64,000 nt of DNA from Pseudomonas putida (GTDB lineage Bacteria; Pseudomonadota; Gammaproteobacteria; Pseudomonadales; Pseudomonadaceae), in contig CP124529.1 in assembly GCA_029953615.1 (NCBI GenBank), forward strand, positions 4,092,501 to 4,156,500, read 5' to 3'. The notes beneath the pieces were generated by a model. That model was not told the DNA's origin and searched no databases. It saw nothing but the letters and a program-made list of their open reading frames with translations. Both the position numbers and the translations under genes were made by a program. Positions 1 to 64,000 of the stretch are shown piece by piece (position 1 is the first letter of the stretch; each line of letters starts with the position of its first letter).

Positions 1-481
1 ACATGCGCGGGCGGTGCCGAAAATACAGTTCAAGGCCCGCCCTGGCGGTTTCGACGGCCAGCAGCGGATCGAGCACGATCAGCCCGTCCTGGCCTTCAAC
101 GATGGTCATGTTGGCCAGGTCCAGGCCGCGGACCTGGTAGATGCCTTCGGTGACCTTGAACAGGCCGGCGATGGTGTTCAGCTGGGCGATGCGCCACAGG
201 CTGGGGTTTACCGTGGCCGGGGCCTGCGTCGGGTCGAGAAAACGATACTGACCCAGGTCCCACACAGTCTTGCCATCGGCCGTCGCGACCGGCCCGTCGA
301 AGCGTTCGAGCAGCCCGCGTCGGGCCGCTTCGAAATCCCCGTGGTCATCGAAAGGCAGGCGTTGCAGCCATTGCTGGTTGCTGGCCTGGGTGGCCGGGGT
401 GGCGTCCTTTGCCGCCGTAGTGGCCAGGCTCGGGAGGGGCGCCAGCAGGGCGAGCGCCAGCATCGACAGTGGGAAGCGCAT
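1..481 (-). CDS. SdsA-type alkylsulfatase, N-terminal part (partial)
   Basis: This gene reads leftward off the window edge, so only the first 160 or so codons are present. The product begins with a signal peptide (MRFPLSMLALALLAPLPSLA) followed by a stretch typical of the N-terminus of linear alkylsulfatases of the SdsA1/BDS1 family, including WDLGQYRFL, NPSLWRIAQLN, GLFKVTEGIYQVRGLDLANM and VEGQDGLIVLDPLL. In this family a metallo-beta-lactamase fold with two zinc ions hydrolyses primary alkyl sulfates such as SDS, usually in the periplasm. The zinc-binding HxHxDH motif would lie just beyond the edge. The start at 481 is supported by AAGGA six bases upstream. Family assignment is firm; substrate is inferred. 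Confidence 0.85.
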   Translation of the reverse strand, partial: MRFPLSMLALALLAPLPSLATTAAKDATPATQASNQQWLQRLPFDDHGDFEAARRGLLERFDGPVATADGKTVWDLGQYRFLDPTQAPATVNPSLWRIAQLNTIAGLFKVTEGIYQVRGLDLANMTIVEGQDGLIVLDPLLAVETARAGLELYFRHRPRM

Positions 482-582
482 GGTGTGTCCTTGTTGTTAT
501 GGTGGCGGACCACTGTAGGGGACGGGTTCAGGCACCAGCCAATACCAGAGCGGCATGGTTGCCATCGCATTTGCTGATGGCC

Positions 583-1488
583 TCAGGCAGACGGAAGCTC
601 CAGGATCTGCTCCACCAGCCAGGCCAGGGCGGGGTCGTGCCGACGATGGGTCAGGTGCACCAGTTCCAGCTCGAAGGGCTCCAGGGCGAAGGGCAGTTCG
701 TGCACCGCCAAGGGCAGCAACTTCGCGAACTGCTGCGCAAGTTGCCGCGGCAGCACCACGCACATTTCGGTGGCGGCGGCCAGATGCGCTGCTTGAAGGT
801 AGTTGGGGGTGGTGTAGGCAATTTGCCGGGTCAGGCCTTGTTCTGCCAGCCATTGGTCGACCATGCCGCGGGTCTGGCCACCGTGTACCCAGATGTGCCG
901 CAAACCGAGAAACGCCTGAAGATCCAGTGCCTGGTCCGGCGCCAGCTGCGGATGCTTCTGGCGCAACGCGACTTGCAGGGTTTCACGCCTCCAGGGGCGG
1001 CGGCTGAAGCGCGCCGGTACCTCATCGAAGCGCCCCAGTACCAGGTCGAGGTCGCCGCGGTCCAGCGCTTCGGCCGGCAGGTTGGGAGCCAGGTGCACCA
1101 CATCGATGCGCAAGTGCGGGGCCAGTACCTGCAGGCGCCCTAGCAGCGGCGGCATGCACAACTGTTCGACGAAGTCGGTAAGGGCGATGCGCAGCTGACG
1201 GTGGCTGCGCTGTGGCTCGAAGGCATCGCCAGTGGCCAGGGTCTGCTCGATTTGTTGCAGCGCCGCTCGAATCGGCCCTTCCAGTGCCAACGCCCGTGGT
1301 GTAGGGCGCATGCGCCGGCCCACACGAACCAGCAGCGGGTCGCCCAGCTGGTCGCGCAGCCGCGCCAGGGCGTTGCTGACAGTGGGCTGGGTCAGGGCCA
1401 GGCGTTCAGCCGCCCGTGAGACGTTCTGCTCGCGCAGCAACATGTCGAAAACCCGCAGCAGGTTCAGATCGAAGTTAGAAATATTCAT
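583..1488 (-). CDS. LysR-family transcriptional regulator of the adjacent acyl-CoA/alcohol operon
   Basis: A LysR-type regulator of 301 residues. The N-terminal winged helix-turn-helix is clear (FDLNLLRVFDMLLREQNVSR, then AAERLALTQPTVSNALARLR), followed by an effector-binding domain of the usual length. I start it at the ATG at 1488 (MNISNFDLNLL), because that is where LysR proteins of this group begin; upstream in-frame starts add an untypical hydrophobic tail. It is divergent from the catabolic operon that starts at 1590, with about 100 bp between them containing a perfect palindrome at 1513-1524. From memory, the KT2440 counterpart (PP_2046) controls this operon, and a missense change in it was found in strains evolved to grow on 1,4-butanediol. 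The effector is unknown. Confidence 0.88.
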   Translation of the reverse strand: MNISNFDLNLLRVFDMLLREQNVSRAAERLALTQPTVSNALARLRDQLGDPLLVRVGRRMRPTPRALALEGPIRAALQQIEQTLATGDAFEPQRSHRQLRIALTDFVEQLCMPPLLGRLQVLAPHLRIDVVHLAPNLPAEALDRGDLDLVLGRFDEVPARFSRRPWRRETLQVALRQKHPQLAPDQALDLQAFLGLRHIWVHGGQTRGMVDQWLAEQGLTRQIAYTTPNYLQAAHLAAATEMCVVLPRQLAQQFAKLLPLAVHELPFALEPFELELVHLTHRRHDPALAWLVEQILELPSA

Positions 1489-1512
1489 GGGCAGAATATA
1501 TGGCATACGAAA

Positions 1513-1524
1513 TTGAAATTTCAA
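1513..1524. promoter_or_regulatory. Palindrome TTGAAATTTCAA, candidate LysR operator
   Basis: A perfect 12-bp palindrome in an AT-rich patch between the divergent LysR gene and the 3-hydroxyacyl-CoA dehydrogenase gene. LysR proteins usually bind dyads in exactly this position. The role is inferred from position and symmetry only. Confidence 0.45.
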
Positions 1525-1589
1525 AAATACCTGCGGCCTGCTTAGGGTGATGCCTGTCCTCATACCTACAACAAGCAGGAGCGTTGCGC

Positions 1590-2828
1590 GTGAATACCCC
1601 CTTTCCGATCAACCAGGTGGCCGTGATAGGCGCAGGTACGATGGGCCGCGGCATTGTCATCAGCCTCGCCAGTGCCGGGCTGTCGGTGCTGTGGCTCGAC
1701 AGCAACGCATCAGCCCTGGACGCTGGCCTGAGCATGGTCAGCCAGGCCTGGACCCAGCAGGTGGAGAAGCAGCGTGTCACCCAGGCCGAGGCCGAAGCCT
1801 GCCAGGCGCGGGTGCAGGCGGTGGATGGCTACGCCGCGCTGGCCCAGGCCGATCTGGTGATCGAGGCAGTGTATGAAAGCCTTGAACTCAAACAGGAAAT
1901 CTTCCGGGCCCTGGATCAGCACCTCAAACCGGAGGCGATCCTGGCCAGTAATACCTCGGCGCTGGACATCGACGCGATCGCGGCGGTAACCCGGCGACCG
2001 TCACACGTTCTGGGCCTGCATTTCTTCAGCCCCGCGCATGTCATGAAGCTGCTCGAAATAGTGCGCGGCGCGCACACCGACCAGGCTGTGCTCCATACCG
2101 CCCTGGCGCTGGGCGAGCGCCTGGGCAAGGTGGCGGTAGTGGCCGGCAACTGCCCCGGTTTCATTGGCAATCGCATGCTGCGCAGTTATGTGGCCGAAGC
2201 GCGCAAGTTGCTGCTCGAAGGCGCGCTGCCGCACCAGGTGGATGCGGTGCTGCAACAGTTCGGTTTTGCCATGGGCCCGTTTCGCATGTACGACGTGGTC
2301 GGCATCGACCTGGAATGGCGTGCCCGCCAGCTGGCCAGGCAGGGCATGCACGATCCGCTGGTGCAAGTGGATAATGCGCTGTGTGATCTGGGCCGGCTGG
2401 GTCAGAAGACGGGGAAGGGTTATTACCGTTATGCACCTGGCAGCCGCCAGGCCGAGCATGACCCCGAGGTCGACGCCCTGGTGCTCAATATCTCCAACGA
2501 CCTGGGTTACCGACGCCGAGGCATCAGCGCCGAGGAAATCGTCGAGCGCTGCCTGCTGGCGCTGGTCAACGAGGGCGCGAAGATTCTGCAGGAAGGCATC
2601 GCTGCCAGCAGCGCCGACATCGACCGGGTGTGGCTCAATGGTTATGGCTTCCCTGCGGCCAAAGGCGGCCCGATGCGCTGGGCCGATGACCAGGGTGCAG
2701 CATTCGTCCTGGCCCGGCTGGAATACCTGCAAAGTGTACTGGGCGAGCACTGGCGCCCGGCCGCTCTGCTCTACACGCTGGTGGCCAACGGCAAGCGTTT
2801 CGAGCAGCAGGCGGAGGTTCAGGCATGA
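1590..2828 (+). CDS. 3-hydroxyacyl-CoA dehydrogenase (NAD-dependent)
   Basis: A 412-residue monofunctional 3-hydroxyacyl-CoA dehydrogenase, oxidising 3-hydroxyacyl-CoA to 3-ketoacyl-CoA with NAD+. It has the N-terminal Rossmann motif (VAVIGAGTMGRGI), the family motif around the catalytic His (HVLGLHFFSPAHVMKLLE) and two C-terminal 3HCDH domains, but no enoyl-CoA hydratase domain, unlike FadB. GTG at 1590 is the likely start: AGGAG lies at 1577-1581, eight bases upstream, whereas the in-frame TTG at 1584 sits almost on that site. It is the first gene of an operon and its stop overlaps the next start (ATGA). The operon carries no hydratase, so that step must come from elsewhere in the cell. Confidence 0.92.
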   Translation: MNTPFPINQVAVIGAGTMGRGIVISLASAGLSVLWLDSNASALDAGLSMVSQAWTQQVEKQRVTQAEAEACQARVQAVDGYAALAQADLVIEAVYESLELKQEIFRALDQHLKPEAILASNTSALDIDAIAAVTRRPSHVLGLHFFSPAHVMKLLEIVRGAHTDQAVLHTALALGERLGKVAVVAGNCPGFIGNRMLRSYVAEARKLLLEGALPHQVDAVLQQFGFAMGPFRMYDVVGIDLEWRARQLARQGMHDPLVQVDNALCDLGRLGQKTGKGYYRYAPGSRQAEHDPEVDALVLNISNDLGYRRRGISAEEIVERCLLALVNEGAKILQEGIAASSADIDRVWLNGYGFPAAKGGPMRWADDQGAAFVLARLEYLQSVLGEHWRPAALLYTLVANGKRFEQQAEVQA

Positions 2829-4600
2829 ACTACCAGGCTCCCTTGCGCGACATGCGCTTCGTGCTGCACGAGCTGTTCGACGTTGCCGCCCATTGTCAGC
2901 AGCTGGGTATCGAACTGGACCGCGACACGCTCGACGGCATACTGGAAGAGGCCGCGCGCTTTACCGGCGAGGTAGTCGCTCCGCTCAACCGCAACAGTGA
3001 CGAGCAGGGCTGCCAGCTGGTTGAGGGGGAGGTCATCACGCCCGATGGTTTCCGCGACGCCTACCGGCAGTACGTGGCCCATGGCTGGGCCAGCATGACC
3101 GGGCCGCAGGCTTACGGCGGGCAGGGGCTGCCGCAAATGGCCTCCGCCAGCTTCCACGAGATGCTGATGGCCGCGTCGTTGTCGTTCCGCATCTACTCCG
3201 GCCTCACCGAGGGTGCCGTGCTGGCCCTGCATCGCCATGGAAGCCCGGCGTTGCAGCAGTCTTATCTGGCGCGCATGGTCAGTGGCGAGTGGGCCGGCAC
3301 CATGTGCCTCACCGAGCCGCAGGCCGGCACCGACCTGGCCTTGCTGCGCACCCGCGCCCAGCCGCAGGTCGACGGTTCCTGTCGCATCACAGGCAGCAAG
3401 ATCTTCATCAGTGGCGGCGAACAGGACCTGACCGACAATATCGTTCATCTGGTACTTGCACGCCTGCCCGATGCGCCGGCCGGGGTGCGGGGCATCAGCC
3501 TGTTCCTGGTGCCCAAGCTGCTGCCGGGCGGCGAACGCAACGCGTTGGGCTGTGGCGCGCTGGAGCACAAGATGGGCATCAAGGGCGCCTCGACTTGCGT
3601 TATGAATTTCGACGGTGCCCAGGGATGGCTGGTAGGCGAGGCCAACCAAGGCCTGGCGTGCATGTTTACCATGATGAACGACGCCCGTTTCCAAGTCGGC
3701 CTTCAGGGGCTGGGCATCGCCGAAGCGGCCTTCCAGGGTGGCCTGGCCTATGCACGCGAACGCTTGCAATCGCGCGCTCTGACCGGCCCGGCGGCAGCGA
3801 ACAAGCCGGCCGATCCGATCATTGTCCACCCGGATGTGCGACGCATGCTGCTGACCCAGAAAACCCTCACCGAGGGCTGCCGTATGCTGGCCATCTATAC
3901 CGCCCGGCAGCTCGACCTGGAACACGCAGCGGCGAGCGATCAGGCGCGCGAGGGCGCAACCCGGCGGGCAGCACTGCTGATCCCGATCGTCAAGGCGTTT
4001 TTTACCGATGTCGGGCAGGAGGTAGCCAGCCTTGGCGTGCAGCTATATGGCGGACACGGCTATATCCGCGAGTGGGGCATGGAGCAGTTGATGCGCGACA
4101 GCCGTATCACCCAGCTCTATGAAGGCACCAACGGCATCCAGGCTCTCGACCTGGTGCGCCGCAAGCTGCTGGGCGACGGCGGGGCCGAGCTGAACTTGCT
4201 GGTCGATGAACTGGCCCTGCATGTCGAGGCGGCTGGTGTCGGAGGTGGTCTGCATGCCATGGCGACAGCGGTCGGGCAGCGCCTGGAGGAATGGCGTGCG
4301 CTGGCAGGCCATGTAGTCGAGGCTTGCCAGCGTGACCCTCAGGAAATGGGCGCGGTCTCGGTGGACTTCCTGGCCTACTCGGCCTATGTGCTGCTTGCCG
4401 CGTTGTGGCTGCAGGCGGCCGTGCGCGCCGAGACGGCGCTGGCTGGCGGCAGTGCCGAAACGGATTTCTACCGGGCCAAGCTGCACGCGGCGCAGTTCTA
4501 CTGGCGACGCGTCCTGCCCCGCGCCACCGCGCACCGCGAAGCCCTGCTGGGCGGTGCAGATTGCCTCATGGCACTGCCAGCGAGCGACTTTGCCTTCTGA
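2825..4600 (+). CDS. Acyl-CoA dehydrogenase (FAD-dependent), long C-terminal form
   Basis: A 591-residue acyl-CoA dehydrogenase of the subfamily with an extra C-terminal domain, close to the usual size of about 590-600. Visible features include the substrate/FAD-binding segment (MCLTEPQAGTDLALLRTRA), GSKIFISGGEQDLTDNIVHL in the middle domain, and QLYEGTNGIQALDLVRRKLL, whose Glu is the usual catalytic base. It introduces the alpha-beta double bond into an acyl-CoA and passes electrons to ETF. It overlaps the preceding gene by four bases (ATGA), indicating translational coupling in the beta-oxidation operon. Chain-length preference cannot be read from sequence. Confidence 0.92.
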   Translation: MNYQAPLRDMRFVLHELFDVAAHCQQLGIELDRDTLDGILEEAARFTGEVVAPLNRNSDEQGCQLVEGEVITPDGFRDAYRQYVAHGWASMTGPQAYGGQGLPQMASASFHEMLMAASLSFRIYSGLTEGAVLALHRHGSPALQQSYLARMVSGEWAGTMCLTEPQAGTDLALLRTRAQPQVDGSCRITGSKIFISGGEQDLTDNIVHLVLARLPDAPAGVRGISLFLVPKLLPGGERNALGCGALEHKMGIKGASTCVMNFDGAQGWLVGEANQGLACMFTMMNDARFQVGLQGLGIAEAAFQGGLAYARERLQSRALTGPAAANKPADPIIVHPDVRRMLLTQKTLTEGCRMLAIYTARQLDLEHAAASDQAREGATRRAALLIPIVKAFFTDVGQEVASLGVQLYGGHGYIREWGMEQLMRDSRITQLYEGTNGIQALDLVRRKLLGDGGAELNLLVDELALHVEAAGVGGGLHAMATAVGQRLEEWRALAGHVVEACQRDPQEMGAVSVDFLAYSAYVLLAALWLQAAVRAETALAGGSAETDFYRAKLHAAQFYWRRVLPRATAHREALLGGADCLMALPASDFAF

Positions 4601-4630
4601 CGCAGGGCCAACGACGACAAGGAGAGCCAG

Positions 4631-5794
4631 ATGCAGCCTTTCAGCTTTGCCACTACCGGGCAGATCCTCTGCGAAGCGGGCGCGGTGCAGCGCCTTGCCA
4701 CTCTGTGCCGCGAGCGCGGCGCACGGCGCGTGCTGATCGTCAGTGACCCCGGTATCGCCCGCCTGGGTATGCTTGATGATCTGCTGCCGGGATTCACGAC
4801 GGCCAAGGTCGGCGTGGCTATCTTCAGCGAGGTTACCGCCGACCCCAGCGAAGCCTGTGTACTGGCCGCCACCCAGCGGGCCCGGCATATCGGTGCCGAC
4901 CTGGTGGTAGGTTTTGGCGGCGGCAGTTCGATGGATGTTGCCAAGCTGGTCGCGCTGCTGGCCCACCGCGACTGCAACCAGCCGCTTGCCGAGCTCTATG
5001 GCGTGGACAAGGCCAAGGGCCGACGCCTGCCGTTGATCCAGGTGCCGACCACGGCCGGCACCGGTTCGGAGGTGACGCCGATCGCCATCGTCACCACCGG
5101 CGCCACCAGCAAGATGGGCATCGTCTCGCCGCTGCTGCTGCCGGACCTGGCGGTACTCGATGCCGTGTGCACCCTCGGCCTGCCCCCGGCGGTAACCGCT
5201 GCAACCGGTATCGATGCCATGGTGCATGCCATCGAAGCCTATACCAGCCGTCTCAAGCGCAACCCGCTGTCGAGCCTGCTGGCGCGCGAGGCCCTGCGGC
5301 TGCTGGCGGAAAACCTGGATCAGGCCGTGCACAACGGCGGCAATCTGGACGCGCGTCAGGCCATGCTGCTGGGCGCCTGCCTGGCCGGCCAGGCGTTTGC
5401 CAATGCTCCGGTGGCGGCCGTGCACGCGCTGGCATATCCATTGGGTGGGCACTTCCACATTCCCCATGGCCTGTCCAATGCATTGGTGTTGCCGCATGTG
5501 CTGCGTTTCAACCTGCCCGTGGCGGTGACGGACTATGCCCAGCTGGCGGTGCCCCTGTTGGGCGCACGGTTGCAGCCTGGCGACCTGTACCGGCAGGCTG
5601 ATCAGTTCGTCGAGGAACTGGCCGCGCTGGGCGCCCGCTGCGGTTTGCCTGGGCGGCTGCGTGATGCCGATGTTCCGCGCCATCGCCTGCCGCAACTGGC
5701 AGAAGATGCCATGCAACAGCAGCGCCTGCTGATCAACAACCCGCGTGAAGTCACCCAGGCCGATGCACTGGCCATCTACGAGGCTGCCTACTGA
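4631..5794 (+). CDS. Iron-containing alcohol dehydrogenase
   Basis: A 387-residue group III (Fe-dependent) alcohol dehydrogenase. It shows the NAD-binding GGGSSMDVAKL, the signature PTTAGTGSEVTPIAIV, and the metal-ligand segments DAMVHAIEAY and HALAYPLGGHFHIPHGLSNA, which contain the expected Asp and His ligands. AAGGAGA stands just before the ATG. Its place inside a beta-oxidation operon suggests it oxidises an alcohol (for example a diol or medium-chain alcohol) or reduces an aldehyde/hydroxyacid intermediate feeding that operon; from memory the KT2440 operon (PP_2047-2051) is involved in 1,4-butanediol use. Substrate is inferred. Confidence 0.9.
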   Translation: MQPFSFATTGQILCEAGAVQRLATLCRERGARRVLIVSDPGIARLGMLDDLLPGFTTAKVGVAIFSEVTADPSEACVLAATQRARHIGADLVVGFGGGSSMDVAKLVALLAHRDCNQPLAELYGVDKAKGRRLPLIQVPTTAGTGSEVTPIAIVTTGATSKMGIVSPLLLPDLAVLDAVCTLGLPPAVTAATGIDAMVHAIEAYTSRLKRNPLSSLLAREALRLLAENLDQAVHNGGNLDARQAMLLGACLAGQAFANAPVAAVHALAYPLGGHFHIPHGLSNALVLPHVLRFNLPVAVTDYAQLAVPLLGARLQPGDLYRQADQFVEELAALGARCGLPGRLRDADVPRHRLPQLAEDAMQQQRLLINNPREVTQADALAIYEAAY

Positions 5795-6246
5795 TGAGTG
5801 TGCATCGGCAACGTGACTACTACCGGCACTACACGCCAATCGCCACCCGTTGGCATGACAATGACGCCTACGGGCACGTGAACAACGTGGTCTATTACGG
5901 CTTTTTCGACAGCGCCGTGAACCGCCTGCTGATCGAGCAGGGCGGACTGGATATCCACCATGGCGCGGCGATTGCGCTGGTGGTCAGTTCGGCCTGCGAC
6001 TACCAGTCGCCTGTAGCGTTTCCGCAGGGCATCGAGGTGGGCCTGGCGGTAAGCCGGCTGGGCAACACCTCGGTGCAGTACCAGTTGGCCGTATTCATCC
6101 AGGGCCAATCCCTGGCTTGCGCTACCGGACGCTTCGTCCATGTATTCGTCGACCGGGAGGGCCGACGCCCGGTCCCGGTGCCTGCCCGCTTGCGGCAGGT
6201 GTTGAGCGAACTGCAGCCTTTATCCCCTGAGGAATTTCGACCATGA
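5794..6246 (+). CDS. 4-hydroxybenzoyl-CoA thioesterase-like hotdog thioesterase
   Basis: A 150-residue single hotdog-fold protein. The segment TRWHDNDAYGHVNNVVYYGF matches the 4HBT/YbgC signature with its catalytic Asp. It probably hydrolyses acyl-CoA thioesters, perhaps releasing CoA from stalled intermediates of the operon. The start overlaps the stop of the alcohol dehydrogenase gene (TGATG) and its end overlaps the thiolase start (ATGA), so it is tightly co-translated. The physiological substrate is unknown. Confidence 0.85.
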   Translation: MSVHRQRDYYRHYTPIATRWHDNDAYGHVNNVVYYGFFDSAVNRLLIEQGGLDIHHGAAIALVVSSACDYQSPVAFPQGIEVGLAVSRLGNTSVQYQLAVFIQGQSLACATGRFVHVFVDREGRRPVPVPARLRQVLSELQPLSPEEFRP

Positions 6247-7428
6247 AAGACGCCGTGATCGTAGCCACTGCCCGTACACCCATCGGCAAAGCCATGCGTG
6301 GCGCCTTCAACGACCTGAAAACCCCCAGCATGACTGCCGTCGCCATTCGGGCAGCCGTCGAGCGGGCTGGTATCGAGCCGGCGCAGGTGGAGGATCTGGT
6401 GCTGGGTACCGCCATGCAGAGTGGTACTGCCGCGATCAACCCTGGCCGACTGTCGGCGCTGGCCGCCGGTTTGCCGCAATCGGTCAGCGGGCAGACCCTC
6501 GACCCGCCAGTGTGCGTCGGGCCTGATGGCCATCGCTACAGCGGCCAAGCAGATCATTGTCGATGGCATGCAGGTGACCATCGGCGCCGGCCAGGAGCAG
6601 ATCAGCCTGGTCCAGCAGGTGCACAACCAGCTGGCCAGCGAGGCCTATGACCCTGCTGTGCTGCGGATGAGCGAACATGCTTACATGCCGATGCTGCAAA
6701 CCGCCGAGTTTGTCGCCCGCCGCTATGGCATCAGCCGGGAAGCGCAGGACGCCTACGCCTTGCAGTCGCAGCAGCGCACTGCAGCGGCGCAGGCGGCGGG
6801 GTTGTTTGCCGATGAAATCGTGCCCGTCTCGGCACGCAGGAAGGTGGTCGACAAGCTGTCCGGTGCGGTGAGCCATGAGGAAGTCTGCCTCAGCCAGGAC
6901 GAAGGTAACCGACCGGCGACCACCCTGGCAGACCTGCAAGGGCTGAAGCCCGTTATCGAAGGCGGCTGCGTGACGGCCGGCAATGCCAGCCAGCTGTCTG
7001 ATGGCGCCAGTGCCTGCGTGCTGATGGAAGGCGCACTGGCCGCAAGGTCGGGCAAGGCCCCGCTGGGGCTGTATCGTGGTATCGCCGTGGCCGGCCTGGC
7101 TCCTGAAGAAATGGGTATCGGCCCGGTGCTGGCGGTGCCCAGGTTGCTGCACCAGCACGGCCTGAAGGTGGACGACATCGGTCTGTGGGAGCTGAACGAA
7201 GCGTTCGCCTGCCAGGTACTGTACTGTGCCCAGCGTTTGCAGATAGACCCTGCGAAACTGAACGTCAATGGCGGTGCCATTGCCATCGGCCACCCCTACG
7301 GCATGAGCGGGGCGCGGATGGTCGGGCATGCGCTTCTGGAAGGCAGGCGGCGCGGGGTGAAGTACGTGGTGGTGACCATGTGCGTTGGCGGCGGGATGGG
7401 CGCGGCAGGGCTGTTCGAAGTGCTGTAG
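6243..7428 (+). pseudogene. Acetyl-CoA acetyltransferase (thiolase), disrupted by a +1 frameshift
   Basis: Two overlapping frames together make one thiolase of about 394 residues. The first (from ATG 6243) encodes MKDAVIVATARTPIGKAMRG through SVSGQTLD; the second carries [16 protein letters not shown] through [25 protein letters not shown] and [15 protein letters not shown]. The switch is at about 6503-6505, where GACCCGCCAG has one C more than expected for D-R-Q-C. The extra base falls just before the codon for the nucleophilic Cys (6511-6513), so the first frame loses the active site and ends at 6650. Internal restart would also lack that Cys. It should cleave 3-ketoacyl-CoA in the last step of the operon. 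It is either a true pseudogene or a sequence error; length and motifs are otherwise intact. Confidence 0.85.
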
Positions 7429-7480
7429 AGCATCCGTCAGGCCAGCCCCGGCCTCGGCGGCTGGCTGCAGCCTGAGCCAG

Positions 7481-8341
7481 TCAGGGCGCGCCGAACAGCA
7501 TCGTCCAGTACACGCCGTTATCGCTACGCGAGTTCTCGGCAAAGGCCGCGCCCACCTGGGTAAACATCGGGTTCATCAGGTTGGCGCAGTGCCCGGGGCT
7601 GGCCAGCCAACCTGCCATCGCCTTGCTCGGTGACCCTTGGCCTGCGGCAATGTTCTCGCCGATCTGCCGCCCACGGTAGCCGGCATCCCATGCCCGATCC
7701 GCGGGTAGATCACCGTCGAGGTCGCGGTGCGCGAAGAAATTATCGTTGGCCATCGCGCGGCTGTGTCGCTGCGCCGCCGTTCCCAGGGCGGTGTTCCAGG
7801 CCAGCGGGCGTGCAGCGGCAAAGCGCTTGCGACCACACAGGCGTGGTTTCGCCCTTGCGGCGTTCACCTGTGCCAGCAACGCTTTGCTTGCCGATCGCCT
7901 ATCGTCGAGCTGGGCATCGAGCAGGGGCCGAGCCAGCAGCACCCGCCACTCGTTGCGTGAGCGACTTACGCCGATATCGGCATATTGGCTATCGAGCAGG
8001 GCCGTGCAGTAGTCGCTGCGGAGCATGTCAAAGGCCTCCTCGGCATCTCGTGCACCGACCAGGCGGATGGCGCGCACCTTCACCGCCTGATAACCCGCAG
8101 CCTTCAATCCTTCCCGCAACCCCCCGCCGTAGCCGACCGGCAACGCCAGTTTCGGCTTCAGCACCAGCGGCGTCGAGCCGCGGATAATGCGCCGCTCGCA
8201 GCGCTGTGGCTGGGCGCGATAGTCGTTGATGGCTGCCACCAGTTGCCTTTCCCCGCTGGCTTGGGCGGGGTTGGCGAACAGGTGGAAAAAAGGAATAAGG
8301 CAGAGCGAGACGAAGGGGGAGCGACGGACTGCGTGGCGCAT
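7481..8341 (-). CDS. Secreted tandem CAP-domain (SCP-like) protein
   Basis: A 286-residue exported protein with an N-terminal signal peptide (about residues 1-29, ending ANPAQASG). The C-terminal half (about 155-286) is a recognisable CAP/SCP domain with FFAHRDLDG, GENIAAG and SPGHCANLMNP, which supply the conserved His and Glu residues. The N-terminal half (about 31-139) appears to be a diverged second copy: it repeats the opening helix (LVAAINDYRAQPQRC against LLAQVNAARAKPRLC) and the late segment (MLRSDYCTALL against WLASPGHCANLM), keeping both Cys but losing the His. The ATG at 8341 is preferred because it starts a good signal peptide; no clear ribosome binding site is visible. Function of bacterial CAP proteins is poorly known. 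Confidence 0.8.
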   Translation of the reverse strand: MRHAVRRSPFVSLCLIPFFHLFANPAQASGERQLVAAINDYRAQPQRCERRIIRGSTPLVLKPKLALPVGYGGGLREGLKAAGYQAVKVRAIRLVGARDAEEAFDMLRSDYCTALLDSQYADIGVSRSRNEWRVLLARPLLDAQLDDRRSASKALLAQVNAARAKPRLCGRKRFAAARPLAWNTALGTAAQRHSRAMANDNFFAHRDLDGDLPADRAWDAGYRGRQIGENIAAGQGSPSKAMAGWLASPGHCANLMNPMFTQVGAAFAENSRSDNGVYWTMLFGAP

Positions 8342-8484
8342 GGGGTGAATGGCTCTGGTGGATAACGACGGCAAGGCCGATTTGAGGGCTCGCCTAAGAC
8401 TGTGCGGCTCAATACAGGTTCACGTGTACGGGGTACAATTTTTCGCGGGTACTCAACTTGAATGCAGCAACAAGGTAAACCGCA

Positions 8485-8781
8485 ATGCCCCAAACTACCG
8501 ATCAGGCTTTTTATGACCGCGCGGATGCGCATATCGAACTGGCGAACCAGCAGATCGAGAAAATCGAAGACCTGGGCAAGGTCAGCGCCTCACTGACCTT
8601 CGGCGCCTCACGCTTCAATGCCTGGATGAGCGCCCGCAGTTTCAAGTCTGGTGCGGAACTGGCTGCCGCGCGGGAGGAGCTGTTGAAGTATTTCTGCGAG
8701 CAGTACCGGATGATGCTCGAGGACAACCTGGACGAGCATATCGAGCATTTTGACCGGTATGTGCTGGGCAAAGGCGACTGA
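8485..8781 (+). CDS. DUF3144 family protein
   Basis: A 98-residue soluble, acidic, largely helical protein that matches my recollection of the DUF3144 family (conserved AFYDRADAHIELAN near the N-terminus and a C-terminal HIEHFDRYV). No signal peptide or membrane segment is present. The start is the ATG at 8485 with an AAGGTAAA sequence upstream. It stands alone between the divergent CAP gene and the convergent soxR gene; nothing in the context points to a role. Confidence 0.75.
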   Translation: MPQTTDQAFYDRADAHIELANQQIEKIEDLGKVSASLTFGASRFNAWMSARSFKSGAELAAAREELLKYFCEQYRMMLEDNLDEHIEHFDRYVLGKGD

Positions 8782-8801
8782 CGACGGCTCGTGCGCGGTC
8801 T

Positions 8802-8918
8802 CTGTAGGAGCGGCCTTGTGTCGCGATGGGCTGCGAAGCAGCCCCAGCAATTTGTTCATTGTTGCTGAAATCCTGGGGCCGCTTCGCAGCCCATCGCGAC
8901 ACAAGGCCGCTCCTACAG
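8802..8918. repeat. Inverted REP pair (GTAGGAGCGGCCTTGTG type)
   Basis: Two copies of an element of about 46 bp in opposite orientation (8802-8847 and 8873-8918), separated by 25 bp, between the convergent DUF3144 and soxR genes. The arms pair almost perfectly and would fold into a long hairpin. This family (GGAGCGGCCTTGTGTCGCGA core) differs from the TTCGCGGGC type found at most other sites here. Confidence 0.9.
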
Positions 8919-8931
8919 GACCGTGCATGGC

Positions 8932-9387
8932 TTATCTGGCCTTCTTTTCCAGGATCCGCGGCCCGGTACCTTCCTTGCCCAGCACATCCTCGGGGTTGCG
9001 CAGCGGGCAGTCCTCCAGCGACAGGCAGCCGCAGCCAATGCAGTTGTCCAGGCTGTCGCGCAACGCTTCCAGGGTGCGAATGCGGGCGTTCAGGTTTTCG
9101 CGCCAGGCGGTCGACATTTCGCCCCACTGCGCTGCCGTGAGCTTGCTGTTGGGCGCATAGCGGCTGAAGGCCTGCCTGATCTCCTCAAGCGGAATACCCG
9201 TGCGCTGCGCCACTTTGATGATGGCCAGCGTGCGCAGCACCAGTGAAGGATAGCGACGCTGGTTACCCGCCGTACGGACACTGGCGATCAGCCCCTTGGT
9301 CTCGTAGAAGTGCAGCGCAGACACCGCCACGCCGCTGCGTTTGGCCACTTCCCCTACCGTCAGCATCCGTGTGTTGTCCGCTGCCAT
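8932..9387 (-). CDS. soxR: Redox-sensitive MerR-family activator SoxR
   Basis: A 151-residue SoxR. It has the MerR winged helix ([20 protein letters not shown]), a dimerisation helix and the [2Fe-2S] cluster ligands in [12 protein letters not shown] (C-x2-C-x-C-x5-C). Oxidation of the cluster, typically by redox-cycling compounds such as phenazines or quinones, switches SoxR on. The start is ATG 9387 ([14 protein letters not shown]); longer in-frame starts run back through the shared promoter. It is divergent from a MexHI-like pump, the same partnership SoxR has with mexGHI-opmD in P. aeruginosa. Confidence 0.95.
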
Positions 9388-9392
9388 GCCTG

Positions 9393-9423
9393 TTGACCTC
9401 AAGTTAAGTCGAGCTCTTATAGT
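9393..9423 (+). promoter_or_regulatory. SoxR-type promoter of the efflux genes
   Basis: A -35 TTGACC (9393-9398) and a -10 TATAGT (9418-9423) are separated by 19 bp, the long spacer characteristic of MerR-family activated promoters. Within it lies an imperfect dyad, CTCAAGTT/AAGTCGAG (9398-9413), resembling the SoxR box. It faces the efflux operon starting at 9473, while soxR begins at 9387 on the other strand. Confidence 0.8.
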
Positions 9424-9472
9424 CCTGTCCGGTCTTCCCCGCAACCGCTTTCCCTGATGATCGGAGCACTGC

Positions 9473-10570
9473 ATGAACAAAAGGATGTTACTGGCCTGTG
9501 CTGGCGCTGTTGCAGGTGCGCTGGCCGCTGCCTATGCATTGGTCGGCAGCGGTTCGGCGCCGCCGGCTGCGGCGGCATGGCCGGCGACCAAGGTGGCCCT
9601 GGCCACGGCCGAGCAGGTGCAGCTGGCACGGCAGAATTTTGCCTCGGGAGAGCTGGAGGCGGTCAACCAGGTGCAGGTGGCGGCCGAGACGGCGGGGCGC
9701 ATCACCCGCATCGCCTTCGAGTCGGGGCAATTGGTGAGTGCAGGGCAGTTGCTGGTTCAACTGAACGACGCCCCGGAGCAGGCCCAGCGTGTGCAGTTGC
9801 GGGCCAGGCTGCGCAATGCCGAAGTGGTGCTGCAGCGCAGCCGCAAGCTGCGCGCGGTTAACGCCGTGTCACAGGAGCTGCTCGACAATGCCGCCACCGC
9901 CGTTGATGTAGCCAGCGGCGAGCTGCAGCATGTCGAGGCGTTGATCGCGCAGAAGGCGATACGCGCACCGTTTGCCGGCAGGCTCGGCATCCGTCGGGTG
10001 CATCAGGGCCAGTACCTGAGCGCCGGTGAGACCATCGCCAGCCTGGCCGACAGCAGCCAGCTGCACGTCAATTTTTCCCTGGGCGAACAAGCGGCCCCCG
10101 AAGTGCACGTGGGGCAACTGCTGGCGCTGACGGTGGATGCGGTGCGCGGGCAGGACTTCCAGGCCCGGGTGGTCGCGGTGGACCCGGTGGTCAGCAAGGC
10201 GCGTCTGGTGCAGGTGCAGGCAGCCTTGCCGAACCCGGACGGGCAGTTGCAGCCCGGCATGTACGCCGGCGTGCGCCTGGATGCCGCGCAGCCGTCAAGC
10301 GTGCTGGCCGTGCCGGAAACCGCGATCACCTATACCGCCTACGGGCAGACGGTGTTCGTCGCTACCGGGGACCCGCAACAGGGTACCCGGGTCAGCCGGG
10401 TGCGGGTGACCACCGGTGAGCGCTGGCAGGGGCGGGTGGAAATCACTTCCGGCCTGGCGCCCGGTGACCAGGTGGTGGTTTCCGGCCAGTTGAAACTGAG
10501 CGACGGCATGCCGGTCGAGCCCGTGGCGCAGGACAGCCTGCAGGCCAGTCAGGGAGGGCGGCAATCGTGA
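9473..10570 (+). CDS. RND efflux membrane fusion protein (MexH-like)
   Basis: A 365-residue periplasmic adaptor of an RND pump. An N-terminal hydrophobic segment ([20 protein letters not shown]) acts as signal or anchor. The split lipoyl/biotinyl domain ([15 protein letters not shown] ... [20 protein letters not shown]) brackets a helical hairpin, followed by beta-barrel and membrane-proximal domains. It links the inner-membrane pump to an outer-membrane channel. The next gene overlaps it by four bases (GTGA). No outer-membrane factor gene follows, so the pair must borrow one. Similarity to MexH and the adjacent SoxR suggest export of redox-active compounds; this is inference. Confidence 0.92.
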
Positions 10571-13500
10571 CGTTCACCGACCTCTTTGTCCGCCGCCCGG
10601 TACTGGCGCTGGTAGTCAGCAGCCTGATCATCCTGCTGGGGCTGTTTGCCCTGGGCAAGCTGCCGATCCGCCAGTACCCGCTGCTGGAAACCTCCACCAT
10701 CAGCATCAGCACCGAGTACCCCGGTGCCTCCGCCGAGCTGATGCAAGGCTTCGTGACCCAGCCGATCACCCAGGCGGTGTCGTCGGTCGAGGGCATCGAC
10801 TACCTGTCCTCGTCGTCGCAGCAGGGGCGCAGCCTGATCACCTTGCGCATGGTGCTCAACCGCGACTCGACCCAGGCACTTGCCGAGACCATGGCCAAGG
10901 TCAACCAGGTGCGCTATCGCCTGCCGGAAAAGGCCTACGACCCGGTAGTGGAGCTATCGGCAGGTGACTCCACCGCGGTAGCCTACGTAGGCTTTGCCAG
11001 CGAAACCTTGTCGATACCCGAGCTGAGCGATTACCTGTCGCGGGTGGTGGAGCCGCAGTTCTCCGGCATCGATGGTGTGGCCAAGGTGCAGTCGTTCGGC
11101 GGCCAGCGCCTGGCCATGCGCCTGTGGCTGGACAGCGAGCAGATGGCCGGGCGTGGGGTAACAGCCGCCGACGTGGCACAGGCGGTGCGTGCCAACAACT
11201 ACCAGGCAACGCCGGGACAGGTGCGCGGGCAGTACGTGCTGGCCGACATCCAGGTGGACACTGACCTGACCCGGGTCGAGGACTTCCGCGAGCTGATCAT
11301 CCGCAACGATGGCACCGACCTGGTGCGCCTGCGCGATGTCGGCACCGTCGAGCTGAGCGCGGCGGCCACCCAGACCAGCGCCACCATGGACGGCAAGCCC
11401 GCCGTGCACCTGGGGCTGTTCCCCACCCCTACCGGCAACCCGCTGGTGATCGTCGAGGGTATTCGCCAGCTGCTGCCGCAGATCCGCCAGACCCTGCCAC
11501 CCGGGGTGGAGGTGGCGCTGGCCTACGAGACCGCCCGCTTCATCGACGCCTCGATCGACGAGGTGCTGCACACCCTGGTGGAGGCCATGCTGATCGTGGT
11601 GCTGGTCATCTGGCTGTGCCTGGGTTCGCTGCGCAGCGTGGTGATCGCGGTGGTGGCCATTCCGCTGTCGATGTTGGGGGCTGCGGGCCTGATGCTGCTG
11701 TTCGGCTTCAGCCTGAACCTGCTGACCTTGCTGGCGATGGTGCTGGCCATCGGCCTGGTGGTGGACGATGCCATCGTGGTGGTGGAGAACGTGCACCGCC
11801 ATATCGAAGAGGGCAAGTCGCCGGTTGCCGCGGCGCTGGCCGGGGCGCGGGAAATCGCCGGGCCGGTGATCGCCATGACCCTGACCCTGGCCGCCGTATA
11901 CGCGCCGATCGGCTTGATGGGCGGGCTGACCGGCACGCTGTTCCGTGAGTTTGCCCTGACCCTGGCGGGGGCGGTGATCGTGTCCGGCATCGTCGCGCTC
12001 ACCCTGTCGCCGGTAATGAGCTCGCTGTTGTTGCAACCCGGCCAGCAGCATGGTGCCATGGCCAACATGGCGGACCGCTTGTTCGGTATGCTGACCGGGG
12101 CCTATGGGCGAATACTCGCCTACACCCTGTCGCATCGCTGGATCAGTGGTGGTGTGGCGCTTGTGGTGTGCCTGAGCCTGCCTTGGCTGTACCTGCTGCC
12201 GCAGCGCGAGCTGGCCCCGCCCGAGGACCAGGCGGCGGTGCTGACGGCCATCAAGTCCCCGCAGCATGCCAGCCTGGATTATGTGGAGCGCTTTGCCCTG
12301 AAGCTGGACCAGGTGATGAAGTCCCTCGCCGAAACCACCGACACCTGGATCATCAACGGCACCGACGGCCCGTCCGCCAGTTTCGGCGGCATCAACCTCA
12401 GCGCCTGGCAGGCCCGCGAGCGTTCCGCCGCGCAGGTGCAGGCGCAGTTGCAGCAGGCCGTGGCGGACATCGAGGGCAGTAGCATCTTCGCCTTCCAGGT
12501 AGCCTCGCTGCCGGGCTCCAGCGGTGGCTTGCCGGTGCAGATGGTATTGCGCAGCGCACAGGGCTACCCCGAGCTGTACCAGACCATGGAGATGATCAAG
12601 CAGCGCGCCCGCGACAGCGGCCTGTTCAGCGTGGTGGACAGCGACCTCGACTACAACAACCCGGTGGTCAAGGTGCGCATCGATCGCGCCAAGGCGGCCA
12701 GCCTGGGCATCAGCATGCAGGCCATCGGCGAGTCGCTGGGCGTGCTGGTGGGCGAGCAGTACCTCAACCGTTTCGCCCTGTTCGGGCGCTCCTACGACGT
12801 GATCCCGCAAAGCATCCAGGACCAGCGCCTGACGCCAGCGGCGCTGAACCGCCAGTACGTGCGCGCCGAAAACGGCAGCCTGGTGCCGCTGGCCACAGTG
12901 GTGCAGCTGGACATCGAAGTGGCGCCCAACCGCTTGCTGCAGTTCGACCAGCAGAACGCCAGTACTCTGCAGGCGATCCCGGCGCCCGGTGTGTCGATGG
13001 GCAATGCCGTGGCATTTCTCGAACAGCTTGCCGCTGAACTGCCACCTGGCTTCAGCCATGACTGGCTATCGGAATCGCGTCAGTACGTACAGGAGGGCTA
13101 TGCCCTGATGTGGGCGTTTCTCGCCGCCCTGGTGGTGATCTACCTGGTGCTGGCCGCGCAGTACGAAAGCCTGCTGGACCCGCTGATCATCCTGGTGACC
13201 GTGCCGCTTTCGATCTGTGGTGCACTGCTGCCGCTGGCGCTGGGCTGGGCCACGCTGAATATCTATACGCAGATCGGCCTGGTGACCCTGATCGGCCTGA
13301 TCAGCAAGCACGGCATCCTGATGGTGGAGTTTGCCAACGAGATCCAGGTGCGTGACAACCTTGACCGCGCCGCTGCCATTGTTCGCGCCGCGCAGATACG
13401 CCTGCGGCCGGTGCTGATGACCACCGCGGCGATGACTTTCGGCGTGCTGCCGCTGCTGTTCGCCAGTGGCGCCGGGGCCAACAGCCGCTTTGGCCTGGGC

Positions 13501-13647
13501 GTGGTGATCGTGTGCGGGATGCTGGTGGGGACCTTGTTTACCCTGTTTGTGCTGCCGACGATCTATGCCTGGCTGGCGCGCGACCATCGGCTGACCACGG
13601 TGCGGGGGCAGCAGTTGGCGGAGGCTGAGCGGGTGCTGGGTATGTGA
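10567..13647 (+). CDS. RND efflux transporter (MexI-like)
   Basis: A 1026-residue inner-membrane RND transporter of the hydrophobe/amphiphile exporter family. It opens with FVRRPVLALVVSSLIILLGL, has two large periplasmic loops, and carries the proton-relay motif GLVVDDAIVVVENVHRHIEE in the fourth membrane helix. Segments such as VTQPITQAVSSVEGIDYLSS, YETARFIDASIDEV and GLISKHGILMVEFANE resemble what I recall of P. aeruginosa MexI. The start is GTG 10567, overlapping the stop of the adaptor gene. Unlike mexGHI-opmD, there is neither a mexG-like DoxX gene before it nor an opmD after it. Proton-driven export of toxic, probably redox-active, compounds under SoxR control is inferred. Confidence 0.93.
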   Translation: MTFTDLFVRRPVLALVVSSLIILLGLFALGKLPIRQYPLLETSTISISTEYPGASAELMQGFVTQPITQAVSSVEGIDYLSSSSQQGRSLITLRMVLNRDSTQALAETMAKVNQVRYRLPEKAYDPVVELSAGDSTAVAYVGFASETLSIPELSDYLSRVVEPQFSGIDGVAKVQSFGGQRLAMRLWLDSEQMAGRGVTAADVAQAVRANNYQATPGQVRGQYVLADIQVDTDLTRVEDFRELIIRNDGTDLVRLRDVGTVELSAAATQTSATMDGKPAVHLGLFPTPTGNPLVIVEGIRQLLPQIRQTLPPGVEVALAYETARFIDASIDEVLHTLVEAMLIVVLVIWLCLGSLRSVVIAVVAIPLSMLGAAGLMLLFGFSLNLLTLLAMVLAIGLVVDDAIVVVENVHRHIEEGKSPVAAALAGAREIAGPVIAMTLTLAAVYAPIGLMGGLTGTLFREFALTLAGAVIVSGIVALTLSPVMSSLLLQPGQQHGAMANMADRLFGMLTGAYGRILAYTLSHRWISGGVALVVCLSLPWLYLLPQRELAPPEDQAAVLTAIKSPQHASLDYVERFALKLDQVMKSLAETTDTWIINGTDGPSASFGGINLSAWQARERSAAQVQAQLQQAVADIEGSSIFAFQVASLPGSSGGLPVQMVLRSAQGYPELYQTMEMIKQRARDSGLFSVVDSDLDYNNPVVKVRIDRAKAASLGISMQAIGESLGVLVGEQYLNRFALFGRSYDVIPQSIQDQRLTPAALNRQYVRAENGSLVPLATVVQLDIEVAPNRLLQFDQQNASTLQAIPAPGVSMGNAVAFLEQLAAELPPGFSHDWLSESRQYVQEGYALMWAFLAALVVIYLVLAAQYESLLDPLIILVTVPLSICGALLPLALGWATLNIYTQIGLVTLIGLISKHGILMVEFANEIQVRDNLDRAAAIVRAAQIRLRPVLMTTAAMTFGVLPLLFASGAGANSRFGLGVVIVCGMLVGTLFTLFVLPTIYAWLARDHRLTTVRGQQLAEAERVLGM

Positions 13648-13662
13648 AGGGGAACCGGGCCA

Positions 13663-13831
13663 TTGGGGCTGCTGCGCAGCCCATCGCCGGCAAGCCAGCT
13701 CCCACCTCGACTGCATTGACCTCAAGCCTTGTGCAGTACTTCTGGGAGCAACTGTCTTGCTCAATTTCTAAAAGCTGGCGCGATCCTTGTGGGAGCTGGC
13801 TTGCCGGCGATGGGCCGCACAGCGGCCCCGA
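13663..13831. repeat. Inverted REP pair
   Basis: Arms at about 13663-13706 and 13788-13831 (core ATCGCCGGCAAGCCAGCTCCCAC and its complement) flank about 80 bp of non-coding DNA between the convergent RND and GntR genes. I see no gene or other signal in this interval. Confidence 0.85.
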
Positions 13832-13839
13832 TTGCCCGA

Positions 13840-14577
13840 TCAGGACGGCGACCGATCCCGACGTATCTGGGTAATCAGGGTAAAGCGGTCATCGGGGTGC
13901 ACCGTCTCGGCAACCGCCATCAGGTCGCCGTTTTCCTCGCGGTAATGGCGAATGATCTTCAGCCCCGGCGCGCCTGCCTCGGCCTTCAGCGCCCGGGCCA
14001 TTTCCGTGCTCAGCAACACTGCCCGCACCTGCTGGTCGACCACCGCGATCGACCGGCCATAGCGCTGCTCGATCAGCCCGGCAATCAGCTGGTCGGGGTG
14101 CTCGCGGGCCAACTCGATGACTTCGGCATAATCGCGCTGCGCATACACAGCGCTCCAGCACAGCGGTGCTGCGTTGTGCGCGCGGTCGACGCGGATGCTG
14201 GACACGCAGAAGTAATGCTCGCCCGGTACCAGCCCCAGCCGCGCCGCCTGGTTCAGGTCAGCGACGAAGTGGCGAACGTCCTGGATTTCCCGTTGCTGGG
14301 TTTGCGCCAGGTGCGCCAGCTCCGCCACGCTGGCCAATGACTGCGAGTAGCCACCGCGCGGGGTGCTGGCCTCGACCCGGGTGCCCACGCGCTTGCGCCG
14401 CGATACAAGCCCTTGGTCGAGCAACTGGTTGATCGCTGCGCGCACCGTGTGCCGGCTCACATTGTACAGCTCGCACAGCTCGAACTCGGTTGGCAGCAGG
14501 CTGCCCACCGGGTAGCGGCCGCTGGCGATGCCTTCCATCAGGTCCTTTGCCACGATGGAATAGCGCGTCGGGTTCAT
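13840..14577 (-). CDS. GntR/HutC-family transcriptional regulator
   Basis: A 245-residue regulator with an N-terminal GntR winged helix (LPTEFELCELYNVSRHTVRA, then AINQLLDQGLVSRRKRVGTR) and a C-terminal UTRA ligand-binding domain ending in HPDDRFTLITQIRRD. Such proteins are usually repressors relieved by a small metabolite. No catabolic genes lie next to it, and the upstream gene in the same direction is an acetyltransferase, so the target and ligand cannot be inferred from context. Confidence 0.88.
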   Translation of the reverse strand: MNPTRYSIVAKDLMEGIASGRYPVGSLLPTEFELCELYNVSRHTVRAAINQLLDQGLVSRRKRVGTRVEASTPRGGYSQSLASVAELAHLAQTQQREIQDVRHFVADLNQAARLGLVPGEHYFCVSSIRVDRAHNAAPLCWSAVYAQRDYAEVIELAREHPDQLIAGLIEQRYGRSIAVVDQQVRAVLLSTEMARALKAEAGAPGLKIIRHYREENGDLMAVAETVHPDDRFTLITQIRRDRSPS

Positions 14578-14635
14578 ACCTTTGGTCTGTCTCGCAAATG
14601 TGTAACAGCGGCAGGGCGCAAAGCGGCCCCGGAAA

Positions 14636-15079
14636 TCAAGCCTGTGCGGGCAAGCTCATATGCAGCAAGGGGAACGGTCGCCCCTCGCCATCCAGCGGTG
14701 AGCGGCCAGTCTGGATGAAGCCGTAATGCCGATAGAAGCCCACTGCCTGCGGGTTCTGCTCGTTGACATCGACGCTCATCGTGCTGCGCGACTGGCGGCC
14801 GAAATCCAGCAGCGCGCGGCCTATGCCCTGGCCGTGGCGCTCAGGGTCGACGAAGAGCATTTCCACGTGGTCGCCATTGAAGCCGATAAAGCCCAGCGGG
14901 CGGTCTTCGGTGTCAACTGCAACCCAGAGTTCGACGGCCTGAAAATAGACGTCGCGCAATTGCGGCAGCAGCGCGTCGATGTCGGAGGCTTGCAGAAAGT
15001 GATGTGTGGCGCGTACGGCGCGCAGCCAGATATCGAGCAGTTGCGGGTGGTCTGCAGCGATGCTTTGGCGAATGATCAT
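14636..15079 (-). CDS. GNAT-family N-acetyltransferase (YjaB-like)
   Basis: A 147-residue single GNAT domain. The acetyl-CoA-binding motif A is seen in VEMLFVDPERHGQGIGRALL (the QGIG loop), and the C-terminal NEQNPQAVGFYRHYGF is typical of the family. It transfers an acetyl group from acetyl-CoA to an unknown amine. It is transcribed in the same direction as the downstream GntR gene with a 58-bp gap. Confidence 0.85.
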   Translation of the reverse strand: MIIRQSIAADHPQLLDIWLRAVRATHHFLQASDIDALLPQLRDVYFQAVELWVAVDTEDRPLGFIGFNGDHVEMLFVDPERHGQGIGRALLDFGRQSRSTMSVDVNEQNPQAVGFYRHYGFIQTGRSPLDGEGRPFPLLHMSLPAQA

Positions 15080-15199
15080 GGGGTCATGCCTGAGCGGTGG
15101 ATGGCCGGGAAGGCTGGGAGGAAGAAAAAGGGTACCCGGATTGTGTGGGGTGGGGCAATGGATGGTGTGTAGCGCATCAGTTGATGCGTTGCCTGGGCT

Positions 15200-15310
15200 G
15201 GCCCTTTCGCGGGTAAACCCGCTCCCACAGGTACGGCGCCGGCCTGGAGGGCAGAGTCGTACCTGTGGGGGCGGGTTTACCCGCGAACACGGGCGAAGCC
15301 CGTGCCGGGT
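15200..15310. repeat. Inverted REP pair (TTCGCGGGTAAACCCGCTCCCAC type)
   Basis: Two opposed copies, about 15200-15232 and 15259-15310, lie downstream of the lysA-like gene and upstream of the GNAT gene. The rest of 15080-15319 shows nothing recognisable. Confidence 0.85.
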
Positions 15311-15319
15311 GGATCGTGC

Positions 15320-16553
15320 TTAGAGGCCAGCCTCCAGGCTCAGCAGGTCCTGCACCGTCTGCCGCCGGCGGATCATCCGCAGCGCGCCATCCTCGATCAG
15401 GAACTCCGGCAGCAATGGCCGGCTGTTGTAGTTCGACGACATCGACGCGCCATAGGCCCCGGCGTCGTGGATCACCAGCAGGTCACCCACCTGCGCCTGG
15501 GGGCAGGTCATGCGGGGCCAGTTGCTGATCATCCTGGGTAAATACATCGCCCGACTCGCACAGCGGCCCGGCCACCACGGTCGGCTGCCGTGGGCGGTCC
15601 ACCGGCTGGCCGTTGGCGTCGAGCAGGGTCATGCGGTGGTAGGCGCCGTACATCGCCGGGCGCATCAGGTCGTTGAAGCCGGCGTCGATCATGACGAAGG
15701 TATTGCGACCGACCTGCTTCACGGCGCGTACCTCGGCCACCAGGTAGCCCGATTCCGCCACCAGGAAGCGCCCTGGCTCTATCTCCATGCGCACAGGGTG
15801 GCCAAGCATCGCTTCGATTTCCTTGCGGGCCACGGCCCAGGTCCGGGCGTAGCGTTGCAGGTCGACCGGCGTGTCGCTGCTGCGGTACGGGGTGGAAAGC
15901 CCGCCGCCAATGGAGAACGCCTCGATGTCCACGCCCAGGCGGCCGATCAGCTCGATCATCGAGCGGGCCACTTGCTCGAGATGTTGGTAATCCACCCCGG
16001 AGCCGATGTGCATGTGCACGCCCACCAGGTGCAGGCCGTAGGTTTTCACGCAGGTCAGCGCTTCGCCCAGTTCTTCGTGCCAGATACCGTGCTTGCTGTT
16101 CTCGCCGCCGGTGTTGGTCTTGCGGCTGTGGCCGTGGCCGAAGCCGGGGTTGATGCGGATCCACACGCGGTGGCCGGGCGAGCGTTCGCCCAGCTGGCGC
16201 AGCATGTCGATCGAGCCGGCGTTGACTTCGATCTTCGAGGCCACTACCCGCTCCAGGGTAGGCCGATCCAGCGCATCGCACGTCAGCACCACGCCGGCAG
16301 GGTCGCCATCCACGCTTGCGCCCGCGGCAAAAGCCCGTTCCATTTCGCCCAGCGACACCGCGTCCAGCACCAGGCCGTGGGCGCGCATCAGGCGCAGCAC
16401 GTGCAGGTTGGGGTTGGCCTTCTGGGCGAAGCGCACGGTGTCGAATGCCTTCAGCTGTTCGACACGCTCGGCGATGGTGCCGGCGTCGTAGGCCCACAGC
16501 GGCGAGCCGTGCTGGCGGACAGCCTCGGCCAGAAGCGGGAAGGGTGCAGTCAT
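15320..16553 (-). pseudogene. lysA: Diaminopimelate decarboxylase (E. coli LysA type), frameshifted near the C-terminus
   Basis: The product closely matches enterobacterial LysA, which makes lysine from meso-diaminopimelate with PLP. Visible are VRFAQKANPNLHVLRLM with the PLP-binding Lys, NPGFGHGHSRKTNTGGENSK, HMHIGSGVDY, EIEPGRFLVAESGYLV and AGPLCESGDVFTQDD. After this the frame closes at 15483, while the true C-terminus (QAQVGDLLVIHDAGAYGASM, SSNYNSRPLLPE, RRRQTVQDLL) continues in another frame to 15320. The break is at the GGGG run 15514-15517, by one extra base or two missing. The lost end carries active-site residues (the family's HDTGAYG region), so the broken form should be inactive. 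I use ATG 16553 (MTAPFPLLAEAV); ATG 16568 or GTG 16583 are possible. A divergent lysR follows. Confidence 0.85.
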
Positions 16554-16606
16554 GGTGGCGTTACTCATAATAAGGAAGGCCACGAGAATGAGCCAAAGCA
16601 GTAATT

Positions 16607-16628
16607 CAGAAAAATAGCTATTTTTCTG
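16607..16628. promoter_or_regulatory. Perfect 22-bp palindrome between lysA and lysR
   Basis: The half-site CAGAAAAATAG is followed directly by its exact complement. It lies just upstream of lysA and may be an operator or part of the lysA promoter region. Function is inferred from position. Confidence 0.55.
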
Positions 16629-16635
16629 TCAGCCA

Positions 16636-16652
16636 TTCATATCTGATATGAA
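16636..16652. promoter_or_regulatory. Palindrome TTCATATCTGATATGAA, probable LysR operator
   Basis: A perfect 17-bp inverted repeat with a one-base centre, 27 bp before the lysR start and about 80 bp before lysA. It contains the T-N11-A layout of LysR-type boxes, and divergent lysA/lysR promoters are the classic site of LysR binding. Confidence 0.7.
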
Positions 16653-16678
16653 CATCCGCCGACTTGCCAGGTATTGTC

Positions 16679-17584
16679 GTGAAACTGTCCGTCCGCCATA
16701 TCGAAGTGTTCCGCGCCATCATGGCCGCTGGCAGCGTTACCGGTGCGGCGCGCCTGCTGTTTACCTCGCAGCCCACCGTCAGCCGTGAGCTGGCGCGGCT
16801 GGAGCAGGTAACCGGGCTGAACCTGTTCGAGCGCGAAGGTGGCCGCCTGGTGGCGACGGCCCAGGCGCTGCTGTTGATCGAGGAGGTTGAGCGGGCCTAC
16901 GTAGGACTGGAGCGCATCGACCGCTTTGCCCAGGCCATTCGCAACTTCGAGCAGGGCCGGCTGGCCATTACCTGCCTGCCGCTGTTTTCCCAGACCTTGC
17001 TGCCCAAGGTTTGCCAGCGCTTTCACCAGCAGCACCGGGGGGTGAGCGTGAGTATCCTGGCGCAGGAGTCGCCGTTGCTGGAAGAATCACTGGTGGCCCA
17101 GCAGCATGACCTGGGCCTGACCGAGGTCGAGCAGATACCGCGTGGCGCCTACGGTGAATTGCTGTTCAGCGCCAACATGGTATGCGTGCTGCCTGACGGG
17201 CACCCGTTGCAGGCCAGGTCCGAGCTGGAGCTGAGCGATTTTCACGAGGTCGATTTCATCAACCTGGCCAGCCTCGACACTTACCGCCAGCGCCTGGACC
17301 AGCACTTCCGTGCGGCGGGGGTGAACCGCCGCACGGTCATCGAGACCACCAGTGCTGCCTCGGTATGTGCCATGGTCAGGCAGGGCCTGGGGGTGGCGAT
17401 CATCAACCCGCTGAGCGGACTGGAGGCGGCGCAGGGCGGGTTGCCGATCCGGCGGTTGCGGGTGTCGGTGCCATACCAGGTGATGCTGATCAGGCCGGAC
17501 CACCGGCCGGCGTCGGCGGCGGTGGAGCCGTTTTGTGAGGCGTTGCGGGTGCAGGCCCGGGAGATGCAGGCGGCACTGATCTGA
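16679..17584 (+). CDS. lysR: LysR-family regulator divergent from lysA (probable LysR)
   Basis: A 301-residue LysR-type protein. The helix-turn-helix is VRHIEVFRAIMAAGSVTGAA followed by RLLFTSQPTVSRELARLE; the C-terminal part is a normal effector domain. In E. coli the same arrangement exists: LysR, divergent from lysA, activates lysA in response to diaminopimelate. GTG 16679 is chosen because AGG at 16669-16671 sits seven bases upstream. It may instead be an ArgP- or OccR-like relative, but the partner gene makes LysR the best reading. Confidence 0.85.
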   Translation: MKLSVRHIEVFRAIMAAGSVTGAARLLFTSQPTVSRELARLEQVTGLNLFEREGGRLVATAQALLLIEEVERAYVGLERIDRFAQAIRNFEQGRLAITCLPLFSQTLLPKVCQRFHQQHRGVSVSILAQESPLLEESLVAQQHDLGLTEVEQIPRGAYGELLFSANMVCVLPDGHPLQARSELELSDFHEVDFINLASLDTYRQRLDQHFRAAGVNRRTVIETTSAASVCAMVRQGLGVAIINPLSGLEAAQGGLPIRRLRVSVPYQVMLIRPDHRPASAAVEPFCEALRVQAREMQAALI

Positions 17585-17596
17585 AGCCCTCTGAGC

Positions 17597-17760
17597 CACC
17601 GCGTCGCCTGCTTCGCGGGTAAAGCCGGTCCCACAGGGATCGCGCAGGTTTCGGGTTCATGCGGTCCCTGTGGGAGCGGCCGTGGCCGCGAACACCGGCG
17701 TAGCCGGTGCCAGCCACCGCGTCGCCTGCTTCGCGGGCACGCCCGCTCCCACAGGGACCG
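17597..17760. repeat. Cluster of three REP elements
   Basis: Three copies at about 17597-17639, 17663-17710 and 17713-17759, the middle one inverted relative to the others, fill the space between the convergent lysR and small acidic-protein genes. Cores are TTCGCGGG...CCCGCTCCCACAGGG variants. Nothing else is seen in this interval. Confidence 0.85.
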
Positions 17761-17769
17761 CGCAAGTGT

Positions 17770-18066
17770 TCAGATTTCGCAGACGAAGGTACCGGTCCCG
17801 GCCAGGATGTTCTCCAGGGTTTCCTTCACTTCATCCATGTCGCTCAACTCGCTGGTCAGGTTGATCTCCAGCACGTCATCGCCCTTCAGTGCATCGCGGT
17901 CACCGGCCGCCACTTCGATCAGCAGGCGCTTGGCACTCAGGGTCACTTTCAACCCATCCAGCGTCGACGGCTCGTCATCCAGGGTCAGGTCGACGGTGTC
18001 TTCGTCCGGATAGCGGGTCAGCAGAAACATCTGGCCCTTGTCGCTGTGGCAGCACAGGGTCGCCAT
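17770..18066 (-). CDS. Small acidic protein of unknown function
   Basis: A 98-residue protein with two adjacent Cys near the N-terminus (MATLCCHSDKGQMFLLTRYP) and a strongly acidic body (PDEDTVDLTLDDEPS and SELSDMDEVKETLENIL). I do not recognise a family. No signal peptide or membrane segment is visible. The ATG at 18066 has a GAGGAAG sequence seven bases upstream; an in-frame ATG at 18123 would add 19 residues but has no ribosome binding site. It is divergent from gdhB. Confidence 0.65.
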   Translation of the reverse strand: MATLCCHSDKGQMFLLTRYPDEDTVDLTLDDEPSTLDGLKVTLSAKRLLIEVAAGDRDALKGDDVLEINLTSELSDMDEVKETLENILAGTGTFVCEI

Positions 18067-18397
18067 GTTGTCTTCCTCGTCATCGCAAGGGGTGGCGAAC
18101 AGCAGGGCAGTATTGATTTGCATGGACAAGGCTCGGATCAAAGGAAACGGAAGGCAATTCTGACAGCCTTGCCGACAGGCATAAACGTAAAGTTACCGCC
18201 CCTTGACCGAAATTGTCGCAGCGCTGCAAGCCTTGATGACCGATCAGTCGTTAAGCTTCGGCGAGCCCTGGGCGTGCCTGTGTACGCTCAACGCCTGGTT
18301 TTACCGTCCGCTTTGCCACGGGTTGGCTATCGTTGATCCGTACATGGCGCACGCAGCGACGCTTCAACTATTACAAAGCCCAAGCGGAGTACCACAG

Positions 18398-21300
18398 ATG
18401 GCGTTCTTCACCGCAGCCAGCAAAGCCGACTTCCAGCATCAACTGCAAGCGGCCCTGGCGCAGCACATCAGCGAACAGTCCCTGCCACAAGTTGCGCTGT
18501 TCGCCGAGCAGTTCTTCGGCATCATCTCTCTGGACGAACTCACCCAACGCAGGCTTTCCGACCTGGCCGGCTGCACCCTGTCAGCCTGGCGCATCATCGA
18601 GCGTTTCGACCCCGAATACCCGCAAGTACGGGTGTACAACCCCGATTACGAACGCAATGGCTGGCAATCGACCCACAGCGTGGTCGAAGTGCTGCACCAC
18701 GACCTGCCGTTCCTGGTCGACTCGGTACGTACCGAGCTCAACCGCCGCGGCTACAGCATTCACACCCTGCAGACCACCGTGCTCAGCGTACGCCGCGGCG
18801 CCAAGGGCGAGCTGCTGGAGCTGCTGCCCAAGGGCACCCAGGGCGAGGGCGTACGCCATGAATCGCTGATGTACCTGGAGATCGACCGTTGCGCAAACGC
18901 CGCCGAGCTGACGGTGCTGGCCCGCGAGATCGAGCAGGTGCTGGCCGAGGTGCGGGTGGTGGTGGCCGACTTCGAACCGATGAAGGCCAAGCTGCGTGAA
19001 GTGGTGGCGGAGGTGGAACAGACCGCCTTTGGCCCGGCGCACCACGAAAAAGGCGAGGTCAAGGCGTTCCTCGAGTGGCTGCTGGACAACCACTTCACCT
19101 TCCTGGGCTATGAAGAATTCACCGTCAAGGGCGGCGCCGAAGGCGGCCAGATGGTCTACGACGAGCAGTCGTTCCTCGGCCTGCCGCGCCGCCTGCGTGT
19201 GGGCCTGACCAGCGACGAGCTGCGCATCGAAGACTATGCCGTGGCCTACCTCAACGAGCCGCTGCTGCTGTCGTTCGCCAAGGCCGCGCTGCCCAGCCGC
19301 GTACACCGCCCCGCCTACCCGGACTACGTGTCGATCCGCCAGCTGGATGCCGACGGCAAGGTGATCAAGGAGCACCGCTTCATGGGCCTGTACACCTCGT
19401 CGGTGTACGGCGAAAGCGTGCATGCCATCCCTTATATCCGTGAAAAGGTCACCGAAGTAGAGCGTCGCTCGGGCTTCGATCCCAAAGCCCACCTGGGCAA
19501 GGAACTGGCGCAGGTATTGGAAGTGCTGCCGCGCGACGACCTGTTCCAGACCCCGGTCGACGAGCTGTTCAGCACGGTCATGTCGATTGTGCAAATCCAG
19601 GAGCGCAACAAGATCCGCGTGTTCCTGCGCAAAGACCCGTACGGCCGCTTCTGCTACTGCCTGGCTTATGTTCCACGGGAAATCTACTCCACCGAAGTGC
19701 GGCAGAAGATCCAGCAGGTGCTGATGGAGCGCCTGAAGGCCAGCGACTGCGAGTTCTGGACCTTCTTCTCCGAATCGGTGCTGGCCCGTGTGCAACTGAT
19801 TCTGCGGGTAGACCCGAAAAACCGCATCGACATCGACCCGCAGCAGCTGGAACGCGAAGTGATCCAGGCCTGCCGCTCGTGGAATGACGACTACTCGGCG
19901 CTGGTGATCGAGAACTTCGGCGAAGCCCAGGGCACCAACATCCTCGCCGACTTCCCCAAAGGGTTCCCGGCCGGCTACCGCGAGCGCTTCGCCGCGCACT
20001 CGGCGGTAGTCGACCTGCAGCACGTGCTGAACCTGTCGGAAAGCAAGCCGCTGGCGATGAGCTTCTACCAGCCGCTGACCCAGGTCGGCGAGCGCATCCT
20101 GCACTGCAAGCTCTACCACGCCGACACGCCGCTGGCGCTGTCCGACGTGCTGCCGATCCTGGAAAACCTTGGCCTGCGCGTGCTCGGCGAGTTCCCGTAC
20201 CGGCTGCGCCATGCCAGTGGCCGCGAATACTGGATCCACGACTTCGCCTTCACCTACAGCGAAGGCCTGAGCCTGGACATCCAGCAGCTCAACGATGTGC
20301 TGCAGGACGCCTTCATCCACATTGTTCGCGGCGATGCCGAGAACGATGCCTTCAACCGCCTGGTGCTGACCGCCGGCCTGCCATGGCGCGACGTGGCGCT
20401 GCTGCGTGCCTATGCCCGCTACCTGAAGCAGATCCGCCTGGGCTTCGACCTGGGCTACATCGCCAGCACCCTGAACAACCACACCGACATCGCCCGTGAG
20501 CTGACCCGGTTGTTCAAGACCCGCTTCTACCTGGCGCGCAAGCTCACCCAGGACGACCTGGATGACAAGCAGCTGCGCCTGGAGCAAGCCATCCTGAGCG
20601 CGCTGGATGACGTGCAGGTGCTGAACGAAGACCGCATCCTGCGCCGCTACCTGGACCTGATCAAGGCCACCCTGCGCACCAACTTCTACCAACCGGACGC
20701 CAACGGCCAGAACAAGTCGTACTTCAGCTTCAAGTTCAACCCCAAGCTGATCCCCGAACTGCCTAAACCGGTGCCCAAGTTCGAGATATTCGTCTACTCG
20801 CCACGGGTCGAGGGCGTGCACCTGCGCTTTGGCAACGTCGCCCGCGGCGGCCTGCGCTGGTCCGACCGTGAGGAAGACTTCCGCACCGAGGTGCTGGGCC
20901 TGGTAAAAGCCCAGCAGGTGAAGAACTCGGTCATCGTGCCGGTCGGCGCCAAGGGCGGCTTCCTGCCGCGCCGCCTGCCGCTGGGCGGCAGCCGTGACGA
21001 GATCGCTGCCGAAGGCGTGGCGTGCTACCGCATCTTCATTTCCGGCCTGCTCGACATCACCGACAACCTCAAGGACGGTGGTGTGGTGCCACCGGCCAAC
21101 GTGGTGCGCCATGACGATGACGACCCGTACCTGGTGGTGGCCGCCGACAAGGGCACCGCGACCTTCTCCGACATCGCCAACGGCATTGCCATCGACTACG
21201 GCTTCTGGCTGGGCGATGCCTTCGCCTCGGGCGGCTCGGCCGGTTACGACCACAAGAAGATGGGCATTACCGCGCGCGGCGCCTGGGTGGGCGTGCAGCG

Positions 21301-23263
21301 CCACTTCCGCGAGCGCGGCATCAATGTGCAGGAAGACCCGATCACCGTCATTGGCGTCGGCGACATGGCCGGCGACGTGTTCGGCAACGGCCTGCTGATG
21401 TCCGACAAGCTGCAACTGGTGGCGGCGTTCAACCACCTGCACATCTTCATCGACCCGAACCCGGAGCCAGCCGCAAGCTTTGCCGAGCGCAAGCGCCTGT
21501 TCGACCTGCCACGTTCGGCCTGGAGCGACTACGACACCAGCATCATGTCCGAAGGCGGCGGGATCTTCCCGCGCAGTGCCAAGAGCATCGCCATCAGCCC
21601 GCAGATGAAAGAGCGCTTCGCCATCGACGCCGACCGCCTGACCCCGACCGAGCTGCTCAATGCACTGCTCAAGGCACCGGTAGACCTGCTATGGAACGGT
21701 GGCATCGGTACCTACGTCAAGGCCAGCACCGAGAGCCACGCCGATGTCGGCGACAAGGCCAACGACGCGCTGCGGGTCAATGGCAACGAACTGCGCTGCA
21801 AGGTGGTGGGCGAGGGCGGCAACCTGGGCATGACCCAGCTTGGCCGGGTCGAGTTCGGCCTGCACGGCGGTGCCACCAACACCGACTTCATCGACAACGC
21901 CGGCGGTGTGGACTGCTCCGACCACGAGGTCAACATCAAGATCCTGCTCAACGAAGTGGTGCAGGGTGGCGACATGACCGAGAAGCAGCGCAACCAGTTG
22001 CTGGGCAGCATGACCGACGAAGTGGCCGGCCTGGTGCTGGGCAACAACTACAAGCAGACCCAGGCGCTGTCGCTGGCTGCCCGCCGCGCCCGCGAGCGGA
22101 TTGCCGAGTACAAGCGCCTGATGGCTGACCTGGAAGCCCGTGGCAAGCTGGACCGCGCCATCGAGTTCCTGCCGTCCGAAGAGCAGTTGGCCGAGCGCCT
22201 GGCCGCCGGCCAGGGCCTGACCCGCGCCGAGCTGTCGGTGCTGATCTCGTACAGCAAGATCGACCTCAAGGAACAGCTGCTCAAGTCGCTGGTGCCGGAC
22301 GACGACTACCTGACCCGCGACATGGAAACCGCCTTCCCGCCGTCGCTGGTCAGCAAGTTCGCCGAGTCCATGCGCCGTCACCGCCTGAAGCGCGAAATCG
22401 TCAGCACCCAGATCGCCAACGACCTGGTCAACAACATGGGTATCACCTTCGTCCAGCGCCTGAAGGAGTCGACAGGCATGAGCCCGGCCAACGTGGCCGG
22501 TGCCTACGTGATCGTGCGCGACATCTTCCACCTGCCGCACTGGTTCCGCCAGATCGAGGCACTGGACTACCAGGTGCCGGCGGAGATCCAGCTGATCCTG
22601 ATGGACGAGCTGATGCGCCTGGGCCGCCGTGCCACCCGCTGGTTCCTGCGCAGCCGCCGCAACGAGCAGGACGCCGGGCGTGACACCGCGCATTTCGGGC
22701 CGAAGATCGCGCAACTGGGGCTCAAGCTCGACGAGTTGCTCGAAGGCCCGACCCGCGAGCGCTGGATGGTGCGTTACCAGGGCTTTGTCGAGGCCGGTGT
22801 GCCGGAGTTGCTGGCGCGCATGGTGGCTGGCACCAGCCATCTGTATACCCTGCTGCCGATCATCGAGGCGGCTGATGTCACCGGGCATGACCCGGCGCAG
22901 GTGGCCAAGGCGTTCTTCGCCGTGGGCAGCGCACTGGACCTGACCTGGTATCTGCAGGAAATCAGCAACCTGCCGGTGGAGAACAACTGGCAGGCGCTGG
23001 CCCGCGAGGCGTTCCGCGACGACATCGACCTGCAGCAGCGGGCGATCACCATCTCGGTACTGCAGATGGCCGATGCGCCGGAAGACATGGACGCCCGCGT
23101 GGCGCTGTGGGCCGAGCAGCACCGGGTGATGGTGGAGCGCTGGCGCGCCATGCTGGACGACCTGCGCAATGCCACTGGCACCGACTATGCGATGTACGCG
23201 GTGGCCAACCGCGAGCTGGTCGACCTGGCCATTAGCGGGCAGGCGGCGGTGGTGCCGTCCTGA
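18398..23263 (+). CDS. gdhB: NAD-specific glutamate dehydrogenase, large type (GdhB)
   Basis: A 1621-residue enzyme of the 180-kDa NAD-GDH class, which deaminates glutamate to 2-oxoglutarate. The N-terminal regulatory part of roughly 700 residues includes ACT-like segments. The catalytic core includes GGLRWSDREEDFRTEVLGLV, the Lys-containing VPVGAKGGFL, ITVIGVGDMAGDVFGNGLLM in the NAD-binding fold, and LLWNGGIGTYVKAS. ATG 18398 (MAFFTAASKADFQHQL) is the start because GGAG stands about eight bases before it and the 65 codons upstream do not look like family sequence. It is monocistronic and followed by a strong terminator. It matches what I recall of P. putida GdhB. Confidence 0.96.
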   Translation: MAFFTAASKADFQHQLQAALAQHISEQSLPQVALFAEQFFGIISLDELTQRRLSDLAGCTLSAWRIIERFDPEYPQVRVYNPDYERNGWQSTHSVVEVLHHDLPFLVDSVRTELNRRGYSIHTLQTTVLSVRRGAKGELLELLPKGTQGEGVRHESLMYLEIDRCANAAELTVLAREIEQVLAEVRVVVADFEPMKAKLREVVAEVEQTAFGPAHHEKGEVKAFLEWLLDNHFTFLGYEEFTVKGGAEGGQMVYDEQSFLGLPRRLRVGLTSDELRIEDYAVAYLNEPLLLSFAKAALPSRVHRPAYPDYVSIRQLDADGKVIKEHRFMGLYTSSVYGESVHAIPYIREKVTEVERRSGFDPKAHLGKELAQVLEVLPRDDLFQTPVDELFSTVMSIVQIQERNKIRVFLRKDPYGRFCYCLAYVPREIYSTEVRQKIQQVLMERLKASDCEFWTFFSESVLARVQLILRVDPKNRIDIDPQQLEREVIQACRSWNDDYSALVIENFGEAQGTNILADFPKGFPAGYRERFAAHSAVVDLQHVLNLSESKPLAMSFYQPLTQVGERILHCKLYHADTPLALSDVLPILENLGLRVLGEFPYRLRHASGREYWIHDFAFTYSEGLSLDIQQLNDVLQDAFIHIVRGDAENDAFNRLVLTAGLPWRDVALLRAYARYLKQIRLGFDLGYIASTLNNHTDIARELTRLFKTRFYLARKLTQDDLDDKQLRLEQAILSALDDVQVLNEDRILRRYLDLIKATLRTNFYQPDANGQNKSYFSFKFNPKLIPELPKPVPKFEIFVYSPRVEGVHLRFGNVARGGLRWSDREEDFRTEVLGLVKAQQVKNSVIVPVGAKGGFLPRRLPLGGSRDEIAAEGVACYRIFISGLLDITDNLKDGGVVPPANVVRHDDDDPYLVVAADKGTATFSDIANGIAIDYGFWLGDAFASGGSAGYDHKKMGITARGAWVGVQRHFRERGINVQEDPITVIGVGDMAGDVFGNGLLMSDKLQLVAAFNHLHIFIDPNPEPAASFAERKRLFDLPRSAWSDYDTSIMSEGGGIFPRSAKSIAISPQMKERFAIDADRLTPTELLNALLKAPVDLLWNGGIGTYVKASTESHADVGDKANDALRVNGNELRCKVVGEGGNLGMTQLGRVEFGLHGGATNTDFIDNAGGVDCSDHEVNIKILLNEVVQGGDMTEKQRNQLLGSMTDEVAGLVLGNNYKQTQALSLAARRARERIAEYKRLMADLEARGKLDRAIEFLPSEEQLAERLAAGQGLTRAELSVLISYSKIDLKEQLLKSLVPDDDYLTRDMETAFPPSLVSKFAESMRRHRLKREIVSTQIANDLVNNMGITFVQRLKESTGMSPANVAGAYVIVRDIFHLPHWFRQIEALDYQVPAEIQLILMDELMRLGRRATRWFLRSRRNEQDAGRDTAHFGPKIAQLGLKLDELLEGPTRERWMVRYQGFVEAGVPELLARMVAGTSHLYTLLPIIEAADVTGHDPAQVAKAFFAVGSALDLTWYLQEISNLPVENNWQALAREAFRDDIDLQQRAITISVLQMADAPEDMDARVALWAEQHRVMVERWRAMLDDLRNATGTDYAMYAVANRELVDLAISGQAAVVPS

Positions 23264-23285
23264 GTCTGGTGACGCAGTAATAAAA

Positions 23286-23318
23286 AAGCCCCGGCAGTGA
23301 TACCGGGGCTTTTTTTTG
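23286..23318 (+). terminator. Intrinsic terminator of gdhB
   Basis: A 9-bp stem, AAGCCCCGG with CCGGGGCTT (23286-23311), followed by a run of T. It is flanked on the left by a run of A, so it could also act on the opposite strand, downstream of ppsR. Confidence 0.9.
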
Positions 23319-23329
23319 TATTCCTGGGT

Positions 23330-23427
23330 CGGCCTCTTCGCGGGCTTGCCCGCTCCCACAGGAGTACCACAAGGCTCGAGTGCAGTAAGGTCCCCTGTGG
23401 GAGCGGGCGCGCCCGCGAAGAGGCCGG
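23330..23427. repeat. Inverted REP pair (CTCTTCGCGGGCTTGCCCGC type)
   Basis: Arms at about 23330-23362 and 23394-23427 lie between the gdhB terminator and the end of ppsR, a convergent junction. Confidence 0.9.
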
Positions 23428-23434
23428 TGCAGGC

Positions 23435-24253
23435 TTACTTGAACCTGCGCTCCACCCCTTTCTCCACCAGGATCTTCGCCGAAATCTCTTCCACCGAAAA
23501 ATGCGTGGAATTGATGTTGGGAATGTTCTCCCGGCGGAACAGGTTCTCCACCTCGCGCACTTCGAACTCGCACTGGGCAAAGCTGGAATAGCGGCTGTTC
23601 GGCTTGCGTTCATGGCGGATGGCGGTCAGCCGGTCGGGGTCGATGGTCAGGCCGAACAGCTTGTTGTGGTGCTTTTTCAGCACCGCCGGCAGCTGCAGGC
23701 GCTCCATGTCGTCCTCGGTCAGCGGGTAGTTGGCGGCGCGGATGCCGAATTGCATGGCCATGTACAGGCAGGTGGGGGTCTTGCCGCAGCGCGATACGCC
23801 TACCAGGATCAGGTCGGCCTTGTCGTAGTAGTGGGTGCGCGCGCCATCGTCGTTGTCCAGGGCGAAATTCACCGCCTCGATGCGTTCCATGTAGTTGGAA
23901 TTGCCGCCAATGGAGTGCGACTTGCCGACGGAATACGACGAATGGGCGGTCAATTCCTGTTCAAGCGGGGATAAAAACGAAGAAAAGATGTCGATCATGA
24001 AGCCATTCGAGGTCGCCAGGATCTCACGGATGTCCTGATTGACGATGGTGTCGAAGATGATCGGACGTACACCATCGCGCTCGGCCGCAGCGTTGATTTG
24101 CTGGACCATGGTTCGCGCCTTTTCCGGCGAATCGATGTAGGGACGGGTGAATTTATTGAAGGGAATGCTCTCGAATTGAGCGAGCAGACTCTGGCCCAGG
24201 GTTTCGGCGGTGATGCCGGTGCCGTCGGAGATGAAGAACGCGGTTCGTTTCAT
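23435..24253 (-). CDS. ppsR: PEP synthase regulatory protein (bifunctional kinase/pyrophosphorylase)
   Basis: A 272-residue protein of the PSRP/YdiA family. It phosphorylates a Thr on PEP synthase using ADP and removes it with inorganic phosphate, switching the enzyme off and on. The P-loop-like [15 protein letters not shown] (near residue 155) and the N-terminal [20 protein letters not shown] are diagnostic. The start is ATG 24253 ([11 protein letters not shown]); upstream codons belong to the intergenic region. It is divergent from ppsA, its target, across about 177 bp. Confidence 0.95.
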
Positions 24254-24430
24254 TTGCGATCTGGGCCTTAAGCTGATGACGTTTTCTGGATATGATAAGT
24301 TCGGTTTGCCGAATGCGGCTGTCGGCATTCTCACTTATTTTCCAGGTACAGGCCACAAGCGTCCGGCCAAGTCAATGAAGGCAGGCGGGCGCCCTTGAGC
24401 TTTTCCAATACAGTTAGTGGAGAGATCACC

Positions 24431-26806
<2,376 letters not shown>

Positions 26807-26817
26807 TGCAGTAAAAC

Positions 26818-26855
26818 GCGGGGGTGCGTCTGGCGCACCCCCGCCTGGTTTTTTC
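26818..26855 (+). terminator. Intrinsic terminator of ppsA
   Basis: An 11-bp perfect stem, GCGGGGGTGCG with CGCACCCCCGC (26818-26844), followed by TGGTTTTTT. Confidence 0.9.
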
Positions 26856-26908
26856 CAGGGCGAGCTCCAGCAATGGATCCCGCCCTTTTTTGTGCACCAA
26901 GCAACCTT

Positions 26909-27901
26909 ATGCAAAGCAGCAGCACTCTATTTCCCGTGGCCCTGCTCAGTGCCGAACGCCGCGGCGACCTCAGCGAAGACGTGTACCGGATCAAGGCCGG
27001 CAACAGCCCTGACCCCAGCGTCGAGCTGGCTGTCACCCGCCTGGGGCTGGCTGATCAGGACCAGGCCCAGGGCGTGCCGGTCATTCTCCTGCACGGCAGC
27101 TTCTCCAACCGCCGATTCTGGTATTCGCCCAAAGGGGTTGGCCTGGGGGCCTATCTCGCCCGCGCCGGCTTCGATGTGTGGATCCCGGAAATGCGAGGTC
27201 ACGGCCTGTCGCCGCGCAACCATGACTGGAAGCACAACAGCGTTGCCGCCTATGCCCGCGATGACCTGCCGCTGATTGCCGCGTTCGTGCGCGAGCAATC
27301 GGGCCAGACGCCGCATTGGGTGGGCCATTCCCTGGGGGGGACGACCCTGGCGGCAGCGCTTGGCGGTGGTTTTCTGGCTGCCGGGCAGGTCGCCAGCGTG
27401 GCGCTGTTCGGTACTCAGATCAGCCGGGTGTACTGGCCGTTGAAGGTACCGCCGCTGGCCTGGGGGGCGAAGCTGCTGCTCAAGCGCTGGGGGCAGATTT
27501 CCGGGCCGCGTTTCAAGCGTGGGCCGGAGGACGAGCCGATCGGCCTGGCGCTGGAGAGCATGCGCTGGCATGGCCTGTTCGGGCGTTTTGGCGACAAGCA
27601 GAACGACTGGTGGGCGGGGCTGGCCGAGGTGGATGTGCCACTGTTGGCGGTGGCCGGAGCGGGGGACTTCCAGGACCCTGTGTGGGCTTGCCGCAAGCTG
27701 TTCGAGCAGTTGGGCGGTGAGCGCAAGCAGTTTCTGCGGTTGGGGCGCGAGGAAGGCTTCGAGGCTTTCGGGCATGTCGACATGCTGGTGAGCAAGGCCG
27801 CGCAGGTGCAGGTGTGGCCGTTGGTGGAGCGCTGGCTGCGGGATCCGCTGGTGCCGGTGCATGAATCCACGGTGGTGGCGGAGCCTGTGCCCATCAGCTG
27901 A
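26909..27901 (+). CDS. Alpha/beta-hydrolase
   Basis: A 330-residue alpha/beta-hydrolase. It shows the oxyanion-hole region VILLHGSFSNRRFWYSPKG, the nucleophile elbow WVGHSLGGTTLAAAL, and a late His in GFEAFGHVDMLVSKAA; the acid is probably in the VAGAGDFQDPVW region. No signal peptide is evident. ATG 26909 (MQSSSTLFPVALLS) is preferred over 26873, which starts with untypical sequence; neither has a strong ribosome binding site. The substrate is unknown; P. aeruginosa has a homologous esterase-like gene in the same place beside ppsA and rraA. Confidence 0.85.
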   Translation: MQSSSTLFPVALLSAERRGDLSEDVYRIKAGNSPDPSVELAVTRLGLADQDQAQGVPVILLHGSFSNRRFWYSPKGVGLGAYLARAGFDVWIPEMRGHGLSPRNHDWKHNSVAAYARDDLPLIAAFVREQSGQTPHWVGHSLGGTTLAAALGGGFLAAGQVASVALFGTQISRVYWPLKVPPLAWGAKLLLKRWGQISGPRFKRGPEDEPIGLALESMRWHGLFGRFGDKQNDWWAGLAEVDVPLLAVAGAGDFQDPVWACRKLFEQLGGERKQFLRLGREEGFEAFGHVDMLVSKAAQVQVWPLVERWLRDPLVPVHESTVVAEPVPIS

Positions 27902-27920
27902 GTTTGCGCCGCCTGTACTG

Positions 27921-28016
27921 CCCCTTTCGCGGGCACGCCCGCTCCCACAGGGACCTCACAGCATTCAGCCCCTGTGTGATCCCTGTGGGAGCGGGGGCGT
28001 GCCCGCGAAAGGGCCG
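27921..28016. repeat. Inverted REP pair (CTTTCGCGGGCACGCCCGC type)
   Basis: Arms at about 27921-27952 and 27981-28016 lie between the hydrolase gene and rraA. Here the REP pair is between co-directional genes. Confidence 0.9.
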
Positions 28017-28122
28017 GAACAGGCAAAACACAACTGACCACTCGGTCCCGGATGACTGCAATGGGCTCTACGGTGTAGCCTTGACCGATACCCGCTTTCG
28101 TTGTGACTGACAGGAGCTTCCC

Positions 28123-28614
28123 ATGCAGCATTACGTAACGCCCGACCTGTGTGATGCATACCCGGACCTGGTGCAGGTGCTGGAACCGATGTTCAGCAAT
28201 TTTGGTGGCCGTGATTCGTTTGGTGGCCAGATCGTTACCATCAAGTGCTTCGAAGACAACTCGCGGGTCAAGGAGCAGGTCGAGCTCGATGGCAAGGGCA
28301 AGGTCCTGGTCGTCGATGGCGGTGGCTCGCTGCGCCGCGCACTGCTCGGCGACATGCTAGCCGAAAAGGCTGCCAGAAACGGCTGGGAAGGCCTGGTGAT
28401 CTACGGCTGCGTGCGTGACGTCGACGTGCTGATCCAGACCGATCTTGGCGTACAGGCCCTGGCCAGCCACCCGATGAAGACCGACAGGCGCGGCGTCGGC
28501 GAGCTCAACGTGGCAGTGACCTTCGCCGGGGTGACCTTCCGCCCGGGCGAGTACGTGTACGCCGACAACAATGGCGTGCTGGTTTCGCCAAGCCCGCTGA
28601 AAATGCCTGCATGA
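28123..28614 (+). CDS. rraA: RraA-family protein (RNase E inhibitor/aldolase fold)
   Basis: A 163-residue RraA (formerly called MenG). Matching segments are [66 protein letters not shown] and [10 protein letters not shown]. In E. coli RraA binds and inhibits RNase E; related proteins are HMG/CHA aldolases, and the GD...R-D residues of that activity are also present, so the biochemical role is not settled by sequence. AGGAG precedes the ATG. Confidence 0.92.
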
Positions 28615-28641
28615 TGCGCCGCCTGCGCTGATGGAGCTTTG

Positions 28642-29637
28642 ATGTTCGAGGAAGACAACGCGCAGTGGGGGCTGGTACATGCCCTGGTGCTCGATGGCAA
28701 AGGCGGCGCGCGCTCGGTTGCCCGTACCGAGCTGAACGATCTGCAGCTGCAGCCCGAGCAGAGCCTGTGGCTGCACTGGGACCGCAGTCATCCGCAAACC
28801 CGCACCTGGCTGTTGAATGACAGCGGCTTGAGCGCGTTTGCCTGCGAGCTGCTGCTAGAGGAAAACACCCGGCCGCGCCTGCTGCCGATGGCCGATGAAC
28901 AGCTGTTGCTGTTCCTGCGTGGCGTCAACCTCAACCCGGGTGCAGAGCCCGAAGACATGGTCTCGGTACGCATCTTCGCCGAGGCGCAGCGGGTTATTTC
29001 GCTGCGCCTGCGGCCGTTGCGCGCCAGTGACGAGATTCTCCAGCAGCTGGAGGAGGGCAGGGGCCCGAAATCGGCTTCCGAGCTGTTGCTGCTGATGGGT
29101 GAACTGCTGACCGAAAAGGTCCAGGGCCTGGTCAGCGACCTGTCCGAACTGGTCGATCTGGAAGAAGAAAAGGTTGAATCCGACGAACGGTACACTCCGG
29201 AAAACGGCTGCCTGCAGCAGATCCGTCGGCGTGCCGCTGGTCTGCGGCGTTTCCTCGCCCCGCAGCGGGAGATCTACGCCCAGCTTTCGCGCAGCAAATG
29301 GAGCTGGTTTGTCGATGCCGACGCCGATTACTGGAACGAGCTGAACAACAGCCTGATCCGCTACCTCGAAGAGCTCGACCTGACCCGCGAGCGGGCGGCA
29401 CTGGTGCTGGAAAGCCAGGATCGCCGGCGCAGCGAGCGGATGAACCGCACCATGTACCGCTTCGGCATCATTACCTGCATCTTCCTGCCCATGAGCTTCA
29501 TCACCGGGCTGCTGGGTATCAATGTCGGCGGTATCCCGGGGGCGGAAAACCCCTATGGCTTCCTGTTTGCCTGCATCGTCGTGCTGGGGCTGGCGGTGGG
29601 GCAGTGGTGGCTGTTCCGGCGGTTGCGGTGGGTCTAG
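28642..29637 (+). CDS. cmaX: CorA/ZntB-like metal ion transporter CmaX
   Basis: A 331-residue CorA-superfamily membrane protein: a long cytoplasmic domain followed by two C-terminal membrane helices (IITCIFLPMSFITGLLG and FLFACIVVLGLAVGQWWLF). Between them the signature is GINVGG rather than CorA's GMN, as in ZntB-type zinc transporters. In P. aeruginosa the gene in this position is cmaX, next to cfrX, cmpX, sigX and oprF. ATG 28642 is chosen with GGAG about five bases upstream. Transported ion and direction are not known. Confidence 0.88.
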   Translation: MFEEDNAQWGLVHALVLDGKGGARSVARTELNDLQLQPEQSLWLHWDRSHPQTRTWLLNDSGLSAFACELLLEENTRPRLLPMADEQLLLFLRGVNLNPGAEPEDMVSVRIFAEAQRVISLRLRPLRASDEILQQLEEGRGPKSASELLLLMGELLTEKVQGLVSDLSELVDLEEEKVESDERYTPENGCLQQIRRRAAGLRRFLAPQREIYAQLSRSKWSWFVDADADYWNELNNSLIRYLEELDLTRERAALVLESQDRRRSERMNRTMYRFGIITCIFLPMSFITGLLGINVGGIPGAENPYGFLFACIVVLGLAVGQWWLFRRLRWV

Positions 29638-29655
29638 ATTTGTTGCGCCTGTCCT

Positions 29656-29745
29656 GGCCTCTTCGCGGGCTTGCCCGCTCCCACAGGTACAGCGCCGCTG
29701 CTGAAACTGGCACGGTCCCTGTGGGAGCGGGCGTGCCCGCGAAGA
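29656..29745. repeat. Inverted REP pair (CTCTTCGCGGGCTTGCCCGC type)
   Basis: Arms at about 29656-29687 and 29717-29745 separate cmaX from cfrX, interrupting the otherwise co-directional locus. Confidence 0.9.
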
Positions 29746-29841
29746 ATCCATCGCGCATTCATTTTGAAACATTCGTCCCAGTGCGATGTGTGACCCATCG
29801 CCCGGCCGTCTCGTCTCTGACTGACACTGCGCGAGGTGCCC

Positions 29842-30114
29842 ATGCACGATCCGTTTGAAGAATCCCTGCGCGACCTGCTCAAGGCGTCACCCTCCGGCAA
29901 TGACCGGGATGACCGGGACGACGCCGCCTGCCTGGGTCGCGTGCTGAAAACCGCCAACCGCCAGGTTGGCGCAGGTGATCTGTTCAGCCTGCTTGGCCGC
30001 TGGAGCCAGGCGCTGCTGATCGCCGTGAACAATGGCGCGGCGCATGTTGCGCCGGTGCGTCGACATTCTTCCCGCAACGCTGCCAACGGCAGCAAAGCAG
30101 ATAAGGCCGATTGA
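29842..30114 (+). CDS. cfrX: Small protein CfrX of the sigX locus
   Basis: A 90-residue protein with an acidic, polar N-terminal part (HDPFEESLRDLLKAS; NDRDDRDDAACLG), a short amphipathic or hydrophobic stretch (LFSLLGRWSQALLIAVNNG) and a basic tail. Its position immediately before cmpX matches cfrX of P. aeruginosa. Function is unknown. The ATG at 29842 follows GAGG; its stop lies two bases before the cmpX start codon, suggesting co-translation. Confidence 0.8.
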   Translation: MHDPFEESLRDLLKASPSGNDRDDRDDAACLGRVLKTANRQVGAGDLFSLLGRWSQALLIAVNNGAAHVAPVRRHSSRNAANGSKADKAD

Positions 30115-30116
30115 AT

Positions 30117-30941
30117 ATGGAACTCGATCTCTGGACCCAGAGCCTGGTCACTGCCATGACTGCCCTTTGGACCAAGGTAGCGAACTTCATCCCCAACCTG
30201 TTCGGCGCGCTGGTCGTGGTGCTGCTCGGTTTCGTGGTGGCCAAGCTGCTCGACACGCTGCTGTCCAAACTGCTGGCCAAGTTCGGCCTGGACCGCCTGA
30301 TGGGCGGCACCGGGCTGACCAAGATGCTCGGCCGGGTCGGCATCCAGGTGCCGATCTCGACCCTGGTCGGCAAGATCGTCTACTGGTTCGTGCTGCTCAT
30401 CTTCCTGGTCTCGGCCGCTGAATCGCTGGGCCTGGAGCGCGTGTCGGCAACCCTCGACATGCTCGCCCTGTACCTGCCCAAGGTGTTCGGTGCAGCCCTG
30501 GTGCTGCTGGCCGGCGTGCTGCTGGCCCAGGTGGCCAACGGCCTGGTGCGCGGCGCTGCCGAAGGCATCGGGTTGGAATACTCGGCGGGCCTGGGGCGTA
30601 TTACCCAAGGCTTGGTGATCATCATCAGCATCTCGGTGGCCATCAGCCAGCTGGAGGTGAAAACCGACCTGCTCAACCATGTGATCGTGATCGGGCTGAT
30701 TACCGTTGGTCTGGCCGTTGCGCTGGCAATGGGCTTGGGTAGCCGCGAAATCGCCGGGCAGATCCTGGCCGGCATCTACGTGCGCGAGCTGTACCAGGTG
30801 GGCCAGCAGGTGCGGATTGGAGAGGTCGAAGGACATATCGAGGAAATCGGTACGGTCAAGACGACGCTGCTGACCGATGATGGCGAACTGGTGTCGCTGT
30901 CCAACCGCGAGCTGCTTGAACAGCGCGTCAATAGCCGCTAA
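30117..30941 (+). CDS. cmpX: CmpX, small-mechanosensitive-channel-like membrane protein
   Basis: A 274-residue inner-membrane protein with several hydrophobic segments (LFGALVVVLLGFVVAKLL; IVYWFVLLIFLVSAAESL; LPKVFGAALVLLAGVLLAQV; GLVIIISISVAISQL; IGLITVGLAVALAMGLG) and a C-terminal soluble beta region (VRIGEVEGHIEEIGTVKTTL). The topology and tail resemble MscS-related TM-helix proteins. In P. aeruginosa CmpX influences SigX activity and envelope stress responses. ATG 30117 is preferred over the TTG at 30111. Confidence 0.9.
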   Translation: MELDLWTQSLVTAMTALWTKVANFIPNLFGALVVVLLGFVVAKLLDTLLSKLLAKFGLDRLMGGTGLTKMLGRVGIQVPISTLVGKIVYWFVLLIFLVSAAESLGLERVSATLDMLALYLPKVFGAALVLLAGVLLAQVANGLVRGAAEGIGLEYSAGLGRITQGLVIIISISVAISQLEVKTDLLNHVIVIGLITVGLAVALAMGLGSREIAGQILAGIYVRELYQVGQQVRIGEVEGHIEEIGTVKTTLLTDDGELVSLSNRELLEQRVNSR

Positions 30942-31029
30942 CCGCACAAAGCTGTTAATGTATGCCGCCGCGAAAATCGACCCACGGGGTCGCGCGGCGA
31001 CATTGACCTGACTGTCGGCCAGATCCGTT

Positions 31030-31620
31030 TTGAATAAAGTTCATTCGCCGCCCATGCGTTATGACCCCCGCGAGCTCACCGACGAAGAGTTGGTGGCGCG
31101 TTCGCATGAGGAGCTATTCCACGTTACCCGCGCCTATGAAGAGCTCATGCGGCGCTACCAGCGGACCCTGTTCAACGTCTGTGCACGTTACCTGGGGAAC
31201 GACCGTGACGCGGACGATGTCTGTCAGGAAGTCATGCTGAAAGTGCTGTACGGGCTGAAGAACTTCGAGGGTAAGTCCAAGTTCAAGACCTGGCTCTACA
31301 GCATCACCTACAACGAATGCATTACCCAGTACCGCAAGGAGCGCCGTAAACGCCGGTTGATGGATGCCTTGAGTCTGGACCCTGTGGAAGAGGCGTCCGA
31401 AGACAAGGCTCCCAAGCCAGAAGAAAAAGGCGGGCTGGACAAGTGGCTGGTGCATGTGAACCCGATTGACCGGGAAATCCTGGTGCTGCGATTTGTCGCA
31501 GAGCTGGAATTTCAGGAAATTGCCGACATCATGCACATGGGCCTGAGCGCAACGAAAATGCGCTACAAGCGCGCGCTAGACAAGCTTCGGGAGAAATTTG
31601 CCGGCCTTGATGAAACTTAG
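31030..31620 (+). CDS. sigX: ECF sigma factor SigX
   Basis: A 196-residue ECF sigma factor nearly identical in outline to P. aeruginosa SigX. Region 2 is seen in RYQRTLFNVCARYLGNDRDA, DDVCQEVMLKVLYGLKNFEG and KFKTWLYSITYNECITQYRK; region 4 in NPIDREILVLRFVAELEFQE followed by IADIMHMGLSATKMRYKRAL. The start is the TTG at 31030 (MNKVHSPPMRYDPRELTDEE), where the family begins; an ATG at 31054 would cut into conserved sequence. SigX drives oprF and membrane-lipid genes and responds to envelope disturbance. oprF follows 111 bp downstream. Confidence 0.95.
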   Translation: MNKVHSPPMRYDPRELTDEELVARSHEELFHVTRAYEELMRRYQRTLFNVCARYLGNDRDADDVCQEVMLKVLYGLKNFEGKSKFKTWLYSITYNECITQYRKERRKRRLMDALSLDPVEEASEDKAPKPEEKGGLDKWLVHVNPIDREILVLRFVAELEFQEIADIMHMGLSATKMRYKRALDKLREKFAGLDET

Positions 31621-31731
31621 TGGCCTGCAAATATCTCTAACGAACCGGCGAGTTCTGCTAGACTTGCCGTCGAGTTGTCCCCCTTGTTTGTGGTGGGACT
31701 GCTTAACTATCACCAGATGGGGATTTAACGG

Positions 31732-32769
31732 ATGAAATTGAAAAACACCTTGGGCTTGGCCATTGGCTCGCTCGTCGCTGCTACTTCCTTCGGCGTTCTG
31801 GCTCAAGGCCAAGGCGCTGTGGAAATCGAAGGCAACGTTACCAAGCAGTACTACGACAGCGAACGTAACTTCAAGAACGACGGCACCAATCCTGGTGTTC
31901 GCCTGGGCTACTTCCTGACCGACGACGTTTCCCTGGACCTCGGCTACAACGAGACCCACAACGCGCGTGGTGAAGTCTTCAACAAAGACATCAAAGGTTC
32001 CAAGGCCAAGCTCGACGCTACCTACCACTTCGGTACCGTGGGCGACGCTCTGCGTCCATACGTTTCCGCCGGTTTCGCTCACGAGAGCCTGGGCCAGGCC
32101 ACTCGTAGCGGCCGCGACCACTCCACCTTCGCCAACGTTGGCGCTGGCGCCAAGTGGTACATCACCGACATGTTCTTCGCCCGTGCCGGCGTAGAAGCCA
32201 TGTACAACATCGACAACGGCAACACCGAGTGGGGTCCGACCGTTGGTGTTGGTCTGAACTTCGGCGGTAGCCCGAAGCAAGCTGAAGTCGCTCCGGCTCC
32301 AGTTGCCGAAGTGTGCTCCGACTCCGACAACGACGGCGTTTGCGACAACGTCGACAAGTGCCCTGACACCCCGGCCAACGTTACCGTTGACGCTGATGGC
32401 TGCCCGGCTGTTGCCGAAGTCGTTCGCGTTGAGCTGGACGTCAAGTTCGACTTCGACAAGTCGGTCGTCAAGCCAAACAGCTACGGCGACATCAAGAACC
32501 TGGCTGACTTCATGAAGCAGTACCCACAGACCACCACCACCGTGGAAGGTCACACTGACTCCGTCGGCCCAGACGCTTACAACCAGAAGCTGTCCGAGCG
32601 TCGTGCCAACGCTGTCAAGCAGGTCCTGACCCAGCAGTACGGCGTTGAATCCAGCCGTGTTGACTCGGTTGGCTACGGCGAAACCCGTCCGGTTGCCGAC
32701 AACGCCACCGAAGAAGGCCGCGCTATCAACCGTCGCGTTGAAGCTCAGGTAGAAGCCCAGGCCAAGTAA
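31732..32769 (+). CDS. oprF: Major outer-membrane porin OprF
   Basis: A 345-residue OmpA-family porin. It has a signal peptide (MKLKNTLGLAIGSLVAATSF ending near GVLA), an N-terminal beta-barrel (about 25-185), a Cys-rich linker with CSDSDNDGVCDNVDKCPDTP and a later Cys, and a C-terminal OmpA-like peptidoglycan-binding domain (SYGDIKNLADFMKQ ... VEGHTDSVGPDAYNQKLSER). It provides non-specific permeability and ties the outer membrane to the cell wall. Codon use is strongly biased to C-ending and GTT/GCT codons, as expected of a very highly expressed gene. The 5' region (31621-31731) should hold both housekeeping and SigX promoters; I did not resolve them. Confidence 0.97.
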   Translation: MKLKNTLGLAIGSLVAATSFGVLAQGQGAVEIEGNVTKQYYDSERNFKNDGTNPGVRLGYFLTDDVSLDLGYNETHNARGEVFNKDIKGSKAKLDATYHFGTVGDALRPYVSAGFAHESLGQATRSGRDHSTFANVGAGAKWYITDMFFARAGVEAMYNIDNGNTEWGPTVGVGLNFGGSPKQAEVAPAPVAEVCSDSDNDGVCDNVDKCPDTPANVTVDADGCPAVAEVVRVELDVKFDFDKSVVKPNSYGDIKNLADFMKQYPQTTTTVEGHTDSVGPDAYNQKLSERRANAVKQVLTQQYGVESSRVDSVGYGETRPVADNATEEGRAINRRVEAQVEAQAK

Positions 32770-32787
32770 TTGGTTTGAAGCTTCATG

Positions 32788-32815
32788 AAAAACCCGGCCT
32801 CGGCCGGGTTTTTCT
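32788..32815 (+). terminator. Intrinsic terminator of oprF
   Basis: Stem AACCCGGC with GCCGGGTT and loop CTCG (32791-32810), preceded by AAA and followed by TTTCTTT. Confidence 0.9.
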
Positions 32816-32841
32816 TTGCCTGGGATTTGTGTCACTTGTGA

Positions 32842-32874
32842 CGGCCTCTTCGCGGGTAAACCCGCGAAGGGGCC
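32842..32874. repeat. Short REP remnant
   Basis: A compact hairpin-forming element, GGCCTCTTCGCGGG then its near-complement CCCGCGAAGGGGCC, between the convergent oprF and cobA genes. It looks like one REP with the CTCCCACAGG tail missing. Confidence 0.7.
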
Positions 32875-32889
32875 AGATGAGGCACCCTA

Positions 32890-33630
32890 TCATCCAGCAA
32901 TTGCCACAAGGTCCCGAGCCACCTGCTCTCCAACCACCTCCCCAATCACCACTATCGCCGGGCTACGCAAGCCAAACCCGCGCGCATCCTCGACCATACC
33001 CCGCACATCGCTCCTGCACTCCCGCTGCTGCGGCAACGAGGCATTTTCGATCATCGCCACCGGCGTCGCCGCTGCCATGCCCCCTTCAAGCAACCCTTGG
33101 CGCACCTGCTCCAGCCTGGCCACGCCCATGTACACCACCAGCGTCGTGCCGCCCTGGGCCAAGGCCGCCCAGTTCAGCTCGCTGTCGTCCTGGGTATGAG
33201 CGGTGACCAGCGTCACGCCCCGGCTCACACCCCGTGAGGTCAGGGAAATCCCGCATTGCGTGGCGCCAGCCAGGCCGGCGGTGATGCCGTTGACCACTTC
33301 CACCTCGATACCATGCCCCTGCAACCACAGCGCCTCCTCACCGCCACGGCCGAAGATGCACGGGTCGCCGCCCTTGAGCCGTACCACGCAGCGCCCTTGC
33401 CGCGCATGGCGCAGCATCAGGCGCTGGATGAACGCCTGCGGCGTGGAGCGGCAGCCGCCGCGCTTGCCCACGGCAATCACCCGGGCCTGTGGGCAATGCG
33501 CCAGCAGCGCCGGGTTGACCAGGTCGTCGATCATCACCACGGCGGCTTGCTGCAAGGCGCGCACAGCCTTGAGGGTGAGCAGTTCGGGGTCACCAGGGCC
33601 GGCACCAACCAGCCAGACTTTTGCATTCAT
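32890..33630 (-). CDS. cobA: Uroporphyrinogen-III C-methyltransferase (SUMT)
   Basis: A 246-residue SAM-dependent methyltransferase converting uroporphyrinogen III to precorrin-2, the branch point to sirohaem and cobalamin. Family motifs include VWLVGAGPGDPELLTLKAVR, VRLKGGDPCIFGRGGEEA and VTAHTQDD...NWAALAQGGTTLVVYMG. It is the last gene of the nas cluster, which makes sense because assimilatory nitrite reductase needs sirohaem. It lies 27 bp after the kinase gene and is convergent with oprF. Confidence 0.94.
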   Translation of the reverse strand: MNAKVWLVGAGPGDPELLTLKAVRALQQAAVVMIDDLVNPALLAHCPQARVIAVGKRGGCRSTPQAFIQRLMLRHARQGRCVVRLKGGDPCIFGRGGEEALWLQGHGIEVEVVNGITAGLAGATQCGISLTSRGVSRGVTLVTAHTQDDSELNWAALAQGGTTLVVYMGVARLEQVRQGLLEGGMAAATPVAMIENASLPQQRECRSDVRGMVEDARGFGLRSPAIVVIGEVVGEQVARDLVAIAG

Positions 33631-33657
33631 CAGGTTTTCCTCATCGGCAAGGCGCGT

Positions 33658-35328
33658 TCAGCCCTTGAGCAGGGTGAGCAGCAGTATCAGGTTGAACAGC
33701 AAGGACAGCAGGGCCAGGGTGCGCCAGACCTTCAACGGCTCGCGCTCCAGCAACGGCCGTGGCCGGCTGGGCAGTTCCTGGCGGTCGCCCCGTTCGAGCA
33801 GCAGCAGCCAATGTTCCGCGGTTTCGAAGCGCTGCGCCGGGTCGGCGGCCAGCGCCTGCTGCAGGTTATGCTGCAGCCATTCCGGCAGGTCGGGGCGGTA
33901 GCGCGCGGCGTTGACCGGCTGGCCAAAGCGCGGGCGCTGGAAGGCCTCCACCTCGCCGTACGGGTAGTGACCGGTAAGCAGGTGATAGAGCGTCACGCCC
34001 ACGGCATACAGGTCCTGGCGTGGGCTGGGCGGCTGGCCGTCGAACGCTTCCGGGGCAATGTATGTCGGTGTGCCCGGCAACTCGTGCAGCGGGTCTTCGG
34101 ACAGGCCCGGGCAGTAGGCCAGGCCGAAGTCCAGCAGGCGCAGCTGGCCATCGCTGCCCAGGTGCAGGTTGTCTGGCTTGATGTCGCGGTGCAGCAGGTT
34201 GCGCCGGTGCAGTACGCCGACTGCCTGCAGCAATTGCCTGGCCAGCTCCAGCCACTGCGGCATGGGCAGCGGGCCATGTTCGGCCAGAAGCGCCGCCAGG
34301 CTCTGGCCGGGGTATTCGCGCATCACATAGTACAGGTGCTGGCGCTGGCTGGCGGCGTGCAACTCGGGAAAGTGCCGACCCGCGACCCGGCGCAGGAACC
34401 ATTCCTCCAGCAACAGCCCTTGCGCCGCGCCAGGCTCCCGCTCGCGTGCGGCGGGCAGGGTCTTCAGCAGCCAGGCCTGGCCCTGGCCATCGCGTACCCG
34501 GTACAGCAACGACTGGCGGCTGTGCGACAGCAGCTTTTCGGTTTGCCAGCCATCGATGACCTGGCCCTCACGCAGCGGGCCGGGCACCGGCCAATGCTGC
34601 AGCTGTGCCAGGGTGTCGCCCAGGTTGGCCGTGCCCAGATGTTCGACCTGCACCAGCAAGGCACTGGCATTGTCCTGGCTGCCGTTGAGGTGCGCGCTGG
34701 CGACCAGGGTGTCGACTGCCAGTTGCAGGTCGGGTTGCTCGCGCAGCACCGCCTGGATGTGCTGGTCGCCCAGGCTGGCCCATACGCCATCGCTCAGCAG
34801 CAGAAAGCACTCGCCCGGTTGCAGCTCGCCTTCCAGATAATCCACCAGCAGGTGCTGGTCCAGGCCCAGTGCACGCTTGAGTACATGCTGCATGCCCGGC
34901 TGGTCCCATACATGGTCTTCGCTCAGGCATTGCAAGTGCCCAGCGTGCCAGCGGTACACGCGGCAATCGCCTACATGTGCCAGGGTGAAGCGCCGGCCAC
35001 GCAGCACCAGCGCGCTGAGGGTGGTCAATAGTGGTTGGCCACTGCCTTGGGCGCGCAACCAGCGGTTCTGCGCCAGCAGCAGGCGGTCGAGTGCCTGGGC
35101 CACGCTCCAGGTCGCAGGGGTGGCGTAATAGTCCAGGGCCAGCGCCTGCAGGCTGGCACGGGCTGCCAGGCCGCCATCGGCACATTGGCTGACGCCGTCG
35201 GCGAGGGCGAACAGGTAGCCCTTGCTGGCGGCCAGCTCCGGCGCCGGGGTAACCAGGCGCAGGGCGTCCTGGTTTTCCTCGCGTGGCCCGGTGGCGCTGG
35301 CCTGGGCAAAGTTCAGTTGCAGGCTCAT
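33658..35328 (-). CDS. PP2C phosphatase-Ser/Thr kinase fusion, membrane-anchored
   Basis: A 556-residue bifunctional signalling protein. Residues about 1-240 form a PP2C phosphatase with all metal-binding motifs (GPREENQDA, FALADGVSQ, VGDCRVYR, LLLSDGVWASL, SQDNAS). Residues about 255-525 form a Hanks-type kinase with the Lys in AWLLKTLPAA, catalytic HRDIKPDNLHL, LLDFGLAYCPG and GTPTYIAPEAF, but I see no glycine-rich loop before the Lys. A single C-terminal helix (LALLSLLFNLILLLTLL) anchors it. It lies between nasA and cobA in the same direction, as in P. aeruginosa PA1782, so it probably adjusts nitrate assimilation; its target is unknown. Confidence 0.9.
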   Translation of the reverse strand: MSLQLNFAQASATGPREENQDALRLVTPAPELAASKGYLFALADGVSQCADGGLAARASLQALALDYYATPATWSVAQALDRLLLAQNRWLRAQGSGQPLLTTLSALVLRGRRFTLAHVGDCRVYRWHAGHLQCLSEDHVWDQPGMQHVLKRALGLDQHLLVDYLEGELQPGECFLLLSDGVWASLGDQHIQAVLREQPDLQLAVDTLVASAHLNGSQDNASALLVQVEHLGTANLGDTLAQLQHWPVPGPLREGQVIDGWQTEKLLSHSRQSLLYRVRDGQGQAWLLKTLPAAREREPGAAQGLLLEEWFLRRVAGRHFPELHAASQRQHLYYVMREYPGQSLAALLAEHGPLPMPQWLELARQLLQAVGVLHRRNLLHRDIKPDNLHLGSDGQLRLLDFGLAYCPGLSEDPLHELPGTPTYIAPEAFDGQPPSPRQDLYAVGVTLYHLLTGHYPYGEVEAFQRPRFGQPVNAARYRPDLPEWLQHNLQQALAADPAQRFETAEHWLLLLERGDRQELPSRPRPLLEREPLKVWRTLALLSLLFNLILLLTLLKG

Positions 35329-35337
35329 GGCTATGCC

Positions 35338-36549
35338 TCAGACGCGCGCCGCAGTAACCGCAGCCGAGCCCCAGGTGGTGCGCCAGCGCTGTTTCACGCC
35401 GTGCAGGCCGAACCAGGCCAGCAAGCCCAGGCTGGCGAACAGCCACAGCCCCAGCTGGTAGTCACCGGTGTGCTGCTTGATGGTGCCAAGCCCGGCGGCC
35501 AACAGGAAGCCGCCGATGCCGCCGGCCATGCCGATCAGCCCGGTCATCACGCCGATCTCCTGGCGGAAGCGTTGCGGCACCAGCTGGAACACTGCGCCAT
35601 TGCCGGCTCCCAGGCCGAGCATGGCGCTGACGAACAGGGCCAGTGCGGCGGCGGCACCGGGCAGGTTGAAGCCGACCGCGGCGATGCAGATGGCCGCCAC
35701 GCTGTACATGCCCAGCAGCGTGCGGATACCGCCGAAGCGGTCGGCCAGGGCGCCGCCGAGTGGGCGCATCAGGCTGCCGGCGAATACGCAGGCAGCGGTG
35801 TAGTAGCCGGCGGTGACCGGGCTCAGGCCATACTGGTCGCTGAAATAGCCGGGCAGGGCGCTGGCCAGGCCGATGAAGCCGCCGAAGGTGACGCTGTAGA
35901 AGAACATGAACCACCAGCTGTCACGGTCGCCCAGGGCCTTGAGGTAGTCGGCCATGGCTTTTGGCTTGGGCCGCTGCGGGGCATTGCGTGCCAGCAGGGC
36001 GAACACCACAAGGGCCAGCGACAGCGGGATCAGCGCAAAGCCGAACACATTGTGCCAGCCAAAGCCCGCAGCCAGCGCCGGGGCCAGCAGGGCGGCGAAC
36101 ACTGTGCCGGAGTTGCCGGCACCGGCAATGCCCATGGCTTTGCCTTGATGCTGAGGTGGGTACCACTGCGAGGCCAGTGGCAGTGACACGGCGAACGAAG
36201 CGCCGGCAAAGCCGAGGAAAACGCCTAGCAGCAGCGCTTGTTCATAGCTGTGTACGCCCAGGTGCCAGGCAGCGGCGAGGGCGACAATGACCACTACCTG
36301 GCCGATCAGCCCGGCGGTTTTGGGCGACAGGCGGTCCACCAGCACGCCCATGGCAAAGCGCAGGACCGCCCCGGCCAGGATCGGTGTGGCCACCATCAGG
36401 CCCCGTTGTTGTGCACTCAGCTGCAGATCGGCGGCAATCTGCACCGCCAGTGGGCCAAGCAGGTACCAGACCATGAAGCTGAGGTCGAAGTACAGGAACG
36501 CGGCGAACAGCGTGGGCACATGCCCGGATTTCCAGAAGCTGGTACTCAT
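35338..36549 (-). CDS. nasA: Nitrate/nitrite transporter, NNP family (NasA)
   Basis: A 403-residue MFS transporter with about 12 membrane segments. The nitrate-signature regions are visible as AGAGNSGTVFAALLAPALAA and LGAGNGAVFQLVPQRF, and MVWYLLGPLAVQIAADL is typical of the first helix. It imports nitrate for assimilation. The start is ATG 36549 (MSTSFWKSGHVPTL), preceded by GAGTGAGG. The upstream leader holds a terminator-like hairpin (36583-36632), consistent with control by the antiterminator NasT encoded just upstream. Confidence 0.92.
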   Translation of the reverse strand: MSTSFWKSGHVPTLFAAFLYFDLSFMVWYLLGPLAVQIAADLQLSAQQRGLMVATPILAGAVLRFAMGVLVDRLSPKTAGLIGQVVVIVALAAAWHLGVHSYEQALLLGVFLGFAGASFAVSLPLASQWYPPQHQGKAMGIAGAGNSGTVFAALLAPALAAGFGWHNVFGFALIPLSLALVVFALLARNAPQRPKPKAMADYLKALGDRDSWWFMFFYSVTFGGFIGLASALPGYFSDQYGLSPVTAGYYTAACVFAGSLMRPLGGALADRFGGIRTLLGMYSVAAICIAAVGFNLPGAAAALALFVSAMLGLGAGNGAVFQLVPQRFRQEIGVMTGLIGMAGGIGGFLLAAGLGTIKQHTGDYQLGLWLFASLGLLAWFGLHGVKQRWRTTWGSAAVTAARV

Positions 36550-36582
36550 CGAACACCTCACTCGGCAATGCAACGGAACGAA

Positions 36583-36632
36583 AAAGACGCCGCCACCCGC
36601 TCCACGTGGGTGGAGGGGAGAGCGACGTCTTT
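36583..36632 (-). terminator. Terminator hairpin in the nasA leader (antitermination site)
   Basis: Read on the minus strand, AAAGACGTCGC pairs with GCGGCGTCTTT (one G-T pair), enclosing a GC-rich inner stem, and is followed by TTTTTCG. It stands about 35 bases before the nasA start, inside the leader after nasT. Leader terminators of this kind are read through when the ANTAR protein NasT is free of NasS. Confidence 0.8.
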
Positions 36633-36721
36633 GTCGGGATTTAAGTGGGGCAACCGCCGTTGGCTACCGGTGCACTAACCTCAGCAAGAGCCGGGCCAAC
36701 TCTCTGTGATGCAGTTCCTTT

Positions 36722-36764
36722 GCAGGAGCGGCCTTGTGTCGCGATGGGCTGCGTGAAGCAGGCC
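36722..36764. repeat. Single REP (GGAGCGGCCTTGTGTCGCGA type)
   Basis: One unpaired copy of the same family as at 8802-8918, ending against the nasT stop codon and preceding the nasA leader structures. Confidence 0.75.
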
Positions 36765-36765
36765 G

Positions 36766-37341
36766 CTAGCCCAACATCTCATGCATGGCAATGATCTGCT
36801 CGGCCACCTGGATCAGCTTCTGCTGCCGGCTCATGGCCTGGCGGCGCATCAGGGTGTAGGCCTGTTCTTCGTTGCAGTCCTTCATCTTCATCAGCAAACC
36901 CTTGGCCTGTTCGATGCGCTTGCGCTCGGCCAGTTGCTGGTCACGCGCAAGCAGCTGCGCCTTCAGCGCCTGGTCACTTTCGAAGCGGGCCATGGCCACA
37001 TCCAGGATCGGCTGCAGCCGCGCGGCATGGATGCCTTCGACGATGTAGGCACTGACCCCCGCCTGGATCGCCTGGCGCATCACTCCGGGGTCGTGCTCGT
37101 CGGTGAACAGCACGATCGGCCGCGGTTGGTCACGGCTGACCAGCACCACCTGTTCCATCACATCGCGGTCCGGTGAATCGGTATCGATCAGCACCACGTC
37201 CGGGCGCACCGTTTCCACGCACGCGGGCAGGTCGATGGTCAGGCCAGGGGCTTCTATGACCTCGAAGCCGGCCTCGCTCAAGGCCGCCTTGAGGCGGCCG
37301 AGTTTGCTCTGGGTGTCGTCGATCAGCAGTATGCGCAACAT
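36766..37341 (-). CDS. nasT: Nitrate-responsive ANTAR antiterminator NasT
   Basis: A 191-residue two-domain regulator. The N-terminal receiver-like domain (RILLIDDTQSKLGRLKAALS; DVVLIDTDSPDRD) lacks the usual switch Lys (AYIVEGI where a K is expected), fitting control by protein binding rather than phosphorylation. The C-terminal ANTAR RNA-binding domain is ERKRIEQAKGLLMKMKDCNE then EQAYTLMRRQAMSRQQKLIQ. NasT binds leader RNA and prevents termination upstream of nasA when nitrate releases it from NasS. nasS lies 12 bp upstream. Confidence 0.95.
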   Translation of the reverse strand: MLRILLIDDTQSKLGRLKAALSEAGFEVIEAPGLTIDLPACVETVRPDVVLIDTDSPDRDVMEQVVLVSRDQPRPIVLFTDEHDPGVMRQAIQAGVSAYIVEGIHAARLQPILDVAMARFESDQALKAQLLARDQQLAERKRIEQAKGLLMKMKDCNEEQAYTLMRRQAMSRQQKLIQVAEQIIAMHEMLG

Positions 37342-37353
37342 GAACGGTCCCCC

Positions 37354-38568
37354 TCACGCGCCGACACGGGTATCAGGCAGGTCGCCCAGCGCATGCAGGC
37401 GGAAACTGCGGGCATATCCGTAGGGGTCGCTGCCATCCCAACGGCTGCCGTCGATCAACAGGCTGCTGCGCATCGGCTGCTCGGGGCAGGCCACGCCGAG
37501 GCTTTGTGCCGCCTCGCCATACAACGCCAGCTGCTGGACCTGGCGGGCCACGCCGAGGTAGTCGGGGTCTTCGCGCAGCAGGCCCCAGCGGCGGAACTGG
37601 GTCATGAACCACATGCCGTCGGACAGGTACGGCAGGTTGGCCCGTCCGTGGTCGTGCAGGCGCAAGGCGTGCGGGTCTTGCCAGTGGTTGCCCAAGCCAT
37701 CGTGATAGCTGCCGAGCAGGCGCGGTTCGATACTCGCCAGCGGGGTGTTCAGGTAGGCGCTACCGCTGAGCAGTTGCGCAGTGCTGCGGCGGTTTTCCGG
37801 GCTTTGCTCGATGAAGCGGCTGGCGGCGAGGACCGCCTTGACCAGCGCGCGGGCACTGTTGGGGTATTGTTCGGCAAAGGCGCGGGCGCAAGCCAGGACC
37901 TTTTCCGGGTGGTCCGGCCAGATCGATTGGCTGGTGGCCAAGGTGAAGCCCTGGCCGGTGGCCACAGCGTCGGCAGCCCAAGGTTCGCCCACGCAGAAAC
38001 CGTCGATGCGCCCGGCCTGGATATGCGCGGCCATTTGTGCCGGGGGCACCACCACGCTGTCGACGTCGCGCAACGGGTGGATGCCCTGGCTGGCCAGCCA
38101 GTAATACAGCCACATGGCGTGGGTGCCGGTGGGGAAGGTCTGGGCGAAGGTGAGGCGTGCGCCACGCTGGTGCACCAGTTGCGCCAGTGCTTCAGGGTTG
38201 GTCACGCCTTTGCGCTGCAAGACCGGGGACAGGTTTATGGCCTGGGCGTTCTGGTTCAGCCCCATGAGCACGGCCATGGCGCTGGCCGGTACACCGCCGA
38301 TGCCCAGGTGCACGGCGTAGACCAGGCCATACAGGCAATGCGCGGCATCCAGTTCGCCGCTGACCAGCTTGTCGCGCAGCCCGGCCCAGGAGCCCTGGCG
38401 CTTGAGGTTGAGGGTAAGGCCATGCTGCTGGGCGAAGCCCTGGGTGGCGGCGACTACCACCGAGGCGCAGTCGGTCAGGGCCATGTAGCCGATGTTCAGG
38501 CTGGGCTTTTCCGGGGCATCGCTGCCGTTGACCCAGGCCAGGGGCGTTGCTCGGGGTACAGTGTTCAC
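37354..38568 (-). CDS. nasS: Nitrate sensor NasS (NrtA-like binding protein)
   Basis: A 404-residue cytoplasmic relative of the nitrate-binding proteins NrtA/CmpA, recognised by LNIGYMALTDCASVVVAATQ, HCLYGLVYAVHLGIGGVPAS, GFCVGEPWAADAVATGQG and the C-terminal SSLLIDGSRWDGSDPYGYAR. It has no signal peptide, as expected for NasS rather than a transporter component. It sequesters NasT when nitrate and nitrite are absent. The start is GTG 38568 with AGGAA five bases upstream; the frame runs further into a REP element, which is not coding. It heads the nas cluster. Confidence 0.93.
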   Translation of the reverse strand: MNTVPRATPLAWVNGSDAPEKPSLNIGYMALTDCASVVVAATQGFAQQHGLTLNLKRQGSWAGLRDKLVSGELDAAHCLYGLVYAVHLGIGGVPASAMAVLMGLNQNAQAINLSPVLQRKGVTNPEALAQLVHQRGARLTFAQTFPTGTHAMWLYYWLASQGIHPLRDVDSVVVPPAQMAAHIQAGRIDGFCVGEPWAADAVATGQGFTLATSQSIWPDHPEKVLACARAFAEQYPNSARALVKAVLAASRFIEQSPENRRSTAQLLSGSAYLNTPLASIEPRLLGSYHDGLGNHWQDPHALRLHDHGRANLPYLSDGMWFMTQFRRWGLLREDPDYLGVARQVQQLALYGEAAQSLGVACPEQPMRSSLLIDGSRWDGSDPYGYARSFRLHALGDLPDTRVGA

Positions 38569-38668
38569 AAGGTTCCTCGCCCGTACTGATAAGGCAGTGG
38601 GCTTTTCCGGTGCAACCGATGTGCCACCTGACAGCAGCACTGTGGAGCAACTGCCTTGTGCCGCCTGC

Positions 38669-38770
38669 ACTGGCCTCATCGCCGGCAAGCCGGCTCCCAC
38701 AGGTACAGCACAGGTTTCAGCCCTTGTGTTGTACCTGTGGGAGCCGGCTTGCCGGCGATGAGGCCAGTGC
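38669..38770. repeat. Inverted REP pair (CCTCATCGCCGGCAAGCCGGCTCCCAC type)
   Basis: Arms at about 38669-38703 and 38734-38770 lie between the divergent nasS and pyrD genes. The complementary arms could form a long cruciform. Divergent placement is unusual for REPs, most of which here lie at gene ends. Confidence 0.9.
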
Positions 38771-38847
38771 AGGCCCACGATTTGCTGTCATGCCGGCCCC
38801 GCGCTGGCTATAATCGCCCCCTCATTCACCCCGAGCCTTGCCCGCCC

Positions 38848-39870
38848 ATGTATACCCTGGCCCGCCAGCTGCTGTTCAAGCTTTCCCCGGAAACCTCCCA
38901 CGACCTGTCCCTGGACCTGATTGGTGCCGGTGGCCGTCTTGGCCTCAACGGCATGCTGTGCAAGCAGCCGGCGGCTTTGCCGGTTACGGTCATGGGCTTG
39001 AACTTCGCCAACCCGGTGGGCCTGGCGGCCGGCCTGGACAAGAACGGCGCGGCCATCGACGGTTTCGCCCAGCTGGGCTTCGGCTTCGTAGAAATCGGCA
39101 CCGTCACCCCGCGCCCGCAGCCGGGCAACCCCAAGCCGCGGCTGTTCCGCCTGCCGCAGGCTACGGCCATCATCAACCGCATGGGCTTCAACAATCTGGG
39201 CGTTGATCACCTGCTTGGTCGGGTGCGGGCTGCGCGTTACAACGGCGTGCTGGGCATCAACATCGGCAAGAATTTCGATACCCCGGTGGAGCGTGCCGTC
39301 GATGACTACCTGATCTGCCTGGACAAGGTGTACGCCGACGCCAGTTACATCACGGTCAACGTCAGTTCGCCAAATACTCCGGGCCTGCGCAGCCTGCAAT
39401 TTGGCGATTCGCTCAAGCAACTGCTCGATGCCCTGGCCGAGCGCCGCGAGCAACTGGCCGGCATGCATGGCAAGCGCGTGCCATTGGCAATCAAGATCGC
39501 CCCGGACATGAGCGACGAAGAAACCGCCCTGGTGGCTGCCGCGCTGATGGAGTCGGGCATGGATGCGGTAATCGCCACCAACACCACGCTGGGGCGTGAA
39601 GGTGTCGAAGGGTTGCCATACGGTGGCGAGGCGGGTGGCCTGTCGGGCGCGCCGGTGCTGGAGAAGAGCACCCATATCGTCAAGGTGCTGGCGGGCGAAC
39701 TGGGCGGCAAGCTGCCGATCATTGCCGCTGGCGGCATTACCGAAGGCCGCCATGCCGCCGAGAAGATCGCTGCCGGGGCGAGCCTGGTGCAGATTTATTC
39801 GGGCTTCATTTATAAAGGGCCTGCGCTGATTCGCGAAGCGGTGGATGCTATCGCTGCGATGCCGAGGTAA
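38848..39870 (+). CDS. pyrD: Dihydroorotate dehydrogenase (quinone), class 2
   Basis: A 340-residue membrane-associated flavoenzyme oxidising dihydroorotate to orotate with quinone, the fourth step of pyrimidine synthesis. The N-terminal amphipathic extension ([20 protein letters not shown]) is typical of class 2; other motifs are [20 protein letters not shown], the Ser active-site segment [17 protein letters not shown] and [20 protein letters not shown]. The ATG at 38848 is the family start. It is convergent with rmf. Confidence 0.97.
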
Positions 39871-39876
39871 CCTGAC

Positions 39877-39968
39877 GGGCCCATTCGCGGGCATGCCCGC
39901 TCCCACAGGGTTCAGCGCACTGCTGAAGCTGACGCTACACCTGTGGGAGCGGGCGAGCCCGCGAAGAA
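39877..39968. repeat. Inverted REP pair (ATTCGCGGGCATGCCCGC type)
   Basis: Arms at about 39877-39910 and 39939-39968 follow the pyrD stop codon, before the rmf terminator. Confidence 0.9.
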
Positions 39969-39996
39969 GCCAGCGCGGATAGGGATTCGCACCCAT

Positions 39997-40021
39997 AAAA
40001 AAGGGCCCCGTCAAGGGGCCC
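39997..40021 (-). terminator. Intrinsic terminator of rmf
   Basis: A 7-bp stem, GGGCCCC with GGGGCCC and a five-base loop (40003-40021), with a run of six A (39997-40002) that becomes a U tract on the minus strand. Confidence 0.85.
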
Positions 40022-40082
40022 CTGGGCCTTCGCCCGCCGCCCGGATAGGGCGTGCATGGTGAATCGAATTCAGTGTCCTCGT

Positions 40083-40298
40083 TCAGCCAACGGCGTGATT
40101 TTCGTTGAGTCTATGGATGCCAGCGGTGCCAGTCATTCCGTCCCAGTTATCACCGCGACCTTCACGCCAGCCGTTGATCCAGGCTTGGCGAACAGAAGGA
40201 AGATTGAAGGGGCAAAGTTCGCGGGATTTGCCGGTGACCCCGTATTGGTAGCCACGTGAATATGCTCTTTCCAACGGATCACGCTTAAGTCTTCTCAT
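40083..40298 (-). CDS. rmf: Ribosome modulation factor
   Basis: A 71-residue basic protein matching RMF: RLKRDPLERAYSRGYQYGVT, GKSRELCPF and VRQAWINGWREGR. RMF dimerises 70S ribosomes into inactive 100S particles in stationary phase or starvation. The ATG at 40298 is the first codon of the conserved sequence. It is followed by its own terminator and is divergent from the long rlmL leader. Confidence 0.95.
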   Translation of the reverse strand: MRRLKRDPLERAYSRGYQYGVTGKSRELCPFNLPSVRQAWINGWREGRGDNWDGMTGTAGIHRLNENHAVG

Positions 40299-40858
40299 AG
40301 GGTGTTGCCCTCACTTGTTGACTGTAATGTCCCGTCGGCCTCTCCGAGGCCGGGCAGAGTCTTTCTGCCGGTGTGCGCTCGCTGCCGGCGTGGCGAGCTG
40401 AAAGTGCCGCCTCGTTGCGAAGCGGCCTGAGACCAGTTCTATCGAATGCGAGTCACCGTGTGAATGATCGATTTGTCATAAGCACGTAACCTTTCCAAGG
40501 GTGAGGGGATAAGTAAATAAATGCGACTCAACCTTGTTTAGCGTTGAGCCCGCTATGATCAGGGTTTGCCGATCATTGACGTCATTTCGCCAGCGTTGCT
40601 CGCGGATGACAGTAATAATTTGAAATGCGACGAAGGGTAACAACGGCCCCGGTATCGCCAGAATTTTTAGTACTGCCTGATGATCTAAGCTGTCTTTGCC
40701 ACTGGGCCAGGCACGGATCGGTCAGGCGGCCCGGCCTTTCAGTGCACGCTCGCGTGCCGGGAAAGGCCACCCGCACACCTGCTGGAAAGGTGTGCGGGCA
40801 AACATCGCGGGGCGATGCGTTGCCCCGTCAGTCAAATAGCCAAGGCGCTGGATTACTC
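40299..40858 (+). promoter_or_regulatory. Long intergenic region rmf-rlmL with possible promoter and structured leader
   Basis: These 560 bases hold no convincing gene. On the rmf side a small hairpin (GGCCTC/GAGGCC, 40337-40351) lies in its upstream region. Facing rlmL there is a good -10 (TATGAT, 40554-40559) beside a CTCAAC/GTTGAG dyad (40527-40547), though no clear -35. Then come three successive hairpins: GGCCTTTC/GAAAGGCC with an inner GCACG/CGTGC (40733-40768), an 11-bp perfect stem CCCGCACACCT/AGGTGTGCGGG (40770-40798), and CGGGGC/GCCCCG (40808-40827). None has a U tract. This may be a regulatory leader of rlmL or a small RNA. Confidence 0.5.
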
Positions 40859-43051
<2,193 letters not shown>

Positions 43052-43145
43052 GGCGACGAGGTACATTGCGCGGCTAATGGCCAATAGCTATAACTGAAGG
43101 CAGGGCAAGATAATCCGCAGGACGCTGACGTGACGAGATGGGTGT

Positions 43146-45530
43146 ATGTCAAACGGTGGCGTTCGTGCGCGGTTGCTTGGCCTGTGCACAGAGGCGGTGT
43201 CCGCCTGGGCGGTGGCCCTGGTCGCCCTGGTGGTGGGCGGCCTGTTGACGGCCGTTCTGGCACTTGCCGCGCAAACCTTCTACAAGCAGCAGCTGCGCCA
43301 GCGCTTCGAGCTGCTGGCCAGCGAACGTTTCAGCCGTATCGTCGAGCGGATTGACGAGCAGCAGCAGCGGCTGGACGGGCTGCGGCGGTTTTTCAGCTTT
43401 TCCAACGAAATCACCCCACGCGAGTTCGACGGTTACGCCCGGCCATTGCTGCAGCGGACCCTGGCCTACGCCTGGGCGCCGCGTGTCGAAGCCGCGCAAC
43501 GCGCCGAGTTCGAGCGCCACGCCAGTGCGCATGCCGGCCCGGGCTATGTGATCCGCGACCAGGATGAGCAAGGCCAGTGGCGCCCATCTCCCCAGCGCGA
43601 CCATTACTTCCCGGTCCTCTATACCCAGTCGGGTGAATTACCCGGGCTGCCCTATGGGCTGGACCTCGCCGGCCAGGACGTTCCCTTGGCTGCATTGTCG
43701 CGGGCGCTGGGGCCGGGCAGCATGGCGGTGTCCGAGCCACTGCCCATGTTCGATACCAGCTCGGATGCGCGTGGCCTGCTGATGGTGGCGCCGGTGTTTG
43801 CCGATGCCAACCCCCGCGGCGCGGCAGTGGGCTATGTAATGGCCTTGCTGAGCATGCGTGAGCTGGTCAGTGACGGGCGCCCGGTGGCGGCAGACGACAA
43901 CCTGGTCGTGCGCATCGTAGACCCCACCGGGCTGCATGGCCCCGAAGTGATGTTCGATTCGCAGAACCCGGCAGCTCCCCTGGCGCTGGTCAGCAACCAG
44001 CTGTTGCACCTGGCTGACCACCACTTCCAGCTGAGTATCCGGCCGAGCCTGGCTTTCTTGCAGGCCAACCGTTCTTCCGTGGTGCTGGCGGTGAGCCTGC
44101 TGGGCGGCCTGTTGAGCCTGCTGCTCAGCGTTTTGCTTTACAGCCTGCTCAGCCAGCGCCAGCGTGCCTTGGCCCTGGTCGAGCAGCGCACCGCCGAGCT
44201 GCGGGCCAGCGAGCAGTCCCTGCGTGGCACCCACAACCAGCTACGTAGCGTACTGGATGCCGCAACCCAGGTGGCGATCATCGCCACCAACCTCAAGGGT
44301 GTGATTGGCACCTTCAACACCGGTGCCGAGCGCATGTTCGGTTACCCGGCCAGCGAGGCGATCGGCCAGCTGCGCCTGGAGGACCTGGTACTGCCCGAGG
44401 AGTTGAACCAGCGTGCCCATGCCTTGAGCCTGCGTTACGGCCGGCCGATTGCAGGCGACCAGGCCATGTTCGCCGAAACGGTGCAGGCGCATGGCGTCGA
44501 GCCGGGAGAGTGGACCTTGTTACGCGCTGATGGCAGCCAACTGGTGGCCAATATGCTGGTTACCGCCATGCTCGATGAACAGGGATTGTGGATGGGTTAC
44601 CTGGCGATCTGCATTGATGTCACTGAACGGCGTCGGGTGCATGAGGCGCTGGCGGCGCGCGACAGCCTGCTGGAAAAGCTCAGTGCCGAGGTGCCGGGCG
44701 GCATCTACCAGTACCGCCTGGATGGCAACGGCCATTCTTGCTTTCCGTACGCCAGCAAAGGCCTGTACGACATCTACGAAGTCGACCTGCAACAGCTGCG
44801 CGAGGACGCCACGGCGGTGTTCGAGCGCATCCACCCGGATGACCTGGAGCGCGTGCGCCGTTCGGTGCGTTACTCGGCCGAACACCTGTCGCCCTGGCGC
44901 GAGGAATACCGGGTTTGCCTGCCGCGTGCCGGGCTGCGTTGGGTGCGTGGCGAGGCGACACCGGAAGTGGGCGAGCAGGGCTGCACCTTGTGGCACGGCT
45001 ACCTGACCGACATCTCCGACCTCAAGGGCGTGGAAGAAGAGTTGCGTGCGTTGTCGGTGACCGACTCGCTGACCGGTATCCATAACCGCCGCTTTTTCCA
45101 GGAGCGGCTCAGGTTCGAGCTGGAACGGGCCCAGCGCGATGGCCTGGCGCTGGCGGTGATCATGCTCGATATCGATCACTTCAAATGCATCAACGACCGC
45201 TTCGGCCATGCCGCCGGCGATTATGTGTTACGCAGCCTGTGCCTGCGCATTGGCCAGCGCTTGCGGCGTACCGATGTGTTCTGCCGGTTGGGTGGCGAGG
45301 AATTCATGGTGCTGTGCCCGGGCAGCGATGCCAGGCAGGCGCGGCTGCTGGCGCTGGAGCTGTGGCAAGGAGTGCGCGATGTGCCGGTGGAAGGCGTGGG
45401 CAAGGTGACCGCGAGTTTTGGTGTGGCGGGTTGGCGACCGGGGGAAGGGGCCGATGCCTTGCTGTTGCGGGCTGATGCAGGGGTGTACGCGGCCAAGCAG
45501 GCCGGGCGGGATCGGGTGGAGGGGGAGTAG
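43146..45530 (+). CDS. CHASE-PAS-GGDEF diguanylate cyclase
   Basis: A 794-residue membrane sensor likely to make cyclic di-GMP. A first membrane helix (AVALVALVVGGLLTAVLALA), a periplasmic CHASE domain (about 70-290; VEAAQRAEFERHA, GYVMALLSMRELV) and a second helix (SVVLAVSLLGGLLSLLLSVL) are followed by two PAS domains and a GGDEF domain. The active site is GGEEF and an inhibitory site RRTD stands five residues before it, so it should be active and feedback-inhibited. The start is ATG 43146. It is not obviously in an operon; the sensed ligand is unknown. Confidence 0.9.
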   Translation: MSNGGVRARLLGLCTEAVSAWAVALVALVVGGLLTAVLALAAQTFYKQQLRQRFELLASERFSRIVERIDEQQQRLDGLRRFFSFSNEITPREFDGYARPLLQRTLAYAWAPRVEAAQRAEFERHASAHAGPGYVIRDQDEQGQWRPSPQRDHYFPVLYTQSGELPGLPYGLDLAGQDVPLAALSRALGPGSMAVSEPLPMFDTSSDARGLLMVAPVFADANPRGAAVGYVMALLSMRELVSDGRPVAADDNLVVRIVDPTGLHGPEVMFDSQNPAAPLALVSNQLLHLADHHFQLSIRPSLAFLQANRSSVVLAVSLLGGLLSLLLSVLLYSLLSQRQRALALVEQRTAELRASEQSLRGTHNQLRSVLDAATQVAIIATNLKGVIGTFNTGAERMFGYPASEAIGQLRLEDLVLPEELNQRAHALSLRYGRPIAGDQAMFAETVQAHGVEPGEWTLLRADGSQLVANMLVTAMLDEQGLWMGYLAICIDVTERRRVHEALAARDSLLEKLSAEVPGGIYQYRLDGNGHSCFPYASKGLYDIYEVDLQQLREDATAVFERIHPDDLERVRRSVRYSAEHLSPWREEYRVCLPRAGLRWVRGEATPEVGEQGCTLWHGYLTDISDLKGVEEELRALSVTDSLTGIHNRRFFQERLRFELERAQRDGLALAVIMLDIDHFKCINDRFGHAAGDYVLRSLCLRIGQRLRRTDVFCRLGGEEFMVLCPGSDARQARLLALELWQGVRDVPVEGVGKVTASFGVAGWRPGEGADALLLRADAGVYAAKQAGRDRVEGE

Positions 45531-45555
45531 GCCTGACAGCTGTCAGTTGTCAGTG

Positions 45556-45652
45556 CCGGCCCTTTCGCGGGCTTGCCCGCTCCCACAGGTACTGCACCAG
45601 GTTCAATAACGGTGCAGTACCTGTGGGAGCGGGCAAGCCCGCGAAAAGGCCG
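45556..45652. repeat. Inverted REP pair with extended arms
   Basis: Arms at about 45556-45599 and 45612-45652 are complementary over some 40 bp, including the sequence just inside the usual REP core (GGTACTGCACC and its complement). They separate the convergent diguanylate cyclase and dacB genes. Confidence 0.9.
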
Positions 45653-45666
45653 GTACTGGCTACCTG

Positions 45667-47124
45667 TCAGTTGGCCGCTGTGCTGCCGGCCAGCTTCGGC
45701 TGGCGGTACAGGTCCAGCAGCACCTGGTCGAGCACCTGCGAGGCGCCCCATGGTTTCGGGTCGTTGAGGATTGCCGCCACCGCCCAGGTATGGCCGTTGC
45801 TGTCACGGCTGAAGCCGGCAATTGCCCGCACGGTGTTCAGCGTACCGGTCTTGATGTGCCCTTCACCAGTCATGGCGGTGCGCTTCAGGCGCTTGCGCAT
45901 GGTGCCGTCCATGCCCACCAGCGGCATCGAGCTCATGAACTCGGCTGCATAGGGGCTCTTCCAGGCGGCCTGCAGCATTGCAGCCATTTCCCGGGTGCTG
46001 ACCCGTTCGGCGCGGGACAGGCCGGAGCCGTTTTCCATCACCAGGTGCGGCGCGGTAATGCCCTTCTTCGCCAGCCACTGGCGCACCACGCGCTGGGCAG
46101 CGCGAGCGTCGTCACCATCGGCATCGGTGCGGAACTGCGCGCCAAGGCTCAGGAACAGCTGCTGGGCCATGGTGTTGTTGCTGTACTTGTTGATGTCGCG
46201 GATCACTTCCACCAGGTCTGGCGAGAAGGCACGGGCCAGCAGGCGAGCGCCCTTGGGCACGTTCTCGAAGCGGTCGCCACCCTGGATGCTGCCACCCAGT
46301 TCGTTCCAGATCGCGCGCACGGCGCCGGCAGCGTAGGTGGGGTGGTCGAGCAGCGACAGGTAGGTCTGCGAGTTGCAACCGTCACCCAGCTGGCCGCTGA
46401 CCGTTACGCTGATGCCATCGGCCTGCTGCACCGGGTTGTAGCGCACATCACCCGAACACTGCTTGGAGGCTACCGCCTTGACCTGGTTGTCGATGCGGAT
46501 GCTGGCAATCGGCGGTTCGACCGCGATGGTGACCTTGCCGCCATCGTTGCGGGCCACGAAACGCAGGGCCTTGAGGTTGACCAGCAGCGAGTCGGGCTTG
46601 ACCAGGAACGGCTTGTTCTCATCGCCGCCGTCGTCGTTGAACTGCGGCAGGTTGGGCTGCACGAAATGGCTGCGGTCGAGCACCAGGTCGCCGGTGATGG
46701 TGCGCACGCCATTGGCGCGCAGGTCACGCATCAGCAGCCACAGCTTTTCCATGTTCAGCTTCGGGTCGCCGCCACCTTTGAGGTACAGGTTACCGTTGAG
46801 TACACCGTTGCTCAGGGTGCCGTCGGTGTAGAACTCGGTTTTCCACTGAAAGGTCGGGCCGAGCAGTTCGAGGGCGGCGTAGGTGGTGACCAGTTTCATG
46901 GTCGAAGCCGGGTTCACCGAGACATCGGCATTGAACACGGTCGGTGTGCCGGGGCCGTCCAGCGGCAGCATCACCAGCGACAGGGCAGAATCCTGCAGCT
47001 TGTTGGCCTTGAGGGCCTGCTGCACTTTGGCAGGCAGTGTGGTGTTGACTGCGGCGGCCTGGCTGGGCAGGGCGAGTGGCAACAGCAGGCCGGCAAGAAC
47101 GAGGGGACGAAGCGTTTTGATCAT
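45667..47124 (-). CDS. dacB: D-alanyl-D-alanine carboxypeptidase/endopeptidase (PBP4)
   Basis: A 485-residue periplasmic penicillin-binding protein of class C. It has a signal peptide (MIKTLRPLVLAGLLLPLALP ...QAAA), the active-site motifs SxxK (NPASTMKLVTTYAAL), SxN (KYSNNTMAQQLF) and KTG (GHIKTGTLNTVRAIAG), and the large insert between the first two that is typical of PBP4. It trims and opens peptidoglycan cross-links. The start is ATG 47124; the open frame upstream has no signal peptide. Confidence 0.94.
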   Translation of the reverse strand: MIKTLRPLVLAGLLLPLALPSQAAAVNTTLPAKVQQALKANKLQDSALSLVMLPLDGPGTPTVFNADVSVNPASTMKLVTTYAALELLGPTFQWKTEFYTDGTLSNGVLNGNLYLKGGGDPKLNMEKLWLLMRDLRANGVRTITGDLVLDRSHFVQPNLPQFNDDGGDENKPFLVKPDSLLVNLKALRFVARNDGGKVTIAVEPPIASIRIDNQVKAVASKQCSGDVRYNPVQQADGISVTVSGQLGDGCNSQTYLSLLDHPTYAAGAVRAIWNELGGSIQGGDRFENVPKGARLLARAFSPDLVEVIRDINKYSNNTMAQQLFLSLGAQFRTDADGDDARAAQRVVRQWLAKKGITAPHLVMENGSGLSRAERVSTREMAAMLQAAWKSPYAAEFMSSMPLVGMDGTMRKRLKRTAMTGEGHIKTGTLNTVRAIAGFSRDSNGHTWAVAAILNDPKPWGASQVLDQVLLDLYRQPKLAGSTAAN

Positions 47125-47256
47125 GATCGATAAATACCCTACGGCGAGGGAAAAGGGCATTGGGGCTGTAAGGAATGATGGCCCCAGAATGAAAGAATAC
47201 GCATTATGCCCCAAGCGTAGCGACGATGCGCCACGTTCGACCGAAAAGCACCCCAT

Positions 47257-47288
47257 AAAAAAGGCCACCCGTAGGGGTGGCCTTTTCA
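47257..47288 (-). terminator. Intrinsic terminator of yggL, possibly bidirectional
   Basis: A 10-bp perfect stem, AAGGCCACCC with GGGTGGCCTT (47261-47284), with A6 on the left and T4 on the right. It separates yggL from dacB, both on the minus strand. Confidence 0.9.
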
Positions 47289-47308
47289 GCGATCGAGCCA
47301 GGCCGGAA

Positions 47309-47653
47309 TTACTCGGCCTTGTTGATCGGCTTTTCCGGGTACCAGGCGTCCAGCAGCGGGCTGACTTCGATCTTGGTCAGTTCGCTGCGGCCCTTGAGCC
47401 AGGCCTCAACGGCTGCACGCTGTTCTTCGCTGACCGAGCCGCGTTTGACCGAGCACACCAGGCCGAAATCGTCACCGCCTACATAGTCCAGGCCATTGGC
47501 GTCCATGGCTTCTGCCAGGAACGCGTCGAGGAAAGCATCGATTGCCTGGTCATCCAGATCTTCCTTGAATTCCAGGTTCAGCTCGAAGCCCAATTCCTGA
47601 AACTCGTCGACACACAGCTTCTTGCGCAGACGACGGGAGCGGTTTGTGGCCAT
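47309..47653 (-). CDS. yggL: YggL family 50S-associated protein (DUF469)
   Basis: A 114-residue protein matching YggL: RSRRLRKKLCVDEFQELGFE at the N-terminus, FLDAFLAEAMDANGLDYVGG and VEAWLKGRSELTKIEVSPLL. The family associates with the large ribosomal subunit; its role is not well defined. It ends in its own terminator. Confidence 0.9.
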   Translation of the reverse strand: MATNRSRRLRKKLCVDEFQELGFELNLEFKEDLDDQAIDAFLDAFLAEAMDANGLDYVGGDDFGLVCSVKRGSVSEEQRAAVEAWLKGRSELTKIEVSPLLDAWYPEKPINKAE

Positions 47654-47694
47654 GAAACAATCCTCTTAGGTAATAACGCCGCGCAGTCTACCAG

Positions 47695-51327
<3,633 letters not shown>

Positions 51328-51335
51328 GACGCCCC

Positions 51336-51953
51336 TCAGACCAGCGCGTTGCGTTTGGCCATTTCGATCAGGTCGACCAGTGTATTGACCTGAAGTTTGT
51401 GCATGAGGCGCTTTTTGTAGGTACTGACTGTCTTGCTGCTGAGGAACATGCCCTTGGCAATTTCCTTGTTGCTGCGGCCTTGGGCGAAGAGTTGCAGCAC
51501 CATCAGTTCGCGGTCATTCACCTGGCGGAAAAGTTGCAAGTCTGCATCCACCGCCTGGTCATGTTTAATTGCCTGGCTGGGGAAATAGTTGTAACCGGCC
51601 AGCACGGCCTTGATGGCACTGAGCAGCTCGCTCAGGTCTTCCTGCTTGCACACGTACCCGGCTGCACCCGAGTGCATGCAGCGTACGGCAAACAAGGCGG
51701 GAGACTGTGCGGTCAGTACCAGTACCTTCAGGGGAAGGGCCATGGCCTGAAAGCGGGCAAGTACCTCCAGCCCGTCTAGCTTGGGGATGCTGATGTCGAG
51801 GATGACCAGGTCTGGGGCGGCTTCGCGAATCATCTGCATGGCGTCCACGCCGTTGTCCGACTCGCCGACAACCTTGTAATTCTGGTTTTCCAGCAACATA
51901 CGGACGGCCAGGCGGATGACGGGATGATCGTCGACGATAAATATGGAGTGCAT
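51336..51953 (-). CDS. BvgA/EvgA-like NarL-family response regulator
   Basis: A 205-residue regulator with a receiver domain (SIFIVDDHPVIRLAVRMLLE; DLVILDISIPKLDG; KVLVLTAQSP) and a C-terminal LuxR helix-turn-helix (VNDRELMVLQLFAQGRSNKE then IAKGMFLSSKTVSTYKKRLM). ATG 51953 (MHSIFIVDDHP) is used, with AGGGAAG six bases upstream; a TTG six bases earlier is less likely. It forms a two-gene operon with the BvgS-like kinase. Target genes are unknown. Confidence 0.92.
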   Translation of the reverse strand: MHSIFIVDDHPVIRLAVRMLLENQNYKVVGESDNGVDAMQMIREAAPDLVILDISIPKLDGLEVLARFQAMALPLKVLVLTAQSPALFAVRCMHSGAAGYVCKQEDLSELLSAIKAVLAGYNYFPSQAIKHDQAVDADLQLFRQVNDRELMVLQLFAQGRSNKEIAKGMFLSSKTVSTYKKRLMHKLQVNTLVDLIEMAKRNALV

Positions 51954-52236
51954 GTTCAACTTCCCTGCGGGCGACTGAGGGTGACAAGCGGCACCTTATC
52001 GCAGTTGGAAGTCATCGGGTGCGTGAGGAAGGGCTGTTAGCCCTATATGGGAAATGGCTTACAAGATAAAACAAATCGGGCTACGAAACAGGCGCAGTTA
52101 ACACAATGTCAAAACGGGATTGGTAACTATTCATTTATTTTTATTCGTGGTGTTTAACTTGCCAACCGTATGTGTAGGAAGTTTCCCACAATGCACGGTG
52201 CAGCTCCGGGCTATGCCCAGGCTGCACCGGCAGGGC
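51954..52236. promoter_or_regulatory. AT-rich region upstream of the BvgA-like regulator
   Basis: These 283 bases hold no gene. About 52020-52165 is clearly richer in A and T than its surroundings, with runs such as TTCATTTATTTTTATTC, and probably contains the promoter of the two-component operon. At 52197-52228 an inverted repeat GGTGCAGC/GCTGCACC lies downstream of dgt and may help end its transcript, though no U tract follows. Confidence 0.5.
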
Positions 52237-53568
52237 TCAGGTCGGGCTGGAGCGCCCGGTCATTTCCCGGGCCATTTCGCTGGCATAGCTGTCGGTCATC
52301 CCGGCGATGAAGTCGATCATGCGCAGGAAGGCGTTGTGTAGCGAGCCATGCGGGTCAGGGGCGTTGTTGCCGATCAGGTCCAGTACCCGGCGGCTCTTGA
52401 ACGACGGCGTGCGCCCTCCGTGCTGTTCGAGCGCAGCACCACAGAAGGTGTTCAGCAGAATCTCCAGGGTGGTGTAGGCGCCGATCTCGTGAAGGGTCTT
52501 GCGTTTGTCCTGGAAGATCTTGTTGCGTGCCATGTCCTTGGCCTGCAGCACGCAGCGTTTGGCCGGGCCATGCATATGTTCGACCAGGTCGCCTGCCAAC
52601 TGCCCGGCCAGCAATGCCTGCTGCTGCTCGACGAAGGCGCGGGCAGCGGCGTTGGTCAGGTGCTCGATGGCTTTGCCGCGCAGGATTGCCAGCTTGCGCC
52701 GGCGGGATTCGCCAGGGCCGAGCTGGCGATAGGTTTCCGGCAGGTCATCGCCGACCAGGTCAAGCAGCAGTGCTTCGACTTCGGCGTATTGCAGCAGCTC
52801 CATTTCCAGACCGTCTTCCAGGTCGATCAGCGCGTAGCAGATATCGTCGGCGGCCTCCATCAGGTAAACCAGCGGGTGGCGTGCCCAGCGCTGGTGTTCA
52901 AGTTGTGGCAGGCCTAGCTTGCGTGCGATCTGCTCGAGCAGCGGCAGCTCGCTCTGGTAACTGCCGAACTTGTGCTTCTTGTAGCCCAGGGCGTCGGCGT
53001 GGCGTGCGCTCCACGGGTACTTCAGGTAGGTGCCGAGGGTGGCATAGGTCAGGCGGGTTCCGCCGTCAAACTGGTGGTACTCCAGCTGGGTGAGTACACG
53101 AAAGCCCTGGGCGTTGCCTTCGAAATTGAGGAAGTCGGCGCGCTCGTCGTCGCTCATGGCGTCCAGCCAGCCACGCCCGGCGGCCTGCTGGAACCAGTGG
53201 CGGATGGCATCTTCGCCAGAGTGGCCAAACGGTGGGTTGCCGATGTCGTGGGCCAGGCAGGCCGACTGCACGATCATCCCCAGGTCGCTGGGGGCGCACC
53301 AGTCCGGCAGGCTGTCGCGCAGTGTTTCGCCGACGCGCATGCCCAGCGAGCGGCCGACGCAGCTGACTTCCAAGGAGTGTGTCAGGCGGGTGTGGATATG
53401 GTCGTTGCTGGAAACCGGGTGCACCTGGGTCTTGCGCCCGAGGCGGCGGAAGGCACCGGAGAAGATGATGCGGTCGTGGTCCTTGTGGAAGGGGCTGCGC
53501 CCGAGTTCATCGGCGCTGTACAGGGCTTTGCCCAGGCGTTCGCGGGTGAGCAGGGTATGCCAGTCCAA
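52237..53568 (-). CDS. dgt: Deoxyguanosinetriphosphate triphosphohydrolase-like protein
   Basis: A 443-residue HD-domain dNTPase, of the length class annotated as dGTPase type 2. The HD metal-binding residues lie in [20 protein letters not shown] and [20 protein letters not shown], with a later Asp in [20 protein letters not shown]. It hydrolyses dGTP (or dNTPs) to the nucleoside and triphosphate. TTG 53568 (reading [17 protein letters not shown]) is chosen because AGGAGA lies about eight bases upstream; the longer frame runs back into a REP pair. Confidence 0.93.
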
Positions 53569-53670
53569 GGCGCGGTCTCCTGTGGATCGAGGGATATAGC
53601 TTCCGGTGTCCGGAAGGACAGCGCAAGGGGTAAGCCCACAGGGACAACACAAGCCCGAAGGTTTGTGCGT

Positions 53671-53760
53671 TCCTTGTGGGAGCGGGCGTGCCCGCGAACA
53701 CCGGCGCAGCCGGTGCCAGCCACCGTGTTGGATTCTTCGCGGGCACGCCCGCTCCCACAG
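53671..53760. repeat. Inverted REP pair (GGAGCGGGCGTGCCCGCGAACACC type)
   Basis: Arms at about 53671-53718 and 53731-53760 lie in the 270-bp interval between dgt and the YqjK-like gene, all on the minus strand. Nothing else is recognised in that interval. Confidence 0.9.
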
Positions 53761-53838
53761 AAGCTGCATCGCACTTGCGGATTGAGGTCTCTGCGCGACA
53801 GCGCAGCCCAAAGGGCTGGCGCCGTCGACAGAAAACGC

Positions 53839-54168
53839 TCAGGGGCGGCGGCTGCCTTGCAGGTACAGACGAACTAGCGGCAGCAGGCTGGTGCCCAGGC
53901 GCAACAGCCGCGCCAGGTTGCCGCTGCGCACGCCTTTGCCGGTGAGGAAACCCAGCGCCACCACGGCGCCAATTCCCCACAGCGGCGCATGCTTGATGCC
54001 CAGGCCGTCGTGCAGCGAGCTGCCCATTCCGCGTACGCGGCGCAGTGGCTCCAGCAACTGCGCGGACTCGTGGCGGATTTCCTGGCGGTGCATTTCCATG
54101 CGCAGGCGCAGCAGCGCCTTGCGCAGTTCGCGCGGGTTACGGCTGTTTGGCAGTTCTGGCAGGCTCAT
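53839..54168 (-). CDS. Small basic protein, third gene of a yqjD/yqjE-like operon
   Basis: A 109-residue protein with a helical, charged N-terminal part (NPRELRKALLRLRMEMHRQE), a short hydrophobic stretch (LWGIGAVVALGFLTG) and a basic tail. It starts at ATG 54168, overlapping the stop of the previous gene (ATGA), so it is translationally coupled. In position it corresponds to E. coli yqjK, but I cannot confirm homology from sequence. The role is unknown. Confidence 0.75.
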   Translation of the reverse strand: MSLPELPNSRNPRELRKALLRLRMEMHRQEIRHESAQLLEPLRRVRGMGSSLHDGLGIKHAPLWGIGAVVALGFLTGKGVRSGNLARLLRLGTSLLPLVRLYLQGSRRP

Positions 54169-54539
54169 GGCAACAGGCGCTCCCGGTCCTTGGCGAGTTC
54201 TTCGAGGGTGGCGCCAAAGGGCGACGATTCGTCGAACACCGCTGCTTTCAGGCGCAAGCCGCAGTACAGCGCGGCGATGCCGTAGAACACGCACAGGCCG
54301 ATGATGCCGGCCAGGCGGTAGCTGTCCCACAGCAGCACCAGCAGTAACCCGGACAGCGCGGTGAGCAGCAGCAGTGCGAATACCAGGGCCAGGCCGGCGA
54401 ACAGCAGCAGGCTCAAGGTGCGGCCCTTCTGCTCCTGCAACTCGATGCCGAACAGTTCGATATGGCTGTGCAGCAGCCCCAGCGCAGCCGCGCCCAGGCG
54501 CTTGCCCGAGGCGCTGGCGCCGTTGGCGTCGTTCTCCAT
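54165..54539 (-). CDS. YqjE-like phage-holin-family membrane protein
   Basis: A 124-residue protein with two strong membrane helices (LSLLLFAGLALVFALLLLTA and LAGIIGLCVFYGIAALYCG) after a helix with HSHIELFGIELQEQKGR, which is the signature of the Phage_holin_3_6/YqjE family. Despite the family name it is a chromosomal stress-related membrane protein. It is the second gene of the trio, nine bases after the DUF883 gene. Confidence 0.85.
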   Translation of the reverse strand: MENDANGASASGKRLGAAALGLLHSHIELFGIELQEQKGRTLSLLLFAGLALVFALLLLTALSGLLLVLLWDSYRLAGIIGLCVFYGIAALYCGLRLKAAVFDESSPFGATLEELAKDRERLLP

Positions 54540-54548
54540 GGGAACCCC

Positions 54549-54863
54549 TTAGCGCCGGTTGGCCAGCAGGCCGATCAACAGGCCGACACCAGCGGCAATG
54601 CCGATTGCCTGCCACGGTTTTTCCTGTACGTACTGCTCGGCGCTGCCCAGTGCTGCCTGGCCGCGTTCACGCACCGAGTCCTGGGTCAGTTGCAGGGTTT
54701 CACGGGCCTGGGTCAGGCGGTCGTGGATCTGTTCACGCAACTCGTCCGCCTGGTCACCGGCCAGGTTGGCGGTGTCGGCCAGCAGTTTCTCGGTGTCGCG
54801 GACCAGTGCCTGGAAGTCAGCCATCAATATCTCTTGTGCAGTCTTTGCCGATTTGCTGGCCAT
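54549..54863 (-). CDS. DUF883 protein (YqjD/ElaB family)
   Basis: A 104-residue protein: a long amphipathic helix (LMADFQALVRDTEKLLADTA ... HDRLTQARETLQLTQDSVRE) and a C-terminal membrane anchor of the family type, VQEKPWQAIGIAAGVGLLIG followed by LLANRR. In E. coli YqjD is anchored in the inner membrane and binds ribosomes in stationary phase. ATG 54863 has AGGGAG upstream. It leads the three-gene operon. Confidence 0.9.
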   Translation of the reverse strand: MASKSAKTAQEILMADFQALVRDTEKLLADTANLAGDQADELREQIHDRLTQARETLQLTQDSVRERGQAALGSAEQYVQEKPWQAIGIAAGVGLLIGLLANRR

Positions 54864-55176
54864 GGGTGTCTCCCTGTCGATGAGTGTTGGTAGTTCGATT
54901 AATAGCACGCGCGGAAGGTTCAAGTGCCGGCGCTGGTATGGGCCTTGCTAAGGCTTTGCCACGTTGCGGGGCGCCCTGGTCGGGTTTTGCGCCGATTCAG
55001 GGCGCCAGCGCAGCGGATACCGATAAACCTTAACCCAATCCACGACAAACCCAAGAAAAAACCACGCAGGCTCCGCCCGGCTCACCGAAACAGGGCAGGG
55101 GGCTGGCACCGATTCGGTGCAGGGATGCAGGTTCTTGAACTGTCCTGGTGCCTTTTTCAGCAGGTCTGCCTATTTC
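54864..55176. promoter_or_regulatory. Divergent intergenic region before amtB
   Basis: About 313 bases with no gene, between the divergent DUF883 and amtB genes. The one clear feature is a perfect 15-bp palindrome, GCACCGATTCGGTGC (55106-55120), about 55 bp before the amtB start. It could be an operator or an RNA hairpin. A sigma-54 promoter is not convincing here. Confidence 0.4.
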
Positions 55177-56385
55177 ATGGAAAACATGCACAGCGCGATG
55201 GACTCCCTGGTCCACGGTTCCAACACCCTGTTCATTCTCATGGGCGCCATTCTGGTGCTGGCCATGCATGCCGGCTTCGCATTTCTCGAAGTGGGCACGG
55301 TGCGCTACAAGAACCAGGTCAACGCCTTGTCGAAGATCCTCAGCGACTTCGCCATCTCGGCGTTAGTGTACTTCTTCATCGGCTACTGGATCGCCTATGG
55401 GGTCAGCTTCTTCCAGCCCGCGGCGGCGCTGGCGGCAGACCATGGCTATGCGCTGGTCAAGTGCTTCTTCCTGCTGACTTTCGCCGCGGCCATCCCTGCG
55501 ATCATCTCCGGGGGCATCGCCGAGCGGGCGCGCTTCGTGCCGCAACTGTGTGCCACGGCGTTGATCGTGGCGTTCATCTACCCGTTCTTCGAGGGTGTGG
55601 TCTGGAACGGCAACCTTGGCGTACAGGCCTGGTTGCAGGCACGCTTCGGCGCGCCGTTCCATGACTTTGCCGGTTCGGTGGTGGTGCATGCCATGGGTGG
55701 CTGGCTGGCGCTGGCGGCAGTGCTGCTGCTAGGTGCGCGCCGTGGGCGCTACCGCGATGGCCGGCTGGTGGCGTTTGCGCCGTCGAGCATTCCCTTCCTG
55801 GCACTGGGGTCGTGGATCCTGATCATCGGCTGGTTCGGCTTCAACGTCATGAGTGCCCAGACCCTGCAGGGCGTCAGTGGCCTGGTGGCGATCAATTCGC
55901 TGATGGCCATGGTCGGTGGCACCCTGTCGGCGTTGCTGGCCGGGCGTAACGACCCGGGCTTCCTGCATAACGGGCCGCTGGCCGGGCTGGTGGCAGTGTG
56001 TGCCGGCTCTGACCTGATGCACCCGATCGGTGCGCTGGCAACCGGCCTGGTGGCCGGTGCGCTGTTTGTCTGGACGTTCACCGCGGCACAGAACCGCTGG
56101 AAGATCGACGATGTGCTGGGTGTCTGGCCGTTGCATGGCCTGTGCGGTGTATGGGGTGGCATTGCTTGCGGCGTGTTTGGCCAGGCGGCCCTGGGCGGCA
56201 TGGGGGGTGTCAGCCTGCTCAGCCAGTTGCTCGGCAGCCTGCTGGGCGTGCTGGTGGCGTTGGCCGGTGGTTTCGCCGTCTACGGCACGATCCGCGCGTT
56301 GCATGGCCTGCGCTTGAGCCATGAGCAGGAGTTCCAGGGGGCGGACCTGTCACTGCACCGGATCGGCGCCACCAGCCAGGATTGA
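55177..56385 (+). CDS. amtB: Ammonium transporter, Amt family
   Basis: A 402-residue Amt/Mep/Rh channel with about 11 membrane helices. Visible are the N-terminal FILMGAILVLAMHAGFAFLE and KILSDFAISALVYFFIGYWI, the first pore His in FAGSVVVHAMGGWLAL, the second in WPLHGLCGVWGGIACGVFG, and LMAMVGGTLSALLAG. It conducts ammonium into the cell. ATG 55177 (MENMHSAMDSLVHGSN) is chosen; the upstream frame is not family-like. No glnK PII gene is adjacent, unlike the usual glnK-amtB pair, so this is probably a second Amt. Confidence 0.9.
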   Translation: MENMHSAMDSLVHGSNTLFILMGAILVLAMHAGFAFLEVGTVRYKNQVNALSKILSDFAISALVYFFIGYWIAYGVSFFQPAAALAADHGYALVKCFFLLTFAAAIPAIISGGIAERARFVPQLCATALIVAFIYPFFEGVVWNGNLGVQAWLQARFGAPFHDFAGSVVVHAMGGWLALAAVLLLGARRGRYRDGRLVAFAPSSIPFLALGSWILIIGWFGFNVMSAQTLQGVSGLVAINSLMAMVGGTLSALLAGRNDPGFLHNGPLAGLVAVCAGSDLMHPIGALATGLVAGALFVWTFTAAQNRWKIDDVLGVWPLHGLCGVWGGIACGVFGQAALGGMGGVSLLSQLLGSLLGVLVALAGGFAVYGTIRALHGLRLSHEQEFQGADLSLHRIGATSQD

Positions 56386-56456
56386 GCCAGGTCAGGTGCA
56401 CGCTGGGCAGGACGGACCTAGAATAGGCTTTCCCCCTGCCAAACCGGACTTGCCCC

Positions 56457-56696
56457 ATGCTGCCTGAATGCCAACTGTTCGGCACCCTCGGCTGCCACCT
56501 GTGCGAAGTGGCCGAGGCCGTGCTGATGCCCTTCGTCGATCATGGCCTGCTGGTGGAACTGGTCGACGTTGCCGAGCACGACGCCCTGTTCGAACGCTAT
56601 GGCCTGATCATTCCCGTGCTGCGCCGCTGCGACAATGGCGCCGAACTGCACTGGCCGTTCGATGCCGATCAGGTTGCGGCGTTTCTCGCGCAGTAA
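56457..56696 (+). CDS. Glutaredoxin-like protein (DUF836)
   Basis: A 79-residue small thioredoxin-fold protein with a CxxC near the N-terminus (LFGTLGCHLCEVAE) and the Pro-containing strand LIIPVLRRCD, both typical of DUF836 glutaredoxin-like proteins. It probably takes part in thiol-disulfide exchange; the partner is unknown. It is in the same direction as amtB and the next gene. Confidence 0.85.
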   Translation: MLPECQLFGTLGCHLCEVAEAVLMPFVDHGLLVELVDVAEHDALFERYGLIIPVLRRCDNGAELHWPFDADQVAAFLAQ

Positions 56697-56783
56697 TGGC
56701 TCCAGAGGAGCTGCAACCCTGCTCCAGGGTGATGAATGCGAGCGGATGATCCGCTGCCACATTCACTCATCAGGAGCCTCGCC

Positions 56784-57215
56784 ATGTTGATCAGCCCGCA
56801 TTTCACGCTTGATGAAATGATCGTTTCGCAGTTCGCTGCCAGGGACGGACTCGATAACACACCACCGCCTGAAGCCAGGGCCAACCTGCAACTGCTGTGT
56901 TGTGCGCTGGAACAGGTGCGCGCACTGTTCGATGCGCCAATCATCGTCAGCAGCGGTTACCGCAGTGAGCAGGTCAACCGGGTGATTGGCGGTGCCTCGA
57001 ACAGCCAGCATATCCAGGGGTTGGCTGCAGACTTCACGGTGATCGAAGTCAGCCCGCGGGAAACCGTGCGGCGGATCAGCGAAAGTGCCGTGCCCTTCGA
57101 TCAACTCATCCTGGAATTCGACAGGTGGGTGCACCTGTCGGTAACGCGCGGCACTCCGCGGCGACAGGTGTTGAGCATTCGCAAAGGCAGCGGCTACCTG
57201 CCGGGGCTCCAGTGA
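56784..57215 (+). CDS. M15-family peptidase, phage-lysin-like
   Basis: A 143-residue protein resembling peptidase M15A (L-Ala-D-Glu or D-Ala-D-Ala hydrolases) found in tailed phages. The zinc ligands are likely in SQHIQGLAADFTV (His and Asp) and DRWVHLSV (His); SSGYRSEQVNRVIGG is also typical. There is no signal peptide. ATG 56784 has CAGGAG upstream. It sits alone without other phage genes. It may be a domesticated cell-wall peptidase or a remnant. Confidence 0.82.
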   Translation: MLISPHFTLDEMIVSQFAARDGLDNTPPPEARANLQLLCCALEQVRALFDAPIIVSSGYRSEQVNRVIGGASNSQHIQGLAADFTVIEVSPRETVRRISESAVPFDQLILEFDRWVHLSVTRGTPRRQVLSIRKGSGYLPGLQ

Positions 57216-57221
57216 AGCGCA

Positions 57222-57265
57222 TTGACGGCAGCAAGGGGATGTTCGTATGCTGTATATAAATACAG
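57222..57265 (+). promoter_or_regulatory. LexA-controlled promoter (SOS box)
   Basis: A -35 TTGACG (57222-57227) and -10 TATGCT (57246-57251) with an 18-bp spacer are followed by CTGTATATAAATACAG (57250-57265), which differs from the E. coli SOS consensus CTGTATATATATACAG at one central base. The box overlaps the -10 and start region, as expected for LexA repression. It lies 15 bp before the gene at 57281. Confidence 0.9.
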
Positions 57266-57280
57266 TATCAGGGTGAAGCC

Positions 57281-57589
57281 ATGCTCAATGTCGAGCAACT
57301 CAAGTACAGCGTCAACCGCATGCCCGTCGAGCGGGTGGCCGACGCGGTCCTGGAACTGCGCCTCGAAGGCCTGGTGACCGACGAGCGCACGCCGTTTGGC
57401 AAGGTCCACTTCAATACCTGTTTCGCCGAGATCGAGGCCTTGTTCCAGCGTGCCGGCTACCATCGCGGGCTGGATGTGGTGGGTTACCAGGGGTTGCTGT
57501 ATGCGCTCTACGACCCGGGCCGCTGGGAGCCCGTGCAGGTTCTGCGCTGGCTCAAGGAGCGCAGCGAGGCGATGGCCCAGGCTGGTTGA
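57281..57589 (+). CDS. SOS-controlled small protein of unknown function
   Basis: A 102-residue soluble protein, MLNVEQLKYSVNRMPVERVA onward, with ALFQRAGYHRGLDVVGYQGL and a C-terminal VQVLRWLKERSEAM. I do not recognise the family; it is not YebG, SulA, RecX or a polymerase accessory protein. Predicted character is mixed helix and strand with no membrane segment. AGGGTG stands before the ATG. Its promoter has a near-consensus LexA box, so expression should rise with DNA damage. The pseudouridine synthase gene follows after about 50 bases and may be co-transcribed. Confidence 0.85.
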   Translation: MLNVEQLKYSVNRMPVERVADAVLELRLEGLVTDERTPFGKVHFNTCFAEIEALFQRAGYHRGLDVVGYQGLLYALYDPGRWEPVQVLRWLKERSEAMAQAG

Positions 57590-57640
57590 GGGCGCGGGCT
57601 TGGGGGATAATGCGCGGCCGTGAACGTTTCGAGCCCTGCC

Positions 57641-58525
57641 ATGACCACGCCTTTCGACCCCGCCCGCCAGCAAGCCAGCACGGTGTGCCTGCCTCCCGGT
57701 AACTGGGCGACGGTGCTCGACTGCCTGTGTGACCATTTCAAGGCCATTGATCGGGCCCAATGGCTCGACCGCTTTGCCCGTGGCCGGGTGCTGGATGCCG
57801 AGGGGCGGGCGGTGTCGGCCGAACTGCCCTACAAGCGCGGCATGCGTTTGCACTATTTCCGCGAAGTGCCGAACGAGCGGCCGATCCCGGTGCAGGAGGT
57901 GGTGCTGCATGTGGATGAGCACCTGGTGGTGGCCGACAAACCGCATTTCCTGCCAGTGACGCCGACCGGTGAATACGTCGAGCAGACCTTGCTTCGCCGC
58001 CTGATCCGCCGCCTGGGCAACCCGCACCTAGTGCCGTTGCACCGTATCGACCGGCATACCGCCGGGCTTGTGCTGTTTTCCGCCAACCCGCAGAGCCGCA
58101 GTGCCTACCAGCGGCTGTTCCCCGAGCGACGCATAGACAAGCGCTACCAGGCCATTGCCGCGGCCATGCCGCAGCATGCATTTCCGCTGGTGCACAAAAG
58201 CCGCCTGGTGCATGGCGAGCCGTTTTTTCGTATGCATGAGGTAGAGGGCGAGGCCAACAGCGAAACCTTGGCCGAAGTGCTGGAAAAGCACGGCGAGCTG
58301 TGGCGTTACGGGCTGTCGCCGGTGACTGGCAAGACCCACCAGTTGCGCGTGCACATGGCGGCGTTAGGGGCGGGGATCTGCAACGACCCGTTCTATCCGC
58401 AGTTGGTCAATGAAGAGGATGACTACCAGCGGCCGCTGAAGTTGCTGGCGCAGAGCCTGCGCTTTGCAGACCCGCTGAGCGGGGAAGAGCGCTATTTCGA
58501 GAGCGGCTTGCAGCTGGATTGGTAA
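57641..58525 (+). CDS. RluA-family pseudouridine synthase
   Basis: A 294-residue pseudouridine synthase. The catalytic Asp is in VPLHRIDRHTAGLVLFSANP, and VVADKPHFLPVTPTGEYVEQ and LSPVTGKTHQLRVHMAALGA are typical of the RluA group; the N-terminus (LPPGNWATVLDCLCDHF) looks like a degenerate S4 domain. Which uridine in rRNA or tRNA it modifies is not evident. I use ATG 57641; a GTG at 57620 would add seven residues. It may be read through from the SOS-controlled gene upstream. Confidence 0.9.
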   Translation: MTTPFDPARQQASTVCLPPGNWATVLDCLCDHFKAIDRAQWLDRFARGRVLDAEGRAVSAELPYKRGMRLHYFREVPNERPIPVQEVVLHVDEHLVVADKPHFLPVTPTGEYVEQTLLRRLIRRLGNPHLVPLHRIDRHTAGLVLFSANPQSRSAYQRLFPERRIDKRYQAIAAAMPQHAFPLVHKSRLVHGEPFFRMHEVEGEANSETLAEVLEKHGELWRYGLSPVTGKTHQLRVHMAALGAGICNDPFYPQLVNEEDDYQRPLKLLAQSLRFADPLSGEERYFESGLQLDW

Positions 58526-58578
58526 TGCAAGCTCAAGCCTGCGCTGCCTTGCTCAACCCCTGACAAACCTGCGCAATC

Positions 58579-58668
58579 CTTGTGGGGGCGGGCGTGCCCG
58601 CGAAGCCGGCGACTCGGGGCATGGCACCGGCTTCGCCGGTGTTCGCGGGCACGCCCGCTCCCACAGGG
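58579..58668. repeat. Inverted REP pair (GGCGGGCGTGCCCGCGAAGCC type)
   Basis: Arms at about 58579-58608 and 58627-58668 lie between the convergent pseudouridine synthase and aerotaxis receptor genes. Confidence 0.9.
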
Positions 58669-58718
58669 ATAGCGTGTGCCTTGAGCATGCGCTATCCCTT
58701 TAGGTGGCAAGCTGGATT

Positions 58719-60284
58719 TTAACGGTTGAACCGCTCCACCAGCGAGTACTGGGTACCCGCCGTGCTGGTCAGCTCTTCGCTGAGCAGTGCCGAGTGCTGT
58801 GCCTGTTCGGCAGTCTGGTCGGCCAGTTCGGCAATGGTACTGATGTTACGGCTGATTTCGTCAGCCACTGCAGTCTGCTCCTCGGTTGCCGCGGCAATCT
58901 GGGTGGCCATGTCGGTAATGTTGGCCACCGCTTCGCTGATGCCCACCAGCGCCTCGTCGGCCTGCATCACACGGTCGACGCCTTCCTGCGCCTGTCGATG
59001 GCCGGCTTCCATGGTCAGCACGGCATTGCTGGCGGTTTGTTGCAGCTTGGCGATCAGCCCGTGGATCTGCCCGGTGGATTCGGCAGTGCGCTGGGCCAGC
59101 TGGCGCACTTCGTCGGCCACCACGGCAAAGCCGCGGCCCATTTCACCGGCACGTGCCGCTTCGATGGCCGCGTTAAGCGCCAACAGGTTGGTCTGGTCGG
59201 CGATGCCCTTGATCACATCGACCACGCCACCAATCTCGTCGCTGTCCTTGGCCAGTTGCGTCACTGTCTGACCGGTCTCGCCCACCGCCGCCGACAGGCG
59301 TTCGATGGCGTCGCGGGTTTCACCGGCAATCTGCCGGCCCTGGCTGGTCAGGCGGTTGGCTTCCTGGGTGGCATCGGCGGTGCGCTGCACATGGTTGGCC
59401 ACTTCCTGGGTGGTGGCGGCCATCTGGTTGACCGCAGCGGCGACCTGCTCGGTCTCTACTCGCTGACGTTCCAGGCCCGAAGAGCTCTTGTGCGCCAGGG
59501 CGTCGGACTGACGCGCCTGTTCGCTCAGGTGTTCGGCGCTGTCCTGCAGGCGGGTCAGGCAGGTTTTCATGCGCGCGTCCTGGCTGAGCATGGCCATTTC
59601 CAGGCGCGCCTGCACGCCACGGCTGTCGGTGTACATTTGCGCGATCAGCGGGTCGGAGGTGGTCTGTTCGGCCAGGCGCAGCAGGCGCTTGAGACCGCGC
59701 TGCTGCCAGCCCAGGCCCAGCAGGCCCAGCGGTACGGAAAGCCCGGCGGCCAGGGCGAAGCCCCAGGAATGGCCCAGCCAGTTGCCGATCAGGAAGCCTA
59801 CCTGGCTGATCAGGATGAACGGCAGCCAGTCCTGCAATACCGGCAGCCACTTGTCCCGACGGGGTACCGGCGGCTTGCCCTGGTTGATGCGCTGGTACAG
59901 TGCCTCGGCGCGGCGGACCTGCTCGGCGGTAGGCTTGACCCGCACCGATTCGAAACCGACTACCTGATTGTTGTCGAAGATCGGCGTGACATAGGCGTTG
60001 ACCCAGTAGTGGTCGCCGGACTTGCAGCGGTTCTTGACGATGCCCATCCACGGCTGGCCCTGCTTGAGCGTTTGCCACATGTGGGCAAACACCGCTGGCG
60101 GCACGTCGGGGTGGCGCACCAGGTTGTGCGGCGCGCCGGTCAGCTCCTCGCGGGTGAAACCACTGATCTCGATGAAGGCATCGTTGCAGTAAGTGATCAC
60201 ACCTTTGGCATTGGTGGTGGAGATCAACCGCTGCTGGGCAGGGAAAGTCCGTTCTCTCTGGGTAATCGGCTGGTTGTTACGCAT
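58719..60284 (-). CDS. aer: Aer-type aerotaxis/energy-taxis receptor
   Basis: A 521-residue methyl-accepting chemotaxis protein of the Aer type. It has an N-terminal PAS domain (about 15-120; [50 protein letters not shown]) expected to bind FAD, a central hydrophobic hairpin ([35 protein letters not shown]) and a C-terminal signalling domain with [20 protein letters not shown] and [20 protein letters not shown]. It has no periplasmic domain. ATG 60284 is preferred. From memory, KT2440 has three such receptors and the one beside acnA (PP_2111, Aer2) mediates metabolism-dependent taxis. Confidence 0.93.
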
Positions 60285-60482
60285 GGGTTGATAGTCCGCA
60301 GGGCTTTCGACTGGTATCGGCAAGCCGCTGGTTTTATTGAATGAATAATTAATGTGCTTGATCTGTGGCAATAAGCCACCATCTTGTCTGGGGTAACCAG
60401 CGAGCACGTTCAAGCAAGTTAGCGTCATTATTGAGTTTTTACTGCTGTTTCATGACGGATAAGTCGAATGATGACCGATTGG

Positions 60483-61260
60483 CTAGCCAAGAGCCAGCAT
60501 CGGATAGCTGAACAGGGTGAAGTGCACCAGGTTCAGGGCGAAATGGCAGAGTACCGCTGCCGCCACGCCGCCCCAGCGGTACGCCAGGCCGTAGCCGATA
60601 CCGGCAAGGGTGGCCAGGTACACCCATTGCCAGCCGGCCCCCAGGTGGGCCAGGCCGAACAGCAGGGCGGCGGCGAACAATGCCAACCCTTGGTGGCGCA
60701 ACAGCTGTTGCAGGCCGGCCTGGATGTAACCGCGGAACAACAGTTCTTCGGTCAGGCTTACCAGCAGCAGGTTGTTCAGCAGCCAGAGCCAGGCCTGGTC
60801 GGGCCATTTCGGGGCCAAGGCCAGCATGCCCAGTGCCCAGGCACCGCCCAGGCAGGCAAGCAGGGTGAGGGGCAGGGCGTACAGCAGGCTCGTCGCCAGG
60901 CCCTGGCTGCGCCACAGGATCAGCCAAGGGCAGGCCAGCAGCAGCCAGGCGCCGATCAGCGGTTTATCCAGGTTCAGGTACATCGTGCAAGGGCAGGGCG
61001 CCGGGGCTGAGGACGATGCCGTCGATGACCTTGGCGGCGTTGAAGCCGGGCAGCCGGTGCAATGCCAGGGCGATGGCCAAAAGGATGAACAGCGTGTGGC
61101 CGAGGGCTTGTTGCCAGCGCTGGGGGCGGCGAGCAAGCAGGGCGCTGGCAAGCAGGGCGAGAAAGGTGGGCAGGGTGGTGATGCCGAGGTGGCCGTGGCT
61201 CAGGGCGAGGGTGTAGCCGAGCGCCAGGAGGAAAAGTGCGATCAGGTGGAAGCGAGGCAC
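60483..61260 (-). pseudogene. CPBP (CAAX) intramembrane metalloprotease, disrupted by a frameshift
   Basis: Two frames join into one membrane protein of about 258 residues. The first, from GTG 61260 with AAGGA upstream, has three hydrophobic segments (FHLIALFLLALGYTLALSH; TLPTFLALLASALLA; LGHTLFILLAIALAL) and runs into a stop at 60964. The second resumes with MYLNLDKPLIGAWLLLACPW and has the CPBP motifs TEELLFRGYIQ (EExxxR), LLFGLAHLG and CHFALNLVHF. The join is at about 60988, where dropping one base turns the reading into GALPFTMYLNLDKPL. The catalytic half could only be made by restart at an internal ATG. It may be a pseudogene or a sequence error. Confidence 0.8.
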
Positions 61261-61286
61261 AAGTGGTCCTTCTGATTGAACGATGT

Positions 61287-61404
61287 TGGGTCCGCTGCGC
61301 GGCCCATCGCCGGCAAGCCAGCTCCCACAGGTAAAGTACAGACCTCAGGCTTGTGTTATCCCTGTGGGAGCTGGCTTGCCGGTGATGGGCTGCACAGCAG
61401 CCCC
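61287..61404. repeat. Inverted REP pair (ATCGCCGGCAAGCCAGCTCCCAC type)
   Basis: Arms at about 61287-61330 and 61361-61404, the same subtype as at 13663-13831, lie between acnA and the CAAX protease gene, both on the minus strand. Confidence 0.9.
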
Positions 61405-61417
61405 AAGCATACCCGGC

Positions 61418-64000
<2,583 letters not shown>

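Follow-up and report, generated by a model that had tools for sequence, protein, structure and literature searches.

A conserved PA0922 ortholog under a LexA box in Pseudomonas putida, predicted to encode a small winged-helix SOS protein

The window analyzed here, a stretch of 64,000 nucleotides from Pseudomonas putida (GCA_029953615.1, contig CP124529.1, positions 4,092,501 to 4,156,500 of the forward strand), contains a gene for a protein of 102 amino acids that is followed on the same strand, after a gap of 51 nt, by a gene for an RluA-family pseudouridine synthase (Table 1); for the latter, a GTG at 57620 could serve as the start instead. The initial annotation had described a promoter upstream from the small gene with TTGACG, an 18-nt spacer, and TATGCT, its -10 element overlapped by a LexA box, and this layout was confirmed at 57222-57265: the promoter spans 57222-57251, and the box is perfect, shares its first two bases with the end of the -10, and leaves 15 nt to the ATG. 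No second promoter-like (sigma-70-like) site was found in 57100-58750 (shuffle mean, 0.3). A comparison of 16 putida-type promoters showed strong conservation of the -10 and the box, moderate conservation of the -35, and no conservation of the spacer.

Table 1. Features of the PA0922-type locus, in positions of the window
Feature	Position	Strand	Evidence
-35 element TTGACG	57222..57227	+	promoter scan; moderately conserved in 16 putida-type promoters
-10 element TATGCT, final two bases within the LexA box	57246..57251	+	promoter scan; TATG-CT strongly conserved
LexA operator CTGTATATAAATACAG (predicted)	57250..57265	.	pattern search and conservation in orthologs
102-amino-acid SOS gene, PA0922 ortholog, predicted small winged-helix protein	57281..57589	+	ORF, orthologs, model
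GATAAT, likely -10 of the synthase's own promoter (inferred)	57606..57611	+	conserved in orthologous gaps
RluA-family pseudouridine synthase	57641..58525	+	PF00849; TIGR00005 below cut-off

In a protein search of plasmid records, the sole match to the 102-amino-acid protein was the P. aeruginosa hypothetical protein WP_003086015.1 (NZ_CP131792.1), which is 104 amino acids long and 74% identical over 96 amino acids (residues 1-96). Its gene is divergent from dinB, with tRNA-Met between the two and mprF close by, and has a perfect box, CTGTATATTCGTACAG, 52 nt before its start. The record is that of an 847-kb P. aeruginosa plasmid with an apparent chromosomal dinB-PA0922-mprF segment at 667-677 kb (L280), which would reflect either capture from the chromosome or an issue of assembly; the locus tags of mprF and its neighbors in P. 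aeruginosa are presumed ones. By its neighborhood (divergent from dinB, LexA box), we identify WP_003086015.1 as PA0922, which is described in a passage of PMC8944484 as divergent from dinB, equipped with a LexA box, and a member of the LexA regulon, is entered in a table of PMC1250226 as 3.7-fold upregulated with H2O2, and is listed in a gene-chip comparison in PMC12431658. The passages of these three papers give no function for PA0922. On the basis of the 74% identity and the dinB-divergent neighborhood with its box, the window gene was identified as the PA0922 ortholog, an orthology supported by sequence, single copy, and box, and we are highly confident that it represents PA0922 in the P. 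putida group and belongs to the LexA regulon.

The proposal that the product resembles no familiar SOS protein stands as far as family matches are concerned, since none was found in Pfam (E 0.001), NCBIfam, PHROGs, or PDB sequence searches at the thresholds used, but it fails in that the gene is the ortholog of a published SOS gene; likewise, the expectation of undescribed biology is fair for the function of the protein but too strong for its regulation, already published for PA0922. YebG, DinI, SulA, and UmuD are small SOS proteins under LexA boxes, and the 102-amino-acid protein is like them in size and in lying below such a box but differs in having no Pfam or NCBIfam match. It gave no match to the YebG family (PF07130), which does match the same genome's own yebG, a separate gene with its own box. 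The orthologs of the two species share a similar full-length protein and an upstream LexA box but differ in context: the gene is divergent to dinB in P. aeruginosa, whereas in the present genome it precedes the RluA-family gene, and dinB lies elsewhere. A separate perfect LexA box (L009:1485-1516) precedes the start of that dinB by about 15 nt, and two tRNA-Met genes lie beyond it. This box stands in contrast to work cited in a passage of PMC8944484, in which no induction of P. putida dinB by damage was seen.

Among the genomes sampled, the PA0922 family was seen only in Pseudomonadaceae. Orthologs were present in 79 of the 144 genomes searched, namely, in 79 of 89 from the same genus (10 of the 89 gave no match) and in none of 55 from outside it. 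Two alignments were derived, A1 with 36 of the 79 sequences kept and A2 with 77 kept of 143 after removal of sequences shorter than 95 amino acids or at least 97% identical to a kept one. Searches with the 36-row alignment matched 221 of 398 genomes in the family, spread over 5 of 19 genera (177 of the 398 were without the gene), 11 of 293 in the order, and 1 of 321 in the class, the last being the own genome; with the 77-row alignment, 14 of 398 genomes in the phylum matched, all of them Pseudomonadaceae. One divergent copy (L254, genome G1029) matched the profile over residues 16-101 with an E value of 5.6e-20 and has a perfect box upstream. A phage origin was considered and rejected: 50,697 phage records gave no match, and of 33 stretches of IMG/VR that matched a pattern, none encodes a relative.

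The product would be a soluble protein of about 102 amino acids, and structure prediction suggests that it is probably a single winged-helix domain. Of five models (pLDDT of 88.1, 63.8, 60.9, 47.3, and 42.3), one was confident (mean pLDDT 88, pTM 0.76), and in this best model the topology H1-S1-H2-H3-S2-wing-S3 was seen, with H1 at residues 16-29, S1 at 31-33, H2 at 41-46, H3 at 48-57, wing strands at 65-69 and 73-77, and a C-terminal helix at 84-101. A shallower alignment gave a model with a pLDDT of 58, whose fold search yielded no usable result. The invariant residues lie mostly in putative H2-H3 (HFNxCxAExExxxxRxGxH), the wing, and the part after the wing. No Foldseek match against the PDB reached an E value of 0.001, and a viral fold search returned two uncharacterized phage proteins (TM 0.56-0.66, probability 0.99-1.00, E values of 0.0017 and 0.076). 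The Pfam family most often touched was Csm6_6H, with weak matches in 19 of 77 members (best E value, 0.00083), which we counted against the fold, as by its name it is not a winged helix of such a kind. PA2723 (PDB 6tcb) has 7% identity to the 102-amino-acid protein, and a literature search found no papers naming it. Our assignment of PA2723 to DUF3509 (PF12021) is a guess, and 6tcb was not found when the PDB was searched with one DUF3509 member; DUF3509 was also absent from the Pfam-scan matches of the 102-amino-acid protein and the 77 members, and a search of the own genome for it gave three loci, all other than the window gene.

Two alternative roles were considered. The product might be a transcription factor that is induced in the SOS response and uses its winged helix to act on second-wave genes; the predicted topology and the many weak Foldseek matches to MarR-type and other winged-helix regulators would fit such a role, but putative H3 carries the invariant residues Glu50 and Glu52, the predicted pI is 5.7, and all the fold matches are weak; we consider this reading unlikely. 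Just as doubtful is the reading that the protein modulates RecA, LexA, SSB, or the beta clamp, with a role like that of DinI and a different fold, as might be supposed for a small, acidic product under a LexA box. Residues 3-34 show a weak profile similarity to the protein-binding C-terminal winged helix of RPA32, which falls short of significance (E values of 0.3 to 0.8) and is outscored in the same list by a rhodanese-like chain (E value of 0.095); PF08784 was touched weakly by 4 of the 77 members, with 0.14 as the lowest E value, and the window protein itself has no Pfam match at an E value of 0.001.

The downstream synthase gene raised a further possibility, put forward in the initial annotation, that both genes are induced together as one LexA-controlled operon, such that DNA damage would induce RNA modification. 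They lie on one strand, 51 nt apart, in an order conserved in 63 of the 79 loci and in all 80 loci of a named-genome set (best 80 of 458), and since no terminator was found between them, read-through from the SOS promoter into the synthase gene is possible. Against this, GATAAT occurs in the gap before the synthase at 61 of 63 loci and GGATAATG at 58 of them, whereas a control stretch gave 0 of 63; none of the 63 gaps holds a LexA box. The two genes are not adjacent in 16 of the 79 genomes, where the small gene has kept its box (14 perfect, two with seven of eight letters), and of 18 synthase copies located elsewhere, not one has a perfect box in the 300 bp upstream or GATAAT in the 150 bp upstream; 12 of these 18 show, by eye, another promoter-like pair, TTTGAC and CCTAAT. 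The conserved, likely promoter element of the synthase and the box-free relocated copies indicate that LexA regulation belongs to the small gene; the synthase is probably outside the SOS unit, a shared LexA-controlled operon is very unlikely, and the suggested link from damage to RNA modification was not borne out.

By chance, the bare consensus CTGT-N8-ACAG should turn up about once in such a window (mean, 0.87; at least one match in 60 of 100 shuffles), so the box alone is no proof of LexA control, and its position, inner sequence, and conservation carry the case. Three sets of loci were compared: the 79 ortholog loci from the 144 genomes searched; 80 loci from a named-genome collection (best 80 of 458 relatives), of which 78 are titled Pseudomonas and two Pantoea sp., the latter taken by us for mislabeled; and 62 extra loci, counted after removal of L211, which shares its genome with L045, and of L254, for which no start was placed. 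The sets are not independent, as eight named-set loci duplicate loci of the first set. The 600 bp upstream contain a perfect box in 77 of 79 loci (the other two, L086 and L088, match in seven of eight letters), in 79 of 80 loci of the named set, again the best 80 of 458 (L171 matches in six of eight), and in 58 of 62 extra loci (L230, L231, L234, and L240 match in seven of eight), compared with none in the equally long downstream stretch in all three sets. Within 200 bp upstream, 74 of the 79 loci had a perfect box, against a dinucleotide-shuffle mean of 0.2; of the remaining five, three have it 505-515 bp upstream, beyond an extra gene, and two match in seven of eight letters. Apparent losses of the box in L033, L038, L057, L199, and L207 were dismissed, as a umuD-like gene is inserted there and the box precedes it, 498-515 bp upstream from the SOS gene. 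Thus, close relatives have not lost the box, and the strongly LexA-repressed layout initially proposed is in keeping with predicted LexA control that is strongly supported by phylogenetic footprinting together with the published control of PA0922. That the box arose by chance and the gene lies outside LexA control, as its expected frequency might suggest, is exceedingly unlikely and was rejected on its family-wide conservation, with none in the controls, and on the published LexA control of PA0922.

The LexA box accompanies the SOS gene through different neighborhoods. Seven of the 16 synthase-free loci were read by eye, and an aminotransferase, small lipoprotein, or transporter-like gene is often near; at some loci the SOS gene lies within a few kilobases of an endonuclease I gene (supported by a Pfam match for one). 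At one such locus (L243:523-1322), the SOS gene and an endonuclease I-like gene, recognized by eye, run in divergent directions; the LexA box separates them, about 95 bp from the nuclease start, and the nuclease gene might be LexA controlled too. L243 is also one of four loci (L230, L240, L241, and L243; four genomes of one related genus) with a proline-rich ORF of 46-56 amino acids between the box and the SOS gene; it starts 160-185 bp upstream from the SOS gene and in three of the four contains QLPLPF, which presumably resembles a clamp-binding motif. In Pseudomonas sp. UMAB-08 (L171:3208-5306), a LexA box 1.8 kb upstream is followed by a umuD-like gene, an overlapping umuC (above the curated cut-off), and then the SOS gene; the UmuD-like protein has Gly where aligned UmuD has Ser, which we take to be the catalytic Ser of UmuD. 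A lone umuD-like gene without umuC stands between the box and the SOS gene at eight further loci (L033, L038, L057, L173, L185, L186, L199, and L207) from at least seven genomes, L033 and L173 being probably one genome, and the UmuD-like products are 142-151 amino acids long in the five loci read. The conservation of the box shows that predicted LexA control has been retained across the family through several relocations of the gene, and this speaks for a genuine function when DNA is damaged.

In the whole genome, 38 perfect LexA sites were found, compared with 13 for a reversed control pattern, and the inner form CTGTAT-N4-ATACAG is present at six of the 38, the box of the window gene among them; the remaining five are found near yebG, a PA0069-family radical SAM gene, two DUF1654 genes, and a 105-amino-acid ORF. 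Two LexA genes score above the TIGR00498 cut-off, with a perfect box about 10 bp before the first. The two DUF1654 genes (L002 and L103, near 197 kb and 5.415 Mb) are only distantly related (29% identity), each by a perfect LexA box, and the 105-amino-acid ORF (L102:1449-1801, at 5.376 Mb) begins about 20 nt after the box CTGTATACATATACAG and matches no Pfam family at an E value of 0.01.

By analogy with PA0922 and from general knowledge of the SOS response, LexA bound to the box over the -10 would block RNA polymerase, and RecA on single-stranded DNA would trigger self-cleavage of LexA, upon which the gene would be transcribed. The product might then bind DNA or a replication or repair protein during damage tolerance, perhaps aiding translesion polymerases, a DNA- or partner-binding role that we put forward tentatively. 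The hint of damage tolerance comes from the umuD-umuC operon in L171, the lone umuD-like gene in eight loci, and dinB adjoining in P. aeruginosa. These translesion neighbors may instead be hitchhikers on the LexA promoter and may show no more than a gathering of SOS genes at such promoters; among the 227 loci searched (duplicates included, with about 1.5 kb of flank in many), UmuC is beside the gene in one and dinB in none, and in P. aeruginosa a tRNA separates it from dinB. A bolder proposal, which we regard as quite unlikely, is that the PA0922 family represents a Pseudomonadaceae-specific small winged-helix SOS effector that cooperates at stalled forks with the Y-family polymerases UmuC, DinB, or ImuB and would serve this lineage as a manager of polymerases, either beside UmuD or as its substitute. 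As a whole, the explanation that we favor, with some reservation, is that the window gene is the LexA-regulon ortholog of PA0922 and that its product would be a winged-helix protein with a role in damage tolerance.

LexA control is already known through PA0922, and the gene is a conserved, real SOS gene. A passage of PMC7427096 puts the LexA regulon of P. aeruginosa at 15 genes, a small number, and PA0922 is one of those members for which no function was found in the literature searched. For this gene, our results do away with the attractive idea, for which we found no support, that DNA damage is linked to RNA modification; they also provide a testable fold and a set of invariant residues and hint at a link to translesion synthesis.
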